Origin: Pseudomonadota bacterium
Lineage (GTDB): Bacteria > Pseudomonadota > Alphaproteobacteria > Reyranellales > Reyranellaceae
Assembly: GCA_018240685.1 (NCBI GenBank)
Contig: JAFEFG010000006.1
Location: 1 to 64,000, forward strand
Direction of reading: 5' to 3'
DNA length: 64,000 bases
Numbering within the stretch: the first letter of the stretch is position 1; each line of letters opens with the position of its first letter. A program made the position numbers and the translations under genes. The notes under the pieces are model-generated. The model had not been told where the DNA came from and searched no databases. It saw only the letters and a program-made list of their open reading frames with translations. Positions 1-64,000 of the stretch are shown here, one piece after another.

Positions 1-57
1 GGCATCAAGCTTGATGCCGGGTCCGTCGCCGCCATCGACAAGGCCAGCGCGCCATAA
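1..57 (+). CDS. 3' end of an unidentified gene
   Basis: An open frame runs in from the left edge and stops at TAA (55-57), giving 18 C-terminal residues ending KASAP. The leucine/alanine pattern (KLDAGSVAAIDKA) resembles the C-terminal helix of aldo/keto reductases, but this is far too short to identify. The next gene starts 84 bases downstream on the same strand. Confidence 0.35.
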   Translation, partial: GIKLDAGSVAAIDKASAP

Positions 58-141
58 GGCGCGGGCATCGCGGACAGGGCGTCATCCTCGGCTCGGCAGA
101 GGATGACGCCAACAGGGAAATCCAGGGAGCGACCGACCGCC

Positions 142-1218
142 ATGCTCGTATTCCGCCAGCTCTTCGATCCGACCTCCTCGACCTACACCTATCTGCTGGG
201 TGACAGCGTGTCCGGCGAGGCGGTGCTGATCGATCCGGTCTTCGAACAGGTCCGCCGCGATGCCGCGCTGATTACCGAGCTCGGGCTCAAGCTCCTGTGG
301 ACGCTCGAGACCCATGTCCATGCCGATCACGTCACCGGCGCCTGGCTGCTGAAGCAGAGGCTGGGAAGCCATATCGCCCTCGCGGCCGCAAGCGGCGCCG
401 CTGGCGCCGACCGCTTCCTGCAGGACGGCGAACGCGTTGCCTTCGGCAAGCGCTCGCTGGAGGTGCGGGCCACGCCCGGCCACACCAACGGCTGCCTGAC
501 CTACGTGCTCGACGACGAGAGCATGGCGTTCACCGGCGATTGCATACTGATCCGCGGGTCGGGCCGCACCGACTTCCAGCAGGGCGATGCGCGCGCCCTC
601 TATCGCTCGGTGCGCGCCCGCATCTTTTCGCTGCCCGATTCGTGTCTTCTCTATCCCGGCCACGACTATCGCGGCCTCACCGTCACCAGCGTCGGCGAGG
701 AGAAGAAGTACAATCCGCGGCTGGGCGGGGAGATCGGCGAAGCCGATTTCGCCGGCTACATGAAGAACCTCGACCTGCCGCATCCCAAGAAGATCGACGA
801 GGCGGTGCCGGCGAATCTGCGCTGTGGCCAGCCCGTCGCGGCGGACGCCGCGCCCGCCGCCGAGCCGTCCTGGGCGCCGCTGCGCTTCACCTTCAGTGGC
901 GTGTGGGAGGTCGAACCCCACTGGCTCGAGGAGAATCTCGGCAAGGTCCGCGTGATCGACGTGCGCGAGCCGGACGAGTTCGCGGGGCCGCTGGGCCACA
1001 TCCGCGGCGCGACGCTTGTGCCGCTGGGCGAACTTGCGCAGCGCGCCAAGGAGCTGCCCAAGGACAAGCCGATCGTCGCCGTCTGCCGCGCCGGCAGCCG
1101 CTCGGCCCATGCCACGGCGATCCTGCAGAAAGCCGGCTTCACGGATGTCGCCAACCTGCCGGGCGGCATGCTGCGCTGGCGCGGCGAGGGCCGCAGCGTG
1201 GAAGGCGGCGCGCTTTAG
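142..1218 (+). CDS. Persulfide dioxygenase-rhodanese fusion
   Basis: A 358-residue cytosolic enzyme of sulfide detoxification. Residues 1-230 are an ETHE1-like metallo-beta-lactamase domain with the metal motif H58-x-H60-x-D62-H63, H114 in TPGHTNG, D133 in TGD and H174 in YPGHDY; ETHE1-type enzymes oxidise glutathione persulfide to sulfite using a single iron. Residues 250-358 are a rhodanese domain with catalytic C315 in the loop CRAGSRS. The fusion (PRF type, known from Burkholderia) would couple sulfite formation with sulfur transfer between thiosulfate and glutathione. ATG 142 was chosen because MLVFRQLFD is the usual family start and a GGGAG-like site precedes it; an in-frame upstream start at 103 would add 13 unlikely residues. 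It converges on the next gene with 25 bases between them. Confidence 0.9.
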
Positions 1219-1243
1219 GAGAAGCACGCGCCGCCGCTGCGGC

Positions 1244-2809
1244 TCATTGCTTCTCGACGTTCCAGAACACCGGGATTGGGCTGGTGACGACGCCCGTGAG
1301 GCCGCGCGTCGCAGTCGGCAGGGTGTATTGGCCCAGCGGGACGTGCGTGCCGACCTCCATGGCGCGTGCCTGGAGTTCGGCAGCGATCTTCTTGCGGCTG
1401 TCCAGGTCCGGAGCGCGGGCGAAGGCATCGCGCAGCTGCTCGACCTTCTCGTCGCAGGGCCAGCCGAAAGCCGCCTTGTCGCAAGAGGCGTTCACCATCG
1501 TGTTCGTGAGCGGATTCATCATGTCGATCGATAGCCAGGCGGTCATGAATCCGCTCCAGCCGCCTTCGGACGGAGGACCTTTGCGCAGCCGCCGCGACAC
1601 GATGGACTGGAAGTCGAGCGGCACCATCTCAACCTTGAAACCGCCCCGTTCGAGCAGCGACTTGGCGATCGGACCGGCATTGGTCAGAACGTTGATGTCG
1701 GTCGTGTGCAGCAGCACGACGGGCGTGCCGTCATAACCAGCTTCCTTCAGCAACTCCTTCGACTTGGCGAAGTTCGCATCGAGCAGCCCGTCCGTGCCGG
1801 CGCTGCCTTCCAGCGGCGTGCCGCACACGAACATCGCCTTGCAGACGCGGTAGTAGGCAGGATCGCCAACGACGCCTTCCAGGAACTCTTTCGAGGTGAA
1901 GGCATACATCGCGGCGCGCCGGATCTTGGGATTGTCGAACGGCGGCTGCAGCCAGTTCCAGCGGAAGTCGTATTGCGCCCCGATCGTGTTGTAGACCTTG
2001 ACCGTGACGCTCTTGTCGGACTTGAGGAGCGGCAGCAGGTCGTGCGGCGGCGCCTCGATATAGTCGATCTCGCCCGCCAGCAGCGCGTTGACCGCGGTCA
2101 TATGGTCGGAGATGGCCAGCCACTCGACGCGATCGACCTTCGGCACCTTGCCGCCGGCCAGTCCCGAGGCCGGTTCGGCGCGCGGCTTGTAGTCCGGGTT
2201 GCGCACATAGACGATCTTCTCGCCGGGCTTCCATTCGTCCTTCTTGAAGATGAACGGACCCGATCCGACGATCTCGGTGATCTGTGTTCCCGGGGCAGTC
2301 AGGGCGATCCGCTTGGGCATCATGAAGGGTACGGACGATCCGGGCTTGGCCAGCGAATCGAGCACGAGGCCATAGGGCTCCTTCAAGGTCATTCGGAAGG
2401 TCTTGTCGTTCACGACTTCCATTGTGCTCACGAAACTCATGAGCTTCTGGCCGGTGAAGTCCTTGGCGCCCCAGCGCTTCAGCGAGGCGATGCAGTCCTC
2501 GCTGGTGACCGGAAGGCCGTCATGCCACTTCAGCCCGTCGCGCAGGGTGAAGGTATAGACCAGCCGGTCGGGGCTGATTTCCCAGTGGTCGACCATCTGC
2601 GGCTGGACCTGCAGCTTCTCGTCCATCGCGAACAGCGTATCCCACACCATGTAGCCGTGGTTGCGCACGATGTTGGCGGTGGTCCAGATCGGGTCGAGGA
2701 TCTTGATGTCGGAATGCATCACCGCCCGGATCGTCTTCGTCTGGGCGAGCGCCGGGCAAACAGCCAGCAGCGCGGCGACGAGCGCCGCCGCGATAACACG
2801 CAATTTCAT
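1244..2809 (-). CDS. ABC substrate-binding protein, family 5 (peptide/nickel type)
   Basis: A 521-residue periplasmic binding protein of the extracellular solute-binding protein family 5 (DppA/OppA/NikA fold). It starts with a Sec signal peptide (MKLRVI, hydrophobic core, cleavage near PALAQ) and has the family hallmarks: an early hydrophobic strand with DPIWTT, the YTFTLRDGLKWHDG segment and the length. No permease or ATPase of a peptide-type importer lies nearby, so it is an orphan that must use components encoded elsewhere. It follows the 2833-3915 oxygenase on the same strand after 23 bases and is probably co-transcribed with it. This suggests, but does not show, that the two share a substrate. 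The ligand cannot be read from the sequence. Confidence 0.88.
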   Translation of the reverse strand: MKLRVIAAALVAALLAVCPALAQTKTIRAVMHSDIKILDPIWTTANIVRNHGYMVWDTLFAMDEKLQVQPQMVDHWEISPDRLVYTFTLRDGLKWHDGLPVTSEDCIASLKRWGAKDFTGQKLMSFVSTMEVVNDKTFRMTLKEPYGLVLDSLAKPGSSVPFMMPKRIALTAPGTQITEIVGSGPFIFKKDEWKPGEKIVYVRNPDYKPRAEPASGLAGGKVPKVDRVEWLAISDHMTAVNALLAGEIDYIEAPPHDLLPLLKSDKSVTVKVYNTIGAQYDFRWNWLQPPFDNPKIRRAAMYAFTSKEFLEGVVGDPAYYRVCKAMFVCGTPLEGSAGTDGLLDANFAKSKELLKEAGYDGTPVVLLHTTDINVLTNAGPIAKSLLERGGFKVEMVPLDFQSIVSRRLRKGPPSEGGWSGFMTAWLSIDMMNPLTNTMVNASCDKAAFGWPCDEKVEQLRDAFARAPDLDSRKKIAAELQARAMEVGTHVPLGQYTLPTATRGLTGVVTSPIPVFWNVEKQ

Positions 2810-2832
2810 CGGTCGGGTCCGTTCGTGGGGGA

Positions 2833-3915
2833 TCAGCTCTTCCAGCGGGCCGTTGCGCGGGCACCGGGGGTGATTTCGGTGTCGGCCGGCGCCGCCACCT
2901 TGGCCATGTGATTGTAGCGCTGGGCCGCGAACCACAGCGCATAGTCGCCGAACTTGATGGGCGGATACTTGGCCGGCTTGTCCGCCGACTGGCAGCTCGG
3001 CAGGCATTCGATCATCGTGTCGTGGTCGGGATCGCAGAAGAACGGGATGGCGTAGCGAAGCGTGCCCGAGACGTTGCGGACGCGGTGCGGCGTCGACAGG
3101 AACCGTTCGTTGCTCCAGCGATGCAGGATGTCGCCGCCGTTGACGACATAGGCGCCCTCGACATAGGGCGCATCCATCCACCGCCCGTCGGGCAGCAGGA
3201 TCGACAGGCCCTGGACCTTGTTGGGCGGCAGCAGCGTCATGAAGCCGGAATCGGTATGCGGCACCAGACTGGCGACCGTCTCGTCGCCGGCATCGATCCG
3301 AGGATAGCGCGACATGCGCAGGATCATGTGCGGCTTGGCGAAAGAGGAGTCGAAGAATGTCTCCGGCAGATCGAGTGCCAGCGCATAGAGCTTCACCAGC
3401 TTCCGGCACAGCGCCTCGACCGCCTGCATGTATTCCAGCACATTCTCGCGGAAGCCCGGCAGGTTGGCCGGCCACTTGTTCGGGGCATGGAAGCGGCGGT
3501 TCGCCAGCACATCGGGATCGTCGGCAGCGCGCTCGCGGCGCAGGAAGTAGGCCTCGTTCTGGCTCGGCTTCTTGTTCTGCGCGAGCGCGTTCGGCGGTGC
3601 CTTGTCCTGAATCGGCATGTAGCCAATGGTGTGCTCGTCGACCTTGACCGCGAGCTTCTCGTCCATCGGCTGGGCATGAAAGCGGGCGGCCTCATCGTAG
3701 GTCCGGTCGATCAGCGACTGCGGGATGCCGTGGCCGACCAGATAGTAGAAGCCGACATTCTCGAAGGCATAGCGAAGCTGCGCGGCAGCCACTTCCGCGG
3801 CCCCGGGCTTGCCGGCAAGGAAGTCCGAAACATCGAGCAGCGGAATCTCTCCGCCGATCATGATGGGCGGCGCCACCGCGATCGAACCCGTGGACTTGAT
3901 CGCTTCTTGCTGCAT
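2833..3915 (-). CDS. Isopenicillin-N-synthase-like 2-oxoglutarate/Fe(II) oxygenase
   Basis: A 360-residue non-heme iron oxygenase of the IPNS/ACC-oxidase/gibberellin-oxidase superfamily, presumably cytosolic. The N-terminal DIOX_N region is seen as IPLLDVSDF and GFYYLVGHGIP (residues 24-65). The iron triad is H220 and D222 (HTDSG) plus H277 (STPHRV). R287 in RYAIPFF is the 2-oxoglutarate anchor, with Ala where many members have Ser. The start is ATG 3915; an in-frame TTG 18 bases upstream is less likely. It is the first gene of a two-gene unit with the downstream binding protein and is divergent from the SDR at 4028. The substrate is unknown; ring or side-chain oxidation of an imported small acid is an inference from the neighbour. 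Confidence 0.87.
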   Translation of the reverse strand: MQQEAIKSTGSIAVAPPIMIGGEIPLLDVSDFLAGKPGAAEVAAAQLRYAFENVGFYYLVGHGIPQSLIDRTYDEAARFHAQPMDEKLAVKVDEHTIGYMPIQDKAPPNALAQNKKPSQNEAYFLRRERAADDPDVLANRRFHAPNKWPANLPGFRENVLEYMQAVEALCRKLVKLYALALDLPETFFDSSFAKPHMILRMSRYPRIDAGDETVASLVPHTDSGFMTLLPPNKVQGLSILLPDGRWMDAPYVEGAYVVNGGDILHRWSNERFLSTPHRVRNVSGTLRYAIPFFCDPDHDTMIECLPSCQSADKPAKYPPIKFGDYALWFAAQRYNHMAKVAAPADTEITPGARATARWKS

Positions 3916-4027
3916 CGCGGAACCCCAACTCAATACGATTTACTGCGAGCGATGTTGCAATAAATGCGCCATTGGTTGCTTCTGTTGTTTGTGTCACACA
4001 GTTGCAGACGAGCTTGGAGGATATCGC
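3916..4027. promoter_or_regulatory. Divergent promoter region of oxygenase and SDR
   Basis: These 112 bases separate two divergent genes and must hold both promoters. A perfect short palindrome TGTGTCACACA lies at 3990-4000, and the SDR ribosome site TTGGAGGA ends about 7 bases before its ATG. No regulator gene adjoins the pair, so the palindrome has no obvious cognate protein. Assignment as an operator is tentative. Confidence 0.4.
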
Positions 4028-4798
4028 ATGGCATCGCCGCTTTTCGACCTGACAGGGAAGGTCGCCATCGTCACCGGATCGAGCAAGGGCATCGGCAAGT
4101 CGATCGCGCTGCACCTGGCGCTGCAGGGTGCCAAGGTCGTTGTCTCGAGCCGTAAGGCGCCGGCCTGCGAGGAAGCGGCGGCGGAGATCCGCAAGGCAGG
4201 CGGCCACGCCACCGTCATTCCCTGCAACATTTCCGATAAGGCGCAGTGTCAGAACCTGATCGCCGAGACGCGCAAGCAGCTCGGGCCGATCGACATCCTC
4301 GTCTGCAACGCGGCGTCGAACCCGTATTACGGGCCGACCGAGAAGATGCCGGACGAGGCCTTCATGAAGATCATGCAGAACAACATCCTCAGCAATATTT
4401 GGCTGATCACCGGGTGCCTGCCGGACATGCGCGCCAAGAAGGACGGCTCGATCATCATCGTCTCGTCGATCGGCGGCCTGCGCGGCACGCCGGTGATCGG
4501 CGCCTACGGCATCTCCAAGGCCGCCGACATGCAGCTCGCGCGCAACCTCGCGACCGAGCTCGGGCCGGACAACATCCGCATCAACACGATCGCGCCCGGC
4601 CTCGTGAAGACCGACTTCGCCAAGGCGTTGTGGGACAATCCCGAATATCTCGACAAGCGTCTGCAGAGCGCGCCGCTGCGCCGCATCGGCGAACCAGACG
4701 ATATCGGCGGCATCGCGGTGATGCTGGCTGGCAAGGCGGGGGCGTTCATCACCGGCCAGACCATCGTTGCCGATGCCGGCGTGACGATCGGAAGCTGA
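4028..4798 (+). CDS. SDR family NAD(P)-dependent oxidoreductase
   Basis: A 256-residue classical short-chain dehydrogenase/reductase. It has the cofactor motif TGSSKGIG near residue 17, CNAAS in place of the usual NNAG, and the catalytic Ser (VSSIGG) with the pair Y-G-I-S-K around residue 157. The C-terminal PGLVKTDFA and GRIGEPDDIG-like (RRIGEPDDIG) segments are typical of the FabG-like group. The start is set by a strong GGAGG upstream of ATG 4028. The gene stands alone, divergent from the oxygenase pair and convergent with the LysR gene. The substrate is unknown; reduction or oxidation of a hydroxyacyl or cyclic alcohol is all the family allows. Confidence 0.9.
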   Translation: MASPLFDLTGKVAIVTGSSKGIGKSIALHLALQGAKVVVSSRKAPACEEAAAEIRKAGGHATVIPCNISDKAQCQNLIAETRKQLGPIDILVCNAASNPYYGPTEKMPDEAFMKIMQNNILSNIWLITGCLPDMRAKKDGSIIIVSSIGGLRGTPVIGAYGISKAADMQLARNLATELGPDNIRINTIAPGLVKTDFAKALWDNPEYLDKRLQSAPLRRIGEPDDIGGIAVMLAGKAGAFITGQTIVADAGVTIGS

Positions 4799-4838
4799 CG
4801 CCGGCGCTCGAGGCGCTCTCCGATTTGCGAACAATCAT

Positions 4839-4865
4839 GCGATCGTCTTGATGAGAGACGATCGC
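4839..4865. terminator. Hairpin between convergent genes (possible terminator)
   Basis: GCGATCGTC (4839-4847) and GACGATCGC (4857-4865) form a perfect 9-bp stem with a 9-base loop. The hairpin lies between the convergent SDR and LysR genes. There is no T-run on either side, so it may only slow or stabilise transcript ends. Confidence 0.45.
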
Positions 4866-4894
4866 GGAAGTCTCGTTGGCGACCGTCGCGCCTT

Positions 4895-5785
4895 TCAGGA
4901 GCCCGCTTCCGAAAGCTTGCCCAGGGCCGAGACGAATGCGCGGGAGGGCGACGAACCTGGCATGTTGGCGGGGATGATCGACTGAAGCTCCTTTGCCAGA
5001 TCGACATCTTCAAGCCGCAGGGCGGCGAGCGTTCGGTGCCGCACTTCCTCGCGCACCGAACTTTCCATCACCAGTGAAATGCCCAGTCCCGCCTTGACGG
5101 CCGCCTTCACCGCGTCCGTGCTTCCAAGCTGGTAGGACGTCGTGAGCTTGGAGGAAGTCACGCCCAGCGCCTTCCTGAGCAATGTGGCGGTGCCGCTGCC
5201 GGGCTCGCCGCCAACCAGCGGCTTCCCGATCAATTCTTCGATCGATACCGTCTTGCGTATGGCCCAAGGGTGGTCCGTCGGCACGATGACGACGAGCGAT
5301 TGGCGGTTCCAGGCCCTGACCTCGAATCCAGGGCGTTCGTCCCACCATTCCATCAGACCCACATCGATCTCGCCCGAGTCCAGTCGATCCGCTGTCTCGG
5401 GATTGGAGCCGATCGTCAGTTCGATGTGCTGGCCGCAGGCTTCGCTCAACTTCTTTATCAGTCCCGGCAGGATGTAGATGCCGATGTTGCTGCTCGCTCC
5501 GACCAGGAGCTTGCCCGTCTTGACGGCGGCCCGGCCTCGGCGATCGACGCGAAGAAGCGCTCTGGCAAAGGGCAGGAACTGGCTCCCGGATTTCGTCGGC
5601 AGACATTGCGCATGTCCGCGGACGACAAGAAGGTCTCCCAGCGCTTCTTCCAGCTTCTTCACCAATTGGGAAACGGTGGGCTGAGCACATCCCAAAGCTG
5701 AGGCGGCCTCCCGAAAGCCGCCGTGGTCGACGACGGCAAGGAACGCCCGCACCTGCGTCAGATTGAGTAGCTCTTCATCCATCAT
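4895..5785 (-). CDS. LysR-family transcriptional regulator
   Basis: A 296-residue LysR-type regulator. Residues 1-65 form the winged helix-turn-helix (LTQVRAFLAVVDHGGFREAA, then AQPTVSQLVKKLE). The rest is the periplasmic-binding-protein-like effector domain, with conserved segments such as LVGASSNIG, SNPETADRL, GEIDVGLMEW and GLGISLVME. It starts at one of two adjacent ATGs (5785 or 5782). It is divergently transcribed from the PhyH dioxygenase/PhnDEC-like operon with about 200 bases between, the standard arrangement for a LysR protein that autoregulates and activates its neighbour. The effector is unknown but is expected to be the imported substrate or its oxidation product. Confidence 0.92.
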   Translation of the reverse strand: MMDEELLNLTQVRAFLAVVDHGGFREAASALGCAQPTVSQLVKKLEEALGDLLVVRGHAQCLPTKSGSQFLPFARALLRVDRRGRAAVKTGKLLVGASSNIGIYILPGLIKKLSEACGQHIELTIGSNPETADRLDSGEIDVGLMEWWDERPGFEVRAWNRQSLVVIVPTDHPWAIRKTVSIEELIGKPLVGGEPGSGTATLLRKALGVTSSKLTTSYQLGSTDAVKAAVKAGLGISLVMESSVREEVRHRTLAALRLEDVDLAKELQSIIPANMPGSSPSRAFVSALGKLSEAGS

Positions 5786-5985
5786 TGCTGACCTGCTCTC
5801 GATCCAAGCATCCGACGGCTCCCAACGCGCTCGGTAGCAGCCACTCAGTATTTGGATTCTGCAATTATTGCGAAAAATCAATCGTATGACTGGCAATATT
5901 TACGATATTTGATTTCATAACACAATTGAAACCTATGAATGATAACGAATGGAGAGAGAACGATGTGAGATGTGAGAGAGGTCAA
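5786..5985. promoter_or_regulatory. LysR/dioxygenase divergent control region with GCAATTATTGC palindrome
   Basis: This 200-base gap is clearly richer in A/T than its surroundings, as expected for two divergent promoters. It holds the dyad GCAAT-T-ATTGC at 5861-5871, which fits inside a T-N11-A LysR box (TGCAATTATTGCGA), and a second AT-rich stretch around 5891-5912 (CAATATTTACGATATTTG) that could be the activation site. The dioxygenase start at 5986 is preceded by GAGAGAGG. No binding data can be inferred beyond the dyad. Confidence 0.5.
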
Positions 5986-7736
<1,751 letters not shown>

Positions 7737-7794
7737 CTTCCGGCGATCCGGAACGACTCATGTGCGCACGGTGGCCAACGGAACAGGCGGCGTG

Positions 7795-8664
7795 ATGATT
7801 TCTCCCTGGGTGTATGAGGAGCCGCGACCCCGGCTCCTGGAGCGTTCCAAGATCATCCGGAACGTTCTGCTCGTTGGCTGCGTGGCGCTGTTCGTCGTCT
7901 TCTGGCGGGAATCCCATGTGGATTTCGCCAAGCTGGCGCAGGGCGTGCCGCGGGTTGCCGGCTGGCTCGTTCAAATGCTGCCGCCTGACACGCGCGGTCT
8001 TCCGGAAGTGCTCGCGGCAGCCTTCGAAACCCTGGCGATGGCGACGATAGGAACCTTGTTCGCCCTCGTCGCCGCTGTGCCGCTTTCGCTTCTCGCGGCA
8101 CGCAACATCTCGCCGCATCCCGCCCTGTACTATGCCGCGCGCGGCATCCTCAACCTCAGTCGTGGCACCGAAACCCTGGTGTTCGCGCTCATCTTCACGG
8201 CGGCGATCGGGTTCGGTCCCTTCACCGGCGTGCTGGCCATCGCCTTCCACATGACCGGCGCGATTGGCAAGATGCTGGCCGATGTCATCGAGCCGGCAGA
8301 CCCCGGTCCGATGGAAGCCGCCGCCCTCAGCGGCGCCAGCCGTCTCAAGGTCCTGCGGTACGCCTTGCTTCCGGACATCATGCCGAACTTCATCGCCGTT
8401 GCGCTCTACATGTGGGAGTTCAGCGTCCGCACGTCGACGGTGCTGGGAATCGTCGGCGCGGGAGGGATCGGGCAGACCCTCAAGAACACCATCGACCTGC
8501 TCGACTTCCCGAAGATGGTGACCGTCCTCGCGGTCATTCTGCTGATGGTCGGCGCGATCGACATGATCAGCGACTTCCTGCGCCGTCGCACCCTTCAGGA
8601 CAGGGCGACCGACACGGCGCGTGTTCCCGTGCGTGTTCGCGAAAAGGAGACGGGCCGTGTTTGA
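7795..8664 (+). CDS. phnE: PhnE-like ABC permease
   Basis: A 289-residue inner-membrane permease of the phosphonate importer family (BPD_transp_1). About six hydrophobic segments are seen, beginning with VLLVGCVALFVVFW. The characteristic PhnE stretch includes RGTETLVFALIF, GPFTGVLAIAFH and the coupling (EAA) region PMEAAALSGASRLKVLRYALLP. ATG 7795 (MISPWV) is preferred; GTG 7762 in the same frame would add 11 residues without an obvious ribosome site. The gene lies 58 bases after the PhnD-like gene and overlaps the ATPase gene by 8 bases, so the three importer genes are one transcription unit in the order D-E-C rather than the common C-D-E. Confidence 0.87.
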   Translation: MISPWVYEEPRPRLLERSKIIRNVLLVGCVALFVVFWRESHVDFAKLAQGVPRVAGWLVQMLPPDTRGLPEVLAAAFETLAMATIGTLFALVAAVPLSLLAARNISPHPALYYAARGILNLSRGTETLVFALIFTAAIGFGPFTGVLAIAFHMTGAIGKMLADVIEPADPGPMEAAALSGASRLKVLRYALLPDIMPNFIAVALYMWEFSVRTSTVLGIVGAGGIGQTLKNTIDLLDFPKMVTVLAVILLMVGAIDMISDFLRRRTLQDRATDTARVPVRVREKETGRV

Positions 8665-9454
8665 TCACGCTGTTGCCGCTTCCGTGGCGCTCGATGCCGA
8701 CCGTGAAGTCCTGTTGAGCCTCCGCGACGTCGGAAAATCGTACGGCAGCACACAGATCCTGCGCCGAATCTCCTTCGACGTGGGCAAAGGAGAATTTGCC
8801 GTCGTCCTGGGACCAAGCGGGTCGGGAAAATCCACGCTGTTCCGATGCATCACCAGGCTGGAGGAACCCTCCGAGGGAACGATTCACTACGAAGGCCTGT
8901 GCGTAAACACGCTCAACCGCAGGGATCTCGCGCATCTTCGATCGCGCATCGGATTCGTCTTTCAGCAATTCAATCTCATCAAGCGTCTGTCCGTGCTCGA
9001 CAATGTTCTCACCGGGCGGCTTGCCCGCGCGCCCTTGTGGCGCGTGACCTGTCGATCCTTCTCCACGGCCGATCGCCAGCTGGCGCTGGGCTGCCTCGAT
9101 GCCGTCGGCATGCTCGAGTTCGCCTATCGGAGGGTCGATGGGCTTTCCGGCGGCCAGCAGCAGCGCGTCGCCATCGCCCGTGCCCTGGCACAGCAAAGTC
9201 ATACCATCATCGCCGACGAACCAATCGCGAGTCTGGATCCGGAATCGGCGCTGCAGGTGATGCAGATCCTCAAGCGTGTTGCCCACGACTATGGGATCAC
9301 GGTGCTGTGCAGCCTGCATCAGGTCGACTACGCCCTGCGAATGGCCGATCGAATAATCGGCATGCAGGCTGGCCGCATCGTCGTCGACAAGCCGGCGCAC
9401 GACGTTTCGGCGGAAGATACCCGCTCCATCTATGCGAGCCTCGGTGCCGGCTGA
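8657..9454 (+). CDS. phnC: PhnC-like ABC transporter ATPase
   Basis: A 265-residue ABC ATPase that powers the adjacent permease. It has Walker A GPSGSGKST, Q-loop FVFQQFNL, signature LSGGQQQR, Walker B TIIADEP with ASLDP, and the H-loop residue in CSLHQ. The start is GTG 8657, inside the end of the permease gene, supported by AAGGAG 8 bases upstream; translational coupling is likely. The closest named family is PhnC (phosphonate/phosphite import). It is the last gene of the LysR-linked operon. Confidence 0.87.
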   Translation: MFDHAVAASVALDADREVLLSLRDVGKSYGSTQILRRISFDVGKGEFAVVLGPSGSGKSTLFRCITRLEEPSEGTIHYEGLCVNTLNRRDLAHLRSRIGFVFQQFNLIKRLSVLDNVLTGRLARAPLWRVTCRSFSTADRQLALGCLDAVGMLEFAYRRVDGLSGGQQQRVAIARALAQQSHTIIADEPIASLDPESALQVMQILKRVAHDYGITVLCSLHQVDYALRMADRIIGMQAGRIVVDKPAHDVSAEDTRSIYASLGAG

Positions 9455-9507
9455 GGCCAATCTTCAGCCCTGTCACGCCCCGCTGTCCGGTTGATGGTCG
9501 GACGGGT

Positions 9508-9519
9508 CCCCCCGGGGGG
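9508..9519. terminator. CCCCCCGGGGGG palindrome after the phn-like operon
   Basis: A perfect 12-base C6G6 palindrome, flanked by partly complementary GACGGGT and GCTCGGAC, lies in the 85-base gap between the convergent phnC-like gene and the dioxygenase gene. It can fold into a very GC-rich hairpin but lacks a T-run, so termination is only a guess. Confidence 0.35.
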
Positions 9520-9539
9520 CTCGGACCAGAGACCTTGAT

Positions 9540-10289
9540 CTAGGCGCCGGCGGGCTTTTTCCTGAACGTCACCACCAGCACGTCGCGATAGGCCGGTTGC
9601 GCCGGATTCTCCGGCACGACCGGCGTCACGCCGTGATAGCAGCGCGAGTCGTCCACCAGCGCCGCATCGAGCGGATCAGTGAGAGTGAAGCTGCCCAGCG
9701 TGCGCTTGTCGAGATCGTGGACGGTGGTCGTGCCGCTCACGATGTTGCGGCGGGTGACCAGCAGCACCATCACGTAGTCGACACCGTCGCGGTGCATGCC
9801 TTCGGGCGTCGGCTTGCCGTGCTCGCCCGATCGCGCCTCGATGCGGAACTGATGCGCTTCCACGTGCCATTCGGCCGCCTCGGGCGCGAGGCGGCTGAAG
9901 AGGGCGCGGCCGTACTCGAGGATGGTGCGGAAACTCGACCCGTCGCTGATCTCGGGTGCGATCGGCTCGAACCAGCGTTCGATGCCGCCGTTCAGCGTGT
10001 TGTAGTTGACGCTCTGATAGTGGGCCTGGTGCGGACTACGCACGATCGGTCCCTGACGCGGCGCCGAAAATACTCCGAAGCGGCGGCGACGGTAGCGACC
10101 GCCATCGCCCATGTAGGTGTCGAGGCCGAGATCGTTCCAGCTCTCGGCGAAGGCCGCCCAATCGCTCAGGGTCCCGAAGCGTCCCAGCGCCGCGCGCATG
10201 TCTGACGCTTCGACGAAGGCATAGCCTGCGCGGGCCAGCGCATTGCGAATGCCCGTGGCGTTTTGAAGTCCGGTACCGATCTCGCTCAT
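9540..10289 (-). CDS. 2OG-Fe dioxygenase of the IDO (amino-acid hydroxylase) family
   Basis: A 249-residue protein of the 2OG-Fe_Oxy_2 family (PF10014), whose characterised members hydroxylate free amino acids such as L-isoleucine (IDO of Bacillus thuringiensis). The iron ligands are H166 and D168 (MHRDGVDYV) and H219 (CYHGV), and a late arginine (AYRDVLVVTF) is placed to bind 2-oxoglutarate. The start is ATG 10289; longer in-frame extensions upstream are GC-rich noise. It is divergent from an ABC importer of the NitT/TauT group with 116 bases between, so a shared promoter region and perhaps a shared substrate are plausible. Which amino acid or amino-sulfonate it acts on cannot be told. Confidence 0.82.
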   Translation of the reverse strand: MSEIGTGLQNATGIRNALARAGYAFVEASDMRAALGRFGTLSDWAAFAESWNDLGLDTYMGDGGRYRRRRFGVFSAPRQGPIVRSPHQAHYQSVNYNTLNGGIERWFEPIAPEISDGSSFRTILEYGRALFSRLAPEAAEWHVEAHQFRIEARSGEHGKPTPEGMHRDGVDYVMVLLVTRRNIVSGTTTVHDLDKRTLGSFTLTDPLDAALVDDSRCYHGVTPVVPENPAQPAYRDVLVVTFRKKPAGA

Positions 10290-10405
10290 GGCCGTCAGCC
10301 TAGCACCACCATCCCAAATTCGGCAGGCGGTGCGCATGAAGGTTTCTAGGGTTGGCGTGCGCCTTGCATTCAATCGACGCCGAGCCTCCTGGGGAGATAC
10401 ATCGC

Positions 10406-11335
10406 ATGTTGCGTCGTCGTTTGATTGCCACCGCCGCTGCCTCTTTTGCGGCACCCGCCATTGTTTCGCGCAGTTCACTTGGCCAGAACCTGCGCAAGGT
10501 CAAGATGGGCACTGCCTTCACGACCACGACCAATGCCGCGTTTCTCATGCCGGACCTGCTGAAGCCGGAAGGCATTGATCTCGAACTCGTGATGTTCCCG
10601 TCGCTGGTGCAGCGCATGCAGGCGGTCGCCTCGGGCGATGTCGACATCGGCAACGGCGGCCTTTCAGCCACTATGCAAGTCGCGACCAAGGGTTTTCCCA
10701 TGCAGGTGCTTGCCAATGGCTGCGACGGCGGCTGGATGGTGCTCGCCCAGCCTTCGATCAAGAGCTTCAAGGATCTGATCGGCAAGAAGGTTGCGGTGCA
10801 GAACGGTTCGATCGGACTCGTCTCGCTGAACTGGAAGCTCAAGCAGGAAGGCGTCTTCGGCAAGGTCGACATGGCCTTCATGGACAACCAGGACCAGCCG
10901 GTGCCCTTGATGCGCGGCGACGTCGCGGCGATCTGCTGCTTCGAGCCCTATGCCGCCCTGGCGGAATTGAATGGCTGGGGCAAGCGGCTGTGGGTGCCGT
11001 ACGACTCTCCCATGGGCAAGACCAACCTGGGCTTCGTCGCCTCGGAGAAGTTCACCAAGGCGGATCCGGACCTCACCAAGAAGATGGTCCAGGCGCACGT
11101 CAAGGCGACGAAGAAGATGGCGTCCGATCCCTCGATCGCGATCGAGACCACGATCAAGCAGTTCAAGATGACCAAGGAAGTGGCCGAGCTGTCGACCAAG
11201 AACCTGTTCTTCTCCGCCGACTCGGGCGCTCCCTTCGTCAGCGGCCTCAAGGCCCTGGCGAAGATGATGATCGACGACAAGATGCTGGACAAGGAACCCG
11301 ATTGGGGCAGCTTCCTCAATCTCGGCTACGTCTGA
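10406..11335 (+). CDS. NitT/TauT-type ABC substrate-binding protein
   Basis: A 309-residue periplasmic binding protein of the SsuA/TauA/NrtA group. It begins with a Tat-like signal (MLRRRLIATAAASFAAPAIV) and contains the family features GDVDIGNGG, LIGKKVAVQNGS and MRGDVAAICCFEPYAA. A GGGGAG site precedes ATG 10406. Its stop codon overlaps the permease ATG (TGATG at 11333-11337). The group binds nitrate, cyanate, taurine, other sulfonates, thiamin precursors or aromatic acids; the ligand here is unknown. Confidence 0.88.
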   Translation: MLRRRLIATAAASFAAPAIVSRSSLGQNLRKVKMGTAFTTTTNAAFLMPDLLKPEGIDLELVMFPSLVQRMQAVASGDVDIGNGGLSATMQVATKGFPMQVLANGCDGGWMVLAQPSIKSFKDLIGKKVAVQNGSIGLVSLNWKLKQEGVFGKVDMAFMDNQDQPVPLMRGDVAAICCFEPYAALAELNGWGKRLWVPYDSPMGKTNLGFVASEKFTKADPDLTKKMVQAHVKATKKMASDPSIAIETTIKQFKMTKEVAELSTKNLFFSADSGAPFVSGLKALAKMMIDDKMLDKEPDWGSFLNLGYV

Positions 11336-12096
11336 TGCAATTGCGTCGTGCGCTGGGGCTGATGCCCCTGGCGCTGCTTCTCATCGCCTGGGAAGTCGCC
11401 GTACAGCTCAAGGTGTACCCTCCGGTGCTGCTGCCAGCGCCGGAGAAGGTGGCCCTGGTGTTCGTCAACGATACGGCGACGGTGCTGGACCATGCCCTGT
11501 CCAGCGTCGCCCGCGTGCTGGTGGGGATCGGCCTGTCGTTCATCGTCGCCGTCCCGCTGGGACTGATGATCGGGCGCTACCGACTGCTCGACATGCTGAC
11601 CGACTGGTCGATCCAGATCTTCCGGTCGGTGCCGCCGATCTCGCTCATTCCGCTTGCTATCCTGTTCCTGGGTATCGGCGACAAGCCGGCGATCGCGCTG
11701 ATCTTCCTGTCCGGCCTGTGGCCGCTGCTGATCAACACGATCTTCGGCGTCCGCGGGATCGAACGGACGCTGATCAAGGTGGCGCGGGCGGCGCGCGCCG
11801 GCGAGTTCCTGGTGATGAAGGACATCATCCTGCCGGCCTCGCTGCCGGCCATCTTCACCGGGCTGCGGCTGGCGGTGGGGGCGGGCTGGCTCACGGTCGT
11901 CACGGCCGAGATGATCGCGGTGAAGTCGGGGCTGGGCTACATGATCCTCAATGCCCAGCTCACCTTCCGCTCCGACCTCATCTTCGCCGGCATCATCGTC
12001 ATCGGTGCGATCGGCCTGCTGGCCGATCAGCTCGTCCGGATCGCGCGCGGCCGCGTCTGCCGCTGGCAGGAGGGCCTGACGGCCACCAACGAATGA
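11335..12096 (+). CDS. NitT/TauT-type ABC permease
   Basis: A 253-residue inner-membrane permease of the SsuC/TauC type with about six membrane spans. It has IGLSFIVAVPLGLMIGR near the start of the BPD domain and a coupling loop RAARAGEFLVMKDIILPASLP typical of the group. The ATG overlaps the preceding stop by one base and its own stop overlaps the ATPase ATG (ATGA at 12093-12096), so the three genes are translationally coupled. Confidence 0.9.
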   Translation: MQLRRALGLMPLALLLIAWEVAVQLKVYPPVLLPAPEKVALVFVNDTATVLDHALSSVARVLVGIGLSFIVAVPLGLMIGRYRLLDMLTDWSIQIFRSVPPISLIPLAILFLGIGDKPAIALIFLSGLWPLLINTIFGVRGIERTLIKVARAARAGEFLVMKDIILPASLPAIFTGLRLAVGAGWLTVVTAEMIAVKSGLGYMILNAQLTFRSDLIFAGIIVIGAIGLLADQLVRIARGRVCRWQEGLTATNE

Positions 12097-12854
12097 ATCG
12101 CTTCATCGAATGCGTTGGCGTGGGGAAGATCTATCCGGGCAAGACGGGCCCGGTGGAGGCCCTGCGCGGCATCGACTTCATCTGCGAGGCGGGCAGCTTC
12201 GTCTGCCTGCTCGGCCGCTCGGGTTGCGGCAAGTCCACGTTGCTGCAGCTCATGGCCGGACTCGAAAAGCCGAGCTCGGGCCAGATCGCGGTCGCCGGGC
12301 GCGAACTCGACGGGCCGTCGCCGGAAGCGGCGATCGTGTTCCAGGATCATGGCCTGTTCCCCTGGATGACGGTGCAGAAGAATGTCGAGTTCAACATGAA
12401 GGCGCGTGGCGTGCCGGCCGGCCAGCGCCGCGACCGGGCGCGGAAGTTCATCGACATGACCGGCCTGACCGGCTTCGGCGACCGCTATCCGCATGAGCTG
12501 TCCGGCGGTATGCGCCAGCGCGTCGGCATCGCCCGCGCCCTGACCACCGATCCCAAGGCGCTGCTGATGGACGAACCGTTCGGCGCCCTCGATGCCCAGA
12601 CACGCGGCCGCCTTCAGGACGAGCTGCTGCAGATCTGGGAAACGCAGCGCACCACGGTGCTGTTCGTCACCCATTCGATCGACGAGGCGCTGCTGCTCGC
12701 CGACCGCATCCTGGTGTTCACGCCGCGGCCGGGTAAGATCGCGGCCGACATCAAGGTGGATCTGCCACGGCCGCGCACCCAGCAGTCGGATGACTTCACG
12801 GCGCTTGCCCGCGAGCTGCGTGGCCTGATCGGCGCCGAGCGCGACTTCGACTGA
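12093..12854 (+). CDS. NitT/TauT-type ABC ATPase
   Basis: A 253-residue ATPase of the SsuB/TauB type. It shows Walker A GRSGCGKST, signature LSGGMRQR, Walker B ALLMDEPFGALD and the H-loop in FVTHSIDEA. It ends the importer operon; its stop codon is followed immediately by the 98-bp inverted repeat at 12855-12952. Confidence 0.92.
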   Translation: MNRFIECVGVGKIYPGKTGPVEALRGIDFICEAGSFVCLLGRSGCGKSTLLQLMAGLEKPSSGQIAVAGRELDGPSPEAAIVFQDHGLFPWMTVQKNVEFNMKARGVPAGQRRDRARKFIDMTGLTGFGDRYPHELSGGMRQRVGIARALTTDPKALLMDEPFGALDAQTRGRLQDELLQIWETQRTTVLFVTHSIDEALLLADRILVFTPRPGKIAADIKVDLPRPRTQQSDDFTALARELRGLIGAERDFD

Positions 12855-12952
12855 AGCGCGATGACTTTTGCCTTGGCCATCGCCCTGACGCTCGTAGCAT
12901 GGCAGCGCCTGCGTCAGGGCGATGGCTTGATCCAACGAAAAGTCATCGCGCT
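12855..12952. repeat. 98-bp interrupted inverted repeat after an ABC operon
   Basis: Two pairs of perfect 15-base complementary arms are nested: AGCGCGATGACTTTT (12855-12869) with AAAAGTCATCGCGCT (12938-12952), and CCATCGCCCTGACGC (12877-12891) with GCGTCAGGGCGATGG (12911-12925). They are separated by short unpaired bulges and a 19-base apical loop. The first base follows the TGA of the ATPase. As RNA this is a very stable terminator-like hairpin; as DNA it looks like a dispersed intergenic palindrome or a small non-autonomous element. No target-site duplication was recognised. Confidence 0.7.
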
Positions 12953-13033
12953 GTAGCGCCCGGCATCGTCCCGGGTGCGGCGGGGATCCTTCGCCCCGCT
13001 CAGGACGACAGTGGAATTGGGAGAGGAAGACAG

Positions 13034-13915
13034 ATGCCGTACGCGACCACGGACGATGGCGTGAAGCTGTACTACGAGGAGACCGGCGCCGGCGCGCCGA
13101 TCGTCTTCGTCCACGAGTTCGCCGCCGATCATCGCTCGTGGGAAATGCAGATGCGCCATTTCGGCCAGCGCTATCGCTGCATCACCTACGGCGCCCGCGG
13201 CTATCCGCCCTCCGACGTGCCGGAGAAGCCGGAGAGCTACTCGCAGAACCGCGCCACCGACGATATCCTCGCGGTGCTGGATCATCTCGGGATCGACAGG
13301 GCCCATGTCGTCGGCCTGTCGATGGGCGGATTCGCCAGCCTGCATTTCGGCTTCCGCCATCCGGCCCGGGCGCGGTCGCTGGTCGTGGCCGGCGTCGGCT
13401 ACGGCGCGGAGAAGGGGCAGCAGGAACGTTTCAAGGCCGAGGTCGAGGTGGTGGCGAAGTCGCTGCTGAGCGAGGGCATGGCGGCCTTCGCCGAGAAGTA
13501 TGCCTACGGCCCGACGCGCGTGCAGTTCGAGAACAAGGACCCGCGCGGCTTCACCGAGTTCAAGCAGGCGCTGGCGGAGCACTCGGCGCTGGGCTCGGCG
13601 AACACCCAGCTTGGCTGCCAGGGGCAACGCCCGTCGCTCTACGACCTCGTCGAGCAGATGCGTGGGCTGGCCGTGCCGACCTTGATCCTGACCGGCGACG
13701 AAGACTGGCCATGTCTTGCGCCGGCGCTGCTGATGAAGCGCGAGATCCCGAGCGCGGCGCTGTCGGTGATGCCGAACTGCGGCCACACCATCAACCTCGA
13801 GGACCCCGAACAGTTCAACCGCATCGTCGGCGAGTTCGTCGCCCAGGTCGAAGCCGGCCGCTGGCCCAGGCGCGACCCACGCGCGGTCAGCGCGTCGATC
13901 ACGGGGATGCGGTAG
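13034..13915 (+). CDS. Alpha/beta-hydrolase
   Basis: A 293-residue alpha/beta-fold hydrolase. The nucleophile is S96 in GLSMGG, the oxyanion region is VFVHEF, and the catalytic histidine is in NCGHTINLEDP, with an acid expected in LTGDEDWP. The length and the absence of a signal peptide fit cytosolic esterases or 3-oxoadipate-enol-lactonase-like enzymes. GAGAGGAAG precedes ATG 13034. It stands apart from the importer operon, separated by the inverted repeat and a second GC-rich intergenic stretch (12983-13011, CCTTCGCCCCGCTCAGGAC) of the kind found dispersed in alphaproteobacterial genomes. The substrate is unknown. Confidence 0.88.
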   Translation: MPYATTDDGVKLYYEETGAGAPIVFVHEFAADHRSWEMQMRHFGQRYRCITYGARGYPPSDVPEKPESYSQNRATDDILAVLDHLGIDRAHVVGLSMGGFASLHFGFRHPARARSLVVAGVGYGAEKGQQERFKAEVEVVAKSLLSEGMAAFAEKYAYGPTRVQFENKDPRGFTEFKQALAEHSALGSANTQLGCQGQRPSLYDLVEQMRGLAVPTLILTGDEDWPCLAPALLMKREIPSAALSVMPNCGHTINLEDPEQFNRIVGEFVAQVEAGRWPRRDPRAVSASITGMR

Positions 13916-13999
13916 GTTCGAGATGCTGCGGCCCGTTCCCGCAATCGGCGGGAAGCGGCCGGGCTATTTTCGGAGGGCAAGCGGCGGTATGTAGAGGCC

Positions 14000-14560
14000 G
14001 TGACAGGCGAGCCGATCGACGAAGCCGAGATGGCGGCACTGATGCGGGCTACGCAGCAGGGCGATCCGGCTGCCTATGCTCGGTTGCTGAAGGCGGTCGC
14101 CCCGATTGTCCGGCGGATGGCTGCGCGCCGGTGGACCGGCTCCGAAGAGGCCGACGACGTCGTCCAGGACGTCCTGCTGTCGCTGCACCAGGTCCGCCAC
14201 ACCTACGATCCGGATCGTCCCTTTATCCCCTGGCTGATGGCGATCGCGCGCAACCGGCTGGCGGATGTCCAGCGTCGCCAGGCGCGCCGGGCGAAGGGGG
14301 AAGTGGCCGTCGAAATTCTTCCTGAAACCTTTTCAGGCCAGGAAACGAAGGATGTGGTGGACCGCTTGGCGTATTCCGACGCTCTCGAGCAGGCCATGGC
14401 CGAACTTCCGGCCGGGCAGAGACGTGCCGTGGAATTGCTGCGGTTCAAGGAGATGTCGCTCAAGGAGGCGTCGGCCGCCAGCGGCATGTCGATTTCGGCG
14501 CTGAAGGTCTCGATGCATCGGGCGATGAAGACGTTGCGAACCATTCTGACGAAGCAGTGA
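14000..14560 (+). CDS. ECF-type RNA polymerase sigma factor
   Basis: A 186-residue group-4 sigma factor. Region 2 spans about residues 15-90 (EEADDVVQDVLLSLHQ and FIPWLMAIARNRLAD), and region 4 is seen as AVELLRFKEMSLKEASAASGMSISALKVSMHRA with its helix-turn-helix. The start is GTG 14000; ATG 14030 is an alternative. It directly precedes an NrsF/DUF1109 anti-sigma gene, the pairing of the ECF16-like group (Caulobacter SigF-NrsF), which responds to metal and oxidative stress and uses a GTAAC(C/T)-N16-CGAA-like promoter. Two such promoters lie 4 kb downstream at 18292-18405, making those operons likely targets. No copy was found in the gap just upstream of the sigma gene. Confidence 0.9.
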   Translation: MTGEPIDEAEMAALMRATQQGDPAAYARLLKAVAPIVRRMAARRWTGSEEADDVVQDVLLSLHQVRHTYDPDRPFIPWLMAIARNRLADVQRRQARRAKGEVAVEILPETFSGQETKDVVDRLAYSDALEQAMAELPAGQRRAVELLRFKEMSLKEASAASGMSISALKVSMHRAMKTLRTILTKQ

Positions 14561-14562
14561 CC

Positions 14563-15222
14563 ATGGAGACGGAAGAACTCATCGGCAGGCTTGCCGCAGG
14601 CGCCGGGCGTCCCGTCCGACGCCTTGCGCCGCCGTCAGCCCGCCTCCTCTTCTGGTTGGCGGTCTCGTTACCGTGGATCGCCGTGGTCGTGACCGTCATG
14701 GGGGTACGGCCCGACCTGACCGCCAGGTTCGAGGACCCGCGCTGGATCGTCGAGCAGGGGGCGGCTCTGGTGACTGCAGTGGCGGCGGCGCTGGCCGCGT
14801 TCTGCGCCGGCGTGCCCGGCCGTCCGCGCTGGGAACGCGTGGTTCCGATCGTCCCCGTCGTGGTCTGGATCGGCGCCGTCGGCTTCGGTTGCCTGCAGGA
14901 TTGGATCCGGCCCGGCCCCGGCGGCGTGATGTTCGAGTCGGATTGGGCGTGCCTGCCCGGGATCGTCTTCGTCGGCGCTGCGCCCGGCATCGCCATGGCG
15001 GTCATGCTTCACAAAGGGGCGCCGCTGGCGCCTTTCGTCTCCGTCGGTCTCGGAGGCCTCGCGGCCGCGGCGCTGGCCGACTTCGGGCTGCGCCTGTTCC
15101 ACGCACAGGACGCCGGTCTGATGGTCCTCGTCTGGCAGGTCGGTTCCGTCGCTCTGCTGACGGTCTTGAGTGCGGCGATCGGACGGCACCTGGTCCGCTG
15201 GCGCCATCTGCCGCTGCACTGA
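14563..15222 (+). CDS. nrsF: NrsF-family membrane anti-sigma factor (DUF1109)
   Basis: A 219-residue inner-membrane protein with six predicted hydrophobic segments and a short cytoplasmic N-terminus (METEELIGRLAAGAG). This matches the NrsF/DUF1109 architecture that sequesters a partner ECF sigma factor at the membrane. Cysteines lie at about residues 81, 110 (GFGCLQ) and 130 (SDWACLP); in the Caulobacter protein conserved cysteines sense the stress. ATG 14563 lies 2 bases past the sigma stop; GTG 14557, overlapping it, is an alternative. Co-transcription with the sigma gene is nearly certain. Confidence 0.82.
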   Translation: METEELIGRLAAGAGRPVRRLAPPSARLLFWLAVSLPWIAVVVTVMGVRPDLTARFEDPRWIVEQGAALVTAVAAALAAFCAGVPGRPRWERVVPIVPVVVWIGAVGFGCLQDWIRPGPGGVMFESDWACLPGIVFVGAAPGIAMAVMLHKGAPLAPFVSVGLGGLAAAALADFGLRLFHAQDAGLMVLVWQVGSVALLTVLSAAIGRHLVRWRHLPLH

Positions 15223-15233
15223 GCGGGCCGCAC

Positions 15234-15464
15234 GTGCCCCGGCTCACCACCCTCTGCCGCTACTGCGTCAGCGATGGGATTCCCCTGCGTTCGTCGATGG
15301 TGGCCCTGGTCGTCGGCACCATCCTCAACCTGATCAATCAGGGCGACGCACTTCTCGGCGAGGGGCACCTCAACTTCACGAAACTGCTGCTGACGTTCGC
15401 CGTGCCCTACTGCGTGGCGACGTATGGCGCGGTCTCCTACAGGCTGCGCGCGCCCCGCCGCTGA
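15234..15464 (+). CDS. nrtS: NrtS-like small membrane protein
   Basis: A 76-residue protein with two membrane segments: MVALVVGTILNLINQGD, then LLLTFAVPYCVATYGAV. The ILNLINQGD motif and size match the NrtS family, first described as a nitrate/nitrite transporter in marine Synechococcus. It starts at GTG 15234, 11 bases after the NrsF-like gene, and so is probably the third gene of the sigma operon. Whether it moves nitrate or plays a role in the stress response is unknown. It ends 10 bases before the convergent methyltransferase gene. Confidence 0.75.
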   Translation: MPRLTTLCRYCVSDGIPLRSSMVALVVGTILNLINQGDALLGEGHLNFTKLLLTFAVPYCVATYGAVSYRLRAPRR

Positions 15465-15474
15465 GCGGGCGGCA

Positions 15475-16317
15475 TCATCGGCCGGCGGCCGCCGACGACC
15501 GATCGGGTTTCCTGGCGGTCACGATCGCATAACCCAGTTCCTTCCGGCCCACCGCGGCCCGCGCCTCGCGGGCGAACGCTTTTGCCGAGGCGAAGTCGAA
15601 GCCCGGCAGGCAGAGCTTCTTCAGGCCGACCATGACTTCGGCGATGATCAGCCGTCCGCGGATCTGCTCGACGAGATCGCGCAAGGCATCGTCGTGTTCC
15701 TCGATCTGCGGCACTACGAGGCCCGCAGCCATGAGAATGTCCGCGTAGGCCGCCGCCGGCAGCGAGTCGGCGACGCAGGCGATCCACGAGAGCAGCCCCT
15801 CGAGCGAGGCCGGCAGAGGTCCAGTCCGGGTGAGGTCGCTGAGACCGGCGCATCCGCCTGGCGCGAGGACACGGGCGAATTCGCGCGCAGTCGCGGCCTT
15901 GTCGGGAAAGGTGCAGAATGCGCATTCGCAGAGGACCGCGTCGAACGAGGCGTCGTCGAACGGAAGCCTCTCCGCATCGGCGACGTGGAACCGGACCTGG
16001 CCGGCAAGGCCTGCCCGGTCGGCGAGCCGGCTGGCGGCGTCCACGTTCTGCCGGCTGTAATCGACGCCCACCACCTCGCAGCCGAAGCGCTCGGCCAGGT
16101 GTATAGCGCTCGTCCCCCGGCCCGCGGCGACGTCCAGGACCCGCGATGCCGGCCCCAGGTCCAGCAGCTGCGCCAGCCGTTCGGTCAGCGTCCGGCCTCC
16201 GGGATGGAAGCAGTCGCCCAGCAGCAGCTTCGCGAGGTCGCTCTCGTATGTGAGCGCGCAACACTGCTTCACGCGTGCAGTATCGATCTCCGCCGGGGCC
16301 GGCGCTTCGCCAGTCAT
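15475..16317 (-). CDS. Class I SAM-dependent methyltransferase (ArsM-like)
   Basis: A 280-residue methyltransferase with motif I VLDVAAGRGTSA (about residue 60), the acidic loop VVGVDYS, and motif IV around FDAVLCECAFC. A cysteine-rich entry (KQCCALTYESD, LGDCFHPGG) and the CECAFC segment recall arsenite-methyltransferase-like proteins that use cysteines for substrate binding, but the arrangement is not enough to claim arsenite. The start codon overlaps the radical SAM stop by 4 bases (ATGA at 16314-16317). It is the last gene of the VKOR-radical SAM operon that begins at the TGTAAC promoter of 18292-18320. The substrate may be the product of, or an input to, the radical SAM reaction; this is inference. 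Confidence 0.82.
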   Translation of the reverse strand: MTGEAPAPAEIDTARVKQCCALTYESDLAKLLLGDCFHPGGRTLTERLAQLLDLGPASRVLDVAAGRGTSAIHLAERFGCEVVGVDYSRQNVDAASRLADRAGLAGQVRFHVADAERLPFDDASFDAVLCECAFCTFPDKAATAREFARVLAPGGCAGLSDLTRTGPLPASLEGLLSWIACVADSLPAAAYADILMAAGLVVPQIEEHDDALRDLVEQIRGRLIIAEVMVGLKKLCLPGFDFASAKAFAREARAAVGRKELGYAIVTARKPDRSSAAAGR

Positions 16318-17837
16318 CGCTGCGTCCCGAAATCGAACACGACGGGCCGCGGCTCATACGGCCGTCCTTCGCGCCGCGCGCGGCGGCGCTCCGGCTCCAT
16401 GGCGTCCAGCTGCGCGCGCGCCTGTTCGCGATAGCCGACCGTGTTGTAGGCGCAGAAGGGAATCTGCCTGCCCCCCGGCAGCAGGAATTCCTTGCAGCAC
16501 TTCATGAGGTTCTTCTGGTTCATGGTCCAGGGGTCCATGAAGTCCTGCAGCATGATCATGATCATATTGTTCGCCAGTTCCCCCATGGTCGACGTGGGTG
16601 CCAGGCCGCAGGCCTCGCAGGAGAGCGCGAGATCCTGGACCGACTTCGGCGAGCCGGCGACCGAGGAGGACGACCACAGCCCTTCGAGGGCCCGCTTGAT
16701 CTCGAGGTCGAAATCGGGAACGACCCGGTTCGTCAGGTAGTCGAGGTAATCCTCGACATTCAGGATCCGGGGCAGGGGAGTCACGACTTCGCCTTCGACG
16801 AAGGCATAGGTCACCGCGTTGCAGGTTGGGAAGCAGCAGGGGACGGGAACGAAGTCGGAGGCGACGAACTTGCCGCTTGTCTGTTCCTCGATGAGGCGGA
16901 CGATGTCGGGGATCGTCATGCGGTTCATCGGATCGTGTTCGATGTGCCGTCCGGCATGGAAGGCTGGCTGGAACGTGATTCCGCGCACCGCCGGGTGGCG
17001 GATGGCGAAGTCGACGATCCGTCCGACCTCGTGCTCGTTGACGCCGCGCTCGATGGCCGGAACGAGGGTGACGCTGAGGCCGATGGCGGCCAGGCGATCG
17101 AGCGCGCGCAGCTTTTCTTCCAGGATGTCGGGTTCGCCGCGGATGATCCGGTAGGTTTCCGGATCGAACCCGTCGAACTGGAAGTAGAAGGCGGGCCGGA
17201 CCTCGTTCAGCTGCTCGAGGAAGCGGTCGTCCCTGGCGATGCGGCGCCCGTTGGTGTTCAGCATCACGAACCGGATGTTCCGGCTCTTCGCGGCGCGCAC
17301 GAAGTCGATGATCTGCGGATGGACGGTCGGTTCGCCGCCGGAGAACTGCACGACTTCCGGGGCACCCTCGCTCTTCACGAAATCGTCGAGCATCTGCTCG
17401 ACCTCCTCGAGAGTGAGATTGAAGCCGGGCCGGGCATCGGCGAAGCAGAGCGGGCAATCCATGTTGCAGGTGCTGTTCACTTCGATGATGCCGAGGCAAG
17501 CGTGCTGCTCGTGCTCGGGGCAAAGGCCGCAGTCGTGCGGACAGCCGCGGTCGACAGCCGTGCCGTGGGTGTGGGGGATCGTGCCGGGTTTGTTGAAGCG
17601 GGCAAGCGCCGTATAGGCCGTCGCATCGCCATAGACGAGCGCGATGAACGGCCCACAATCCGGACAGCGCTTGCTCATGTAGACCTTGTTGTCGCGCAAC
17701 AGGATCTTCGCATCGATGACCTTCCGGCATTTCGGACAGATGCTGCGGGTCAATTCGTGGAAGATGTAGTCCGCGTCGCGCCGACGAGAGTCGGTCGGGT
17801 CAGGAGGCGTGGTGGCCTTTGCCGGAAGGGCGGTCAT
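16314..17837 (-). CDS. Tes-like radical SAM protein
   Basis: A 507-residue cysteine-rich radical SAM enzyme. The 4Fe-4S/SAM motif is C124-x3-C128-x2-C131 (STCNMDCPLCFA), followed by FSGGEPT (165-171). Before it lie Cys pairs C34-x2-C37 and C58-x2-C61 and a cluster C99, C103, C106, C114 (GCPHDCGLCPEHEQHAC), likely ligands for additional metal centres. The segments ITFQPAFH, MTIPDIVRLIEEQT and FVPVPCC, together with the Cys pattern, resemble the tetraether-lipid synthase (Tes/MJ0619) group of archaea and its bacterial relatives, which join unactivated carbons in lipid chains. The gene sits between VKOR (33 bases upstream) and a methyltransferase (4-base overlap). The family resemblance is from memory of motifs; the substrate is not known. 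Confidence 0.83.
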   Translation of the reverse strand: MTALPAKATTPPDPTDSRRRDADYIFHELTRSICPKCRKVIDAKILLRDNKVYMSKRCPDCGPFIALVYGDATAYTALARFNKPGTIPHTHGTAVDRGCPHDCGLCPEHEQHACLGIIEVNSTCNMDCPLCFADARPGFNLTLEEVEQMLDDFVKSEGAPEVVQFSGGEPTVHPQIIDFVRAAKSRNIRFVMLNTNGRRIARDDRFLEQLNEVRPAFYFQFDGFDPETYRIIRGEPDILEEKLRALDRLAAIGLSVTLVPAIERGVNEHEVGRIVDFAIRHPAVRGITFQPAFHAGRHIEHDPMNRMTIPDIVRLIEEQTSGKFVASDFVPVPCCFPTCNAVTYAFVEGEVVTPLPRILNVEDYLDYLTNRVVPDFDLEIKRALEGLWSSSSVAGSPKSVQDLALSCEACGLAPTSTMGELANNMIMIMLQDFMDPWTMNQKNLMKCCKEFLLPGGRQIPFCAYNTVGYREQARAQLDAMEPERRRARREGRPYEPRPVVFDFGTQR

Positions 17838-17870
17838 GACGGAATTCCCTGTCGTTTTCGGTGCGTGGAG

Positions 17871-18284
17871 TCAGGACCTCAGGCTCCAGACACTCCAGAG
17901 GAGGAAAGGCGAGGCCAGTGTCGTGGCGAGGCAGTAGACGCAGAAGCTGCCGAGCTTGATCATGTCGAACACGCCCAGGGCGTTCGCGACCGCGGCCAGG
18001 GCCGACAGGACCAGGAGCGGTATCCAGATCCACAGCGACTCGACCGGCCCGAGAAGGAGGAGGCCGATCAGGAAGTAGAGCGCCGTGCCGATGTAGCCGT
18101 CGGGGATGCCGAACGGGCGGGCGAAGGAAGCGTCGGCCACGGCTTGGCAGCTGCCCTCCAGGATCGGGCACCACAGGCGATTGACGGCCCGGCTCTGGTA
18201 CAGGCCGACATAGAGCATGGCGGCCGCACTTATGACCGCGAGCAGGAGGGCCACCAGGCGAGGATTGACGAACGGCATTGTCAT
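17871..18284 (-). CDS. VKOR-family thiol oxidoreductase (membrane)
   Basis: A 137-residue inner-membrane protein with about four hydrophobic helices. It has loop cysteines C39 and C46 (LWCPILEGSCQAV) and the redox motif C115-V-Y-C118, the pattern of bacterial vitamin K epoxide reductase homologues, which oxidise periplasmic thioredoxin-like proteins and pass electrons to quinone. The ATG (18284) is only 7 bases from the -10 element of the proposed ECF promoter, so the transcript may be leaderless. It is the first gene of the operon with the radical SAM enzyme and methyltransferase and is divergent from a thioredoxin/CcdA operon. The redox function fits both neighbours. Confidence 0.85.
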   Translation of the reverse strand: MTMPFVNPRLVALLLAVISAAAMLYVGLYQSRAVNRLWCPILEGSCQAVADASFARPFGIPDGYIGTALYFLIGLLLLGPVESLWIWIPLLVLSALAAVANALGVFDMIKLGSFCVYCLATTLASPFLLWSVWSLRS

Positions 18285-18291
18285 TCACCGA

Positions 18292-18320
18292 TATTCGCGA
18301 CGCGGCCGCAGAAAGTTACA
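18292..18320 (-). promoter_or_regulatory. ECF sigma promoter of the VKOR operon
   Basis: Read on the minus strand: TGTAAC (18320-18315), 17 bases, then CGAATA (18297-18292). It matches its divergent twin at 18377-18405 in both boxes and in spacing. The -10 box ends 7 bases before the VKOR ATG, so transcription should begin at or next to the start codon. Confidence 0.7.
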
Positions 18321-18376
18321 CGGACATGGCGGCCCGGCGGCCGGTCGCGCGGCGCCGCAAAGAATCTCGCTCGGCC

Positions 18377-18405
18377 TGTAACTTTTCCCCTCCGACGACC
18401 GAAAT
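18377..18405 (+). promoter_or_regulatory. ECF sigma promoter of the thioredoxin operon
   Basis: TGTAAC (18377-18382), 17 bases, then CGAAAT (18400-18405). This agrees with the GTAAC(C/T)-N16-CGAA form known for the SigF/NrsF group of ECF sigma factors. It would give a leader of about 45 bases before the thioredoxin ATG at 18456. The sigma and NrsF genes lie 4 kb away at 14000-15222. Confidence 0.7.
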
Positions 18406-18455
18406 ACCCGTCAGTGACGTCATTCCGCATCAGGCGGCCGGTCAGGGAGTATCCG

Positions 18456-18851
18456 ATGGTCGAAAGACGCTTTGTTCTGAAGGCGATGATGGTGGGCATC
18501 GGCGCATTGGCCGCTCCGCCGGTCTTCGCCTTCGAGTCCGGTGCATTCGATGCCAAGGCCTTCGCCGCCGCGCAGGCGGCCGGGAAGCCCATCCTGATCG
18601 AGGTGACGGCTCCCTGGTGTCCAACCTGCAAGGCCCAGAAGCCCATCCTGTCCGAGCTTGCGCGCAAGCCGAAATTCAAGGACCTGGTTGCCTTTCAGAT
18701 CGACTTCGACAGCCAGAAGGACCTGTTGCGCAAATTCGGCGTGTCCATGCAGAGCACGCTGATCTCCTTCAAGGGCTCCAAGGAGGTCGATCGCTCGACA
18801 GGCAACACCGATGCCGCGTCGATCGAGGCCCAGCTCGACAAGTCGCTCTAG
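18456..18851 (+). CDS. Exported thioredoxin-like protein
   Basis: A 131-residue thioredoxin-fold protein with a Tat-like signal (ERRFVLKAMMVG, cleavage near VFAFE), so it acts in the periplasm. The active site is W54-C55-P-T-C58. The position of the usual cis-proline is Ser (about residue 100, MQSTLISFKG instead of PT), which in thioredoxin-fold proteins changes substrate release and metal binding. A TCCG-rich leader and GGGAG site precede ATG 18456. It is the first gene of an operon with CcdA and a secreted unknown protein, driven by the ECF promoter at 18377. CcdA probably keeps its CPTC reduced, while VKOR, divergently encoded, could oxidise it. Confidence 0.87.
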   Translation: MVERRFVLKAMMVGIGALAAPPVFAFESGAFDAKAFAAAQAAGKPILIEVTAPWCPTCKAQKPILSELARKPKFKDLVAFQIDFDSQKDLLRKFGVSMQSTLISFKGSKEVDRSTGNTDAASIEAQLDKSL

Positions 18852-18860
18852 GGGCGGATC

Positions 18861-19580
18861 GTGCTCGCCACCGCCGGCTTGGCCTTTCTTGCCGGCATCC
18901 TGTCGACGTTGTCTCCGTGCGTGATGCCGCTGATCCCGTTGGTGTTGGGGGCCGCCGTGTCGGAACATCGGCTGGGGCCGGTAGCCTTGGCCGCGGGACT
19001 CGCCTTGTCGTTCACCGCCATCGGGTTGTTCGTGGCGACGATCGGATTTGCGATCGGCCTCGACGCCGGTGTCTTCCGGCAGGTTGCTGCGATCGTGATC
19101 GTTGGCGTGGGGCTTCTGTTGCTGTTGCCGGGCGCGCAGGCCCGCTTTGCGGTTGCCTCCGGCCCGGTCGCCGGCTGGGCGGAGCGCCGCTTCGGCGGCG
19201 GCCGGACGGCCGGTTTGCGCGGCCAGTTCCTGGTCGGACTCCTGCTTGGCGTGGTGTGGGCGCCGTGTGCCGGCCCCACGCTTGGGGCCGCGTCGGTCCT
19301 GGCCGCGAAGGGCGAGCATCTGGGCCAGGTGGCGGTCGTCATGCTCGTCTTCGGAATCGCCGCATCGCTGCCTCTCCTGCTGCTCGGACTCCTGTCGCGC
19401 GAGACGATGATGCGGCTTCGCGGTCGGCTCGTCGCCACCGGGATGGGGGCGAAGATTCTCCTGGGCGCGATTCTGGTCGCGCTCGGCCTGTCCATCCTGA
19501 CCGGCATCGACAAGCGCGTGGAAGCGTTCGCCGTCGACGTTTCGCCGCCATGGCTGACTTCCATCACGACGCGTTTCTAG
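18861..19580 (+). CDS. CcdA/DsbD-type thiol electron transporter
   Basis: A 239-residue inner-membrane protein with six hydrophobic segments and the two CcdA cysteines, C20 (STLSPCVMPLIP) and C136 (VWAPCAGPTLG). These carry electrons from cytoplasmic thioredoxin to a periplasmic thioredoxin-like protein. The start is GTG 18861, nine bases after the preceding stop. The adjacent exported thioredoxin is the obvious electron acceptor. There are no cytochrome c maturation genes nearby, so a role in this redox module is favoured over haem ligation. Confidence 0.87.
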   Translation: MLATAGLAFLAGILSTLSPCVMPLIPLVLGAAVSEHRLGPVALAAGLALSFTAIGLFVATIGFAIGLDAGVFRQVAAIVIVGVGLLLLLPGAQARFAVASGPVAGWAERRFGGGRTAGLRGQFLVGLLLGVVWAPCAGPTLGAASVLAAKGEHLGQVAVVMLVFGIAASLPLLLLGLLSRETMMRLRGRLVATGMGAKILLGAILVALGLSILTGIDKRVEAFAVDVSPPWLTSITTRF

Positions 19581-19615
19581 GCCGGGTTGCCGGCTCCAAC
19601 TGAAAAGGTGAGCAG

Positions 19616-20272
19616 ATGAGACTCTTCAGATCCTCGCGGACCGTTCTGGCGGCTGGCGGCCTCCTGCTGTGGTCGGCAGCTTCCGCGCTTGCGGCGTCGC
19701 CATTGACGCTGGAGTTCGTCACTCACGCGGCGTTCTTCTCGAACGAGACGAAGCAGCCCAAGACGCTCGATCCGCAGGTGTTCGTCAAGGACCCGGCGGC
19801 GCCGGAAGCCACCGGCCCGCAGGGCATCAAGCACGTTGCGGGCGTGCGGCCGCCCTTCATCGATCAGGATGGCGCCAATTCGCCCGTCTTCACGGCCGAG
19901 GGCAAGCCGCTCGGCTTCGACCTGAAGACGTGGCTCGGCCCCAAGGGGACCGTGACGATCTCGGAACAAGGCGGAAAGGCGATGCTGCAGGCGTCCTTCA
20001 CCGGCCTGAAGCCCGGCGGCAGCTACAGTCTCTTCGAAAACCACTTCGACCAGAAGCCGGTCGGATTCACGCCGATGGACGGTACAGGGCAGACGAACTC
20101 CTTCGTCGCCCAGTCCGACGGCACCGCGAAAGTTTCGATGGTGCTGCCCCACGTTCCCACCCACGACAACGCCGTCCTGCTCGTCTATCACAGCGACGGC
20201 CAGACACACGGGCTGGAGCGTGGTCGCATCGGGGTCGATGCGCACCACCAGCTCATCGCGCGGCCTCAATAG
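19616..20272 (+). CDS. Secreted protein of unknown function
   Basis: A 218-residue protein with a Sec signal (MRLFRSSRT, hydrophobic core, cleavage near ALAA). The mature part appears all-beta, with motifs SYSLFENHFDQKPVGFTPMD, a threonine/serine-rich middle and a histidine-containing end (LLVYHSDGQTHG, DAHHQLIARP). It contains no cysteine, so it is not itself a thiol enzyme. It follows CcdA by 35 bases with AAAAGGTGAG before ATG 19616 and belongs to the sigma-controlled operon. I do not recognise the family. The repeated histidines could bind a metal, but that is speculation. Confidence 0.8.
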   Translation: MRLFRSSRTVLAAGGLLLWSAASALAASPLTLEFVTHAAFFSNETKQPKTLDPQVFVKDPAAPEATGPQGIKHVAGVRPPFIDQDGANSPVFTAEGKPLGFDLKTWLGPKGTVTISEQGGKAMLQASFTGLKPGGSYSLFENHFDQKPVGFTPMDGTGQTNSFVAQSDGTAKVSMVLPHVPTHDNAVLLVYHSDGQTHGLERGRIGVDAHHQLIARPQ

Positions 20273-20304
20273 TCGAGGGCGAATACTGGGCGGCGGTCAG
20301 TCTG

Positions 20305-20336
20305 CTGGATGCCGGCGTACGCCGGAAATCCACCAG
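20305..20336. terminator. Hairpin between convergent operons
   Basis: The perfect palindrome CCGGCGTACGCCGG (20312-20325) is extended by imperfect arms CTGGAT and ATCCACCAG. It lies in the 68-base gap between the secreted-protein gene and the convergent binding-protein gene, so it could end transcripts from both sides. It has no T-run and may also be a dispersed intergenic palindrome. Confidence 0.45.
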
Positions 20337-20340
20337 CCCG

Positions 20341-21336
20341 TCACTCGATCACTTCGTCGGCGCGCAGTAGGACGGCATTGGGCAGGGTGAGACCCAACGC
20401 CCTGGCCGTCTGCTGGTTGACGACCATCTCGAACTTCGTGGGCCGTTCGACGGGAAGGTCGGCCGGCCTCTGGCCGTTCAGGACCTTGCCGACCATGGTG
20501 CCGAGCTGACGGAAGGTCTCGAGAAGATCGGGCCCGTAGGACAGCAGCCCTCCGGCACGGGCGATCTCGGAGAACAGGGTCACCGTCGGCAGACGACGGG
20601 CGAGCGCGAGTTCGGCGATGAGCTTGGGCTCGGTGCCGAAGAGAGGGGAGGCGAGAACGATGACAGCATCGGGCTTGCGCTCGGCCGCGACCTCGAAAGC
20701 ATGCTTGAGCTCGGAGATGGCGCTCACGTCGATGACGCCCAGCTTGACCTTCAGGACGCGCGCGGCAGCCGAGACGGCGTCCAGTTGCATTGGGCTGGTC
20801 GCGGGGTCGCGCAGCACGACGACGCTCGAGAGGTTCGGAAGTGCTTCCTTCAGGATCTCGAGCCACTTGGTGCCGAAGTCGGGAAAGTCGGAGAAGACGC
20901 CGGTGATGTTGCCGCCGGGCCGAGCGAGGCTGGCCACGAAGCCGGCGGCGACCGGATCGCTTTCGAGGTCGTTGGCGACGATGGGAATGGTGGTGGTGGC
21001 GGCTTTTGCCGTCCGCACGCCGGCCGGACTCACCGGGACGATGACGTTGACCCTGCGCTTGACGAGGTCGGCTGCCAGCCCCGCGAGTCGACTCGGGTCT
21101 CCCTGGGAAGAGCGATCGAGGATCTCCATCCGATCGGCATCCGCGTAGCCCATCGACCGCAGGCCTTCGCGCAATGCTTTGATTCGCGAAACCGCCACGG
21201 CGCTGACCCCGGGGTAAAGAAAGCCGATCGTGGCGGCCCTGCCGGAAGATTGCGCGCGGCCTGTCAGCGGCAGGACAGCCGCGCCGCCGCCAAGCGCAGA
21301 AATGAAATGCCGCCGCCGGACGCCTGCCATTTTCAT
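20341..21336 (-). CDS. ABC_sub_bind (PF04392) substrate-binding protein, orphan
   Basis: A 331-residue periplasmic protein of the TrpX/ABC_sub_bind family. It has a Tat signal (VRRRHFISALGGGAA, cleavage near GRAQ) and family segments IGFLYPG, ALREGLRSMGY, RPGGNITGV and NQQTARALGL. ATG 21336 follows GGGGGAA; ATG 21330 is also possible. No permease or ATPase of its kind adjoins. Such orphan copies are abundant in Bradyrhizobium- and Reyranella-like genomes. The ligand is unknown. Confidence 0.88.
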   Translation of the reverse strand: MKMAGVRRRHFISALGGGAAVLPLTGRAQSSGRAATIGFLYPGVSAVAVSRIKALREGLRSMGYADADRMEILDRSSQGDPSRLAGLAADLVKRRVNVIVPVSPAGVRTAKAATTTIPIVANDLESDPVAAGFVASLARPGGNITGVFSDFPDFGTKWLEILKEALPNLSSVVVLRDPATSPMQLDAVSAAARVLKVKLGVIDVSAISELKHAFEVAAERKPDAVIVLASPLFGTEPKLIAELALARRLPTVTLFSEIARAGGLLSYGPDLLETFRQLGTMVGKVLNGQRPADLPVERPTKFEMVVNQQTARALGLTLPNAVLLRADEVIE

Positions 21337-21507
21337 TTCCCCCGTCCCCCCGACGCTTCGAACCCCGGCAGACAATGGCACGATAGCGGGCGGGAGCCTA
21401 TGGGGGAGCCGGCGCCGCGACGCGTCGGCGATGCCGTTGCATGGGCGATGTCATGCCGGCGGGAAAACGCCGTCGGTCGGGATATCCATTGCCGGGAGGG
21501 GAGACCG

Positions 21508-22266
21508 CTACGCCGTCAGCCCGCCGTCGCAGACGAACTCCGAGCCCGTGGAGAAGGTCGATTCGTCCGACAGCAGGAACAGGATCATGTTCGCCACTTC
21601 GTCCGGACGGCCGAGCCGGCCGAGCGGATGGAGCGCCTCGAGCAGTTCACGGCCGCTGCGGTTGCCGCTGGCCTGCTCCAGCCGCGGCGCGATCATCGGC
21701 GTCTCGATGTAGCCCGGGTGCACGGAGTTGCAGCGGATGTTGTATTTCAGCTGGGCGCAGTGCAGGGCCACGTGCTTGGTCAGCAAACGCACGGCTCCCT
21801 TGCTGGCGCAATAGGCCATCGCATAGGACGCGCCGCGCAATCCCAGCACCGACGAGATGTTCACGATCGAACCGCCGCCCGACTCCTTCATCGCCGCGAT
21901 CGCCGCCTTGCAGCCGAGGAAAGTGCCCAGCGCGTTGACGTCGTTGACGCGGCGGTAGTCCTCCAGCGAGCACGTCTCGATGTCGGTGCGCGTGCCGATC
22001 CCGGCGGAATTCAGCAGGCCGTGCAGGCCACCGAACGCCTCCACCGTGGCCTTCACCGCCGCCTGCCACGATGGTTCCCGGGTGACGTCGAGAGGAACGA
22101 AGAGTGCGGCGCTGCCGAGCTCCGCGGCCAGCGCGCGGCCCTTCTCCTCGTCGCGGTCGGCCAGAACGGCCTTGCCGCCTTCGCGTACCACCACGCGCGC
22201 TGTTGCAGCGCCGATGCCCGAGGCCCCGCCGCTCAACAGGACCACCTTGTTCTCAAGACGCGGCAA
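21508..22266 (-). CDS. SDR family oxidoreductase
   Basis: A 252-residue short-chain dehydrogenase: GGASGIG cofactor motif, NSAG in place of NNAG, catalytic Ser in NISSVLG and Y-C-A-S-K. The end (TGSEFVCDGGLTA) is typical of FabG-like enzymes. It overlaps the upstream SDR gene (22253-23038) by 14 bases and is clearly its paralogue, sharing MAYCASKGAVRLLTKHVAL-like and RCNSVHPG segments, so the pair arose by tandem duplication and is translated from one message. Confidence 0.9.
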   Translation of the reverse strand: MPRLENKVVLLSGGASGIGAATARVVVREGGKAVLADRDEEKGRALAAELGSAALFVPLDVTREPSWQAAVKATVEAFGGLHGLLNSAGIGTRTDIETCSLEDYRRVNDVNALGTFLGCKAAIAAMKESGGGSIVNISSVLGLRGASYAMAYCASKGAVRLLTKHVALHCAQLKYNIRCNSVHPGYIETPMIAPRLEQASGNRSGRELLEALHPLGRLGRPDEVANMILFLLSDESTFSTGSEFVCDGGLTA

Positions 22267-23038
22267 GGGGCGACCTCCTCATCAGGCCGGCGGTGATGCC
22301 GCCATCGGCCACGATTTCCGCGCCGGTGACGAAACTGGATCGGTCGGAGGCCAGCCACAGCACCGCCTCGCCCAGCTCGTCCGGCTCGGCCATGCGGCCG
22401 ATCGGATGGTTCGCGCCGATGAAGGCCTTGCCCTGCTCGTGCCCGACCGCCTGCCACAGCGGATTGAAGATCGCCGTGTCGACGCCGCCCGGATGCACGG
22501 AGTTGCAGCGGATGTCGTACTTCTTCTCGGCGCAGTAGAGCGCCACGCTCTTGGTCAGCAGGCGCACGGCGCCCTTGCTGGCTGTGTAGGCGAGCGGTCC
22601 GGCGGAGCCGATCAGGCCCGCGATCGAGGAGATGTTGACGATCGAGCCCTTGGAGGCGGGCTTGCCCGGTCCGGTCCGCTTCATGCCGTCGATGGCATAT
22701 CGGCAGCCGAGGAACACGCCTTCGGAATTGATGGCCTGGACGCGCTGCCAGTCTTCGACCGTGGTGGTCTCGATGGAGCCCGGGCCGCCGCTGACGCCCG
22801 CATTGTTGACCATGATGTCGAGCCGACCCTCGTGCTTCAGCACGTCGGCCAGCAGCGATTTCCAGGACTCTTCGGAAGCGACGTCGTGGGCCACGAAGCG
22901 GCCCACGCCGCCCTTGGCCTCACTGAGATCTGCCACGATCACCGTGGCTCCGGCCGCCTGCAGCAGCCTCGCTGATGCGGCGCCGATCCCGGAGGCGCCG
23001 CCGGTGACGATCGCCACCCGGTCGGAAAGTTCGCTCAT
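22253..23038 (-). CDS. SDR family oxidoreductase (paralogue)
   Basis: A 261-residue short-chain dehydrogenase with GGASGIG, NNAG, catalytic Ser in NISSIAG and Y-T-A-S-K. The start is set at ATG 23038 (MSELSDR), the usual SDR beginning; ATG 23053 would add 5 residues. It is the first gene of a two-gene unit with the paralogous SDR. A terminator hairpin (23082-23105) separates it from the binding-protein gene upstream. Related pairs act on hydroxysteroid, cyclohexanol or hydroxyacyl-CoA intermediates. The adjacent acyl-CoA ligase and liv genes make a carboxylic-acid degradation route plausible, without proof. Confidence 0.9.
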   Translation of the reverse strand: MSELSDRVAIVTGGASGIGAASARLLQAAGATVIVADLSEAKGGVGRFVAHDVASEESWKSLLADVLKHEGRLDIMVNNAGVSGGPGSIETTTVEDWQRVQAINSEGVFLGCRYAIDGMKRTGPGKPASKGSIVNISSIAGLIGSAGPLAYTASKGAVRLLTKSVALYCAEKKYDIRCNSVHPGGVDTAIFNPLWQAVGHEQGKAFIGANHPIGRMAEPDELGEAVLWLASDRSSFVTGAEIVADGGITAGLMRRSPLAAS

Positions 23039-23081
23039 GTCGGGCGTGACCATAGCCGGAGCCGTGCCGCGGCCAAAGAGA

Positions 23082-23105
23082 AACCCGGGCTGCGAGGCCC
23101 GGGTT
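23082..23105 (-). terminator. Rho-independent-like terminator after the first liv-type binding protein
   Basis: AACCCGGGC (23082-23090) pairs with GCCCGGGTT (23097-23105) around a 6-base loop: a perfect 9-bp stem. Read on the minus strand it is followed by TCTCTTT. It lies just past the end of the binding-protein gene and before the SDR pair, closing the liv cluster. Confidence 0.7.
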
Positions 23106-23128
23106 CCGTTTTGTCGCAGGGCGGAGGG

Positions 23129-24325
23129 TCAGAAGCTCAGCCCCTCCTTGATCACCACCCAGCGGCCCTTCTGGACCTGCTGCACCTGGGTGATGGTGTT
23201 CGCCAGGTGATTGGTCTTGGAGAACTTGGACGGCGGCGAGTTGAAGATGTCGTTGAACGGATCGCCGGACTCGAAAGCGGCCAGCACCTTCTGCCCGGTG
23301 AGGTCCTTGCCCGCCAGCTTGGCGAAATGGGCGAAGGTCATGATGCTGTTGTAGCCGATCACCGACTGCGTGTTGGCGTCGGTGCCGAACATCTTCTTGT
23401 ACGCCTCGACCCATTCCTTGACCTTGCCCTTGGCCGTGTCGGCATAGGGCGTCTCGAAGGCGCCGGCGGCGTAGAGACCTTCCACCACGTCCTTGCCGAG
23501 CGTGATCGTGTCGGGGATGTTGGTGGGCGTCGCGCCGAGGAAGGTGACGTTCCAGCCGAGTTTCTTGGCCTCGTTCATGGCGCCGATCGTCTCGCGCAGG
23601 ATGGTGCCCAGCACGACGAGGTCGCAGCCGTCGGCCTTCATCTTGGCCACCTGGGCGCTGAAGTCGGAGGCGCCGCGCTTGTAGGTGGTGATCGAGGCGG
23701 GCTTCAGCTTCTCGGCCTCGAGCTGCTGGGTGAAGCCGTCGTAGACGTTCTTACCGTACTCGTCGTCCTGGTACATGATGCAGGGCTTCTGCGGGTGCTT
23801 GAAGTTCACCATGTACTTGATCGCGGCGCGCGTGCTCTCGACATAGGGCAGCAGATTGCTGAACTTCAGCCGCTCCTGCGGCTTCTTCGGGTCCATCTTG
23901 TAGGTGAACTCAGCCGCCGTGAGCGGGAAGAGCTGGAGGACGCCGGCATCGAGCAGGATGTCCTGCGCGGCGAGCACGGTGGGCGAGCCCATCGGGCCGA
24001 CCATGGCGAAGATCTTGTCCTTCTCGACGAGCTTCTGGCTCGCCAGCACGGCCTTCTTGGGATCGTAGGCGCTGTCCTCGATGATGAGACGCAGCTTGCG
24101 GCCGTTGATGCCGCCCGCCGCGTTGATCTGTTCGACTGCGAGCTTCTGGCCGTTGGCGACGGGCACGCCCCAGGTCTTGATCGGCCCGCTGAGATCCTGG
24201 TGCGTGCCGAGCACGATCTCCGTCGGCGTGATGCCCTGGTTGGTGACCTTGGGCTCCTGCGCGAAGGCCGGTGTGGCCGCGACGCAGACGCCCAGCCACA
24301 CGGCCGCGAGTGCCTTGTCCTTCAT
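23129..24325 (-). CDS. Branched-chain-type ABC substrate-binding protein (copy 1)
   Basis: A 398-residue periplasmic binding protein of the HAAT/LivK family with a Sec signal (MKDKALAAVW to AFAQ). The motifs are GTHQDLSGPIKTWG, INAAGGINGRKL, ASQKLVEKDKIFAM and YKRGASDFSAQVAKMKADGCD. It is a close tandem paralogue of the 24518-25726 protein: the first 25 mature residues are nearly the same and both end GRWVV-K. A strong terminator separates the two, so this copy probably has its own promoter in 24326-24460. Proteins of this subgroup next to acyl-CoA ligases often bind aromatic or other carboxylic acids rather than leucine; that is an inference. Confidence 0.9.
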   Translation of the reverse strand: MKDKALAAVWLGVCVAATPAFAQEPKVTNQGITPTEIVLGTHQDLSGPIKTWGVPVANGQKLAVEQINAAGGINGRKLRLIIEDSAYDPKKAVLASQKLVEKDKIFAMVGPMGSPTVLAAQDILLDAGVLQLFPLTAAEFTYKMDPKKPQERLKFSNLLPYVESTRAAIKYMVNFKHPQKPCIMYQDDEYGKNVYDGFTQQLEAEKLKPASITTYKRGASDFSAQVAKMKADGCDLVVLGTILRETIGAMNEAKKLGWNVTFLGATPTNIPDTITLGKDVVEGLYAAGAFETPYADTAKGKVKEWVEAYKKMFGTDANTQSVIGYNSIMTFAHFAKLAGKDLTGQKVLAAFESGDPFNDIFNSPPSKFSKTNHLANTITQVQQVQKGRWVVIKEGLSF

Positions 24326-24462
24326 GATGTCGTTTCCTCCACTGTCGCGCCTTCTTGTTCTGCCGGTCGGCGCGGGAGGCCGGCAGTGCCGCTATGCGGC
24401 TTGAGCCGATTATGGCTTCTTCAGTGCGGAAGGGAACGCGGAAACGGTGGGTGCGCTGCAAT

Positions 24463-24491
24463 AAAAAAGCCCGGCGGATTACCGCCGGGCT
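24463..24491 (-). terminator. Rho-independent terminator after the liv operon
   Basis: On the minus strand, AGCCCGGCGG, loop TAAT, CCGCCGGGCT are followed directly by TTTTTT (24468-24463 as A's on the plus strand). The 10-bp perfect stem with a T-run is a textbook intrinsic terminator, placed 27 bases after the copy 2 binding-protein gene. Confidence 0.88.
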
Positions 24492-24517
24492 CGCTGTCGC
24501 CAGTGTCGCGACGTGCG

Positions 24518-25726
24518 TCAGTTCTTCAGGTCGCTCTTCAGCACCACCCAGCGGCCGTTCTTGACCTGCTGCAGCAGGAACACGTTGGCCGACAGGTGAT
24601 CGGTCTTGGAGAACTTCGCCGGCGGCATGCCGAAGAAGTCCGTGAACACGTCGCCCGACTCCATGGCCGCCAGGAGCTTCGCGCCGGTGAGGTCCTTGCC
24701 CGCGAGCTTGGCGTAGTGCGCGAACATCATGACTTCGTCGTAGCCCAGCGCGGCCTGGGTGTTGGGCTCCATCTTGTAGGCCTTGTAGTAGGCCTCGGCC
24801 CAGTCCTTGGCCTTGCCCTTGGCGGTGTCGCGATAGGGGATCTCCATGCCGCCCACGGCATAGAAGCCCTCGGCGACATCCTTGCCCAGTTCGGGCACCT
24901 CGACGACGTTGGCCGCCGTGCTGCCGAAGAAGACGGGCGAGAAGCCGATCTTCTTGGCTTCCGACATGGCGCCCACCGTCTCGCGCACGATGGTGCCCAG
25001 TACGACGAAGTCGCAGCCGTCGGCCTTCATCTTGGCGACCTGGGAGGAGAAGTCGGACGCGCCGCGCTTGTAGCTCGTCACGGCGACGGGCTTCAGCTTC
25101 ATGTCGGCGACGGCCTGGTTGAAGCCGTCGAGCACGTTTTTGCCGAACTCGTCATCCTGGTACATGATGCACGGCTTCTTGAGGCCCTTGTCCTGCATCA
25201 GGAAGCGCGCGCCCGCCCGCACGCTCTCGGTGTAGGGCGGCACGTTGTTGAACTTCAGCCGTTCCTGCGGCTTATTCGGGTCCATCTTGTAGGTGAAGGC
25301 CGCGGACGTGACGGGGAAGAGCTGCGGCACGCCGGCATCGAGCAGGATGTCCTGCGCGGCCAGCACGGTGGGCGAGCCCATCGGCGCCAGCATGGCGAAG
25401 ATCTTGTCCTTCTCGACGAGCTTCTGGGAGGCCAGAACGGCCCGCTTGGGATCGTAGCCGGAATCCTCGACGATGAGCTTGATCTTGCGGCCGTTGATGC
25501 CGCCGGCGGCATTGATCTCCTCGACCGCGAGCTTCATGCCGTTGGTGACCGGCACGCCCCACGACTTGATGGGGCCGCTGAGATCCTGGTGGGTGCCGAG
25601 CACGATCTCCGTCGGCGTGATGCCCTGGTTGGTGACCTTGGGCTCGCCGGCGAGGGCCGGCAGGGCGATGAGGCCGAGCGCGACCGCGGAAAGCGCGGCC
25701 GGCGCGATACTGAACGGGTTACGCAA
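24518..25726 (-). CDS. Branched-chain-type ABC substrate-binding protein (copy 2)
   Basis: A 402-residue paralogue of the 23129-24325 protein, with a Sec signal (MRNPFSIAPAALSAVALG to ALAG) and the same GTHQDLSGPIKSWG, INAAGGINGRKI and YKRGASDFSSQVAKMKADGCD segments. The start codon is TTG 25726: an excellent AAGGAGG lies 7 bases upstream, and no ATG or GTG occurs before the signal peptide ends. It follows the acyl-CoA ligase by 33 bases and ends the livHMGF-ligase operon at a strong terminator. It is therefore the primary partner of this importer, with copy 1 an extra specificity. Confidence 0.9.
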   Translation of the reverse strand: MRNPFSIAPAALSAVALGLIALPALAGEPKVTNQGITPTEIVLGTHQDLSGPIKSWGVPVTNGMKLAVEEINAAGGINGRKIKLIVEDSGYDPKRAVLASQKLVEKDKIFAMLAPMGSPTVLAAQDILLDAGVPQLFPVTSAAFTYKMDPNKPQERLKFNNVPPYTESVRAGARFLMQDKGLKKPCIMYQDDEFGKNVLDGFNQAVADMKLKPVAVTSYKRGASDFSSQVAKMKADGCDFVVLGTIVRETVGAMSEAKKIGFSPVFFGSTAANVVEVPELGKDVAEGFYAVGGMEIPYRDTAKGKAKDWAEAYYKAYKMEPNTQAALGYDEVMMFAHYAKLAGKDLTGAKLLAAMESGDVFTDFFGMPPAKFSKTDHLSANVFLLQQVKNGRWVVLKSDLKN

Positions 25727-25759
25727 CTGTTTCCTCCTTGGTTTCCTGTATTGCAGCCG

Positions 25760-27604
25760 TCACGCGGCCTGGGCGCGGTACATGGCGTCGATCTCAGCCT
25801 TGTACTTGGCGTTAACGAAGCTTCGCTTGAGCTTCATGGTCGGCGTCAGCTCCTCGTCTTCGGGCGTGAGCTGCTGCTCGATCAGGTAGAAGCGCTTGAT
25901 GGTCTCCACGCGCGCGAAGTTGGTGTTGACCCTCTCGATCTCCGACCAGATCAGCTCCTGCACCTCCTTGGCGCGGCACAGGCTCGCGTAGTTGGTGAAG
26001 GGCACGTCGTTGTCCTGGGCGAATTTCTCAACCGTCTCGCGGTCGATCATCACCAGGCAGGTGAGGTAGGGGCGCCGGTCGCCGACCACGACTGCGTCGC
26101 TGATATAGGGAGAGAACTTGAGCTGGTTCTCGATCTCCGAGGGTGTGATGTTCTTGCCGCCGGCCGTGATGATGATGTCCTTCATCCGGTCGGTGATCTT
26201 CACGTAGCCCTCGTTGTCGATCACGCCGACATCGCCGGTGTGCAGCCAGCCCTCGGCATCGACCGTCTCGGCGGTCCTCTGCGGCTGGTTGAGATAGCCC
26301 ATGAAGACGAAGTCGCCCTTGATCAGGATCTCGCCCAGCGGCGAGATCTTCACCTCGCCGTAGGGCACCGACTTGCCGACCGTGCCGAGCTTGATGCCGT
26401 CGGCGGGCATGGCCGTCGCCAGGCCGCAATTCTCGGTCTGGCCATAGACCTCGTACATGTTGAGGCCCAGCGCCAGGTACCAGCGGATCAGTTCGGGCGC
26501 GATCGGCGCCGCTCCGGTGAACAGCCAGCGGCAGCGGTCGAGGCCGATCATCTTGCGGATGTTGCGCAGCACCAGCCAGTAGGCGGCCTGGAAGGCGAGC
26601 TTCTGCACCGCGTTCGGTGCCCGGCCTTCGATGCGGGCGTCGGCAATGGCGAAGCCGGCGCGGATCGCCTGCCGGTAGGCCCATTGCTGGAGCGGCGTGG
26701 CGTCCTTCAGCGCGATCGTGATGCCGGAGTAGAACTTCTCCCACACGCGCGGCACGGCGCCGAACAGCGTCGGCTGCACCTCGCGGATGTTGTCCGGCAC
26801 CGTCTCCGGGCTCTCCGCGAAGTTGCTGCAGCAGCCGGTGGCGATCGAGTAGTAGCTGCCCGCGATGCGTTCGGCGACATGGCACAGCGGCAGGAAGGCC
26901 AGCCGCTCGTCGCCCTCGTACCACGACAGCGACAGGCCGGGATGCATGCAGTTCTTCATCTGGTAGACGACGTTGCGATGGCTGTGCATCGCGCCCTTGG
27001 GCGGGCCGGTCGTGCCGGACGTGTAGACCAGGATGGCGAGGTCGTCGGGGCCGCGGCTGTTCACCAGCTCCTCGAACAGCCCTTCCTTGCCCCTGGCGTA
27101 GTCGCGGCCTCCGTTCATGAAGGCCTCGAGCGAGGTCACCATCGGATCGCGGAAGGTGGTGAGGCCCTCCATGTCGAACACGACGATCTGCCTCAGCGTC
27201 GGGCAGCGGTCGCGCACCTCGAGCGCCTTGTCGAGCTGCTCGTCGTCCTCGACGAACAGCACCACGGTGCGCGAATCGTTGACGAGGTATTCGACCTGCT
27301 TGGCCGAATCGGTGGGATAGATGCCCGACGACACGCCGCCGGCGCACAGGATCCCCAGATCGGCGTAGTTCCATTCCGGCACCGTGTTGGCCAGCACCGA
27401 GGCGACGTCGCCCGGCCGGAAGCCGATCGAATGGAGCGCGTAGGCGACGGCGCGGGCGCGCTCGAGCCAGTCGTTCCAGGAGACGGTGTTCCAGATGCCG
27501 TAGAGCTTCTCGCGCATGGCCGGCTTGTCGCCGCGCGTCCTGCAGGAGAGGATGAAGCTCTTGGGCAGGGTCTCCGCCACCGTCAGCGTCGCGAGTTGGG
27601 CCAT
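25760..27604 (-). CDS. AMP-dependent acyl-CoA synthetase/ligase (long-chain type)
   Basis: A 614-residue adenylate-forming enzyme that would activate a carboxylic acid to its CoA thioester. The P-loop is YTSGTTGPPKGAM. Other family motifs are VYGQTENCG (A5-like), WLHTGDVG (A7) and ITDRMKDIIITAGGKNITP (A8). The length and the N-terminal FILSCRTRGDKPAM match FadD15/long-chain-type ligases. It sits inside the operon, 21 bases after livF and 33 before binding-protein copy 2, so the imported substrate is probably a carboxylic acid that is activated on entry. The acid cannot be named from sequence. Confidence 0.9.
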   Translation of the reverse strand: MAQLATLTVAETLPKSFILSCRTRGDKPAMREKLYGIWNTVSWNDWLERARAVAYALHSIGFRPGDVASVLANTVPEWNYADLGILCAGGVSSGIYPTDSAKQVEYLVNDSRTVVLFVEDDEQLDKALEVRDRCPTLRQIVVFDMEGLTTFRDPMVTSLEAFMNGGRDYARGKEGLFEELVNSRGPDDLAILVYTSGTTGPPKGAMHSHRNVVYQMKNCMHPGLSLSWYEGDERLAFLPLCHVAERIAGSYYSIATGCCSNFAESPETVPDNIREVQPTLFGAVPRVWEKFYSGITIALKDATPLQQWAYRQAIRAGFAIADARIEGRAPNAVQKLAFQAAYWLVLRNIRKMIGLDRCRWLFTGAAPIAPELIRWYLALGLNMYEVYGQTENCGLATAMPADGIKLGTVGKSVPYGEVKISPLGEILIKGDFVFMGYLNQPQRTAETVDAEGWLHTGDVGVIDNEGYVKITDRMKDIIITAGGKNITPSEIENQLKFSPYISDAVVVGDRRPYLTCLVMIDRETVEKFAQDNDVPFTNYASLCRAKEVQELIWSEIERVNTNFARVETIKRFYLIEQQLTPEDEELTPTMKLKRSFVNAKYKAEIDAMYRAQAA

Positions 27605-27625
27605 GCTTCCTCCGATCGGCCGCTC

Positions 27626-28402
<777 letters not shown>

Positions 28403-28408
28403 GGCCCC

Positions 28409-29163
<755 letters not shown>

Positions 29164-29167
<4 letters not shown>

Positions 29168-30315
29168 CGGTTGCGCTCCGACTTCACGTAGGTCTTCTGC
29201 CGCTTGAACGTGGCCTTCTTGTAGAGCGGGAAGAGCTCGAAGAAGAGCTTCACCTTGAGCCAGCGCCCGTAGAGCCCGTAGGGCTCGAACAGGATGAACA
29301 GCATGATGATCAGGCCGTAGATCGCGCCCTTCAGCCCGGCGGCCGAGCCGATGCGCGAGGCGACGTCCTGGATGGTCGAGGCGGTGTCGGGCGTCGAGCC
29401 GAGGGCGGTACTCAGCGCGGCCAGCATGCCCGGCACGTCGTCCTTCAGCCAGGTCAGGAACGGATCGACCATGACGATGAAGATGGCGCCGAACACAGCG
29501 CCGTGCAGGCCGAAGGCGCCGCCGATGATGATCACCATGATGAACTCGATCGAGAGCTGCAGGGTGAACATCTCTGGCGAGATGAAGGTCATCTTGTGGG
29601 CGAACAGGACGCCCGCGAGCCCCGTGATCGCCGCGCTGATGGCGAACGACTTCACCTTGTAGGCGGCGAGGTCGATGCCCATGCTGCGGCTCGCCGTCTC
29701 GCTGTCGCGGATGGCGATGAAGGCGCGCCCCGTCGGCGAGCGCAGCAGGTTCAGCGTCATCAGGATGACGAGCACCAGCACGGCGAGGCACAGATAGTAG
29801 AATTCCGGATCGTCACGCGGCAGCGGCATGCCGAACAGCTCCGCCGTCTTCACGCGCATGCCTTCGTTGCCGTTGGTGACGTATTCCCAGCGCGCCATCA
29901 CCTCCTCGACGATGAAGGCGAAGGCGATGGTGGCGATCACCAGGTAGATGCCCTGTAGCCGCAGCGCCGGGAAGCCCACCAGCGCTCCCACCGCGCCGGC
30001 GATGATGGCGGCGAGCGGGAAGTAGACGATGAACGGCACGCCGTTCTTCTGCAGGAATGCCGCCGTATAGGCGCCGATCGCCAGGAAGGCGGCATGGCCG
30101 AGCGAGGCCTGGCCGGTGAAGCCGGTCAGGATCATCAGCGCCACGCCCACGATCGCGTAGATGAAGACGAAGACGATCTGGCTCTGCAGGTAGGTGTCGA
30201 GCACGAACGGCACCGCGATCAGCGCCGCCAGCAGCAGCCCGTAGGACCACCAGTAGCCCGCATGCTTGAGGATGCGGATGTCCTGGTCGTAGTCGGTCTT
30301 GAAGATGAACCGCAT
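29164..30315 (-). CDS. livM: LivM-type ABC permease
   Basis: A 383-residue inner-membrane permease. It has the LivM hallmarks LTGFTGQASLGHAAFLAIGAYTAA and LQGIYLVIATIAFAFIVEEV, and a long late segment (GAFGLHGAVFGAIF) conserved in the family. About nine hydrophobic segments are seen. It lies 4 bases after livH and overlaps livG. The extra 60-residue insertion around TWLKDDVPGMLAALSTALGS is longer than in E. coli LivM but common in this subgroup. Confidence 0.92.
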
Positions 30316-30319
30316 GCGC

Positions 30320-31195
30320 CTACACCTTCTTGCGGATGCGAGGGCCGAACAGGCCCTGGGGCCGCAGCAGGAGCACGGCGAGCAGAACGATGTAGGGCGT
30401 CACGTCTTTCCAACCCTGCGGAAGATAGAAGCCGGCGAGCGTCTCGATGACGCCGATGATGAGGCCGCCCACCACGGCACCCGGGATCGAGCCGAAGCCG
30501 CCCAGGACAGCGGCCGGGAAGGCCTTGAGGCCGAGTGCCAGCCCGACGTTCGAGTGGATGAAAGTGATCGGCGCCAGCAGCACGCCGGCACAGGCCGCAA
30601 CCGCGGCGCTGATGGCCCAGATCAGCGACACCACGCGCTTCACCGGGATGCCCATGTAGTAGGCGGCCAGCATGTTTTCGGAGGTGGCGCGCATCGCGGT
30701 GCCGAGCCGCGTATGGTTGAAGAAGAGGTAAAGCACGGCGCACAGGAGCACCGTGGCGACGATGACCGACAGCTTGTCGTAGGCCAGCACCAGGTTGCCG
30801 ATCTTCAGCACACCGCTCGAGAAGGGGGTGTCGATCTTGAGATCGTCGGTGCCCCAGATCATGCCGGCGACGGAGCGCAGGAAGTAGCCGAGCCCGATGG
30901 TCGCCATGACGATCGAGAACTGCGGATAGCCCAGGATCGGCCGCACCAGCAGGCGCTCGGTGGCCATGCCGAACAGCGCCATCGCCGCGACGGCGAGCAG
31001 AAAGCCCAGCCAGTAGTTGAGGCCGAGAAGGGCGATGAAGGTGAAGGCGAAGAACCCGCCCAGCATCATCAGGTCGCCCTGGGCGAAGTTCACGACCTCG
31101 GTCGCCTTGTAGATGAGGACGAATCCGAGGGCGATCAGACCATAAACGCAGCCAAGCGCGATCCCGCTCACCAGCTGCTGGATGAAATCGAGCAT
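30320..31195 (-). CDS. livH: LivH-type ABC permease
   Basis: A 291-residue inner-membrane permease with the family start MLDFIQQLVSGIALGCVYGLIALGF and the segment VVNFAQGDLMMLGGFFAF. ATG 31195 is preceded by GGGTAGGA. Longer in-frame extensions upstream are not coding-like. It is the first gene of the operon livH-livM-livG-livF-ligase-binding protein, whose promoter lies in the 166-base region shared with the divergent acyl-CoA dehydrogenase gene. Confidence 0.93.
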   Translation of the reverse strand: MLDFIQQLVSGIALGCVYGLIALGFVLIYKATEVVNFAQGDLMMLGGFFAFTFIALLGLNYWLGFLLAVAAMALFGMATERLLVRPILGYPQFSIVMATIGLGYFLRSVAGMIWGTDDLKIDTPFSSGVLKIGNLVLAYDKLSVIVATVLLCAVLYLFFNHTRLGTAMRATSENMLAAYYMGIPVKRVVSLIWAISAAVAACAGVLLAPITFIHSNVGLALGLKAFPAAVLGGFGSIPGAVVGGLIIGVIETLAGFYLPQGWKDVTPYIVLLAVLLLRPQGLFGPRIRKKV

Positions 31196-31361
31196 TCCTA
31201 CCCTGACTCCGGTCGTTCCGGGTCGCGCGTCGCTCGGTTTCTTTTGCCCAAGCGTTCGTGCGGCGGAGGCATTAAGACGGGCCGTGCCGCGCCAAGTCAA
31301 TGGATTTTCGGCAGAGCGCCTGTAGTCTTCGTGACCGTGGAGCAGAGCGGAGGAAATTCAA

Positions 31362-32531
31362 ATGTCGCTTGCCGAACCGCTTTCGTCGGTCGCGCCGCCC
31401 TCGCCATTCTACACAGCGGAGCATGAGGCGTTTCGCGCCACGGTTCGTCGCTTCGTCGACCGCGAGATCATGCCCTACGTCGACCAGTGGGACGAGGCCG
31501 AGGAGTTTCCGCGCGAGCTCTATCGGAAGGCCTCCGCGGCCGGCCTGATGCAGCTCGGCTTTCCCGAGGAATATGGCGGCGTGCCCACCGATCCCTTCTT
31601 CGGCGTCATCAAGTCGGAGGAACTGGCGCGCCACGGCAGCGGCGGACTCAATGCCAGCCTCAACAGCCACACGATCGGCGCACCGCCGATCGCGGCGCTG
31701 GGGCCGGAATGGATGAAGCGCAGGCTGCTGCCGGAGATCCTGTCGGGCGAAAAGATCAGCGCGCTCGCCATCACCGAGCCGAGCGGCGGCTCGGACGTCG
31801 CCAACCTGAAGACGACGGCGCGGCGCGAAGGCGACCACTACGTCGTCAACGGCTCCAAGATGTTCATCACCTCCGGCGTGCGGGCGGACTATTACACGGT
31901 CGCGGTCCGGACCGGCGGTCCGGGCGCGGGGGGCGTGTCGCTGCTGCTGATCGAGCGGGAGCGCGAGGGCTTCTCGCGGACCAGGCTCAAGAAGATGGGC
32001 TGGTGGGCGTCGGACACCGCGCAGCTCTTCTTCGACAATGTCCGCGTCCCGGTCGAGAACCTGATCGGCCCGGAGAACAAAGGCTTCATCGGCATCATGC
32101 TCAACTTCAACCAGGAGCGGCTGGGCATGTCGGCCGGCGCCTACGGCTACGCCAGGGTCTGCCTCGATGAATCGATCGCCTATGCGCGCGAGCGCCATAC
32201 CTTCGGCCGGCCGCTGATCGCCAACCAGGTGGTGCGCCATCGCCTGGTCGACATGGCCATGCGCATCAATGCCGTGAAATCGACGCTCGAGCTGCTGGCC
32301 TGGCGGGTGGGGCAGGGCGAGAAGCCGGTGGCGGAAATCTGCATGCTGAAGAACCTCGCCACCTCGACCATGGAGTTCTGCGCCAACGAGGCGATGCAGA
32401 TCTTCGGCGGGGCGGGCTATCTGCGCGGCGCCAAGGTCGAGCGCATCTATCGCGAGACCAAGGTCATGTCGATCGGCGGCGGCTCGGTCGAGATCATGAA
32501 GGACTTGGCCGCCCGGCAGATGGGATTGTAG
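31362..32531 (+). CDS. Acyl-CoA dehydrogenase
   Basis: A 389-residue flavin enzyme that would introduce a 2,3 double bond into an acyl-CoA. The FAD-binding segments ALAITEPSGGSDVANLKT and MFITSG are present. The late active-site glutamate found as IYEGT in short-chain enzymes is absent (the sequence reads SIGGGSVEI); E252 in NQERLGMSAG instead matches the internal base of the isovaleryl/long-chain type. GGAGGAAAT precedes ATG 31362. It is divergent from the liv/acyl-CoA ligase operon, so it likely oxidises the CoA ester produced there; that link is inferred. Confidence 0.9.
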   Translation: MSLAEPLSSVAPPSPFYTAEHEAFRATVRRFVDREIMPYVDQWDEAEEFPRELYRKASAAGLMQLGFPEEYGGVPTDPFFGVIKSEELARHGSGGLNASLNSHTIGAPPIAALGPEWMKRRLLPEILSGEKISALAITEPSGGSDVANLKTTARREGDHYVVNGSKMFITSGVRADYYTVAVRTGGPGAGGVSLLLIEREREGFSRTRLKKMGWWASDTAQLFFDNVRVPVENLIGPENKGFIGIMLNFNQERLGMSAGAYGYARVCLDESIAYARERHTFGRPLIANQVVRHRLVDMAMRINAVKSTLELLAWRVGQGEKPVAEICMLKNLATSTMEFCANEAMQIFGGAGYLRGAKVERIYRETKVMSIGGGSVEIMKDLAARQMGL

Positions 32532-32695
32532 GAGGAGGGGCGGGGTTCCTCGCCGGGGCGGACGGTCGGTCGCACGCCCGGGCGGAACGGCGGCCTCGGT
32601 CTGGCGCGCAATGTGCGTCACATGTTCGGTGTCTTCCGGCTGCGGGCGGGGAATCCTTGTCCTGCCGCCGGCCGGCACGGCGATAGGAGTAGCGT

Positions 32696-33199
32696 ATGGT
32701 CAAATCCCTCACCACACCGGAGGAGCGCGTGGCGCTCTTCCAGACCCTGTTCTCGGACGCCATTCCGCACAACAGGGCCCTGGGCCTGAAAGTCGTCGCC
32801 GTGGCCCGAGGCCTCGCCTCGATGCAGCTCGAGTGGCGCGAGGAACTCGTCGGCAATCCCGAGACCGGGGTGCTGGCGGGCGGCCCGCTGACGGCGATGC
32901 TGGATGGCTGTTGCGGCATGGCGGTCGCGACCATGCTGAAGGACCCGATGCCGTTTGCCACCCTCGACCTGCGCATCGACTACGCCAAGCCCGCGACTCC
33001 CGGCAAGCCGGTGATCGCCGAGGCCGAGTGCTACCGCATCACGCGTTCCGTCGCCTTCACCCGCGCCTTCGCCCACCAGGGCGACCCCAAGGACCCCGTC
33101 GCCGCCGCCGCCGGCACCTTCATGCTGGGCACCAAGGGCAAGGTCACGCGGGCGCAGGCGGTGGCCAAGGAAGTTCTCGGCAAGGGGCTCTCGACATGA
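32696..33199 (+). CDS. PaaI-family hotdog thioesterase
   Basis: A 167-residue hotdog-fold protein of the PaaI/YdiI thioesterase group, with the typical central helix and strands (LAGGPLTAMLDGCCGMAVATML, TLDLRIDYAKPA). It has an AGGAG site before ATG 32696. It overlaps the next thioesterase gene by ATGA. It probably hydrolyses an acyl-CoA, fitting the neighbouring dehydrogenase. Confidence 0.85.
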   Translation: MVKSLTTPEERVALFQTLFSDAIPHNRALGLKVVAVARGLASMQLEWREELVGNPETGVLAGGPLTAMLDGCCGMAVATMLKDPMPFATLDLRIDYAKPATPGKPVIAEAECYRITRSVAFTRAFAHQGDPKDPVAAAAGTFMLGTKGKVTRAQAVAKEVLGKGLST

Positions 33200-33660
33200 G
33201 CGGCGGCAGCCTGATGAAGCGCCTGGCCGAGGCCCGCAAGCACCGCGACGTCGGCCAGCTCGCCGAGGCCATTCCCTATGCGCGCTGGATGCAGATCGCG
33301 CCGGAGAACGGCACGGGGGAACTGCTGACGCGCATGCGCTACCACGACTCCCTGATCGGCAACACCTTCCTGCCGGCCATCCATGGCGGCACGCTGGGGG
33401 CGTTGCTGGAGATGGCGGCGATCTTCCATCTCCTGTGGGAGACAGAAGCGGAGACGGTGCCCAAGATCGTCAACATAACCGTCGACTACCTGCGCTCGGC
33501 GCGGCCACTCGACGTCATCGCCTCGGCCAAGGTGACCAAGCAGGGGCGGCGGATGGTCAACGTCTTCGCCGAAGCCTGGCAGGACGACCGTTCCAAGCCG
33601 GTGGCGACGGCGCAGGCGCATTTCCTGGTGACGGCGGCGGACGAGCCGTCGGTGCTCTAG
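33196..33660 (+). CDS. Second PaaI-family hotdog thioesterase
   Basis: A 154-residue hotdog-fold protein with IHGGTLGALLEMAAIFHLL and NITVDYLRSARP, the equivalent motifs of the preceding protein though quite diverged. The ATG overlaps the previous stop (33196-33199), so the two are translated together. Paired diverged hotdog genes can encode a heteromeric enzyme with unequal active sites; this is a possibility only. Confidence 0.85.
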   Translation: MSGGSLMKRLAEARKHRDVGQLAEAIPYARWMQIAPENGTGELLTRMRYHDSLIGNTFLPAIHGGTLGALLEMAAIFHLLWETEAETVPKIVNITVDYLRSARPLDVIASAKVTKQGRRMVNVFAEAWQDDRSKPVATAQAHFLVTAADEPSVL

Positions 33661-33799
33661 GTCCGGTCGGGCCGCGTCCTCGCCCGCGCACCCGGTGCGA
33701 CTCCCCGGGGCGGGGACGGCGGGAGCGCGCGATGGGCGCATGGGTGAATTGCGCGTCGGCGCTCGTGGACTTTGTCCTCCCATGCAGTAAACACGAGGC

Positions 33800-34528
33800 A
33801 TGGACTACGATTCCCTGAGGGCGGAGCAGGACGATGTGGTGCGCGACGGCGCCGCGTTCGAAGCCTATCGGCAGCCCGGCGACCTGATCGATTCCGGCCA
33901 TCCCGCGGTCGTTGCCCACGCGCGGGACATCGCGGGCGAGGGAAGCGATCGCGACAAGGCACTGCGCCTCTACTACGCGGTGCGCGACGGCCTGCGCTAC
34001 GACCCCTACAACACGCCGATGAAACGCGAAGCCTATCGCGCCAGCACGACACTGGCGGCGGGACATGGCTATTGCGTCAACAAGGCCGGCGTGATGGCGG
34101 CGCTCTGCCGGGCGGTGGGCATCCCAGCGCGCGTCGGCTATGCCGACGTGCGCAACCACATGACCACCCAGAGGCTGGCCGATCTGATGGGCAGCGACGT
34201 GTTCTACTACCACGGCTACACCGACGTCTGGCTCGATGGCCGGTGGGTGAAGGCCACGCCCGCCTTCAACCGGGAGCTGACGGACCGGTTCGGCCTCAAG
34301 CCGCTCGACTGGGATGCCGTATCGGACTCGATCTACCATCCCTTCGACCTCAGCGGCCGGCGCCACATGGAGTATCTCGCCTATCGCGGCGTGTTCGCCG
34401 ACATTCCGTTCGACGAGATCCGGGGCGCGTTCCGCCACTACTATCCGCGCATGGCGCGGCAGCAGGAGGAAATGGCGCTGGGCGGCGACTTCGGCGCCGA
34501 AGGCGCGGCGGAGGCAGCGCGCACGTGA
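33800..34528 (+). CDS. Transglutaminase-like protease-fold protein
   Basis: A 242-residue cytosolic protein of the transglutaminase-like superfamily. C92 in GHGYCVNKAG and H138 in YYHGYTDVWLDGRWV are the catalytic pair. The usual DPT after the histidine is replaced by KATPAFN, the form common in the bacterial subfamily. It starts 139 bases after the thioesterases and overlaps the following MFS gene by GTGA. The substrate is unknown; members cleave or transfer amide bonds. Confidence 0.85.
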   Translation: MDYDSLRAEQDDVVRDGAAFEAYRQPGDLIDSGHPAVVAHARDIAGEGSDRDKALRLYYAVRDGLRYDPYNTPMKREAYRASTTLAAGHGYCVNKAGVMAALCRAVGIPARVGYADVRNHMTTQRLADLMGSDVFYYHGYTDVWLDGRWVKATPAFNRELTDRFGLKPLDWDAVSDSIYHPFDLSGRRHMEYLAYRGVFADIPFDEIRGAFRHYYPRMARQQEEMALGGDFGAEGAAEAART

Positions 34529-35736
34529 AGATCGTTCCGCGGTCGGCCGCCTACGCGGCCCTCCTGGTCGCGCTCGGCAGTTTCGGCCCGCTTACCATGA
34601 GTATCTATTCGCCGGTCATGCCCTCGGTGGAGCATGACCTGCAGGCTTCGGCCGAAGGCGTGAAGCTCACGCTCACGACCTTCATGCTGGGCTTCGCCGT
34701 GGGCCAGCTCTTCTACGGCCCGCTGAGCGACCGCTACGGACGGCGGCCCGTCCTGCTGGGCGGCTTGCTGTTCTTCACCCTCACCACTTTCGGCTGCTCG
34801 CTGGCGCCGACCATCGGCAGCCTGATCGGCCTGCGGCTCCTGCAGGGGCTCGGCGCGGCCTCGGGCACCGTCCTGGGACGCGCGCTCACGCGCGACGCCT
34901 ACACCTTCCAGGAGATGCCGCTGATCATGAGCTGGATCGCGCTCGGCATGAACATCGCGCCCACGGTCGCGCCGGGCCTCGGCGGCTTCCTGGGCGAGGC
35001 CTTCGGCTGGTACGCGACCTTCTGGGTGGTCGGCGGCTTCAGCACCATCCTGCTGGTCGTCGTGGCGGTCGGCCTCGGCGAGACCAACAAGTTCAAGAGC
35101 GACAGCGTGGCGCTGGGCCGCCTGCTGGGCGGATCGGGCACCATGCTGCGCGACCGGCGCTTCTTGGGCTATGTGCTGACGCTGGGCTTCGCCTTCGCCA
35201 TCAATTTCGGCATGCTCGCCGGCGCGCCCTTCATCCTCCAGGACCGCCTCGGCTTCTCGCCACGCGAGTTCGGCCTGCTGGTGCTGCTGAACGTGGCCGG
35301 CTATGCGGCGGGCAACTTCGCGAACAACCGGCTGGTCGGGCGCGTTTCCTCCGAGCGCATCCTGGCCTGGGCCGGCTGGTTCCATGTCGCGGCCCTGACC
35401 GTGATGGCCGTCCTTTCCTTCTCGGGCATTCTCGAATGGTGGGTGATCACGGGTCCGTACATGGTGCTGAGCTTCGGCTCGGGCATGATCTCCCCCAACA
35501 GCAGCGCCGGCGCAGTCGGGCTCTATCCCCGGCTCGCGGGCACCGCCTCGTCGTGGGTCGGGCTCGCACAGATGGGCATGGGAGCGCTGGGAACGGTCGT
35601 CGTCGCGGTGCTGACCTCGATCGGCGGCCGCTACGTGGCGATGCCGCTGTTCGCCGGCCTCATGCCGTTTGCCGTCGCGACGGTGCTGAGCGCGCGCCTG
35701 CTGCGCACGTCGGCGCCGGTCACGCCGCGCGACTGA
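34525..35736 (+). CDS. MFS multidrug-type exporter (Bcr/CflA-like)
   Basis: A 403-residue major-facilitator transporter with 12 predicted membrane segments. MSIYSPVMPSVEHDL and GPLSDRYGRRPVLLGG are the marks of the Bcr/CflA drug-export group. The start is GTG 34525, overlapping the transglutaminase-like gene by 4 bases, so the two are coupled. The final 17 bases overlap the convergent methyltransferase gene. Confidence 0.88.
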   Translation: MKIVPRSAAYAALLVALGSFGPLTMSIYSPVMPSVEHDLQASAEGVKLTLTTFMLGFAVGQLFYGPLSDRYGRRPVLLGGLLFFTLTTFGCSLAPTIGSLIGLRLLQGLGAASGTVLGRALTRDAYTFQEMPLIMSWIALGMNIAPTVAPGLGGFLGEAFGWYATFWVVGGFSTILLVVVAVGLGETNKFKSDSVALGRLLGGSGTMLRDRRFLGYVLTLGFAFAINFGMLAGAPFILQDRLGFSPREFGLLVLLNVAGYAAGNFANNRLVGRVSSERILAWAGWFHVAALTVMAVLSFSGILEWWVITGPYMVLSFGSGMISPNSSAGAVGLYPRLAGTASSWVGLAQMGMGALGTVVVAVLTSIGGRYVAMPLFAGLMPFAVATVLSARLLRTSAPVTPRD

Positions 35737-36547
35737 CGATCTCGGTCGGCGCGATGACGCCGCGTTCGAGCAGGGCGATCATGTTGGCGACCTTCTGAGG
35801 CGCCGTCGGGCCCATCACGATCTGCAGGCCCAGCGGCGGCGGCCCTCCCTGCGCCATGCGCTGCCGCATCTGGCGGAAGAACTCGATGGCGAAGTCCCGG
35901 CGGCTGCGTTCCTTCTCGATCGCGAAGCCGGCGGCCGTCAGCAGGCGCTTGTAGGTCTCCGCCGTGTCGATGAAGTTCGTCGCGGGTTCCGACGACCATG
36001 GCACGGGATAGACGAACTCGCCGTCGCTCTCGCGCATGACGTCGTAGATGGCGAAGATCCCGCCCGGCTTCAGGACGCGGCGGATCTCGGTGAAGGCGGC
36101 CTGCTTGTCGGCGATGTTCATGCCGACATGCAGCATGTAGGCGCCGTCGAACGTGCCGTCGGCGAAGGGCAGGGCGGTCGCGCTCGCCTGGTGGTAGGCT
36201 ACCGCATCTCCGAGGCCGATGCGCTTGGACATCTGCCCGGCCACGCTTACGTATTCCGGGGTCAGGTCGATGCCGTCGATGTGCCATCCGCGTTCGAGGG
36301 CGAAGTAGCGCGACGCGCCGCCGATGCCGCAGCCGACATCCAGCACGCGCGCGCCGCGCGGCAGGTCGAGCTGCGCGCTGAGATCCATGGTCGCCCGGCG
36401 GCCGCCGATGTGGAACTCGTCGATGGGGGCGAGATCGGCGTGGGCGAGCTTGTCCGGCTCCTTGCCGGCGGACTGCAGGGCGGCAAGGATCGCCGCTTCG
36501 AGGGAGCCGTGTTCGTAGTGTCGGGCGACGTTCTGCTCGAGTGTCAT
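35720..36547 (-). CDS. Class I SAM-dependent methyltransferase
   Basis: A 275-residue methyltransferase of the UbiE/sterol-24-C-methyltransferase-like kind with motif I VLDVGCGIGGASRYFA, ALPFADGTFDGAYMLHVGMNI and VLKPGGIFAIYDV. ATG 36547 is preceded by GTGGAGG 8 bases upstream; the GTG in that same site is an unlikely start. It is divergent from the AraC-type regulator, which may control it. The substrate is unknown. Confidence 0.88.
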   Translation of the reverse strand: MTLEQNVARHYEHGSLEAAILAALQSAGKEPDKLAHADLAPIDEFHIGGRRATMDLSAQLDLPRGARVLDVGCGIGGASRYFALERGWHIDGIDLTPEYVSVAGQMSKRIGLGDAVAYHQASATALPFADGTFDGAYMLHVGMNIADKQAAFTEIRRVLKPGGIFAIYDVMRESDGEFVYPVPWSSEPATNFIDTAETYKRLLTAAGFAIEKERSRRDFAIEFFRQMRQRMAQGGPPPLGLQIVMGPTAPQKVANMIALLERGVIAPTEIVSRAA

Positions 36548-36689
36548 CGATTGGACCTCCACTGCTGGGAAGCCTCGCGCCCGGCAGGAGCGGCGACTAT
36601 GCAGCTTTCGCGGCGTTATACAAAAACCGCAGAAATCGGGCTAGGCTCGCCGCGCTGGACCAAGAAGTGGACCAAGACAGGGGCGAAAC

Positions 36690-37826
36690 ATGGCCCGTCT
36701 GCATTCTCCGTCCGCCGTGCCGTTGCCCGGCGGTCTCGTCCGCGTCCTCGACTGGCTGAAGGCGCACCTCGACGATCCGATCGATCTCGATTGCCTGGCT
36801 GCGATCGCCGAGGTGAAGCCGCGCACGCTGGAAGCGCACTTCAGGGACTTCCTCGGCACGACGCCGCTGGCCTGGGTACGACGCCTGCGCCTCGCGAACG
36901 CCCGTCGCCAGCTTCAGGACGGCGAGGCTTCGGCGAGTGTGACGGCGATCGCGCTTGCCAACGGCTTCGGGCAGCTCGGCCGCTTCGCTGCGCGGTATCG
37001 CGAGACCTATGGCGAACTGCCGTCGCAGACCCTGAAGCGGACCGTCGCTGTGGCCGAGGTCGACGACGAAGCCGTCTTCCTCGCCAGCCGGGCGGTCCCG
37101 GCCGCCTTCGCCGTGGCGCCGGAGCAGTGCGAGCAGGCGATCGAGGATGCGTCCCGGGCGCTGGAGCGGGCCCCGGACTATGGCCTGGCAACGGCGGTCC
37201 TCGCCTGGTGCATCGGCCAGCGGAGCGCACACAACTTCAACGGCTTTGCGGCCGCGACGTCGTCGCGGGCAGTCGATCTGGCCCGGATGGCCGCCAAACT
37301 CGGCTCCGACGATGCCATGACGCTCACCCTAGTCAGCAGCGCGTTCAATCTCGCGCACCGGCTCGGCGAGGCTGACCGGCTGATCGAGCGGGCGGTCGCG
37401 ATCGAGCCGGCATCGCCGTTCGTGTGGCTGCGGCGTGGCTGGCTGTCGGCCTATGCCGGCGACAGCGACAACGCCATCCGCGAGTTGCGTCTGGTTCTCC
37501 GCATGATGCCCTTCGAGCCGCTGCGGCACGTGGCTTTCATCGGCATCGGCTGCGCCCACTTCGCCGCCGGCCGCTATGACCGTGCCGCACGGTGGATCCG
37601 CGAGGGTGTCGACTCGCATCCCGGCTCGTTCTGGGCCAACCGGGTGGCAACGGCCGCCGCGGTCCATTGCGGGACCAAGGCGGAGGCGCGTCGCATCGCC
37701 AGGCGAGTGCTGCGCCAGGAGCCGCACCTGACCGTGGCCATGGCGCGAAACGCCTGGCCGTTTCCGACCGGCTTCATCGATCGTCTCTGCGACGGCCTGG
37801 AGGCCGCGGGCGTGCCGCGGCACTAG
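36690..37826 (+). CDS. AraC-type HTH regulator with C-terminal TPR-like region
   Basis: A 378-residue protein. Residues 15-115 form an AraC/XylS DNA-binding domain: VRVLDWLKAHLDDPIDLDCLA, RTLEAHFRDFLGTTPLAWVRRLRL and ALANGFGQLGRFAARYRETYG. From about residue 140 to the end are repeating helical segments (AIEDASRALERAPDYGLATAVL, AIEPASPFVWLRRGWLSAYAGD) of tetratricopeptide type. The HTH-first order is the reverse of classic AraC proteins. Proteins of this design link DNA binding to a protein-interaction or cofactor platform. It is divergent from a methyltransferase and 72 bases upstream of an SDR. Confidence 0.85.
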   Translation: MARLHSPSAVPLPGGLVRVLDWLKAHLDDPIDLDCLAAIAEVKPRTLEAHFRDFLGTTPLAWVRRLRLANARRQLQDGEASASVTAIALANGFGQLGRFAARYRETYGELPSQTLKRTVAVAEVDDEAVFLASRAVPAAFAVAPEQCEQAIEDASRALERAPDYGLATAVLAWCIGQRSAHNFNGFAAATSSRAVDLARMAAKLGSDDAMTLTLVSSAFNLAHRLGEADRLIERAVAIEPASPFVWLRRGWLSAYAGDSDNAIRELRLVLRMMPFEPLRHVAFIGIGCAHFAAGRYDRAARWIREGVDSHPGSFWANRVATAAAVHCGTKAEARRIARRVLRQEPHLTVAMARNAWPFPTGFIDRLCDGLEAAGVPRH

Positions 37827-37897
37827 CTGGCCCTAGCCGCTGGCCGCGGACCTGGGCTACATCCTCCCTCTCGAACGTGCGGAGGAGAGGAAGCGAC

Positions 37898-38821
37898 ATG
37901 ACGAACATGTTGAAGGACAAGGTCGTGCTGATCACGGGCGCCGGCGGCGGCATCGGCCGCGAGATGGCGCTGCTGGCAGCCAGCGAAGGCGCCAAGGTCG
38001 TGGTCAACGATCTGGGCGGCGCCGTGGACGGCGAAGGCTCGGGCAGCGCCACGCCCGCGCAGAAGGTTTGCGACGAGATCGCGGCTGCGGGCGGCAAGGC
38101 CGTGCCGAATGCCGACAGCGTGACCGATCCGGCCGGCGCCGAGCGCATGATCAAGACGGCAGTCGAGAACTTCGGCCGGATCGACGGCGTCATCAACAAT
38201 GCCGGCATCCTGCGCGACCGTATCTTCCATCGCATGAGCCACATGGACTGGAAGATGGTGATCGACGTGCACCTCAACGGCGCCTTCAACGTGAGCCGCG
38301 CCGCCGCCAACTACTTCAAGGAGCAGAAGTCGGGCGCCTTCGTGCACTTCACTTCGACCTCGGGGCTCGTCGGCAACTTCGGCCAGGCGAACTATTCGGC
38401 GGCCAAGATGGGCATCATCGGCCTGTCGCGCTCCATCGCGCTCGACATGGCGGCCTTCAATGTCCGCTCCAACTGCATCTCGCCCTTCGCCTGGACGCGC
38501 ATGATCGGCACCATTCCCGCCGACACGGAAGCGCAGAAGGTGCGCCTCGAGCGCTCGAAGCGGATGACGCCGGCGAAGATCGCGCCGATGGCGGTGTTCC
38601 TGCTGTCGGATGCCGCGCACGAGGCCAACATCACGTCCCAGATCTTCGGCGTGCGCATGAACGAGATCATGCTGTTCAACGCCAACCGTCCGGTGCGCTC
38701 GGTGCACAATTCCGACGGCTGGACGCTCGAGGCGATCGCCGAGCACGCGGTGCCGTCGATGAAGCCGTTCTTCACCGACATGAAGCGCTCGCCCGAGTAC
38801 TTCACCTGGGATCCGATCTGA
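37898..38821 (+). CDS. SDR family oxidoreductase (MFE-2-like hydroxyacyl-CoA type)
   Basis: A 307-residue short-chain dehydrogenase with TGAGGGIG, a VVNDLGG segment after strand 2, NNAGILRD, catalytic Ser in HFTSTSG and Y-S-A-A-K. The VNDLGG and the approximately 50-residue extra C-terminus match the 3-hydroxyacyl-CoA dehydrogenase unit of peroxisomal-type multifunctional enzyme 2. GGAGGAGAGG precedes ATG 37898. It ends in front of a terminator hairpin, separate from the next gene. Confidence 0.88.
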   Translation: MTNMLKDKVVLITGAGGGIGREMALLAASEGAKVVVNDLGGAVDGEGSGSATPAQKVCDEIAAAGGKAVPNADSVTDPAGAERMIKTAVENFGRIDGVINNAGILRDRIFHRMSHMDWKMVIDVHLNGAFNVSRAAANYFKEQKSGAFVHFTSTSGLVGNFGQANYSAAKMGIIGLSRSIALDMAAFNVRSNCISPFAWTRMIGTIPADTEAQKVRLERSKRMTPAKIAPMAVFLLSDAAHEANITSQIFGVRMNEIMLFNANRPVRSVHNSDGWTLEAIAEHAVPSMKPFFTDMKRSPEYFTWDPI

Positions 38822-38850
38822 CCGGAAGAAGACGGCAACCATGAGACCCC

Positions 38851-38894
38851 GGCCCGGAGAGCTGCGCGCGGGCGCGACGCTCCCCGGGCCTTTT
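38851..38894 (+). terminator. Rho-independent-like terminator after SDR gene
   Basis: GGCCCGG (38851-38857) pairs with CCGGGCC (38884-38890), with further pairing of GAG with CTC inside and a GC-rich loop, and is followed by TTTT. It lies 30 bases after the SDR stop. Confidence 0.65.
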
Positions 38895-38917
38895 CTTGGA
38901 GTAAGGAGTACAGACCG

Positions 38918-40075
38918 ATGACCGACATCCGCAAGAACGAGCCGAAGATCGACGCCGACGAGATCCTTGGCGGCATCGTCGAATGGGTGTCGATCGAAAG
39001 TCCCAGCCACGACGGCAAGTCGGTCAACAAGGTCGTCGACCATGTCGAGGGCCAGTTTCGCGATCTCGGGCTGAAGATCGAACGCACGCCCGGCATCGAC
39101 GGTTTCGGCGACATCCTCGAATGCAGGACCCCGGCGGAATGGAGTCAGGGCGACGGCAAGGGCATCCTGGTGGTGGCCCATCTCGACACCGTCCATCCCA
39201 TCGGCATGATCGAGAAGGAGCTGAAGATCCGCCGCGAGGGCGACAGCATCTTCGGACCCGGCATCTACGACATGAAGGCGGGCGGCTACATCGCCTACTA
39301 CGCGCTGCGCCACTTGGTGCGGCAGGGCAAGAAGACCAAGCTGCCGGTGACGTTCCTGTTCATTCCCGAGGAGGAGGTCGGCAGCCCGACCTCGCGCGCG
39401 CGCATCGAGGAAGCGGCGCGCGGGCACAAATATGCGCTGGTGATGGAGCCGGGACGTGACGGCGACAAGGTCGTGACGTCGCGCAAGGGCGTCGGCCGCT
39501 TCACGCTGACCGTGAAGGGACGGGCGAGCCATGCCGGCGTGCGCCACGAGGACGGCCGCAGCGCGATCCTGGAGATGGCCAAGCAGATCCTGCGCATCGA
39601 GGCCAAGACCGACTATGCGCGCGGCATCACCTGCAATGTCGGCCTGGTGAGCGGCGGCACCGGCGTGAACGTCGTGTCGGCGGAATGCACCGCCGATGTC
39701 GACCTGCGCGTGCCGAGCCCGGAACTGGCCGAGGAGATGACGCACTGGTTCCTCAACCTGGAGCCGATCGGCAAGGATGTCGAACTGACCGTGGAAGGGG
39801 GCATGAACCGGCCGCCGTATCAGAAGGATGCGGGCATCACCGACCTGTTCGGCAAGGCCCAGGCGATCTATCGCGAGATCGGCAAGGAACTGAACGACGT
39901 GCCGCTCACCGGCGGCGGCAGCGACGGCAACTTCACCGCCGCGCTCGGCATTCCGACGCTCGACGGGCTGGGCGCCGACGGCAAGGGCGCCCATGCCGCC
40001 AACGAGCAGATCTATTATTCCTCGCTCGTACCGCGCACCTATCTCTGCACCCGGCTGCTGGAGACCCTGGAGTAG
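38918..40075 (+). CDS. M20-family metallopeptidase (carboxypeptidase G2-like)
   Basis: A 385-residue zinc-dependent hydrolase of the M20A/CPG2 group. Metal-binding motifs are AHLDTVHP, GPGIYDMKAGG and PEEEVGSP (the Glu pair), with the dimerisation-domain histidine in GRASHAG. The absence of a signal peptide suggests a cytosolic enzyme cleaving an N-acyl or C-terminal amino acid. Ribosome site GGAGTAAGGAG is just upstream of ATG 38918. It is monocistronic. Confidence 0.9.
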   Translation: MTDIRKNEPKIDADEILGGIVEWVSIESPSHDGKSVNKVVDHVEGQFRDLGLKIERTPGIDGFGDILECRTPAEWSQGDGKGILVVAHLDTVHPIGMIEKELKIRREGDSIFGPGIYDMKAGGYIAYYALRHLVRQGKKTKLPVTFLFIPEEEVGSPTSRARIEEAARGHKYALVMEPGRDGDKVVTSRKGVGRFTLTVKGRASHAGVRHEDGRSAILEMAKQILRIEAKTDYARGITCNVGLVSGGTGVNVVSAECTADVDLRVPSPELAEEMTHWFLNLEPIGKDVELTVEGGMNRPPYQKDAGITDLFGKAQAIYREIGKELNDVPLTGGGSDGNFTAALGIPTLDGLGADGKGAHAANEQIYYSSLVPRTYLCTRLLETLE

Positions 40076-40257
40076 GCATTCGGGACGGCGCCCGCTGCCA
40101 GCTTGATTGCCGGCGTAGGTGAGCTAGGCCGGGTAAGTGACCGGAATCGTTGGCATTGTGGCTCTGGGCGTATAGTGGCGCCTGGCGCTCGGTGGGGGGA
40201 GCCGCCGGGCTTCAGAGGGAATCGCTCTGCGCACGACGAATTGCCTAGCCAGTCACC

Positions 40258-40375
40258 ATTTTTAGGACAATCAGCTCGCGTAAAAAATTAATAAATATCG
40301 ATAATTCATTGTTTTAAAATGAAATTTTAATTTATCGACACGCCGCTCCCATTATTTTCCATTTTTTTAAGGGGA
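40258..40375. other. AT-rich intergenic patch with hairpin
   Basis: Between the M20 gene and the convergent hydrolase the base composition falls sharply: 40278-40350 is mostly A and T in an otherwise GC-rich window. TCGATAA (40298-40304) pairs with TTATCGA (40332-40338), and inside it TTCATT pairs with AATGAA. The run TTTTTTTAA at 40363-40371 abuts the hydrolase stop. No gene is seen in the 291-base gap (40076-40366). It may be a transcription end, a replication or nucleoid-protein site, or a scar of foreign DNA. Confidence 0.6.
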
Positions 40376-41266
40376 GGTCGTCTTCAGGAGCTGTCGAACC
40401 GCGGCCACCGTCTCGGCCGGGGCTTCCTGCGGGACGTTGTGGCCGATCCCGGGGAGCAGGCGGCGTTCGTAGCCGCCCGTGAACTTCGCGGCCTGATGGT
40501 CGATCCGCGGCGCCGGTCCGACACCGTCGGCGTCGCCGTGCAGATTGATGGTCGGCACCGGGATCGAGGGCTGCTGGGCGAGCTTCGCCTCGATGCCGGT
40601 CATCGCCGGGTCGCCAGGGGCGTAGCCATAGCGGTGCCGGTAGGACTGGATCACGACCTCGACGAAGTCGGGATTGTCGAACGAGGCGGCGCTCCGTTCG
40701 AACGTGGTCTCGTCGAAATGCCAGTTGGGGGACCACAGCCGCCACAGCAGCCGGCAGATGTCGCGGCGGTTGTCGGTCAGGCCGGCCCGGCCGCGCTCGG
40801 TGTGGAAATAGTACTGGTACCAGAAGCGGTGCTCCTGGGCCGCCGACGCTGGCTTCACCGAGGCGGCGATGTCCTGGATGTTGTAGCCGGTGCAACTCAC
40901 CAGCCCGCGCACGCGGCCGGGCCAGAGGGCCGAGACGACGCAGGCGGCGCGCCCGCCCCAATCGTATCCCGCCAGCGTCGCCCGCTCGATCCCGAGGGCA
41001 TCCATGAACTGCAGCAGGTCGTGGCCGAGTACTGCCTGCTCGCCCGAGCGTGGTGTGGTGGGGGAGAGGAAGCGTGTCGGGCCGTAGCCGCGCAGATAGG
41101 GCACCAGCACGCGGCAGCCGGCCGTGGCGAGCGGCGGGGCCACGTGGTCGAAGCAGCGCGGATCGTAGGGGAAGCCGTGCAGCAGGATGACGACCGGCCC
41201 CACCGCCGGTCCATGGGCCTCATAGGCGAGATCGAGCAGGTCCGTCCGGACCGTCAGGGAGTCCAT
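40367..41266 (-). CDS. Alpha/beta-hydrolase, epoxide-hydrolase-like
   Basis: A 299-residue alpha/beta-fold enzyme whose nucleophile is Asp (D102 in GYDWGG), as in epoxide hydrolases and haloalkane dehalogenases. HGFP (residues 30-33) forms the oxyanion entry and the catalytic His is in GIGHNVPQEAP. A cap-domain region is seen around the WYQYYFH and WHFDE segments. The ATG at 41266 faces the divergent desaturase gene across 83 bases. The substrate is unknown. Confidence 0.87.
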   Translation of the reverse strand: MDSLTVRTDLLDLAYEAHGPAVGPVVILLHGFPYDPRCFDHVAPPLATAGCRVLVPYLRGYGPTRFLSPTTPRSGEQAVLGHDLLQFMDALGIERATLAGYDWGGRAACVVSALWPGRVRGLVSCTGYNIQDIAASVKPASAAQEHRFWYQYYFHTERGRAGLTDNRRDICRLLWRLWSPNWHFDETTFERSAASFDNPDFVEVVIQSYRHRYGYAPGDPAMTGIEAKLAQQPSIPVPTINLHGDADGVGPAPRIDHQAAKFTGGYERRLLPGIGHNVPQEAPAETVAAVRQLLKTTSP

Positions 41267-41349
41267 ACATCGAGCTTAGCGGAGCCGGGCTGCGTTGACA
41301 GCCTGCGGGCGCACGCTCACGCTTCCAGCAAACGGGAGGAAGCACCTCA

Positions 41350-42321
41350 GTGTCCCTCAAGGTCGGCGACCTTCTGGCGCCTGATGTCGTCCAGCGCCTG
41401 CGCGCGAAGTCGAACCTGGTCGGCGCGCTGCTGGTGCTGCATGCCTGGACGCTGATCCTGGGCAGCATGGCGCTGTTCGTCGCGTGGCCCAACCCCTTCA
41501 CCTTCCTGCTGGCCGTCATGGTGATCGGCTGCCGGCAGCTCGGGCTTGCGATCCTGATGCACGATGCGGCCCACGGGCTGCTGTTCGCCGACCGCCGCGC
41601 CAACGACTGGGTCGGCGCCTGGCTGTGCGCGTTTCCCGTCTTCACCAGCCTTGCGCTGTATCGGCCCTATCACCTGAAGCATCACCGGTTCACGCAGCAG
41701 CCCGAGGATCCTGATCTCGGCCTGTCGGCGCCGTTTCCGATCAGCCGCGCCAGCCTGCGCCGCAAGATCGTGCGCGACCTCACGGGACGGACCGCCTTGC
41801 AGCGGCGCGGCGAGCAGGTCCGCCGGGCACTGGGGTCGCCCGAGGCGCCTTTCCCTGAGAGGCTGGCGAGCCTGTGGCGCAACGAGCGCGGCTCGCTCAT
41901 CGCGAACCTGGCGCTGCTGGCCGGCCTGTCGGCGGTGGGCTACTGGTGGCTCTATCCTGTGCTTTGGCTGCTGCCGCTCGCGACCTGGTATCAGCTCGTC
42001 AGCCGGGTGCGGAACATCGCCGAGCACGCCGTCGTGCCGGACAACGACGATCCGCTGCGCAACACGCGCACGACCCTGGCCGGTCCGCTCGAGCGCCTGT
42101 TCATCGCGCCCTACTGGGTGAACTATCACCTCGAGCATCACCTGTTCCTGTTCGTTCCGTGCTGGCGGCTGCCGCAGGCGCATCGCGCCATGATCGCGGC
42201 AGGATGGCGCGACCGGATGGAGGTGCAGCGGGGCTACCGGACCGTCCTGCGGCAGGCGGCGTCCCGCCGGGACGGCGACGGCGGGAAGACAGGACCGCGC
42301 CCGGCGGCGCAGCACATCTAG
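41350..42321 (+). CDS. Membrane fatty acid desaturase
   Basis: A 323-residue di-iron membrane enzyme. The three histidine boxes are HDAAH, HLKHH and HLEHH, with hydrophobic segments between them, which is the acyl-lipid desaturase/hydroxylase superfamily (PF00487). The start is GTG 41350 with GGGAGGAAG upstream. It acts on lipid acyl chains or carotenoid-like substrates at the inner membrane; position specificity cannot be predicted. It ends at a bidirectional terminator. Confidence 0.9.
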   Translation: MSLKVGDLLAPDVVQRLRAKSNLVGALLVLHAWTLILGSMALFVAWPNPFTFLLAVMVIGCRQLGLAILMHDAAHGLLFADRRANDWVGAWLCAFPVFTSLALYRPYHLKHHRFTQQPEDPDLGLSAPFPISRASLRRKIVRDLTGRTALQRRGEQVRRALGSPEAPFPERLASLWRNERGSLIANLALLAGLSAVGYWWLYPVLWLLPLATWYQLVSRVRNIAEHAVVPDNDDPLRNTRTTLAGPLERLFIAPYWVNYHLEHHLFLFVPCWRLPQAHRAMIAAGWRDRMEVQRGYRTVLRQAASRRDGDGGKTGPRPAAQHI

Positions 42322-42346
42322 GCTTCGGTTCCCGCGCGCCAACGAA

Positions 42347-42372
42347 AAAGGCGGTCCGCGAGGACCGCCTTT
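42347..42372. terminator. Bidirectional Rho-independent terminator
   Basis: GGCGGTCC (42350-42357), loop GCGA, GGACCGCC (42362-42369), flanked by AAAAA on the left and TTT on the right. The perfect 8-bp stem with A/T tracts on both sides serves the desaturase (+) and the convergent lipoprotein gene (-). Confidence 0.85.
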
Positions 42373-42390
42373 CGACCGTGGCTCCGTCGA

Positions 42391-42954
42391 TTACTTCGCG
42401 GGGCAGGGATGGATGTTCATTTCCGGGCCGAGATCGTACGGCGGCGGCGCCTGGGTGAGGGACGTCACCTTCACGTCGAGCGACCATTCGAGTGCGCGCT
42501 GGCTGCGCGAGCAGAATTCCTTGTCGACCGGGGCGCGCTGCGCCATGCGGTTGGCGAACTCGGTCACCATCACGTCGACGTTGAAGCGCTTGCGCCGGGA
42601 GAGCGACGCGAGGGCGTGCGCGTTGGAGCTGAGCTCGGAGCCGAACTTGCTGACGAAGCTGCCATAGAGCGAATCGAAGGCACGCGTGCCGTTCGGGTTC
42701 TGGCACTGCAGCGCCGCGACCACGAGTTCCTGCTGGAGCATGCGCCCGCGCACCGTCGCAAGATCGCTGTCATTGTAACAGATGGCCTGGAGCCCCTTGC
42801 TCGCGGGCGGCGGCGGCGTCGTACTGGCGACCTGATAGTCCGGGGCAGGCGGCTTCTTTGCCGGCGCGGCGGTATTCGTCCCCCCAAGCGTGCAGGCGCT
42901 CAGCGCGAGGCCGCCTGCCACCAGAAGTGCCACCTGCTTAACCTTGCTGATCAT
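42391..42954 (-). CDS. Lipoprotein of unknown function
   Basis: A 187-residue protein with a lipoprotein signal: MISKVKQVALLVAGG, then the lipobox LSAC with the Cys at residue 21. A proline-rich linker (PAKKPPAPDY and TPPPP) leads to a folded part with three Cys (ICYND, LQCQN, FCSR) plus a final CPAK. It is therefore an envelope-anchored protein with probable disulfides. ATG 42954 follows GGGAG. I do not recognise the family. It stands alone between two terminator regions. Confidence 0.8.
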   Translation of the reverse strand: MISKVKQVALLVAGGLALSACTLGGTNTAAPAKKPPAPDYQVASTTPPPPASKGLQAICYNDSDLATVRGRMLQQELVVAALQCQNPNGTRAFDSLYGSFVSKFGSELSSNAHALASLSRRKRFNVDVMVTEFANRMAQRAPVDKEFCSRSQRALEWSLDVKVTSLTQAPPPYDLGPEMNIHPCPAK

Positions 42955-43062
42955 CCACACACTCCCAACACATTGGCCGGAACGGGTCAGCGGGTACAAC
43001 AGTTAGAGGGCCGTTTCAAACGTAAATACCGCACAGGCTGCTCACGGCCGGGAAAATTCCCG

Positions 43063-44966
<1,904 letters not shown>

Positions 44967-45028
44967 TTCGTCCCTTTGCCGTTGGTCGGCCTTGTCGTTG
45001 CCACAAGCCGAGCGTACCTTTCAAATCC

Positions 45029-45832
45029 ATGACGGTACCGGCTGACAAGCCCAAAAAGATTGCCATTGTCGTGCATCGGGAACATTCCCGGCCCGGTCGG
45101 GTCGGCGCCCTTCTCGAGAAGCGCGGCTACGAACTCCACCGCCTTTGCCCCAATCTGGGCTGCCGGCTGCCGGAGGACATGTCGGACTATGCCGGCGTGG
45201 TGATCTTCGGCGGGCCGATGTCCGCCAACGACTGCGGTACCCTCGCCGGCATCAAGTGCGAGCTCGAGTGGATTCCCAAGGTCGTCGAGGCGGGCGTGCC
45301 CTTTCTTGGCCTCTGCCTCGGCGCCCAGCTCCTGACCCGTGCCGCCGGCGGGCGTGTCGGCCCCCATCCGGAGGGGCATGTCGAGATCGGCTACGTCGAT
45401 ATCGAGCCGACTGAGGCGGGCCGGGACTGGTTCAGGGCGCCGATGAAAGTCTACCAGTGGCACCGCGAGGGCATGACCCTGCCGCACGGCTGCGAGCTGC
45501 TGGCCACCAACGACCGCTATCCCGTGCAGGGATTCCGCTACGGCCCCAGTGCCTTCGGGTTCCAGTTCCATCCCGAGGTCACGCTGGAGATGAAGCAGGT
45601 CTGGACCCTGAGTGCGGCCGAGCGCCTGAAGATGCCCGGTGCGCAGCAGCGCGGCGTGCACCTGTCGATGCACGCGCTCTACGATCCGCCGGTCGACCGC
45701 TGGATCAACGACTTCCTCGACCGATGGCTGGCGACGGACCAGCGCGCGGGCACCGGCCGGTCCGATGTCCTGGGCCGGCTTGATGCCGGGCAGCCGGAAC
45801 TGCCGGCAGCGCTTCCTCTCGCGGCCGAATAG
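45029..45832 (+). CDS. Class I glutamine amidotransferase (GMP-synthase-like GATase)
   Basis: A 267-residue triad amidotransferase: nucleophile Cys in FLGLCLGAQ (about residue 98), His and Glu in FQFHPEVT. The N-terminal Rossmann part starts KIAIVVHRE, with VVIFGGPMSA. It lacks a synthetase domain, so it could act on gamma-glutamyl compounds (PuuD/GATase1-like) or serve a partner elsewhere. It is divergent from the HCCA-isomerase-like/dgdA pair. Confidence 0.86.
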   Translation: MTVPADKPKKIAIVVHREHSRPGRVGALLEKRGYELHRLCPNLGCRLPEDMSDYAGVVIFGGPMSANDCGTLAGIKCELEWIPKVVEAGVPFLGLCLGAQLLTRAAGGRVGPHPEGHVEIGYVDIEPTEAGRDWFRAPMKVYQWHREGMTLPHGCELLATNDRYPVQGFRYGPSAFGFQFHPEVTLEMKQVWTLSAAERLKMPGAQQRGVHLSMHALYDPPVDRWINDFLDRWLATDQRAGTGRSDVLGRLDAGQPELPAALPLAAE

Positions 45833-45905
45833 GAATCTTCCCGCAGTTCCTGCGATAGCCCGCGTCACGGAGGTGGGCTAGGGTCGCGCCACGGAGGAGG
45901 CGGGC

Positions 45906-46868
45906 ATGGATGCTCTGATTTTCGTCGTGGCGCTTGTCGTCGTGGCCATCGTGCTGATTTTTGCCGGCGTGAAGACGGTGGGCCAGGGCAGCAACTGGAC
46001 CATCGAGCGCTTCGGCCGCTACACGCGCACGCTGACGCCGGGCCTGCACGTCATCGTCCCGTTCATCGACACGGTCGGCCGCAAGATGAACATGCAGGAG
46101 AACGTGCTCGACATCCCGGCGCAGAAGGTCATCACCAAAGACAATGCCACGGTGCAGGTCGATGCCGTGGCCTTCTATCAGGTCATCGACGCGGCGCGGG
46201 CGGCCTACGAGGTGCAGAACCTCCATCTCGCCATCACCAATCTCGCTCTCACCAACATCCGCAGCGTGATGGGCAACATGGCCCTGGACGAGGTCCTGTC
46301 CAAGCGCAACGAGATCAACAACACCCTGCTGTCGGTGATCGACCAGGCGACCAATCCCTGGGGCGTCAAGGTCCTGCGCATCGAGCTCAAGGACATCGCC
46401 CCGCCCGACGACATCGTGGTGGCGATGGGCCGCCAGATGAAGGCCGAGCGCGAGAAGCGCGCCACCATCCTGGAAGCCGAGGGCATTCGTGAGTCGAGCA
46501 TCCAGCGCGCCCAGGGCGAGAAGCAGTCGGCGATCCTGATCGCCGAAGGCCAGCGCGAGGCGGCCTTCCGCGAGGCCGAGGCGCGCGAGCGCCTGGCCGA
46601 GGCGGAGGCGAAGGCAACCGCCGTCGTCGCCCAGGCCATCGCCGGCAACGGCACGCAGGCGATCAACTACTTCCTCGGCACGAAGTATGTCGAGGCGCTG
46701 GCGAAGATGGGCGCATCGAACAACGCGAAGATGTTCTTCCTGCCGGTCGAGGCCTCCGGCGTGATGGCCTCGATCGCCGGCATCGCCGAACTCGCCAAGG
46801 AAGCGCAGGCAAGGGCGGCGGCAGAGGCGGCAAGCCGGCCGCGCGGCTCCGTGCCGTCTTCGGGTTGA
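45906..46868 (+). CDS. qmcA: SPFH/band-7 membrane protease-associated protein
   Basis: A 320-residue stomatin/prohibitin-family protein: an N-terminal membrane helix (ALIFVVALVVVAIVLIFAG), then the SPFH domain (VGQGSNWTIERFGRYTRTLTPGLHVIVPFIDTV), a long charged coiled coil (AEREKRATILEAEGIRES and EAEARERLAEAEAKA) and an Ala-rich tail. It forms ring-like membrane microdomain assemblies with the NfeD protein encoded next. GGAGG precedes ATG 45906. Confidence 0.93.
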   Translation: MDALIFVVALVVVAIVLIFAGVKTVGQGSNWTIERFGRYTRTLTPGLHVIVPFIDTVGRKMNMQENVLDIPAQKVITKDNATVQVDAVAFYQVIDAARAAYEVQNLHLAITNLALTNIRSVMGNMALDEVLSKRNEINNTLLSVIDQATNPWGVKVLRIELKDIAPPDDIVVAMGRQMKAEREKRATILEAEGIRESSIQRAQGEKQSAILIAEGQREAAFREAEARERLAEAEAKATAVVAQAIAGNGTQAINYFLGTKYVEALAKMGASNNAKMFFLPVEASGVMASIAGIAELAKEAQARAAAEAASRPRGSVPSSG

Positions 46869-46874
46869 CGCCCC

Positions 46875-47309
46875 ATGAACATCGTCTTCTGGCACTGGTG
46901 GGCCCTGGCGGCCGTGCTGCTGATCTTCGAGATGCTGCTGCCGGGCGTGGTGTTTCTCTTCATCGCCATCGGCGCGGCGGCGGCCGGGCTCCTGCTCCTT
47001 GTCGCGGCCGGCGCCAGCCTGGAGCTGCAGCTGTTCGTCTTCGCGGTCGTGTCGGTCGCTTCGGCGATCCTGCTGCGCCGGTCGCTGCGCCGCCTTCAGG
47101 GCCGTTCGACCGAGCCCCATATCAATGCACGCGCCGCTGCACTGGTCGGCCAGACCTTCTTCCTCGACCAGCCGATCCTCGGCGGCCGTGGTCGCGCCAC
47201 CCTGGGCGACGGCAGCTGGATCGTCACCGGCCCCGACATGGTGGCCGGCTCCAAGGTCCGTGTCGCAGCGGTCAACGGCACCGAGCTCAAGGTGGAGCCG
47301 GCGCCGTAG
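46875..47309 (+). CDS. nfeD: NfeD-family membrane protein
   Basis: A 144-residue short NfeD (NfeD1b/YbbK type): three or four hydrophobic segments (WWALAAVLLIFEMLLPGVVFLF, LFVFAVVSVASAILL) and a C-terminal OB-like domain (GSWIVTGPDM, SKVRVAAVNGTELKV). It follows the SPFH gene by 6 bases, the conserved partnership for this family. Confidence 0.92.
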   Translation: MNIVFWHWWALAAVLLIFEMLLPGVVFLFIAIGAAAAGLLLLVAAGASLELQLFVFAVVSVASAILLRRSLRRLQGRSTEPHINARAAALVGQTFFLDQPILGGRGRATLGDGSWIVTGPDMVAGSKVRVAAVNGTELKVEPAP

Positions 47310-47374
47310 TCTCTGCGGGGCTGCAGGCGCGACAAGGCAGGAACGCGACGTCGGCGACGGCTGAGATTGCCAAT

Positions 47375-47394
47375 ACTTAACCAATAAGTTAAGT
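47375..47394. promoter_or_regulatory. Inverted repeat ACTTAAC-N6-GTTAAGT before an MFS gene
   Basis: A perfect 7-bp dyad with a 6-base centre, in an AT-rich stretch (TTAACCAATAAGTTAAGTTATAAG) 31 bases before the TTG start of the MFS gene. It overlaps what looks like a -10 box (TATAAG), so a repressor bound here would block the promoter. No regulator gene is adjacent; MarR-, ArsR- and TetR-type operators have this form. Confidence 0.5.
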
Positions 47395-47425
47395 TATAAG
47401 CCTCTTTCGGGCGAGGGAGGCGGCA

Positions 47426-48640
47426 TTGAAGATCTCGTACGGTTGGGTCGTCGTCGGCGCCGGCGCCCTGATGGGCTGCGTCGCCGTCGGCTCGATGTTC
47501 TCGCTGGCGGTTTTCCTGCAGCCGATGGCGGACGCGACAGGCTGGTCGCGCACCGGCGTGTCCAGCGCCATGACGCTGGACTTCCTGACGATGGGCGTCG
47601 CGGCGTTCGGATGGGGCGCACTGACCGATCGCTTCGGGCCGCGCGTCGTCGTGCTGTCGGGCGCGCTGCTGCTGGGCCTCGGCCTTGTGGTCGCCAGCCG
47701 CGCGACCAGCCTCCTCGAGTTCCAGCTCGCCTACGGCGTTCTCGTCGGAATTGCCGCCGGCGCGATCTTCGCGCCGCTGATCGCGACCGTGACGGGATGG
47801 TTCGACCGGCACCGCAGCCTTGCCGTATCGCTCGTGTCGGCGGGCATGGGTGTGGCGCCGATGACCATCTCGCCGCTCGCGCGCTGGCTCATCTCCGCCT
47901 ATGACTGGCGCACGGCACAACTTGCCATCGGGATCCTCGCCTGGGCGCTGCTCGTGCCGGCGGCATGGCTCGTGCGCCGGGCGCCGGTTGCCACGGGCGC
48001 CGCGGGGCAGGCAATGCCCGGCTCGGGTGATCCGGGCATGACCGTCCGTCAGGCGCTGCAGTCGTCTCCCTTCATCGTGCTCGCGCTGACCTTCTTCTGC
48101 TGTTGCGCCACCCACTCGGGGCCGATCTTCCATACGGTCAGCTATGCGATCGCCTGCGGCCTGGCGCCGATGGCCGCGGTCACGATCTACAGTGCCGAAG
48201 GGCTTGCGGGTCTTGCTGGCCGCATCGTGTTCGGGCTGGCGGGCGACAGGTTCGGAGCCAAGAGGGTCGTCGTGGCCGGCCTCCTGGTCCAGGCCCTGGC
48301 GGCCGGCGCCTATTTCTTCACGCGCCACCTGGGCGAGTTCTATGCCGTCGCGGTCGTGTTCGGACTGGCCTATGGCGGCGTGATGCCGCTCTACGCCGTC
48401 CTTGCGCGGGAGTACTTTCCGATGCGCATCATGGGCACGGTGTTCGGCGCCGCGACGATGGTCTCCAGCCTCGGCATGGCCCTAGGCCCGGCTTTGGGCG
48501 GCTGGATCTACGACAACTACGGCAACTATGGTTGGCTTTATATCGGTTCGTTCGGCATCGGCCTCGGTGCCGCGGCGATCGCGCTGGCCTTCCCGCCGCT
48601 GCCGTCCCGCTTGCAGCCGGCGCTTCAGCCGGCTGCCTAA
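47426..48640 (+). CDS. MFS transporter (OFA/monocarboxylate-type)
   Basis: A 404-residue major-facilitator transporter with 12 hydrophobic segments. The first spans (YGWVVVGAGALMGCVAVGSMFSLAVFLQPMADATGWSRTGVSSA, abridged) and the DRFGPR loop fit the oxalate/formate and monocarboxylate antiporter groups. The start is TTG 47426 with the strong site GAGGGAGG. It is monocistronic and converges on the rhodanese gene with 12 bases between. The substrate is likely a small organic anion. Confidence 0.87.
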   Translation: MKISYGWVVVGAGALMGCVAVGSMFSLAVFLQPMADATGWSRTGVSSAMTLDFLTMGVAAFGWGALTDRFGPRVVVLSGALLLGLGLVVASRATSLLEFQLAYGVLVGIAAGAIFAPLIATVTGWFDRHRSLAVSLVSAGMGVAPMTISPLARWLISAYDWRTAQLAIGILAWALLVPAAWLVRRAPVATGAAGQAMPGSGDPGMTVRQALQSSPFIVLALTFFCCCATHSGPIFHTVSYAIACGLAPMAAVTIYSAEGLAGLAGRIVFGLAGDRFGAKRVVVAGLLVQALAAGAYFFTRHLGEFYAVAVVFGLAYGGVMPLYAVLAREYFPMRIMGTVFGAATMVSSLGMALGPALGGWIYDNYGNYGWLYIGSFGIGLGAAAIALAFPPLPSRLQPALQPAA

Positions 48641-48652
48641 CGCTCAGAAGGA

Positions 48653-49030
48653 TCAGGCCTTCTCGATCGGCCCGCCGGCGTCGACCCAGCCCTTGAAGCC
48701 GCCGAGGTTGCGCACGTTGGCATAGCCCATGTCCTTGAGCGTCTTGCCCACGAGCGCGGAGCGGCCGCCGGAAGCGCAGTAGGCGACGACCGTCTTGGCG
48801 CGATCGAAGGCCGCGTCGTGCAGGGGCGAGGCGGGATCGGCCCGGAACTCGACGAGCCCGCGCGGAATCGCAAGAGCGCCCGGCACCTTGCCCGACGCGG
48901 CGACCTCGCCGGGTTCGCGGACATCGAGGAACAGCACGTCCGCACGGCCGACCAGTCCCTTGGCATCCTCCGGGCTGATCGCAGGCACAACGGCATTGGC
49001 TTCGGCGACCATCGCTTGCACTGTCTTCAT
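48653..49030 (-). CDS. Single-domain rhodanese
   Basis: A 125-residue rhodanese-domain protein: FLDVREPGEVAASGKVPGA and the active-site loop C-A-S-G-G-R-S (VVAYCASGGRSALV), ending NVRNLGGFKGWVDAGGPI. ATG 49030 follows GGGAGG. It is a cytosolic sulfurtransferase or persulfide carrier. No other sulfur gene adjoins it. Confidence 0.9.
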   Translation of the reverse strand: MKTVQAMVAEANAVVPAISPEDAKGLVGRADVLFLDVREPGEVAASGKVPGALAIPRGLVEFRADPASPLHDAAFDRAKTVVAYCASGGRSALVGKTLKDMGYANVRNLGGFKGWVDAGGPIEKA

Positions 49031-49128
49031 CGGATTGCCTCCCATTCGAACCGTCGTCCCGCCCTGCAGGCGGTGGCTACATCATTCGCGAAATCGGTCG
49101 CTTTTCAAGCGGGGTCGGAATTGTCCGG

Positions 49129-50067
49129 TCAGCCCCCGATCAGCGCCTTCTCCATCATGCAGTGGACGCCCTTGTTGCCGTCCACCGTCTGCGTGATGTG
49201 AAGGTCGCCCTTCAGGCTGCAGAGCATGTAGGCATCCTCGGGCTTGAGGCCGGTCTTGGCGGTGATCAGCCGGATCATGTCGCGCAGCGCTTCCTTGGCG
49301 GCGTCGTCGAGATCGGTGTCGAAGCCGTGCGTGATCCAGTGCGTCGCGGTCTCTGCGCGCGGATTGTTCAGCTTCATGTCCTTGCGGACGGTGAAGCGGA
49401 AGGTTCCGCTCAGGTTCGTTTCCAGCGCCGTGAGGTTGACCTCGCCGTCGCCTTGCACGCCGTGACCGTCTCCGGTCGAGAACAGGCCGCCGGGCGCGAA
49501 GACCGGGAAGTACACCGTCGTCCCGACGTTGAAGTGCTTGTTGTCGATGTTGCCGCCGAAGGCGCGCGGCTCGACCGAGCTGCACTGGCCCCATTCGGGC
49601 GGCGGCGCGACGCCCATGATGCCGAAGAAGGGCTTGAGCTCGATCTCGGTGCCCCACGGCATGGTGCAGACGCCGCGATTCGAATCGATCGGAATGTGCG
49701 TGAGGCGATAGAACTGGAAGTCCTCGGGCAGGGTGCCCATGAGCGGCCGCTGCACGTTCCATCCCCAGTTGGTGCGGAACTTGATGTCGAGCACCTCGAC
49801 CGCCAGCACGTCTCCGCGCTCGGCGCCCTCGACATGGACGGGACCGGTCAGGATGTGGCGCCCGAGATGGGGCTTCAGCTTGGCGAGGATCTCGCGGTGC
49901 TCCGGCAGCACGTTCATCGGCGGTTCGGGCAGGATCTCGGCGGCGCCGGACACGCAATGGATCGTGGCGATGTCGCCCGACTTGATGCTGAGCGACGGCT
50001 TGAGCTGGCTGTCGAAATAGCCCCAGTGGCAGGTCTCGGGCGAGGAATGAAGCTCGTGCGTGGCCAT
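49129..50067 (-). CDS. Acetamidase/formamidase family protein
   Basis: A 312-residue protein of the FmdA_AmdA family (PF03069), which hydrolyses short aliphatic amides to acid and ammonia. Family segments are VHVEGAERGDVLAVEVLDI, FGIMGVAPPPEWG, GGNIDNKHFNVGTTVYFPVF and GDGHGVQGDGEVNLTALE (metal-binding acid and His residues). The start ATG 50067 has GGGGGA upstream. It stands alone, divergent from rlmJ. Confidence 0.9.
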   Translation of the reverse strand: MATHELHSSPETCHWGYFDSQLKPSLSIKSGDIATIHCVSGAAEILPEPPMNVLPEHREILAKLKPHLGRHILTGPVHVEGAERGDVLAVEVLDIKFRTNWGWNVQRPLMGTLPEDFQFYRLTHIPIDSNRGVCTMPWGTEIELKPFFGIMGVAPPPEWGQCSSVEPRAFGGNIDNKHFNVGTTVYFPVFAPGGLFSTGDGHGVQGDGEVNLTALETNLSGTFRFTVRKDMKLNNPRAETATHWITHGFDTDLDDAAKEALRDMIRLITAKTGLKPEDAYMLCSLKGDLHITQTVDGNKGVHCMMEKALIGG

Positions 50068-50296
50068 GCAGGTCCCCCTTCGTGCCCCGGTTTGAAGCAC
50101 GTTCCATGCCCGGCAACCATCGGAATCTGTGCCGGGAACGGTCTTGCCTCCGTCCATATTCCTGCCGCCTGCAGGCACGTTCCGTCCGGTGTGTCGTCAC
50201 GTCGTCAAAAGGGGGTCGCGTGCGACGGGATCGTGATCTAATCCGTGGGCGGATGAAGAAGATCGATGCTCATTCCGGGATCGCGGCGGTCGGCCC

Positions 50297-51163
50297 ATGA
50301 ACTATCGTCACGGCTACCACGCGGGCAATTTCGCCGACGTGCTGAAACACGTCGCCCTCGTGATGCTGCTTCGGCTGCTCACCTCCAAGGACAAGAAACT
50401 CTTCGTGCTCGATACGCATGCGGGAGCCGGGGGGTACGATCTGGCCAGTTCCGTCGCCCAGCGTACGGGGGAGGCCGAAGCAGGTATCCTGCGCCTGGTG
50501 TCGGCGGGGCGGCAGGGGATGCCCGAGGCGGTCGCCTGCTATCTCGACGCTGTCTCCGCCTACGACCGAAAATTCGGGCCGCCCGGTGCCCGTCTCCATC
50601 GCTACCCCGGTTCGCCCCGCCTTGTCCGGGCGGCGTTGCGGCCGGGAGACCGGCTGGTCGCCTGCGAGCTGCATCCTCAGGACGGCCTCGCGCTCAAGCG
50701 CGAGTTCGCGGGTGATCGGGCCGTCGAGGTCCGGCAGGCCGACGGCTATCATGCCCTGAAGGCGCTGCTGCCGCCGCCGGAGCGGCGTGGCCTCATCCTG
50801 ATCGATCCGCCCTTCGAGGCGCCGGACGAATTCGAGCAGCTGGCGCGCGCCCTCAGGCATGGATTGCGCCGTTTCGCGACCGGCTGCTATGCGATCTGGT
50901 ATCCCATCAAGGACGATGCCGCCGCGGCCTTCGTCTCGGGTCTCGGCGATCTGAAGCTGGTCGTGCTGGAATTGAATCTCGGCTCCTCCGTCACGCCGGG
51001 AAAGCTCGCCGCCTGCGGCCTGGCCGTCATCAATCCGCCGTGGAAATTCGAGGAGGCGATGCGCGAGGCGCTGCCCTGGATCGCCGCCCGGTTGGGGCCG
51101 GGCGTCACGGCTGCGATCCACGTCCGGCCGACCACGTCGACGGCTCCGGCGTCGCCAGCATGA
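50297..51163 (+). CDS. rlmJ: 23S rRNA (adenine-2030-N6)-methyltransferase
   Basis: A 288-residue rRNA methyltransferase. MNYRHGYHAGNFADVLKH is the hallmark N-terminus and LILIDPPFEAP holds the DPPF catalytic motif of N6-adenine methyltransferases; FVLDTHAGAGGYDL is the SAM-binding motif. A 15-codon open frame (50253-50300) ends by overlapping this ATG and might couple translation. The last 59 bases overlap the convergent MFS gene. Confidence 0.93.
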   Translation: MNYRHGYHAGNFADVLKHVALVMLLRLLTSKDKKLFVLDTHAGAGGYDLASSVAQRTGEAEAGILRLVSAGRQGMPEAVACYLDAVSAYDRKFGPPGARLHRYPGSPRLVRAALRPGDRLVACELHPQDGLALKREFAGDRAVEVRQADGYHALKALLPPPERRGLILIDPPFEAPDEFEQLARALRHGLRRFATGCYAIWYPIKDDAAAAFVSGLGDLKLVVLELNLGSSVTPGKLAACGLAVINPPWKFEEAMREALPWIAARLGPGVTAAIHVRPTTSTAPASPA

Positions 51164-52343
51164 TGGCGAAGGCGATGAAGCACAGGACCGCGCCGCCCAG
51201 GATTGCACCGGCATAGGATCCGAAGAAGTCGTATGCGTAGCCCGCGGCCGGCGAGCCGAACAGGGCGCCGATGCCGACGCCGCTGTAGAGGGCGCCGATG
51301 ATCGCCCCCAGCGAACGGCCGCCGAAATAGTCCGCTGCCAGCGAAGGCGCGATGGCGACGAAGCCGCCATAGAAGGCGCCGAACAGCAGTGCGAAGACGA
51401 TCAGCATCGGCGCGTTCGTGGAAAGCGACCAGAAGACCGACATCGCGCCGGCGCCGAGCAGCATCATGGCAAAGGAAAGCCTTCGTCCGAGCCAGGACGT
51501 GACGCTGGCGAACAGGAAGCGGCCGGCCGTGCTGCCGACACCCAGCAGCGTGATCAGGAAGACGCCGAACCCGGTGCCGAGCCCGATGTCGCGGGCATAG
51601 GGCACGAGATGCACGAAAGGCACGAAGAGTCCGAACGACATCAGGAAGGCGGCCGCATAGACGGCCCAGAAGGGGCCGGTGCGTATCGCCTGCGCCAGGG
51701 TGAACCCCGATGGCGCTCTATGGATCTCGCTTTCAGCCGGCGGATCGCCGTCGGGCGCGAGGCCGTAGTGATGGGGATCGGGCATGACCAGCATGCCGGC
51801 GACGAGAGCGCAGACCGCAGTGATCGCGGCGAGAACGAGGTAGGTGCTGCGCCAGCCGATCAGGGCGATCAATTCATGGGCCAGCGGGGCGCCGATCAAC
51901 GTGCCGACGCCGATGCCCGCGACGGCGATGCCGCTGGCCGTGCCGCGACGGCGGACGAACCAGCGCTGGACGGCCGCCACGCTCGGGACATACGAGAAGC
52001 CGACGCCGACCCCGACGCCGAAACTGTAGCCGAGATAGACTTGCCACAGCGACCGGGCCAGGGCCGCTGCCACCAGCCCCAGCGCGACGACCAGTAGCCC
52101 GCCGATGACCACGGGCCGGGGGCCGATCCGGTCGCCGATCAGGCCGGCGGGCAGGCCCAGCAGGAAGTAGAGGAAGGCGGGTATCGAGAAGACCAGGGAC
52201 GTGTCGCCCCGCTGCGCGCCGAACTCCGCCTCGAGCGACGGGAAGAACGCCGCAAACGAATAGACGATTGCGAAGCCGGTCGACATGCACAGAAAGGCGC
52301 CCGCGACGACGCGCCAGCCGGCAAAGGCCCGCGACTGGGTCAC
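51105..52343 (-). CDS. MFS transporter
   Basis: A 412-residue major-facilitator transporter with 12 hydrophobic segments and the loop GDRIGPRPVV. Its organisation resembles monocarboxylate/OFA-type carriers, like the 47426-48640 protein but only distantly. The start is GTG 52343, overlapping the PPK2 stop (GTGA), so it is coupled to PPK2. Its 3' end runs 59 bases into rlmJ on the other strand. Confidence 0.86.
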   Translation of the reverse strand: MTQSRAFAGWRVVAGAFLCMSTGFAIVYSFAAFFPSLEAEFGAQRGDTSLVFSIPAFLYFLLGLPAGLIGDRIGPRPVVIGGLLVVALGLVAAALARSLWQVYLGYSFGVGVGVGFSYVPSVAAVQRWFVRRRGTASGIAVAGIGVGTLIGAPLAHELIALIGWRSTYLVLAAITAVCALVAGMLVMPDPHHYGLAPDGDPPAESEIHRAPSGFTLAQAIRTGPFWAVYAAAFLMSFGLFVPFVHLVPYARDIGLGTGFGVFLITLLGVGSTAGRFLFASVTSWLGRRLSFAMMLLGAGAMSVFWSLSTNAPMLIVFALLFGAFYGGFVAIAPSLAADYFGGRSLGAIIGALYSGVGIGALFGSPAAGYAYDFFGSYAGAILGGAVLCFIAFAIMLATPEPSTWSAGRGSQP

Positions 52344-53161
52344 TTTCTGACGCCGGCCGTCTTCCTGTCCGGGAGCTGCCAGCCCCAGAGCTTGAAGGCC
52401 GCTTCCGCGATGCGTGGATCGAGCACGTTCTGGGCAATCTCGACGCCGCGGCCGAGCGAATCGGCGATGGTTCCGAGGGCCGCCAGTCGCGCCTGCTTCT
52501 TGTCATCGCTGGCGATGACGTGCCACGGCGCGTGGTCCGTGTCGGTCTTGTCGAGCATGTCCTTGTATGCTTCGAGATATTGCCTTCGCTTGGCGATATT
52601 GCGGAAATCCTCGAGCCCCAGCTTGTGGCGTTTGTGCGGCTTGCTCAGGCGCTCGATCATGCGCTGCTTCTGCTCCTCGGCACTGACATGGAAGAGCAGC
52701 TTGATGATGTGGACGCCGTCGTCGGAGAGCTGGCGCTCGAACTCGTTGATCTCCCGGTAGGCGCGTTTCCAGGCCGCCTCGTCGCAGAAGCCCTCGATCC
52801 GTTCGACCAGGACGCGGCCGTACCACGTGCGGTCGAAGATCGCCCAGCTGCCGGGGGCGGGCAGCCGCTCCCAGAAGCGCCAGAGATAGTGTCGCCCCTG
52901 CTCGGCGGGCGTCGGGGCGCCGATTCGCCACACATGTGTCGAACGCGGTTCCAGGCCGAAGATCATGCGTTGGATCGCACTGCCCTTGCCGGCCGCGTCC
53001 CAGCCATCGATCCCGATGATCACCCGTCCGCCGGTGCGCATGTGGTGGATCTGGAGATCGAGGAGCCGGTTCTGGAGCTTCTTGAGCTTGCGCTCGTAGG
53101 TCTCCTCGTCGACCGGTTCGTCCAGCATCGCAATCCTGTCGAGGATCGGCCATTTGCCCAT
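52340..53161 (-). CDS. ppk2: Polyphosphate kinase 2
   Basis: A 273-residue PPK2-family kinase that uses polyphosphate to phosphorylate nucleotides. Walker A GIDGWDAAGKGSAI, Walker B FDRTWYGRVLVERIEGF and the lid segment SKPHKRHKLG are clear. The one-domain length matches class I/III single-domain enzymes. ATG 53161 starts MGKWPILDRI; longer in-frame extension upstream is not coding-like. It is the first gene of a unit with the MFS gene. Confidence 0.93.
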   Translation of the reverse strand: MGKWPILDRIAMLDEPVDEETYERKLKKLQNRLLDLQIHHMRTGGRVIIGIDGWDAAGKGSAIQRMIFGLEPRSTHVWRIGAPTPAEQGRHYLWRFWERLPAPGSWAIFDRTWYGRVLVERIEGFCDEAAWKRAYREINEFERQLSDDGVHIIKLLFHVSAEEQKQRMIERLSKPHKRHKLGLEDFRNIAKRRQYLEAYKDMLDKTDTDHAPWHVIASDDKKQARLAALGTIADSLGRGVEIAQNVLDPRIAEAAFKLWGWQLPDRKTAGVRK

Positions 53162-53260
53162 CGTGACCTCCGGTGTGGATCGTGCCAGCCGGCCCGAAGC
53201 GACGCAATTCAGCATGCCGATTGACACGGGAACGCCATGCCGTGACAAATCCTTCCTCCA

Positions 53261-54385
53261 ATGGCTGTCGCCCATCCCACCTTTCGCTACATCGAGCGCG
53301 ATGGAACACGGGTCCTGGAGGCATCGGGTACCTGGACGGTATTCAGCATCCGCCCGCTGCGACGCAGGAGGGCGCGCGCTTCGGCGCCGGCATCGCAGCC
53401 GAAGCCGGGCGTTATCGACGTCACGCGTGTCGAGCGTCTCGATACGGCGGGCATCCTGGAGCTGCTCGACCTGGCCGGCGGCGGCGAAGGCGTCGAACTG
53501 CGAGCCAAGGACAAGGCGCAGGCCGACCTGTTCGGCGTCGTGCGGGCCAACGAGGTGGCGACGCCGCCGGAGCCGGCGGTCAACTGGCTTACGCGCTGGC
53601 TGGGAGAGATAGGCCACAGCCTGGTCGACCTTTATCGCCAGATCGTTGCGCTCTGTGCCTTCTTCGGCGAGACGCTGGTCGTGCTCGCGGGGGCATTCCT
53701 GCAGCCCAAGCGCTTCCGGCCGTCCGCGATCGTGCAGCAGATGTACGAAGTCTGGATCAAGGCCCTCGCGATCGTCGCCGTCCTCTGCTTCCTGATCGGC
53801 GTCGTCATTGCCTACCAGGGCGTCCAGCAGCTGCGGCAGTTCGGCGCCGAGACGTTCACGGTCGAAGCGGTCGGGATCAGCATTTTCCGCGAGCTGGGCG
53901 TGCTGCTGACGGCGATCATCGTGGCCGGCCGCTCGGGCAGCGCCTTCACGGCCCAGCTGGGGACGATGCAGGTCAACCAGGAGATCGACGCCATGCGCAC
54001 GATCGGCCTCAATCCGATCGAGTGGCTCGTTCTTCCGCGCATCTTCGCGCTCGTGATCTCCATGCCGCTGCTGGTGTTCTGGGGTGACCTGGCCGGTCTG
54101 CTGGGCGGCGCAGTGGCCTGCACCATCTATCTCGATTTCACCTTCGTTCAGTTCTTCGCCCGGCTACGCGATACGGTCGGCATCTGGAGCTTCTATACCG
54201 GCCTTATCAAGGCGCCTGTATTCGGCATGATCATCGCGGCGGTCGGATGCTTCGAGGGGCTGCAGGTGCGCGGCAGCGCCGAGAGCGTCGGCCTGCTGAC
54301 GACGCGGTCGGTGGTCGAGTCGATCTTCAGCGTCATTGTCCTCGACGCGATCTTCTCCATCATCTTCCTGCTGGCGGGAGTGTGA
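53261..54385 (+). CDS. mlaE: MlaE-type lipid ABC permease with N-terminal STAS-like domain
   Basis: A 374-residue inner-membrane permease. Residues 1-105 resemble a STAS domain (RVLEASGTWT, PGVIDVTRVERLDTAGILELLDL), the part normally supplied by MlaB. The rest is MlaE: QMYEVWIKALAIVAVLCFLIGVVIAYQG, IVAGRSGSAFTAQLGTMQVNQEIDAM and the EVGLLTTRSVV-like (ESVGLLTTRSVV) C-terminal signature. It is the first gene of a four-gene lipid-trafficking operon and overlaps the ATPase gene by one base. Substrates are probably phospholipids moved between membranes. Confidence 0.9.
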   Translation: MAVAHPTFRYIERDGTRVLEASGTWTVFSIRPLRRRRARASAPASQPKPGVIDVTRVERLDTAGILELLDLAGGGEGVELRAKDKAQADLFGVVRANEVATPPEPAVNWLTRWLGEIGHSLVDLYRQIVALCAFFGETLVVLAGAFLQPKRFRPSAIVQQMYEVWIKALAIVAVLCFLIGVVIAYQGVQQLRQFGAETFTVEAVGISIFRELGVLLTAIIVAGRSGSAFTAQLGTMQVNQEIDAMRTIGLNPIEWLVLPRIFALVISMPLLVFWGDLAGLLGGAVACTIYLDFTFVQFFARLRDTVGIWSFYTGLIKAPVFGMIIAAVGCFEGLQVRGSAESVGLLTTRSVVESIFSVIVLDAIFSIIFLLAGV

Positions 54386-55206
54386 TGGCCGAGGGTGGGC
54401 AGCTCGTCGACCATCGCGACGGCCGCGACATCGTCGTGAAGCTGCGCGACGTGCGGACGCAATTCGGCGATCATGTCATCCACGACAAGCTCGACTTCGA
54501 CCTTTTCCGCGGCGAGGTGGTGGGGCTGGTCGGCGGTTCCGGATCGGGCAAGTCGGTCCTGCTGCGCACGATCATCGGCCTGAACCCGGCCCGCCGCGGC
54601 CAGATCGAGATCCTGGGCATCAACCGCCGCGGGCTGCACGGCAAGGCCGAGCATGACCTCCAGGCGCACACCGGGGTGCAGTTTCAGGACGGTGCCCTGT
54701 TCTCCTCGCTGACCGTGGCCGAGAACATCATGGTGCCGATCCGCGAGCATGCCGGCCTCGACGAGGAAGCCATGCGCCGCATCGCTGCGCTCAAGATCGC
54801 CATGGTGGGCCTGCCGCCCGATACCGGCGAGAAGAAGCCGTCGGAACTCTCCGGCGGCATGCGTAAGAGGGCCAGCCTGGCCAGGGCGCTGGCCCTCGAT
54901 CCCGAGTTGCTGTTCCTGGACGAGCCGACGGCCGGCCTCGATCCGATCGGCGCCAGTCACTATGACGAACTGGTGAGGGGGTTGCAGCGGAGCCTTGGCC
55001 TCAGCGTGCTGATGGTCACCCATGACCTTGACAGCCTGAATGCCATCTGCGACCGGATCGCGGTCCTGCTCGACAAGCGCGTCGTGGCGGGTACGATGGA
55101 TGAGTTGCTGGCCTACGATCACCCTTGGGTTCGGGAGTATTTCCACGGGCCGCGCGGGCGGGCCGCAGCCCGGCAGGAGCACAAAGCAGCATCCGATGGA
55201 AAATAA
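54385..55206 (+). CDS. mlaF: MlaF-type ABC ATPase
   Basis: A 273-residue ATPase: Walker A GGSGSGKSV, signature LSGGMRKR, Walker B LLFLDEPTAGLDP and H-loop VTHDLDS. These are the MlaF forms, including the arginine-rich signature end. Its ATG overlaps the permease stop and its 3' end overlaps the MCE gene by 11 bases. Confidence 0.92.
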   Translation: MAEGGQLVDHRDGRDIVVKLRDVRTQFGDHVIHDKLDFDLFRGEVVGLVGGSGSGKSVLLRTIIGLNPARRGQIEILGINRRGLHGKAEHDLQAHTGVQFQDGALFSSLTVAENIMVPIREHAGLDEEAMRRIAALKIAMVGLPPDTGEKKPSELSGGMRKRASLARALALDPELLFLDEPTAGLDPIGASHYDELVRGLQRSLGLSVLMVTHDLDSLNAICDRIAVLLDKRVVAGTMDELLAYDHPWVREYFHGPRGRAAARQEHKAASDGK

Positions 55207-56230
55207 ATCGCCTTATGTGCTGATTGGCGCGGCGATGCTCCTGTTCGTCGCTTCGCTGGTCGGCTTCGTCATCTGGAAGCTGCGCGAGGGCGACCAGACC
55301 TCCTATGCCTACTACGTCATCCTGTTTTCGGGCGACGTGCAGGGGCTCAGTATCGATTCGCCGGTCTACTATCGCGGCCTGCGAGTCGGCCGCGTGCAGG
55401 ACATCGAGCTGACATCCCGCCGCGACGTCCAGCGCAGCACCGGGCGCGAGCGGCTGAGCGAGAAGATCGAGGTCACCGTCGCCGTCGATTCCCATATCGA
55501 TATCCGCGATCGCTCCTATGCGGTGTTCGAGAAGCCGTTCATCGCCGGCGCCGCCTACATCCAGATCGTCGGACGCCTCGAGTCGAGCGAGATCAAACCC
55601 AAGAAGAAGCTCGGGGAGAAGCCCTATCCGGAAATCCGCGAGGGCGCTTCGTTCCTGCAGGCGACTTCGACGACGGCGCAGGAGCTCCTGTCCAAGGCCA
55701 GCGTCACCGTGGATCGGCTGAACGAGCTCCTGAGCGAGGACAATCTGAACGCGTTTGCCGACACCATGCGCAGCATCTCGACGGTGACCGGTGGCATCGC
55801 CAAACAGGATCCCGCGATCCAGTCGGCGCTGTCGGAGCTGCCGGGCGCGATCGCGGAGTTCCGCAACACGTTCAACAAGCTCGACAAGCTGTCGGATACG
55901 CTGGGGCTCATGGCGATGGAGCTCGGCCCGCAGGACGAGGCGACGCGCAAGGCGCTGGCCGGCAAGGAGCACGGGGAGCTGGCCAAGACGATCAGCGAGG
56001 CGAAGGTGGCGCTCACGAACATCAACGGTGCGGCCAGCCAGATCAACAAGCTTCTGAGCGCGAGCCGCGGTCCCCTGCAGCAATTCTCGGAGACCGGACT
56101 CACCGAACTTTCTCTGGCGATCCGCGAGCTGAGGCAGCTGACGGCCAACCTCAACATCATCGCCACCAAGCTGGAGCGTGATCCCGCCGGGTTCGTGTTC
56201 AGCGGCAAGCAGGGATACACGCCGAAATGA
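55196..56230 (+). CDS. mlaD: MlaD-type MCE-domain protein
   Basis: A 344-residue inner-membrane-anchored protein with one N-terminal helix (YVLIGAAMLLFVASLVGFVIW), one MCE domain (SGDVQGLSIDSPVYYRGLRVGRV) and a long helical/coiled-coil C-terminus (residues 160-310) that could form part of a periplasmic lipid tunnel. The start is ATG 55196. It overlaps the lipoprotein gene (ATGA). Confidence 0.92.
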   Translation: MENKSPYVLIGAAMLLFVASLVGFVIWKLREGDQTSYAYYVILFSGDVQGLSIDSPVYYRGLRVGRVQDIELTSRRDVQRSTGRERLSEKIEVTVAVDSHIDIRDRSYAVFEKPFIAGAAYIQIVGRLESSEIKPKKKLGEKPYPEIREGASFLQATSTTAQELLSKASVTVDRLNELLSEDNLNAFADTMRSISTVTGGIAKQDPAIQSALSELPGAIAEFRNTFNKLDKLSDTLGLMAMELGPQDEATRKALAGKEHGELAKTISEAKVALTNINGAASQINKLLSASRGPLQQFSETGLTELSLAIRELRQLTANLNIIATKLERDPAGFVFSGKQGYTPK

Positions 56231-56958
56231 ACTTGCGTTGGGCCGCGATGGCGGCTGCTGCCATGCTGCTCTCCGGCTGCCAGCTGATCCAGGCGGCGGA
56301 GGAGCCCACCGATCTCTACCAGGTCACGCCCAAGAGCACGTTCGAGCCGGGGATGCCGAGCGTCCGCTGGCAGCTGGCCGTGGAGGTGCCGGTCGCCGCG
56401 GCCAACCTCAACACCGGCCGCATCGCGATCGCCCAGTCGCCGACCTCCTTCGACTACTATGCCAAGACTGCCTGGACCGACCGCGCGCCGCTGATGGTGC
56501 AGACCCGCATCGTCGACTCGTTCGAGAACTCGCGGAAGATCATGGCCGTGGCGCGCGAGTCGATCGGGCTGCGCGCCAACTACGTCCTGCAGCCCGACCT
56601 GCGCAATTTCGAGGCGATGTACTTCTACGGCGGCACGCCGATCGTGCATGTGCGCATCGTGGCCAAGCTCGTGCAGATGCCGGAACGCCAGATCATCGGC
56701 GAGGCCACCTTCGAACGCTGCGTCCGCGCGCGTGCCGACAAGGTGCCGAAGGTCGTCCAGGCGTTCGACCAGGCCCTTGGCAGCGTAATCAAGCGGCTGG
56801 TGGCATGGACGTTGCGGACGCCGGCTCCGGGAGTACCGACGGACTCGACGCCTTACGACATCGACAAGTACCGCAACCCGGCCAACATGGTGATCGACAG
56901 CGCCAACTGCCCGGTGGGCGACAACACGTCGATGGTGCCGCTGACCGACGAGCCTTAG
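56227..56958 (+). CDS. ABC-type transport auxiliary lipoprotein (PqiC-like)
   Basis: A 243-residue lipoprotein of the ABC_trans_aux family (PF03886). The lipobox is LLSGC with Cys at residue 18, followed by YQVTPKST, VRWQLAVEVPVA and FDYYAKTAWTDRAPLMVQTRIVDSFE, the family core. It completes the Mla-type operon in place of the soluble MlaC carrier and would link the MCE channel to the outer membrane. Confidence 0.88.
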   Translation: MNLRWAAMAAAAMLLSGCQLIQAAEEPTDLYQVTPKSTFEPGMPSVRWQLAVEVPVAAANLNTGRIAIAQSPTSFDYYAKTAWTDRAPLMVQTRIVDSFENSRKIMAVARESIGLRANYVLQPDLRNFEAMYFYGGTPIVHVRIVAKLVQMPERQIIGEATFERCVRARADKVPKVVQAFDQALGSVIKRLVAWTLRTPAPGVPTDSTPYDIDKYRNPANMVIDSANCPVGDNTSMVPLTDEP

Positions 56959-56971
56959 GACGCGCGCCGCC

Positions 56972-58036
56972 TCAGGCGCGCGCCTTCACCATGGACCAGG
57001 CGAGATCGGCCATCGCCGTGGCGCGATTGCCGTACTTGGTCGCCGTGGTCGAGGAGGCATTGCCGTCGAGGCCGCGCTTGTAGACGCCCTGGACGATCGA
57101 CGCGAGCCTGAACAGCGAAAAGGCGAGGTAGAAGTCCCAGTGCTCGATGCTCTTGCGGCCGGTACGGCGCGCATAGGCGGCGAGATATTCCTGTTCGGTC
57201 GGGATGCCGAAGGCCTTGAGGTCCATGCCGGCATAGCCGCCGGACGCGCCGAAGCCCTCGCCGAAATGGTACATCATGCAGTTGTAGCCGAGATCGGCGA
57301 GCGGATGGCCGAGCGTGCTGAGCTCCCAGTCGAGCACGGCGATGATGCGCGGCTCGGTGGGATGGACCACCGTGTTGCCGAGCCGGTAGTCGCCGTGGTT
57401 GATCCGCGTTTCGTCGCCCGGCGGAATGTTGGCGGGCAGCCACTTCTTCAGGAGTTCCATCGATTCGATGTGCTCCGTCTGGGCGAGGTCGTACTGGCTC
57501 GACCAGCGCGCGATCTGGCGCGGGATGTATTGGCCCTCCCGCCCATAGTCGCCCAGCCCGACGGCGCGATAGTCGACGTTATGGATGCGGGCGAGCACGT
57601 CGTTCATGGAGTCGAAGATCCTGCCGCGGTCGGCAGGCGAAACGTCGGCCATCTTCGGATCGGCGAAGATCCGGCCCGGCATGTATTCCATGATGTAGAA
57701 GGCGGTGCCGATCACCGTATCGTCCTGGCACAGGGCGTAGGGCTTGGGCACGGGCACGTCGGTGTGGTCCGAGAGAGCCTTGATGACGCGATATTCGCGA
57801 TCGACCTGATGGGCCGAGGGCAGGAGCTTGCCCGGCGGCTTCTTGCGCAGCACGTACATCCGCTCGGTGCCGTCCGTTACGTGGAACGTCGGGTTGCTCT
57901 GGCCGCCCTCGAACTGCAGAACGCGGATCGGCCCCCGGAAGCCGTCGATATTGCTTTTCATGTACTCGGCCAGGCGGGCCTCGTCGAAAAGGTGGGCTTC
58001 ACGCACCGGTGTGAGATTCGGGGGCAGGTTGGACAT
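56972..58036 (-). CDS. APH-like phosphotransferase family protein (ACAD10-type)
   Basis: A 354-residue kinase-fold protein. The ATP-binding part is FEGGQSNPTFHVTDG with MYVLRKKPPG; the catalytic loop is INHGDYRLGNTVV and the metal motif AVLDWELSTLGHPL. This is the group fused to acyl-CoA dehydrogenases in ACAD10, which phosphorylate 4-hydroxyacyl-CoAs. The convergent Mla operon ends 13 bases away. No acyl-CoA dehydrogenase adjoins, but there is an acyl-CoA ligase 1.2 kb away. Confidence 0.87.
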   Translation of the reverse strand: MSNLPPNLTPVREAHLFDEARLAEYMKSNIDGFRGPIRVLQFEGGQSNPTFHVTDGTERMYVLRKKPPGKLLPSAHQVDREYRVIKALSDHTDVPVPKPYALCQDDTVIGTAFYIMEYMPGRIFADPKMADVSPADRGRIFDSMNDVLARIHNVDYRAVGLGDYGREGQYIPRQIARWSSQYDLAQTEHIESMELLKKWLPANIPPGDETRINHGDYRLGNTVVHPTEPRIIAVLDWELSTLGHPLADLGYNCMMYHFGEGFGASGGYAGMDLKAFGIPTEQEYLAAYARRTGRKSIEHWDFYLAFSLFRLASIVQGVYKRGLDGNASSTTATKYGNRATAMADLAWSMVKARA

Positions 58037-58179
58037 CGTTGTGACTTCTCTGTGGCATTTCCTGAAAACAGGGCTTTTCTAACATCTCTCATCCCGTTTT
58101 GGAGGGATGTTTGGGGAGAGGGCGGCGTAGCGACTCTCAAGGCGGCACATCGGCTGCCGACATACGCCCAGAGGACCTC

Positions 58180-59133
58180 ATGTCAAGACTTCGCCACATC
58201 CCTTACGCGGCGCTTGCGGCGGGTAGTTTGCTCGTCGCCGGCGGCGCGCACGCGCAGTCGATGTACGGCATCGACCAGCGTCAGGCCGACCAACAGCAGC
58301 GGATCAATCGCGGTGTCCGCGACGGGCAGCTCACGCCCGGCGAGGCCGCGCGTCTCGATCAGGGCCAGCGCGCCATCGATCGGGCGCAGTCCCGCGCCGC
58401 GGCCGACGGTCATGTCTCGCCTCAGGAGCGGCAGCACATCGACAGCATGACCGATCGCGAGGGACGTGCGATCTCTCGCGACACCCATAACGACCGTACC
58501 GCTTTCGGGGGCCGCGACGGCTGGGGCCGCGAGGGCGGCCGCGATCGCGACGGCTGGCGCGGCCGCGATGGTGACGGCCGTGGCGGTCGCGACGGATGGG
58601 ATCGACATGATGCCGACCGCCGGGACTGGGGTCGCGACCGCGGCGATCGCCGACAGGCGGATGGCCGCGACTGGGGCCGCGATCACAACTGGAATGGCAA
58701 TCACTACGGCTGGAACCAGAATGGCCAGCACGGCGGGAACGGTGGTCCGCAGGGCCAGCCGCAGCCCGGCGCGCAGCGTTCCTGGAACGGCACTTCCGGC
58801 CAGGGCGGCTGGCAGCAGCATGGCTCGGGTTATGCGAGCGGTGCGTCCGGTAACGGCGGCTCGTACGCTCAGGCCCCGTCCGGCCAGAGCAACGGCGGCA
58901 GGCAGAGTGGCGGGTGGCAGCACAATGGCGGCGCCTCCAGCGGCGGCGTGACGTCTTCGCCGTCGACCGGTCAGCAGGGCTGGAGCGGCGGGCAGACCCG
59001 TACCGCCAGCACCTCCGGCAACGGTTATGGCGCCAGCTACGGTGCGGCCCCGTCCGGTGGTGGCCGGTCCTTCGGCGGCGGAACCTCCGGCGGCAGCTCT
59101 GGCGGCGGCCGCAGCTTCGGAGGGCGCCGGTAG
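58180..59133 (+). CDS. Secreted glycine-rich protein with EF-hand-like start
   Basis: A 317-residue exported protein with a Sec signal (MSRLRHIPYAALAAGSLLVAGGAHAQ). Residues 27-105 hold two similar helical units, RDGQLTPGEAARLDQGQ and ADGHVSPQERQHIDSM, with EF-hand-like D-G-x-(L/V)-(T/S) loops. From about 110 on it is low-complexity: GRD/RDW/DGW repeats up to 180 and then glycine-, serine- and glutamine-rich runs with GGRSFGG repeats at the end. The tail is likely disordered. Function unknown; such proteins sit in the periplasm or envelope. It is monocistronic and ends at a strong hairpin. Confidence 0.85.
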   Translation: MSRLRHIPYAALAAGSLLVAGGAHAQSMYGIDQRQADQQQRINRGVRDGQLTPGEAARLDQGQRAIDRAQSRAAADGHVSPQERQHIDSMTDREGRAISRDTHNDRTAFGGRDGWGREGGRDRDGWRGRDGDGRGGRDGWDRHDADRRDWGRDRGDRRQADGRDWGRDHNWNGNHYGWNQNGQHGGNGGPQGQPQPGAQRSWNGTSGQGGWQQHGSGYASGASGNGGSYAQAPSGQSNGGRQSGGWQHNGGASSGGVTSSPSTGQQGWSGGQTRTASTSGNGYGASYGAAPSGGGRSFGGGTSGGSSGGGRSFGGRR

Positions 59134-59157
59134 GTCGGACGGAAACAACGGGTGATG

Positions 59158-59190
59158 AAGCCGGCGGCCTCGCAAGGGGCCGCCGGCTTT
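59158..59190. terminator. Strong bidirectional terminator hairpin
   Basis: AAGCCGGCGGCC (59158-59169) pairs perfectly with GGCCGCCGGCTT (59178-59189) around an 8-base loop, a 12-bp stem followed by T. It lies between the convergent glycine-rich protein gene and the acyl-CoA ligase gene. Confidence 0.8.
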
Positions 59191-59196
59191 GTCGTA

Positions 59197-60756
59197 TCAG
59201 TTGACCTGCCGCTGCCTGTCGCCCCAGTAGGCCTTGCGCAGCTCGCGCTTGAGGATCTTGCCGGTGGGATTGCGCGGCAGCGCGTCGATGAAGTCGACGG
59301 ATTTCGGCAGTTTGTAGCCCGCGATCCTGCCGCGAGCCCATTCGACGAGTTCGCCGGCTGTCACCTCGACGCCGGCCTTGACGACGACGACGGCCTTCAC
59401 GGCCTCGCCCCAGCGTACATCGGGGACGCCGATCACGGCGACGTCGGCCACTGCCGGATGTCCGAACAGCGCACTCTCGACTTCGGCGGGATAGATGTTC
59501 TCGCCGCCGGAGACGATCATGTCCTTCACGCGGTCGTAGATGTAGAGGTAGCCCTTCTCGTCGAGGTAGCCCGCGTCGCCAGTGAAGAACCAGTCGCCTT
59601 TGACCGCTCGCGCCGTCGCCTCCGGCAACTTCCAGTAGCCGCCCATGACCTGCGGCGAGCGGATGGCGATCTCACCCACCTCGCCGGGCGGAAGGTCGCG
59701 GCCGTCGTCCCCGACGATGCGCAGCTCCACTTCCTTCTGCGCGTAGCCGCAGGAGAGCAGCTTCTTCGCATCGGACGGGTCATGGTCCTCCGGTGGCAGG
59801 AGCGTGATCGCCCCCGTCGTCTCGGTCAGTCCGTAGACCTGCTGGAAGCCGCATCCGAAGGTGGTCATGGCCTGCTTCAGCAACTCGGCCGGAATGGGCG
59901 CCGCGCCGTAGACGATCAGGCTCAGGCTCGACAGGTCCGTCTCGACGACCTCAGGCGCCTGCATCAGGAAGAGGATCATCGCGGGCACCAGGAGAACGAC
60001 TTCGATGCGTTCGCTCTGGATGATGTCGAGGATCTGCCGGGGGACGAACTCGCGGACCACGTGGTTGGTCGCCCCCGCATAGAGGCCAGCCATTCCCCAG
60101 CCGGCACCGCCGATATGGAACATGGGCAGGCAGACCAGGCTGCGGCGGCCGGGCTCGAGGCGCCAACTCTCCGCCCACGAGCGGAACATGAAGGCGAAGT
60201 TCGAGTTGGTGAGCTCGGCGCCCTTGGGCAGCCCGGTCGTGCCGCTGGTGTAGAACTGCACGGCGGTATCGGACGGTTGCGCCGGGAGGCACGGATCGAC
60301 AGCGGCGTGGCGGTCGCGCCAGGACGCGAAGGGCTCCCATCCCGGATGGGTGCCGGACAGTGAAACGATCTTTCTCACGTTATGCAATGCGTCGCGGATC
60401 TCGTCGATGACAGGGAAGAATTCCTCGCCCACGAACAGGATCTCGGCACCCGCGTCGTTCAGGATGTGCAGCACTTCCGGCGGTGCAAGCCGCCAGTTCA
60501 CCGACACCGTGACCGCACCGACCTTGGACACGCCAAACAGCAATTCGAAGAAGAGGTCGCTGCTCTTGTCGAGGTGGGCCACCCGCGACCGAGGTTGGAT
60601 ACCTTCGGCGAGCAGGCCCTGTGCTACGCGGTTGGAGGCGTCATGCAGCCGCCCGTAGGCGGTCCGGCGCCCTTCGTGGACGAGGGCGATCGCCTCCGGC
60701 CGTTCGGCGGCGTGTGTGCGCACGATGTCGGCCAATCCGACCATTTGCATGCCCAT
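59197..60756 (-). CDS. AMP-dependent acyl-CoA synthetase/ligase
   Basis: A 519-residue adenylate-forming enzyme: P-loop YTSGTTGLPKGA, VYGLTETTGA, WFFTGDAGYLD and YDRVKDMIVSGGENIYPAEVE (core motifs), with the catalytic lysine in NPTGKILKRELR. The length and SGGENIYPAEVE place it with the FadD/FadD3-type medium and long-chain ligases. It is divergent from the UDP-glucuronate decarboxylase gene and monocistronic. The acid is unknown. Confidence 0.92.
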   Translation of the reverse strand: MGMQMVGLADIVRTHAAERPEAIALVHEGRRTAYGRLHDASNRVAQGLLAEGIQPRSRVAHLDKSSDLFFELLFGVSKVGAVTVSVNWRLAPPEVLHILNDAGAEILFVGEEFFPVIDEIRDALHNVRKIVSLSGTHPGWEPFASWRDRHAAVDPCLPAQPSDTAVQFYTSGTTGLPKGAELTNSNFAFMFRSWAESWRLEPGRRSLVCLPMFHIGGAGWGMAGLYAGATNHVVREFVPRQILDIIQSERIEVVLLVPAMILFLMQAPEVVETDLSSLSLIVYGAAPIPAELLKQAMTTFGCGFQQVYGLTETTGAITLLPPEDHDPSDAKKLLSCGYAQKEVELRIVGDDGRDLPPGEVGEIAIRSPQVMGGYWKLPEATARAVKGDWFFTGDAGYLDEKGYLYIYDRVKDMIVSGGENIYPAEVESALFGHPAVADVAVIGVPDVRWGEAVKAVVVVKAGVEVTAGELVEWARGRIAGYKLPKSVDFIDALPRNPTGKILKRELRKAYWGDRQRQVN

Positions 60757-60868
60757 GATGCGTCGCTCCCTGATCTCTTCTTATGCGCGCTGGAGTGCGA
60801 CGGATTGGGAGTGATTTCAAGGCCTTGATCGCCTAGTGTCGATTTGGACGAGTGTCTTCTGGGGTGTC

Positions 60869-61840
<972 letters not shown>

Positions 61841-61882
61841 CGGCTTGGGTGCGCCCTCCGGACGGCGGCGCGCCCGTGACGG

Positions 61883-62905
61883 CTACTGCGCTGCGACGGC
61901 GCGCGGCAGGGCGTTCACAACGGAGGCCTTGCCCGACGTGATCTCGTCGTAGATCCACTTGTAGGTCTTGGCCATGCCGTCCTCGAGGCGGATGGACGGC
62001 GCCCAGTGCAGCAGCTTCTTGATCAGCGTGTTGTCGCTGTTGCGGCCGCGCACGCCCTTGGGCGCGTCGAGGTTGTAGTTCCGCTTGAGCTTCACGCCGG
62101 CGATGTTCTCGACGATGTCGACGAGGCGGTTGATGCTGACCAGTTCGTCGCTGCCGATGTTCAACGGCTCGACGATGTCGCTCTCGGCGAGCTTGATGGT
62201 GCCCTCGGTGCAGTCGTCGATATACATGAAGGAGCGCGTCTGCTCGCCGTCGCCCCAGATCTCGATCTCGTGCTTGCCCGACAGCTTGGCCTGGATGACC
62301 TTGCGGCAGATCGCGGCCGGCGCCTTCTCGCGCCCGCCGTCATAGGTGCCTTCCGGACCATAGACGTTGTGGTAGCGCGCGACGCGGGTGGCGATGCCGT
62401 AGTCTTCACGGTAGTGCCGCGCCATGCGTTCGCTGAAGAGCTTCTCCCAGCCGTAGCCGTCTTCCGGCAGCGCGGGGTAGGCGTCTTCCTCCTTGAGGGC
62501 GGTGACGTTGGCGTCGGTCTGCTTGTCGCCGTTGTAGACGCACGCCGACGACGAATAGAAGAAGCGCTCGACGCCGGCTTCCTTTGCGGCCACCAGCATG
62601 TGCGTGCTGATCAGCACCGACAGCATGCATTCGGCCTTATGCGTCTCGATGAAGCCCATTCCGCCCATGTCGGCGGCCAGGTTGTAAACCATCCGGGCGC
62701 CCTTGGTGGCGGCACGGCAGGGCTCGAGCAGCGCGAGGTCGCCCACCTGATTCTCGACGCCCGGGATCTTCTGGTACCATTCGTTGAGTGGCTTCACATC
62801 GACCGCACGGATATTGGTGTGACCGCGCTGCTGGAGTACTCGGACCAGATGGCCGCCGATGAAACCACCGGCGCCGGTGACGACCACGAGATCATCCTTG
62901 GACAT
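61883..62905 (-). CDS. GDP-mannose 3,5-epimerase-like NAD-dependent epimerase
   Basis: A 340-residue extended SDR: VTGAGGFIGGHLV, NLAADMGGMGFIE, the Cys in SSSACVYN and Y-G-W-E-K in DGYGWEKLFSERM. ADMGGMG and the active-site Cys are the marks of GDP-mannose 3,5-epimerase (GME), which converts GDP-mannose to GDP-L-galactose or GDP-gulose. Bacterial members act in exopolysaccharide or O-antigen sugar synthesis. It converges on the UXS gene, 42 bases apart. Confidence 0.85.
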   Translation of the reverse strand: MSKDDLVVVTGAGGFIGGHLVRVLQQRGHTNIRAVDVKPLNEWYQKIPGVENQVGDLALLEPCRAATKGARMVYNLAADMGGMGFIETHKAECMLSVLISTHMLVAAKEAGVERFFYSSSACVYNGDKQTDANVTALKEEDAYPALPEDGYGWEKLFSERMARHYREDYGIATRVARYHNVYGPEGTYDGGREKAPAAICRKVIQAKLSGKHEIEIWGDGEQTRSFMYIDDCTEGTIKLAESDIVEPLNIGSDELVSINRLVDIVENIAGVKLKRNYNLDAPKGVRGRNSDNTLIKKLLHWAPSIRLEDGMAKTYKWIYDEITSGKASVVNALPRAVAAQ

Positions 62906-63206
62906 GAAAAAGCCTTTCAATCGACGCGTGAGGGGCTGTTTACCTGAATTTTCAAAGACTTGCGACCGGGTCGCGAGCCCTCGCGAAGCCCCGTCGCGGC
63001 AGGGCCTCTGCACGGAGTGTTCGTTTGCTCGTCCAAATCGCGCCCGTCAAGCCGTTCGGCATCGCAAAACGGGTTTGTGACCGGGATGGTCACAGCAACC
63101 GGCCGGAAAATTGCAGCAATTCCCGCGTTTTAATGTCGACCTTGTCCCCGGTCGGCACGTCGGTCCTGCTTGCCTTATCCCCGGGACGGGAGATAACTGG
63201 ACGTGA
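62906..63206. promoter_or_regulatory. Divergent promoter region with TGTGACC palindrome
   Basis: A 301-base gap without a recognisable gene, between the GME-like gene (-) and the carbamoyltransferase gene (+). It carries a perfect dyad TGTGACC-GGGAT-GGTCACA at 63076-63094. The spacing between TGTGA and TCACA is 9, so it is not a standard CRP site (6). Both promoters should lie here. No terminator or RNA gene was seen. Confidence 0.4.
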
Positions 63207-64000
63207 ATGACTTATATTTTAGGGCTCAACGCCTATCACGCCGATGCGGCGGCCTGTCTGATCAAAGACGGCGAACTGGTTGCCGCTGTTGAAGAGGAGC
63301 GGTTCCGGCGCATCAAGCATTGGGGCGGCTTCCCCAGCGAAGCGATCCGCTATTGCCTCGCCGAGGCGGGCATTACGCTTGCCGACGTTGCCCACGTCGC
63401 CGTCAACACTGACAACAGGGCCCATCGCTGGCGGAAGCTCGCCTACGTGCTGACCGCCGGCGTCAGTCCCGGCTATGTGCTGAAACGGCTCCGAGCACGC
63501 CGGGAGCGGACCGACATCGCCGGCAACCTCAAGGAACATCTGCCCGAGCAGGAGTTCCGCGGCACCGTGCATGCGGTCGAGCATCACCTTTGCCACCTTG
63601 CTTCGGCATTCCTCGTGTCGCCCTTTCCCCGTGCGGTCGCGGTGTCGGTGGACGGCTTCGGCGATTTCTCCTCGGCGGCCTGGGGGCTGGGAGAGGGCGG
63701 CAAGCTCGCCGTCGAAGGCGGCGTCTATTTTCCGCATTCGCTCGGTGTCTTCTACGAGTCGATGACGCAGTTCATCGGCTTTCCCCACTATGGCGATGAA
63801 TACAAGGTGATGGGGCTCGCGCCGTACGGCGAGCCGCGCTTCGTCGACCAGATGCGGGATATCGTCCGCCTCAACAACGACGGCACTTTCGAGCTCAACC
63901 TTCGCTACTTCCGCCATGCCTCGGGCGAGGGGGCGAACTACGAGGTGAAGGACGGCATCCCGTCGGGAGGACGGCTGTGGGCCGACCGGCTGACCGGATT
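63207..64000 (+). CDS. NodU/CmcH-family carbamoyltransferase (partial, runs off the window)
   Basis: The first 264 codons of a carbamoyltransferase. MTYILGLNAYHADAAACLIKDG, AAVEEERFRRIKHWGGFPSEAI, VEHHLCHLASAFL and SVDGFGDFSS are the N-terminal YrdC-partner/Kae1-like domain motifs of NodU, with the metal-binding HHLCH. The enzyme transfers a carbamoyl group from carbamoyl phosphate to a sugar hydroxyl, as in Nod factors or decorated polysaccharides. ATG 63207 is set by the family start; the C-terminal part lies beyond the window. Confidence 0.88.
   Translation, partial: MTYILGLNAYHADAAACLIKDGELVAAVEEERFRRIKHWGGFPSEAIRYCLAEAGITLADVAHVAVNTDNRAHRWRKLAYVLTAGVSPGYVLKRLRARRERTDIAGNLKEHLPEQEFRGTVHAVEHHLCHLASAFLVSPFPRAVAVSVDGFGDFSSAAWGLGEGGKLAVEGGVYFPHSLGVFYESMTQFIGFPHYGDEYKVMGLAPYGEPRFVDQMRDIVRLNNDGTFELNLRYFRHASGEGANYEVKDGIPSGGRLWADRLTG

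Follow-up and report, generated by a model that had tools for sequence, protein, structure and literature searches.

When an ECF sigma factor and its membrane anti-sigma factor lie close to two divergent operons, one for periplasmic thiol chemistry and the other encoding a radical SAM enzyme, the question arises whether that sigma factor governs both operons, and to what end. Such an arrangement is found in the 64,000-nucleotide stretch of DNA analysed here, which is referred to as the window. In the reading that we favour, with a probability of about 0.72, the locus is an envelope-stress regulon in which a variant ECF16/SigF-like sigma factor, paired with a six-helix NrsF, would control both operons, the best guess for the leftward one being lipid modification. 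A first-pass annotation had placed VKOR, radical SAM and methyltransferase genes on one side of the divergent gap (18285-18455) and thioredoxin, CcdA and secreted-protein genes on the other, and open reading frames and profiles bear out these contents (Table 1).

Table 1. Genes and promoters of the proposed regulon, in window coordinates
Feature	Coordinates	Strand	Basis
ECF sigma factor, window-type (type A)	14000-14560	+	ORF and profile matches
NrsF/DUF1109-type six-TM anti-sigma factor	14557-15222	+	PF06532, 86.8 bits (cut-off 26.8)
Small membrane protein, NrtS family	15234-15464	+	NF038050, 37.3 bits (cut-off 25)
SAM methyltransferase	15475-16317	-	Nearest NCBIfam model DVU_1556 family (NF045667), 138 bits, below cut-off of 155
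Radical SAM protein, Tes/TrsS superfamily	16314-17837	-	Profile, alignment, structure comparison
VKOR-family membrane thiol oxidoreductase	17871-18284	-	PF07884, 53.1 bits (cut-off 27.5)
Candidate VKOR-radical SAM-methyltransferase promoter, TGTAAC-N17-CGAA	18320-18294	-	Exact match, TGTAACTTTCTGCGGCCGCGTCGCGAA; conserved in L066-L068
Candidate thioredoxin-ccdA-secreted protein promoter, TGTAAC-N17-CGAA	18377-18403	+	Exact match, TGTAACTTTTCCCCTCCGACGACCGAA; conserved in L150-L152 and L066-L068
Periplasmic thioredoxin-like protein, signal-like N-terminus	18456-18851	+	PF00085
CcdA/DsbD-like membrane electron carrier	18861-19580	+	PF13386/PF02683
Secreted protein, many conserved histidines	19616-20272	+	Seen in same-genus loci only

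The rightward operon has the parts of a periplasmic thioredoxin-CcdA relay, namely a WCPTC active site (C55, C58) in the thioredoxin-like protein, whose export signal was judged by eye, and cysteines in the first (C20) and a later (C136) helix of CcdA; the AlphaFold model of the secreted protein has a pLDDT of 50. A counterpart of this half is described in Bradyrhizobium japonicum (PMC3420878), where EcfF/OsrA, likewise an ECF16 sigma factor with a DUF1109 anti-sigma factor and GTAAC...CG promoters, governs the H2O2-induced bll1027-26, which encode a periplasmic thioredoxin and a membrane protein resembling DsbD/CcdA. That system differs in being autoregulated, in having methionine sulfoxide reductases in its regulon and in lacking any reported VKOR-radical SAM-methyltransferase arm. 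Since the thioredoxin/CcdA half is known from EcfF/OsrA, the initial statement that no regulon of this content had been described appears to hold for the VKOR-radical SAM-methyltransferase half alone. A literature search on NrsF with radical SAM found no description of such an arm, the radical SAM mentions found in an MNIO survey being in its reference list, and a search for the gene names DVU1555/DVU1556 found neither among the papers listed.

Within the leftward operon, the VKOR-family protein retains the four active-site cysteines of its family (C39, C46, C115 and C118) and may start at 18284 or at 18278, the latter preceded by GGTGA. The radical SAM protein comprises a rubredoxin-like domain, an N-terminal auxiliary cluster, an RS cluster and a C-terminal auxiliary cluster. 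Of the bacterial family models, TrsS (NF045646) and the DVU_1556 family rank high for the radical SAM protein and the methyltransferase, both below cut-off, the former at 324 bits against 490. NCBIfam describes TrsS as a radical SAM (seleno)protein, whereas the window gene has no selenocysteine codon; a selenoprotein had also been considered from an in-frame TGA in same-genus homologues (41%), which proved on reading to be an ordinary terminal stop.

In structure and sequence the radical SAM protein best matches the archaeal lipid enzyme Tes (GDGT-MAS; 7tol, 7tom; PMC9433317). The model of the radical SAM protein, uncertain around residues 364-412, has the Tes fold, matching 7tom with TM scores of 0.74 (query) and 0.75 (target), an E-value of 7.5e-39 and an rmsd of 7.1. 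The cluster ligands of all four domains, including the CX3CX2C RS motif, are in place (C34, C37, C58, C61, C99, C103, C106, C124, C128, C131, C447, C448 and C462, with C61 in place of Mj His36), and these metal ligands are conserved across 34 bacterial sequences. Identity, however, is about 30%, and Met439 and Tyr459, which are completely conserved in about 1000 archaeal Tes homologues (PMC9433317), correspond to Gln431 and Phe451 in the window protein; the 34 bacterial sequences all have Q, K or H at position 431. Because these two archaeal-invariant residues are replaced despite the shared fold and ligands, the protein is classed as Tes-like rather than as Tes. Also unlike Tes, it is paired with a methyltransferase and a VKOR, and its bacterial clade has further invariant cysteines at positions 114, 334, 339 and 407.

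Gene neighbourhoods in other phyla suggest thiol redox and lipid work for the radical SAM-methyltransferase pair. PlsY adjoins the pair in 15 Chloroflexota loci and a CDP-alcohol phosphatidyltransferase in Ktedonobacteria and Streptomyces, while the gene immediately upstream is MauE in the majority of 15 actinobacterial loci, and in loci L071-L073 a disulfide oxidoreductase gene lies upstream at a distance of no more than 60 bp. The best-placed alternative, doubtful as we consider it, is that the pair acts not on lipids but on a peptide or small molecule, such as a metal-binding metabolite (bufferin-like or not), or that it serves to detoxify metals or metalloids. The lipid-synthesis neighbours recurrent in Chloroflexota and the best structural and sequence match, Tes, speak against it, and the operon shows no gene for a precursor peptide from VKOR to the methyltransferase; the alternative draws on the copper-binding peptides (bufferins) that the classical SigF regulon makes with MNIO enzymes, on Afipia-type clusters that hold a bufferin operon next to the radical SAM cassette, on MerR, ArsR and mercuric-reductase-like genes near some orthologues, and on the methyltransferase, which also scores with arsenite methyltransferases. 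An unlikely second alternative goes further towards lipids, making the radical SAM protein a bacterial membrane-spanning-lipid synthase (Tes/Mss-like) and cross-linked lipids an envelope stress response. The fold and the cluster ligands agree with this, as does the proposal of Zeng et al. that bacterial Tes homologues make such lipids (PMC8941075), but a methyltransferase is no part of the Tes reaction, the additional invariant cysteines set the bacterial clade apart, and the replacement of Met439 and Tyr459 counts against it too, although M439A of MjTes stays active (PMC9433317).

With regard to regulation, the sigma and nrsF genes overlap (14557-14560), nrsF being second as in ECF16 and SigF-NrsF units, and this overlap and the PF06532 match uphold the original identification of the pair. 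A gene of the NrtS family, overlooked earlier, lies behind nrsF and is probably the third gene of the sigma operon; in the flanking sequence of two same-genus loci (L150, L151) an NrtS-family gene is likewise found there. ECF16 anti-sigma factors have two conserved cysteines (C131/C181 in Caulobacter crescentus NrsF, C129/C179 in OsrA). On alignment the window NrsF keeps Cys132 and lacks the second, that is C181 of Caulobacter NrsF or C179 of OsrA, through which OsrA senses H2O2 (PMC3420878); it has instead Cys112, a cysteine present in nine of nine alphaproteobacterial type-A sequences. The window NrsF therefore falls in a variant subclass that has lost the second classical sensor cysteine and gained another at Cys112. 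Further, whereas classical sigF/ecfF genes are autoregulated through their own upstream motif, no GTAAC motif was found upstream of the window sigma gene (14000), and the motifs adjoining the sigma genes of L150-L152 face away from those genes.

Two other systems illustrate what is shared and what is not. Caulobacter SigF/NrsF (PMC3511200) has an NrsF-family anti-sigma factor, the promoter GTAACC-N16-CGAA and a link to envelope/metal stress; it differs in its regulon of DUF2282-DUF692-DUF2063-DoxX (bufferin) operons and YedY, in having both NrsF cysteines and in a promoter motif before sigF itself. Brucella melitensis BcrS/AbcS (PMC8315932) also pairs an ECF16 sigma factor with a DUF1109 anti-sigma factor, and its mapped boxes, TGTAAC and GCGAAA (consensus (T/C)GTAAC-N17-CGAA), recur in the window, whereas its target, bcrXQP (MsrPQ-like), acts against hypochlorous acid.

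The genome also contains, on another contig (C58), a classical SigF/NrsF unit that the first-pass annotation had overlooked, and it is conceivable, if quite improbable, that this unit reads the two window promoters, or that both sigma factors do. A divergent TGTAAC-N17-CGAA pair is present at the C58 unit too, one site ahead of sigma and the other ahead of DUF2282-DUF692, and in B. japonicum the paralogue ecfS was also expressed more strongly once osrA had been deleted (PMC3420878). The two sigma factors, however, are only 35% identical, and the base after GTAAC separates their sites: it is a pyrimidine in all type-A sites (21/21 and 17/17), as in the window pair (T), and G or A in 27 of 35 sites near classical units, both C58 sites among them. 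Same-genus type-A loci, moreover, have the thioredoxin promoter right beside sigma. Because window-type sites read GTAAC[C/T] and the C58 sites GTAAC[G/A], the neighbouring sigma factor is the likelier regulator; given the near-identical C58 promoter, the assignment rests on this one-base difference and on proximity.

As for the promoters themselves, the first-pass annotation had proposed two identical divergent TGTAAC-N17-CGAA sites, and both are exact and have a 17-base spacer; the ends given then (18292 and 18405) were two bases too far. These are the (T/C)GTAAC-N16/17-CGAA sites expected of an ECF16 or SigF-NrsF unit. The exact motif occurs twice in the window (0.01 expected; none of 100 shuffles gave two), and the same two sites are the only matches there to the looser GTAAC-N14-18-CGAA (0.62 expected). 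A genome-wide search for TGTAACN16-18CGAA, also proposed at the outset, found no enrichment by count (9 against 17 for the reversed control); the promoter signal resides in position and conservation. Of the nine sites, the window and C58 sigma/NrsF loci account for four, at least two more fall within genes and the remainder show no clear connection, so no wider regulon is claimed. That the two divergent sites match by chance and the operons use other promoters, as the count might encourage one to think, is scarcely credible, given their place in the divergent gap at 0.01 expected and their conservation in several lineages.

The first claim had been staked on the motif recurring at orthologous loci, and at several of them it does. 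In three other alphaproteobacterial loci (L066-L068) it precedes both VKOR-radical SAM-methyltransferase and thioredoxin-ccdA genes, with sigma and NrsF in the same cluster as a bufferin operon (DUF2282-MNIO-DUF2063-DoxX), L067 and L068 resembling one another and L066 closely, so that these are not three independent lineages. Motif-bearing orthologous loci with the same genes downstream come from Afipia, a Roseiarcaceae, a Rhizobiales MAG and several Acidobacteria; acidobacterial L073, L078 and L082 have sigma, NrsF and motifs ahead of gene runs that contain the radical SAM-methyltransferase pair. Same-genus L150-L152 have the motif before thioredoxin, beside sigma/NrsF orthologues. Observed counts and shuffled means were 9 vs 0.27, 10 vs 0.07 and 16 vs 0.13 for loci with sigma/NrsF, as against 0 vs 0.30, 0 vs 0.43, 1 vs 0.60 and 0 vs 0.37 for radical SAM loci without them, which held one match in ~708 kb. 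A survey of radical SAM neighbourhoods, which had been suggested as a check, gave a divided answer: sigma/NrsF accompany the gene at L066-L068, L073, L078 and L082, only the L082 NrsF match being independent because the HMM was built from sequences including the others, whereas L069-L072 (alphaproteobacterial or acidobacterial) have neither NrsF nor motif within 10 kb, so the link is not obligatory. Since the sigma-nrsF-thioredoxin-ccdA-secreted protein core is also present in same-genus species without the leftward cassette, the latter is accessory to that core. The predicted direct control of both operons by the window sigma factor is well supported by these comparisons (conserved motif, same genes).

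We infer the following chain. Periplasm-facing cysteines of NrsF, Cys112 and Cys132 replacing the classical pair, would be the target of an oxidant or a thiol-reactive metal, and NrsF, predicted to bind and inhibit sigma, would then release it (for release in NrsF homologues, see PMC3511200 and PMC3420878). Sigma with RNA polymerase would transcribe both operons from the TGTAAC-N17-CGAA promoters, the rightward one yielding thioredoxin and CcdA, which would re-reduce oxidized periplasmic thiols, as well as the histidine-rich secreted protein. For the leftward products the best guess is that they would modify a lipid of the membrane, or a substrate resembling one, when the cell is stressed, with VKOR taking care of disulfides or electrons. 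The boldest form of this proposal, in which a sensor with relocated cysteines controls stress-induced membrane remodelling by the Tes-like enzyme and methyltransferase, with VKOR feeding or protecting them, is tentative and, we think, somewhat unlikely.

If true, this would be a first: an envelope thiol-stress sigma factor turning on a bacterial enzyme of the Tes superfamily, in a regulon whose gene set is common to Alphaproteobacteria and Acidobacteria. Hundreds of bacterial Tes homologues lack an assigned function, and it has been proposed that they make bacterial membrane-spanning lipids (PMC8941075). One Tes-like clade would now be tied to a sensor, to a defined promoter that can be induced and to constant partners (a methyltransferase and a membrane thiol oxidoreductase), which makes its function testable, and the relocated cysteine pair of NrsF may serve as a natural variant for studying how membrane anti-sigma factors of this family, itself poorly understood, sense stress.

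The two promoter-like sites proposed in the first-pass annotation were both found, on opposite strands of the divergent region 18285-18455 (flanking genes in the table), and are identical in the six bases of the -35 box, the 17-base spacing and the CGAA box. The exact pattern TGTAAC-N17-CGAA occurs in the 64 kb window at these two places only, where shuffles lead one to expect 0.01, and 0/100 shuffles gave two matches. The genome-wide search that had been suggested returned nine TGTAACN16-18CGAA sites, below the count of a reversed control, so that the count alone is uninformative and the case for promoters rests on position and conservation. Since the VKOR start (18284, or 18278 with GGTGA upstream) lies just downstream of the CGAA box, the predicted leader would be very short, which fits mapped ECF16 promoters, such as those of Caulobacter CC2907, with a start at -7 (PMC3511200), and B. 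japonicum ecfF, where the mapped start overlaps the annotated ATG (PMC3420878). A single TGTAACTTTC-N16-CGAA site close to the beginning of an alpha/beta-hydrolase-like gene (locus L044, contig C110, 4588, minus strand) could mark a further target.

Genes around the divergent region
Feature	Coordinates	Strand	Position and remarks
ECF sigma factor	14000-14560	+	
NrsF anti-sigma factor	14557-15222	+	
Small NrtS-family gene	15234-15464		behind the sigma/nrsF pair
Methyltransferase	15475-16317	-	left of gap
Radical SAM protein	16314-17837	-	left of gap
VKOR-family protein	17871-18284	-	left of gap; four cysteines
Thioredoxin-like protein			right of gap; signal-like start, WCPTC
CcdA/DsbD-type membrane protein			right of gap
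Secreted protein	19616-20272		right of gap; without Pfam match

A neighbourhood search that queried genome contigs for the radical SAM protein yielded 71 loci, with sigma/nrsF neighbours in Afipia-type and acidobacterial loci. In Afipia, a Roseiarcaceae strain and a Rhizobiales MAG, the VKOR-radical SAM-methyltransferase cassette adjoins trx, ccdA, DUF2282, MNIO (DUF692), DUF2063, DoxX, sigma and nrsF genes. The motif, whose absence from orthologous loci would have counted against the proposal, precedes VKOR, trx and DUF2282 there as NGTAAC[C/T]TTT-N16-CGAA, and a divergent pair also stands before a redoxin gene and a DUF6789 gene. Among the Acidobacteria, one locus (L073) has sigma-nrsF and a divergent motif heading seven same-strand genes, a run ending in disulfide oxidoreductase, radical SAM and methyltransferase genes, while another (L078) carries TlpA, sigma, an NrsF-family anti-sigma (34.6 bits), a secreted protein, radical SAM, methyltransferase and VKOR with three motifs, an order similar to that of a third (L082). 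Groups of loci with sigma/NrsF held 9, 10 and 16 motif copies against 0.27, 0.07 and 0.13 in shuffles; radical SAM loci lacking sigma/NrsF held 0, 0, 1 and 0 in about 708 kb.

Within the genus, three species have sigma-nrsF next to a trx gene that the motif precedes, and two of them also have ccdA and the secreted protein (the third contig, L152, ends in trx); no radical SAM cassette was seen in these loci (0/3). No orthologue of the radical SAM protein was found in other genomes of the order, where 18 others of 76 match at only 39-46% identity, or, this genome excepted, among 385 sampled genomes of the class. Because the core unit thus occurs without it, the cassette is, by this comparison, accessory, having joined a standing sigma-nrsF-trx-ccdA unit, and has a promoter copy of its own. 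The NrtS-family gene recurs behind nrsF in two same-genus loci. The secreted protein, seen in same-genus loci only, has many conserved histidines and is a possible metal binder. The 39-46% identical proteins form a second radical SAM family, common in the genus (L048-L065); an in-frame TGA reported for it was rejected as a normal stop codon.

The genome has two NrsF genes, the second in a classical SigF unit (locus L040, contig C58, 7838-9777) of sigma, NrsF and a divergent DUF2282-DUF692 (bufferin) operon. This unit has a divergent TGTAAC-N17-CGAA pair of its own, one site preceding sigma and the other DUF2282-DUF692. When promoters near both sigma types were compared within the same bacterial family, the base after GTAAC was C or T in 21/21 sites near window-type sigmas and in 17/17 sites of Afipia-type loci, and G or A in 27/35 near classical units, the eight exceptions having C. 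It is T at the window pair and G and A at the C58 pair. Together with the 35% identity of the two sigma factors, this favours, without proving, the neighbouring sigma as regulator of the window pair; no GTAAC-type motif was found upstream of the window sigma gene itself. Two cysteines are conserved in classical NrsF and in OsrA; OsrA depends on the first to bind its sigma factor and on the second to respond to H2O2 (PMC3420878). In the alignment of the window NrsF and close relatives, the first (Cys132) is kept in 8/9 and the second missing in 9/9, and position 112, a proline in classical sequences, is a cysteine in all nine alphaproteobacterial sequences of this type. The published topology of six helices would place Cys112 and Cys132 facing or bordering the periplasm, making a thiol-related signal plausible.

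Among solved structures, archaeal tetraether synthase was the top hit of the radical SAM sequence (7tol, E 3.8e-80), and an AlphaFold model built from 34 sequences (pLDDT 76.9, weak at 364-412) gave a TM of 0.74 to 7tom. Cluster ligands are kept in 34/34, one rubredoxin-like ligand being Cys instead of His in seven, the window protein included, and cysteines 114, 334, 339 and 407 are also invariant. Met439 and Tyr459, for which complete conservation across 1000 archaeal homologues has been reported, are replaced by Gln431 and Phe451; since the archaeal enzyme retains activity when mutated to M439A (PMC9433317), the replacement is compatible with lipid chemistry. The radical SAM and methyltransferase genes occur together in nearly all loci, usually with a PlsY-type glycerol-3-phosphate acyltransferase downstream in SAR202-type Chloroflexota (L086-L100, L132, L135), with CDP-alcohol phosphatidyltransferases nearby in Ktedonobacteria and Streptomyces, with MauE immediately upstream in the majority of 15 actinobacterial loci, and in L071-L073 with a disulfide oxidoreductase no more than 60 bp upstream. 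We propose, with low to moderate confidence, that the two may be a lipid-active enzyme pair working with a membrane thiol oxidoreductase. In Streptomyces and relatives (L101-L134), MauE sits directly upstream as if in VKOR's place, and Crp-type regulator, TlpA and CcdA genes lie nearby.

The window promoter matches the TGTAAC and GCGAAA boxes mapped in Brucella. The first-pass annotation knew of no regulon with this content, which does not hold for the trx-ccdA half, for which bll1027-26, among the strongest targets of B. japonicum EcfF/OsrA, is a direct precedent, and does hold for the VKOR-radical SAM-methyltransferase half, of which no description was found in openly accessible papers. Judged from sequence, the predicted regulon is real and conserved; it is a variant SigF/NrsF system that has gained an uncharacterised enzyme module.

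Follow-up and report, generated by a model that had tools for sequence, protein, structure and literature searches.

To our knowledge, the tetraether-lipid synthase Tes is the sole characterized member of its superfamily of radical SAM proteins. The C-terminal cluster of Tes has a labile ligand, Met439 (PMC9433317). For TrsS, another family of this superfamily, Haft and Tolstoy 2025 (mSystems) is the citation given in PMC13188914. Bacterial homologues of Tes as such are already in print: Zeng et al. report 456 of them (PMC8941075), and a Black Sea survey presents them by phylum, with Chloroflexota among the largest, and notes their activity as unconfirmed (PMC11868695). Surveys of this kind count these proteins as possible makers of membrane-spanning lipids.

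ArsM methyltransferases also bear on the locus described here. ArsM/ArsS and ArsL/ArsM are known pairs, and a two-cysteine form of ArsM is on record. A published criterion for ArsM is the presence of at least three of the four cysteines 44, 72, 174 and 224 (PMC5552862), and an arsQML cluster has been described (PMC8552651). In Caulobacter, an NrsF homologue keeps sigma-F bound until Cr or Cd stress (PMC3511200). A literature search found no paper on a cassette that combines a VKOR-family thiol oxidase, a radical SAM protein and a methyltransferase. Here, we analyze such a cassette from an alphaproteobacterium of the family Reyranellaceae and its relatives.

Organization of the locus

The window, that is, the entire stretch of 64,000 nucleotides that was analyzed (contig JAFEFG010000006.1), contains the following features around the cassette.

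14000-14560, plus strand: ECF sigma factor (SigF-type; Sigma70_r2/r4_2), with the NrsF gene next to it
14557-15222, plus strand: NrsF (PF06532, E=2.4e-24)
15264-15464, plus strand: small NrtS-family membrane protein (NF038050, 38.1 bits, cut-off 25)
15475-16317, minus strand: methyltransferase, DVU_1556/ArsM-like, with CC19-20, C132 and C181 (NF045667 and NF008823)
16314-17837, minus strand: radical SAM protein of 507 aa, third branch of the Tes/TrsS superfamily (profiles, alignment, tree and AF2 model)
17871-18284, minus strand: VKOR-family thiol oxidase (PF07884, E=4.6e-14)
18294-18319, minus strand: sigma-F-like promoter site GTAACT-N16-CGAA before the VKOR-radical SAM-methyltransferase operon, 10 nt from the annotated VKOR start
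18378-18403, plus strand: sigma-F-like promoter site GTAACT-N16-CGAA before the Trx-CcdA operon (motif scan)
18456-18851, plus strand: exported thioredoxin-like protein (PF00085, E=2.8e-15; N-terminal signal-like stretch)
18861-19580, plus strand: CcdA/DsbD-type membrane electron carrier (PF13386, E=7.4e-10; PF02683, E=2.8e-8)
19616-20272, plus strand: exported protein kept beside Trx-CcdA, 75-80% identical in the module of relatives, without a Pfam or NCBIfam match

The first-pass annotation, made from the nucleotide sequence, had described the VKOR, radical SAM and methyltransferase genes as an operon, and the ORF list bears this out: the three genes form a single minus-strand operon (15475-18284) in which the radical SAM frame shares 4 nt with the methyltransferase frame and the VKOR frame lies 33 nt upstream of the radical SAM frame. 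The VKOR protein scores 53.1 bits against PF07884 (gathering score 27.5) and contains FCVYC. This cassette is located within a sigma/NrsF-Trx-CcdA module that two relatives have without the cassette; the sigma factor orthologues within the same module of two genus relatives are 71-77% identical. We propose that a mobile VKOR-radical SAM-methyltransferase cassette was inserted into a thiol-redox module controlled by sigma-F/NrsF and consisting of the sigma factor, NrsF, NrtS, Trx, CcdA and the exported protein. Contamination of the contig was rejected because the flanks are syntenic in genus relatives at 77-89% nucleotide identity, and a viral or phage origin was rejected as well, with no relative detected in two scans of viral_contigs.

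The radical SAM protein is a bacterial relative of Tes and TrsS

The radical SAM protein matches Radical_SAM (PF04055, E=4e-23) and Zn_ribbon_HMPTM (PF23545, E=1e-16) in Pfam, and its best PDB sequence match is 7tol (Tes; E=3.8e-80). All of the features listed in the first-pass annotation are present, namely C34, C37, C58, C61, C99, C103, C106 and C114, the CX3CX2C motif at 124/128/131, FSGGEPT, TIPDIVRLIEEQT and FVPVP, and the matches to PF04055, PF23545, NF045702 and 7tol show that they did not arise by chance. Among the 71 loci, 69 encode a radical SAM protein long enough to be counted (L092 and L097 were dropped), and C34, C37, C58, C99, C103, C106, C124, C128 and C131 are invariant across the 68-69 relatives covering them. 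The position of C61 is occupied by His in 61 of 70 rows and is the one at which Tes has the liganding His of its rubredoxin site; in the alignment, the protein keeps the Cys/His set of Tes for the rubredoxin site, [4Fe-4S]N, the SAM cluster and the C-terminal cluster, the putative Cys ligands of the last of these being inferred from conservation. The Met439 column of the window clade holds Q in 51 rows, K in 16, H in 2 and a gap in 1 (70 rows). The AF2 model aligns with 7tol/7tom over 489-495 columns (TM 0.77-0.79); for folding, 32 rows of the radical SAM alignment and 30 of the methyltransferase alignment were picked for spread and the absence of in-frame stops. A selenoprotein reading of the genus relatives was considered and rejected: the matches of most relatives include one TGA, which we took as an ordinary stop because the four proteins that were read end at the C-terminus without internal Sec.

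The earlier assignment to the Tes/MJ0619 group holds for the superfamily, of which this protein is a bacterial member, but not for Tes itself. The protein scores 328.7 bits against the Tes profile NF045702, below the 450-bit cut-off that is reached by none of 12 clade genomes and by all 3 archaeal controls, and 324 bits against the TrsS profile NF045646, below the cut-off of 490 bits. Phylogeny, suggested in the same annotation as a check, keeps the protein in the superfamily but beyond a branch, supported at 100/99, that splits the window clade (itself supported at 91/90) from both Tes and TrsS, in a tree of 53 chosen rows, of which just one is archaeal Tes and some sit on long branches. Plain Tes membership is thus rejected by score, tree placement and the loss of Met439, and plain TrsS membership by score and tree placement; the earlier view that the pathway is not the archaeal one was correct.

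The methyltransferase combines DVU_1556-like and ArsM-like features

Tight coupling of the radical SAM protein with a Cys-rich methyltransferase and a thiol oxidase had also been noted at first pass, and the same methyltransferase indeed lies directly downstream of the radical SAM gene in 68 of 71 relative loci (67 scorable, one cut by a contig end), with Acidobacteriota, Ktedonobacteria, SAR202 and Streptomyces among the relatives found. Of the 71 loci, 67 are included in the methyltransferase alignment; among the other four, the radical SAM relative L033 has no methyltransferase gene nearby, L097 gives a fragment, the gene of L038 runs off its contig, and in L046 the contig stops immediately. 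The window protein scores 138.2 bits against NF045667 (DVU_1556 type; cut-off 155) and 80.8 bits against ArsM NF008823 (cut-off 263), and ArsM is the second-best NCBIfam match for all six cassette-type methyltransferases tested. C132 and C181 are kept in 67 of 67 rows and align with ArsM NC(V/I)NL and GCIAGA, which are the CmArsM 174 and 224 positions; CC19-20, kept in 64-66 of 67 rows, falls near Cys44 by loose alignment, and an equivalent of Cys72 is absent. Six other methyltransferase-like ORFs have no Cys at the C132/C181 columns, a weak control because most of them have gaps at these columns and one, L038, is itself a cut family member. Among the matches listed for the AF2 model (pLDDT 88), the nearest folds are RebM/AtmM/MitM and the phosphoethanolamine and cyclopropane methyltransferases, and ArsM structures are absent, 5evj being a sequence match (E=2.1e-9). 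With this score and the fold matches listed, we do not claim plain ArsM membership.

The same evidence bears on an explanation under which the cassette would perform the TrsS/DVU_1556 reaction of anaerobes, a small-molecule or cofactor pathway recruited to new settings. Both systems pair a radical SAM protein with a DVU_1556-type methyltransferase, as the NF045667 score of the window protein reflects, and a haloarchaeal pair (L132) bridges the window pair and the TrsS/DVU_1556 pair. We consider this unlikely, given that the radical SAM protein reaches only 324 of the 490 bits and belongs to a different branch, and that genes for a molybdenum hydroxylase, XdhC, MobA or a ligase were not recognized next to it.

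Promoters and genomic neighborhoods

The only two exact GTAACT-N16-CGAA sites of the window stand back to back before the VKOR-radical SAM-methyltransferase and Trx-CcdA operons (2 sigma-F-like sites, where 0.07 would be expected; none of 100 shuffled sequences has as many). They are also the only matches of the window to the looser pattern GTAAC-N17-CGAA, and differ by one base from the GTAACC-N16-CGAA given in PMC3511200. The relatives L200 and L201 have the same class of site upstream of trx. Six other loci bearing sigma/NrsF have 17 such sites, compared with an expectation of 0.5, and most of these precede VKOR-radical SAM, bufferin, Trx or sigma genes; in most loci, for example those of SAR202, such sites are not enriched. 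These sites suggest that a stress sigma factor of the heavy-metal type turns the cassette on.

Thiol-redox genes recur next to the cassette. VKOR homologues adjoin the radical SAM gene in L027, L028, L029 and L039, MauE (PF07291; one representative tested) is found in 16 of 70 loci, including Streptomyces, a Trx lipoprotein and CcdA are each found in 10 of 70, and a Mycolicibacterium plasmid carries CcdA and a disulfide oxidoreductase with the cassette. A MerA-type reductase is encoded within 8 kb of the cassette in 4 of 70 loci, and merB lies about 9.5 kb from it in the genome of L080 (merA/merB searches covered 49 genomes, which account for 50 of the 71 loci).

Bufferin genes (DUF692, DUF2063, DUF2282) adjoin the cassette in L027-L029 and have the same promoter type, which would fit a maturase role in which the radical SAM protein and methyltransferase modify an exported peptide rich in Cys, for instance a bufferin. 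We consider this highly improbable: no bufferin gene was seen by the cassette in the window, no peptide gene is conserved across the loci, bufferins possess their own maturase, and a Pfam search detected no SPASM or RiPP-recognition domain.

Lipid genes form another set of neighbors. PlsY is encoded directly 3' of the methyltransferase in 14 SAR202/Dehalococcoidia loci, where it is a paralogue because 12 of 12 such genomes searched have 3-6 PlsY copies; a PlsY-like gene also follows the Dadabacterial pair L088, and CDP-alcohol phosphatidyltransferases are encoded near the pair in 9 actinobacterial and 2 Ktedonobacterial loci. A lipid product, one of the options raised in the first-pass annotation, is accordingly a serious rival, if on balance somewhat unlikely: the radical SAM protein would couple or functionalize a phospholipid tail in the manner of Tes, the methyltransferase would add a methyl branch, and sigma-F would only confer stress inducibility. 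The whole-length resemblance of the radical SAM model to 7tol/7tom, the status of Tes, so far as we know, as the only characterized superfamily member, the Lgt-like partner in the sister clade, and the closeness in fold of cyclopropane synthases to the methyltransferase model agree with such a product. The loss of Met439 and the separation from Tes in the tree, the metal/thiol regulon and neighbors, and the thiolate cysteines of the methyltransferase, which are better suited to a soft atom than to the carbon of a lipid, do not.

A possible role in metal and thiol stress

Tentatively, and with less than even confidence, we favor a reading in which the cassette belongs to a metal/thiol-stress regulon and supplies a stress-inducible pair, a C-H-activating radical SAM protein and a thiolate-armed methyltransferase, whose substrate is a lipid or contains a soft atom (S/As/Se/Hg). 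By analogy with Caulobacter, metal or thiol stress would free sigma-F from NrsF, and the freed factor would fire from the two divergent promoter sites. The radical SAM protein, which by alignment of the ligands has the metal sites of Tes (a rubredoxin site, a SAM cluster and two auxiliary [4Fe-4S] clusters), would abstract H from an unactivated carbon, and its C-terminal cluster would form a bond to carbon. This chemistry must differ from that of Tes, given that Gln/Lys/His stands in place of the labile ligand Met439. The ArsM-like cysteines of the methyltransferase may bind a soft atom (S, As, Se or Hg), which the enzyme would methylate before or after the radical SAM step, and VKOR (MauE in Streptomyces), together with the exported Trx and CcdA, would handle thiol redox at the outer face. 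The product would be a soft-atom compound that is methylated and bound to carbon, is perhaps carried on a lipid, and serves in stress protection.

The sigma-F sites, the bufferin, mer, Trx-CcdA and MerA-like neighbors, and the ArsM-type cysteines point to metal/thiol stress. Against this reading, we count the fold neighbors of the methyltransferase, the absence of Cys72 and the score far below the ArsM cut-off, as well as the lack of sigma-F site enrichment in most loci, the rarity of the MerA-type gene and the lack of a methyltransferase in L033; PlsY, the CDP-alcohol phosphatidyltransferases and the Lgt-like gene of the sister clade all point to lipid.

A more specific version, an aerobic organometal(loid) pathway in which the methyltransferase would methylate thiolate-held As, Hg or another soft element and the radical SAM protein would couple it to an alkyl chain, strikes us as quite improbable. 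If true, the cell would make organometals or lipids that carry metal(loid)s by a route that bypasses HgcAB and the known ArsM/ArsS and ArsL/ArsM pairs, and arsenolipids or organomercury of oxic settings might originate from this pathway, also in SAR202. More broadly, if the branch that includes SAR202, Streptomyces and Ktedonobacteria acts on substrates of metal/thiol stress, survey counts of bacterial Tes homologues need splitting, for which the patterns of cluster ligands and partner genes offer a simple means. The pair is open to experiment because the cassette is present in named isolates (Streptomyces, Kribbella, Ktedonobacter, Dictyobacter and an Afipia strain).

Comparison with known systems

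The window radical SAM protein shares with Tes/GDGT-MAS (MJ0619, 7tol) the whole-length fold and the Cys positions of the rubredoxin-site, N-terminal, SAM and C-terminal clusters. Unlike Tes, it has the extra cysteines C114, C334, C335 and C407, and proteins of its type are bacterial and have a methyltransferase partner at nearly all loci. With TrsS (NF045646) it has in common an adjoining methyltransferase, homologous to the DVU_1556-family partner of TrsS; however, 9 of 10 TrsS proteins still have Met where Tes has Met439, the TrsS loci examined are molybdenum-hydroxylase operons, and the window gene, in contrast to TrsS, has no in-frame TGA. A TrsS-like clade from the same genus (L003 and others) occupies the adjacent tree branch with radical SAM proteins that are 39-46% identical, lack C339, C447 and C462, and are partnered with an Lgt-like protein instead of the methyltransferase.

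The methyltransferase resembles ArsM in the two Cys at the 174/224 positions and the N-terminal CC, and differs from it in a fold closest to natural-product and phosphoethanolamine methyltransferases and in the missing Cys72 equivalent. Finally, whereas the Caulobacter sigma-F regulon, as listed in PMC3511200, is without a radical SAM protein, methyltransferase or VKOR, the locus is like that sigma-F/NrsF heavy-metal regulon in its sigma factor, NrsF and promoter sequence class and, in the Afipia-type loci, in its bufferin-type genes.

Operon structure and insertion into a thiol-redox module

The VKOR, radical SAM (rSAM) and methyltransferase open reading frames (ORFs) reported in the first-pass annotation are all present and, by ORF reading, form a single tight operon on the minus strand.

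Features of the cassette and its surroundings (window coordinates; domains from Pfam)
17871-18284, minus: VKOR, VKOR domain; first gene of the operon
16314-17837, minus: rSAM, Radical_SAM and HMPTM zinc ribbon; 33 nt after VKOR
15475-16317, minus: methyltransferase, class I methyltransferase domains; 4-nt overlap with rSAM
18294-18319, minus: sigma-F-type site in the 171-nt VKOR-trx gap, facing outward
18378-18403, plus: sigma-F-type site in the same gap, facing outward
19616-20272: exported 218-amino acid protein that, in genus relatives, accompanies Trx-CcdA behind a sigma-F site

The exported protein has no Pfam or NCBIfam matches. The genes flanking window positions 13915 and 20343 are separated by 6.4 kb here and by 447 nt in G011, the genome of a genus relative. 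Elsewhere, G011 and another such genome, G024, carry the same module, from sigma factor and NrsF to Trx, CcdA and the exported protein (proteins 63-80% identical), in which a sigma-F site precedes trx. The stretches read contain no VKOR, rSAM or methyltransferase matches. The cassette is thus inserted into a pre-existing sigma-F thiol-redox module, and the interval originally annotated corresponds almost exactly to the insert.

Sigma-F-type promoters

The window sigma factor gene is followed by genes for NrsF (Pfam) and then NrtS. In Caulobacter, NrsF is described as restraining sigma-F, which chromate or cadmium stress releases; the sigma-F site there is given as GTAACC-N16-CGAA (PMC3511200). 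The 64-kb window contains exactly two matches to GTAAC-N17-CGAA, against 0.07 expected, and none of 100 shuffles reached two sites. The two sites are sigma-F-type promoters; because the minus-strand site and the annotated start of VKOR are just 10 nt apart, either the transcript would be leaderless or the true start is further in.

Scanning 70 loci of relatives (L027-L096) for GTAAC and CGAA spaced by N16 or N17 yielded 23 sites versus 5.05 expected. Six loci with sigma and/or NrsF genes (L027, L028, L029, L034, L039, L043) account for 17, against 0.5 expected, and L045 has two; there was no enrichment in the remaining loci, so sigma-F-type control is not universal. In the site-bearing loci named here, the pattern mostly precedes the VKOR/rSAM operon (L027-L029), DUF2282 bufferin genes, DUF427, Trx and sigma genes and, in L043, the gene of a small exported protein immediately 5' of rSAM.

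The rSAM and its relationship to Tes and TrsS

Judging from sequence and predicted structure, the rSAM is a member of the tetraether lipid synthase (Tes) superfamily. Its best solved relative is 7tol (E=3.8e-80), and its AF2 model (pLDDT 79, pTM 0.83) matches 7tol/7tom over the whole length (TM 0.77-0.79). The Tes ligands C34/C37/C58/C61, C99/C103/C106/H109, C124/C128/C131 and C339/C447/C462 are retained in the alignment, with the C61 position occupied by His in 61 of 70 rows; from their conservation, C339/C447/C462 are taken to be the C-terminal cluster ligands. The protein scores below the cut-offs for both Tes (NF045702; 328.7 versus 450 bits) and the TrsS family (NF045646; 324 versus 490). 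Met439, reported as a labile ligand in Tes (PMC9433317), is replaced in the window clade (Q 51, K 16, H 2, gap 1; n=70), whereas Met is found in 9 of 10 TrsS proteins and in both of two second Tes-like copies from Acidobacteriota.

In a tree of 53 rows, with a single archaeal Tes and some long branches, a branch with support 100/99 has Tes, its acidobacterial kin, TrsS and a haloarchaeal row on one side and, on the other, the window clade (91/90; 23-row core 100/99), an Lgt-partnered clade, two alphaproteobacterial rows and a mycobacterial plasmid row. The window clade is a new branch. The Tes-like identity first proposed holds for superfamily, ligand set and fold; family scores, Met439 and a position opposite Tes and TrsS set the protein apart.

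The sister rSAM clade (L005, L007-L010, L012, L013, L015, L017, L020, L023, L024, L130, L131, L144) adjoins a gene resembling prolipoprotein diacylglyceryl transferase (Lgt); its alphaproteobacterial rows lack C339, C447 and C462 and have a different Cys set. Three acidobacterial genomes encode a second Tes-like protein besides the window-type rSAM (L145, L146; also L102, L147). The two placed in the tree, L145 and L146, cluster with MJ0619; they retain Met439 together with the C-terminal Cys but lack the N-terminal cluster ligands, and are better candidates for bacterial tetraether synthesis.

TrsS operons (L133-L142, read by eye) contain molybdenum-hydroxylase, GltD-like, zinc-ribbon, C_GCAxxG, PaaK-like ligase, XdhC- and MobA-like genes, most with a DVU_1556-like methyltransferase. 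An rSAM-methyltransferase pair of the Tes/TrsS superfamily is also present on a haloarchaeal plasmid (L132); haloarchaea are said to make archaeol only (introduction of Zeng et al., PMC8941075).

Distribution of the rSAM-methyltransferase pair

Scanning genome contigs identified 71 loci with rSAM relatives, 47-80% identical except for one fragment. The hosts include Alphaproteobacteria (Afipia, Roseiarcaceae, Bauldia), Acidobacteriota, Ktedonobacteria, SAR202/Dehalococcoidia, Streptomyces, Micromonospora, Kribbella and others. The methyltransferase lies directly 3' of rSAM in 68 of the 71 (one cut by a contig end); L033 lacks it, the L046 contig ends at once and L097 is the fragment. The conserved unit is this pair, with a nearly constant methyltransferase partner.

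A set of 101 genomes from relatives, counting the window genome, yielded 19 more that encode an rSAM, at only 39-46% identity; the genus members placed in the tree belong to the Lgt-partnered type. At E 1e-30, the methyltransferase was found in no other genome among 61 relatives (window genome included), and an rSAM match in just five others among 385 genomes of the class (at most 41% identical). By this distribution, the cassette is scattered and looks horizontally moved.

The methyltransferase carries cysteines at ArsM positions

Across 67 methyltransferase rows, C132 and C181 are invariant, and C19 and C20 are conserved in 64 and 66. In an alignment with arsenite methyltransferases (ArsM) encoded by three of these genomes (L154-L156), C132 matches the Cys of NC(V/I)NL and C181 that of GCIAGA/ECLGGA; a fourth sequence, L153, is out of frame and is disregarded. 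By motif and reading, these would correspond to Cys174 and Cys224 of CmArsM, described as integral to arsenite binding (PMC5552862); the counterpart of ArsM Cys72 is missing. The methyltransferase thus has cysteines at ArsM positions. In NCBIfam comparisons of six methyltransferases, taken from the window clade and from the haloarchaeal pair, ArsM (NF008823) always ranks second behind DVU_1556 (NF045667), with none reaching the ArsM cut-off; for a TrsS-type methyltransferase (L133) it ranks fifth. The nearest folds to the model (pLDDT 88) are AtmM, MitM, RebM, phosphoethanolamine and cyclopropane methyltransferases, all within three Z units, so the fold does not name the substrate.

Genomic neighborhoods and functional inference

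Several neighbors belong to thiol redox: VKOR adjoins the pair in L027-L029 and L039 and, among 70 loci, MauE is nearby in 16 (actinobacteria), a Trx lipoprotein in 10 and CcdA in 10. Others relate to metals. Bufferin genes adjoin the pair in L027-L029, and, of the 70 loci, a MerA-type reductase lies within 8 kb in four (L041, L043, L069, L080), against about 0.05 expected by chance from our own density estimate; merA and merB score above cut-off in 14 and 17 of 49 genomes, respectively. A GGDCT-type flavoreductase lies within 4 kb in seven, 28-51 nt upstream in L032-L034. The Mycolicibacterium plasmid carries CcdA, disulfide oxidoreductase, Rv1678/Rv1680/Rv1681-family, deiodinase-like and nrtS genes; the Rv-family genes (L129, 8429-12303), encoding a membrane protein, an SBP-like protein and a second radical SAM protein, adjoin the cassette.

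We infer that the cassette is induced by metal or thiol stress and that it acts on a soft-atom substrate, with the rSAM putatively performing a bond-forming step. The alternative, a role in lipid modification, fits the neighbors nearly as well: PlsY directly follows the methyltransferase in 14 SAR202/Dehalococcoidia loci, a PlsY-like ORF follows the dadabacterial pair, and CDP-alcohol phosphatidyltransferases occur in nine loci of actinobacteria and two of Ktedonobacteria. All 12 SAR202/Dehalococcoidia genomes searched, from the set behind L047-L061 and L093, have 3-6 PlsY copies. Ancestry favors the lipid alternative over a soft-atom substrate; both could be true together if the soft atom is carried on a lipid.

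Homologues of Tes in bacteria (PMC8941075; PMC9433317; PMC11868695) and the TrsS family name (PMC13188914) already appear in print, so the general kind is known; as far as our searches show, what is new is the variant, its partner set and its regulation.
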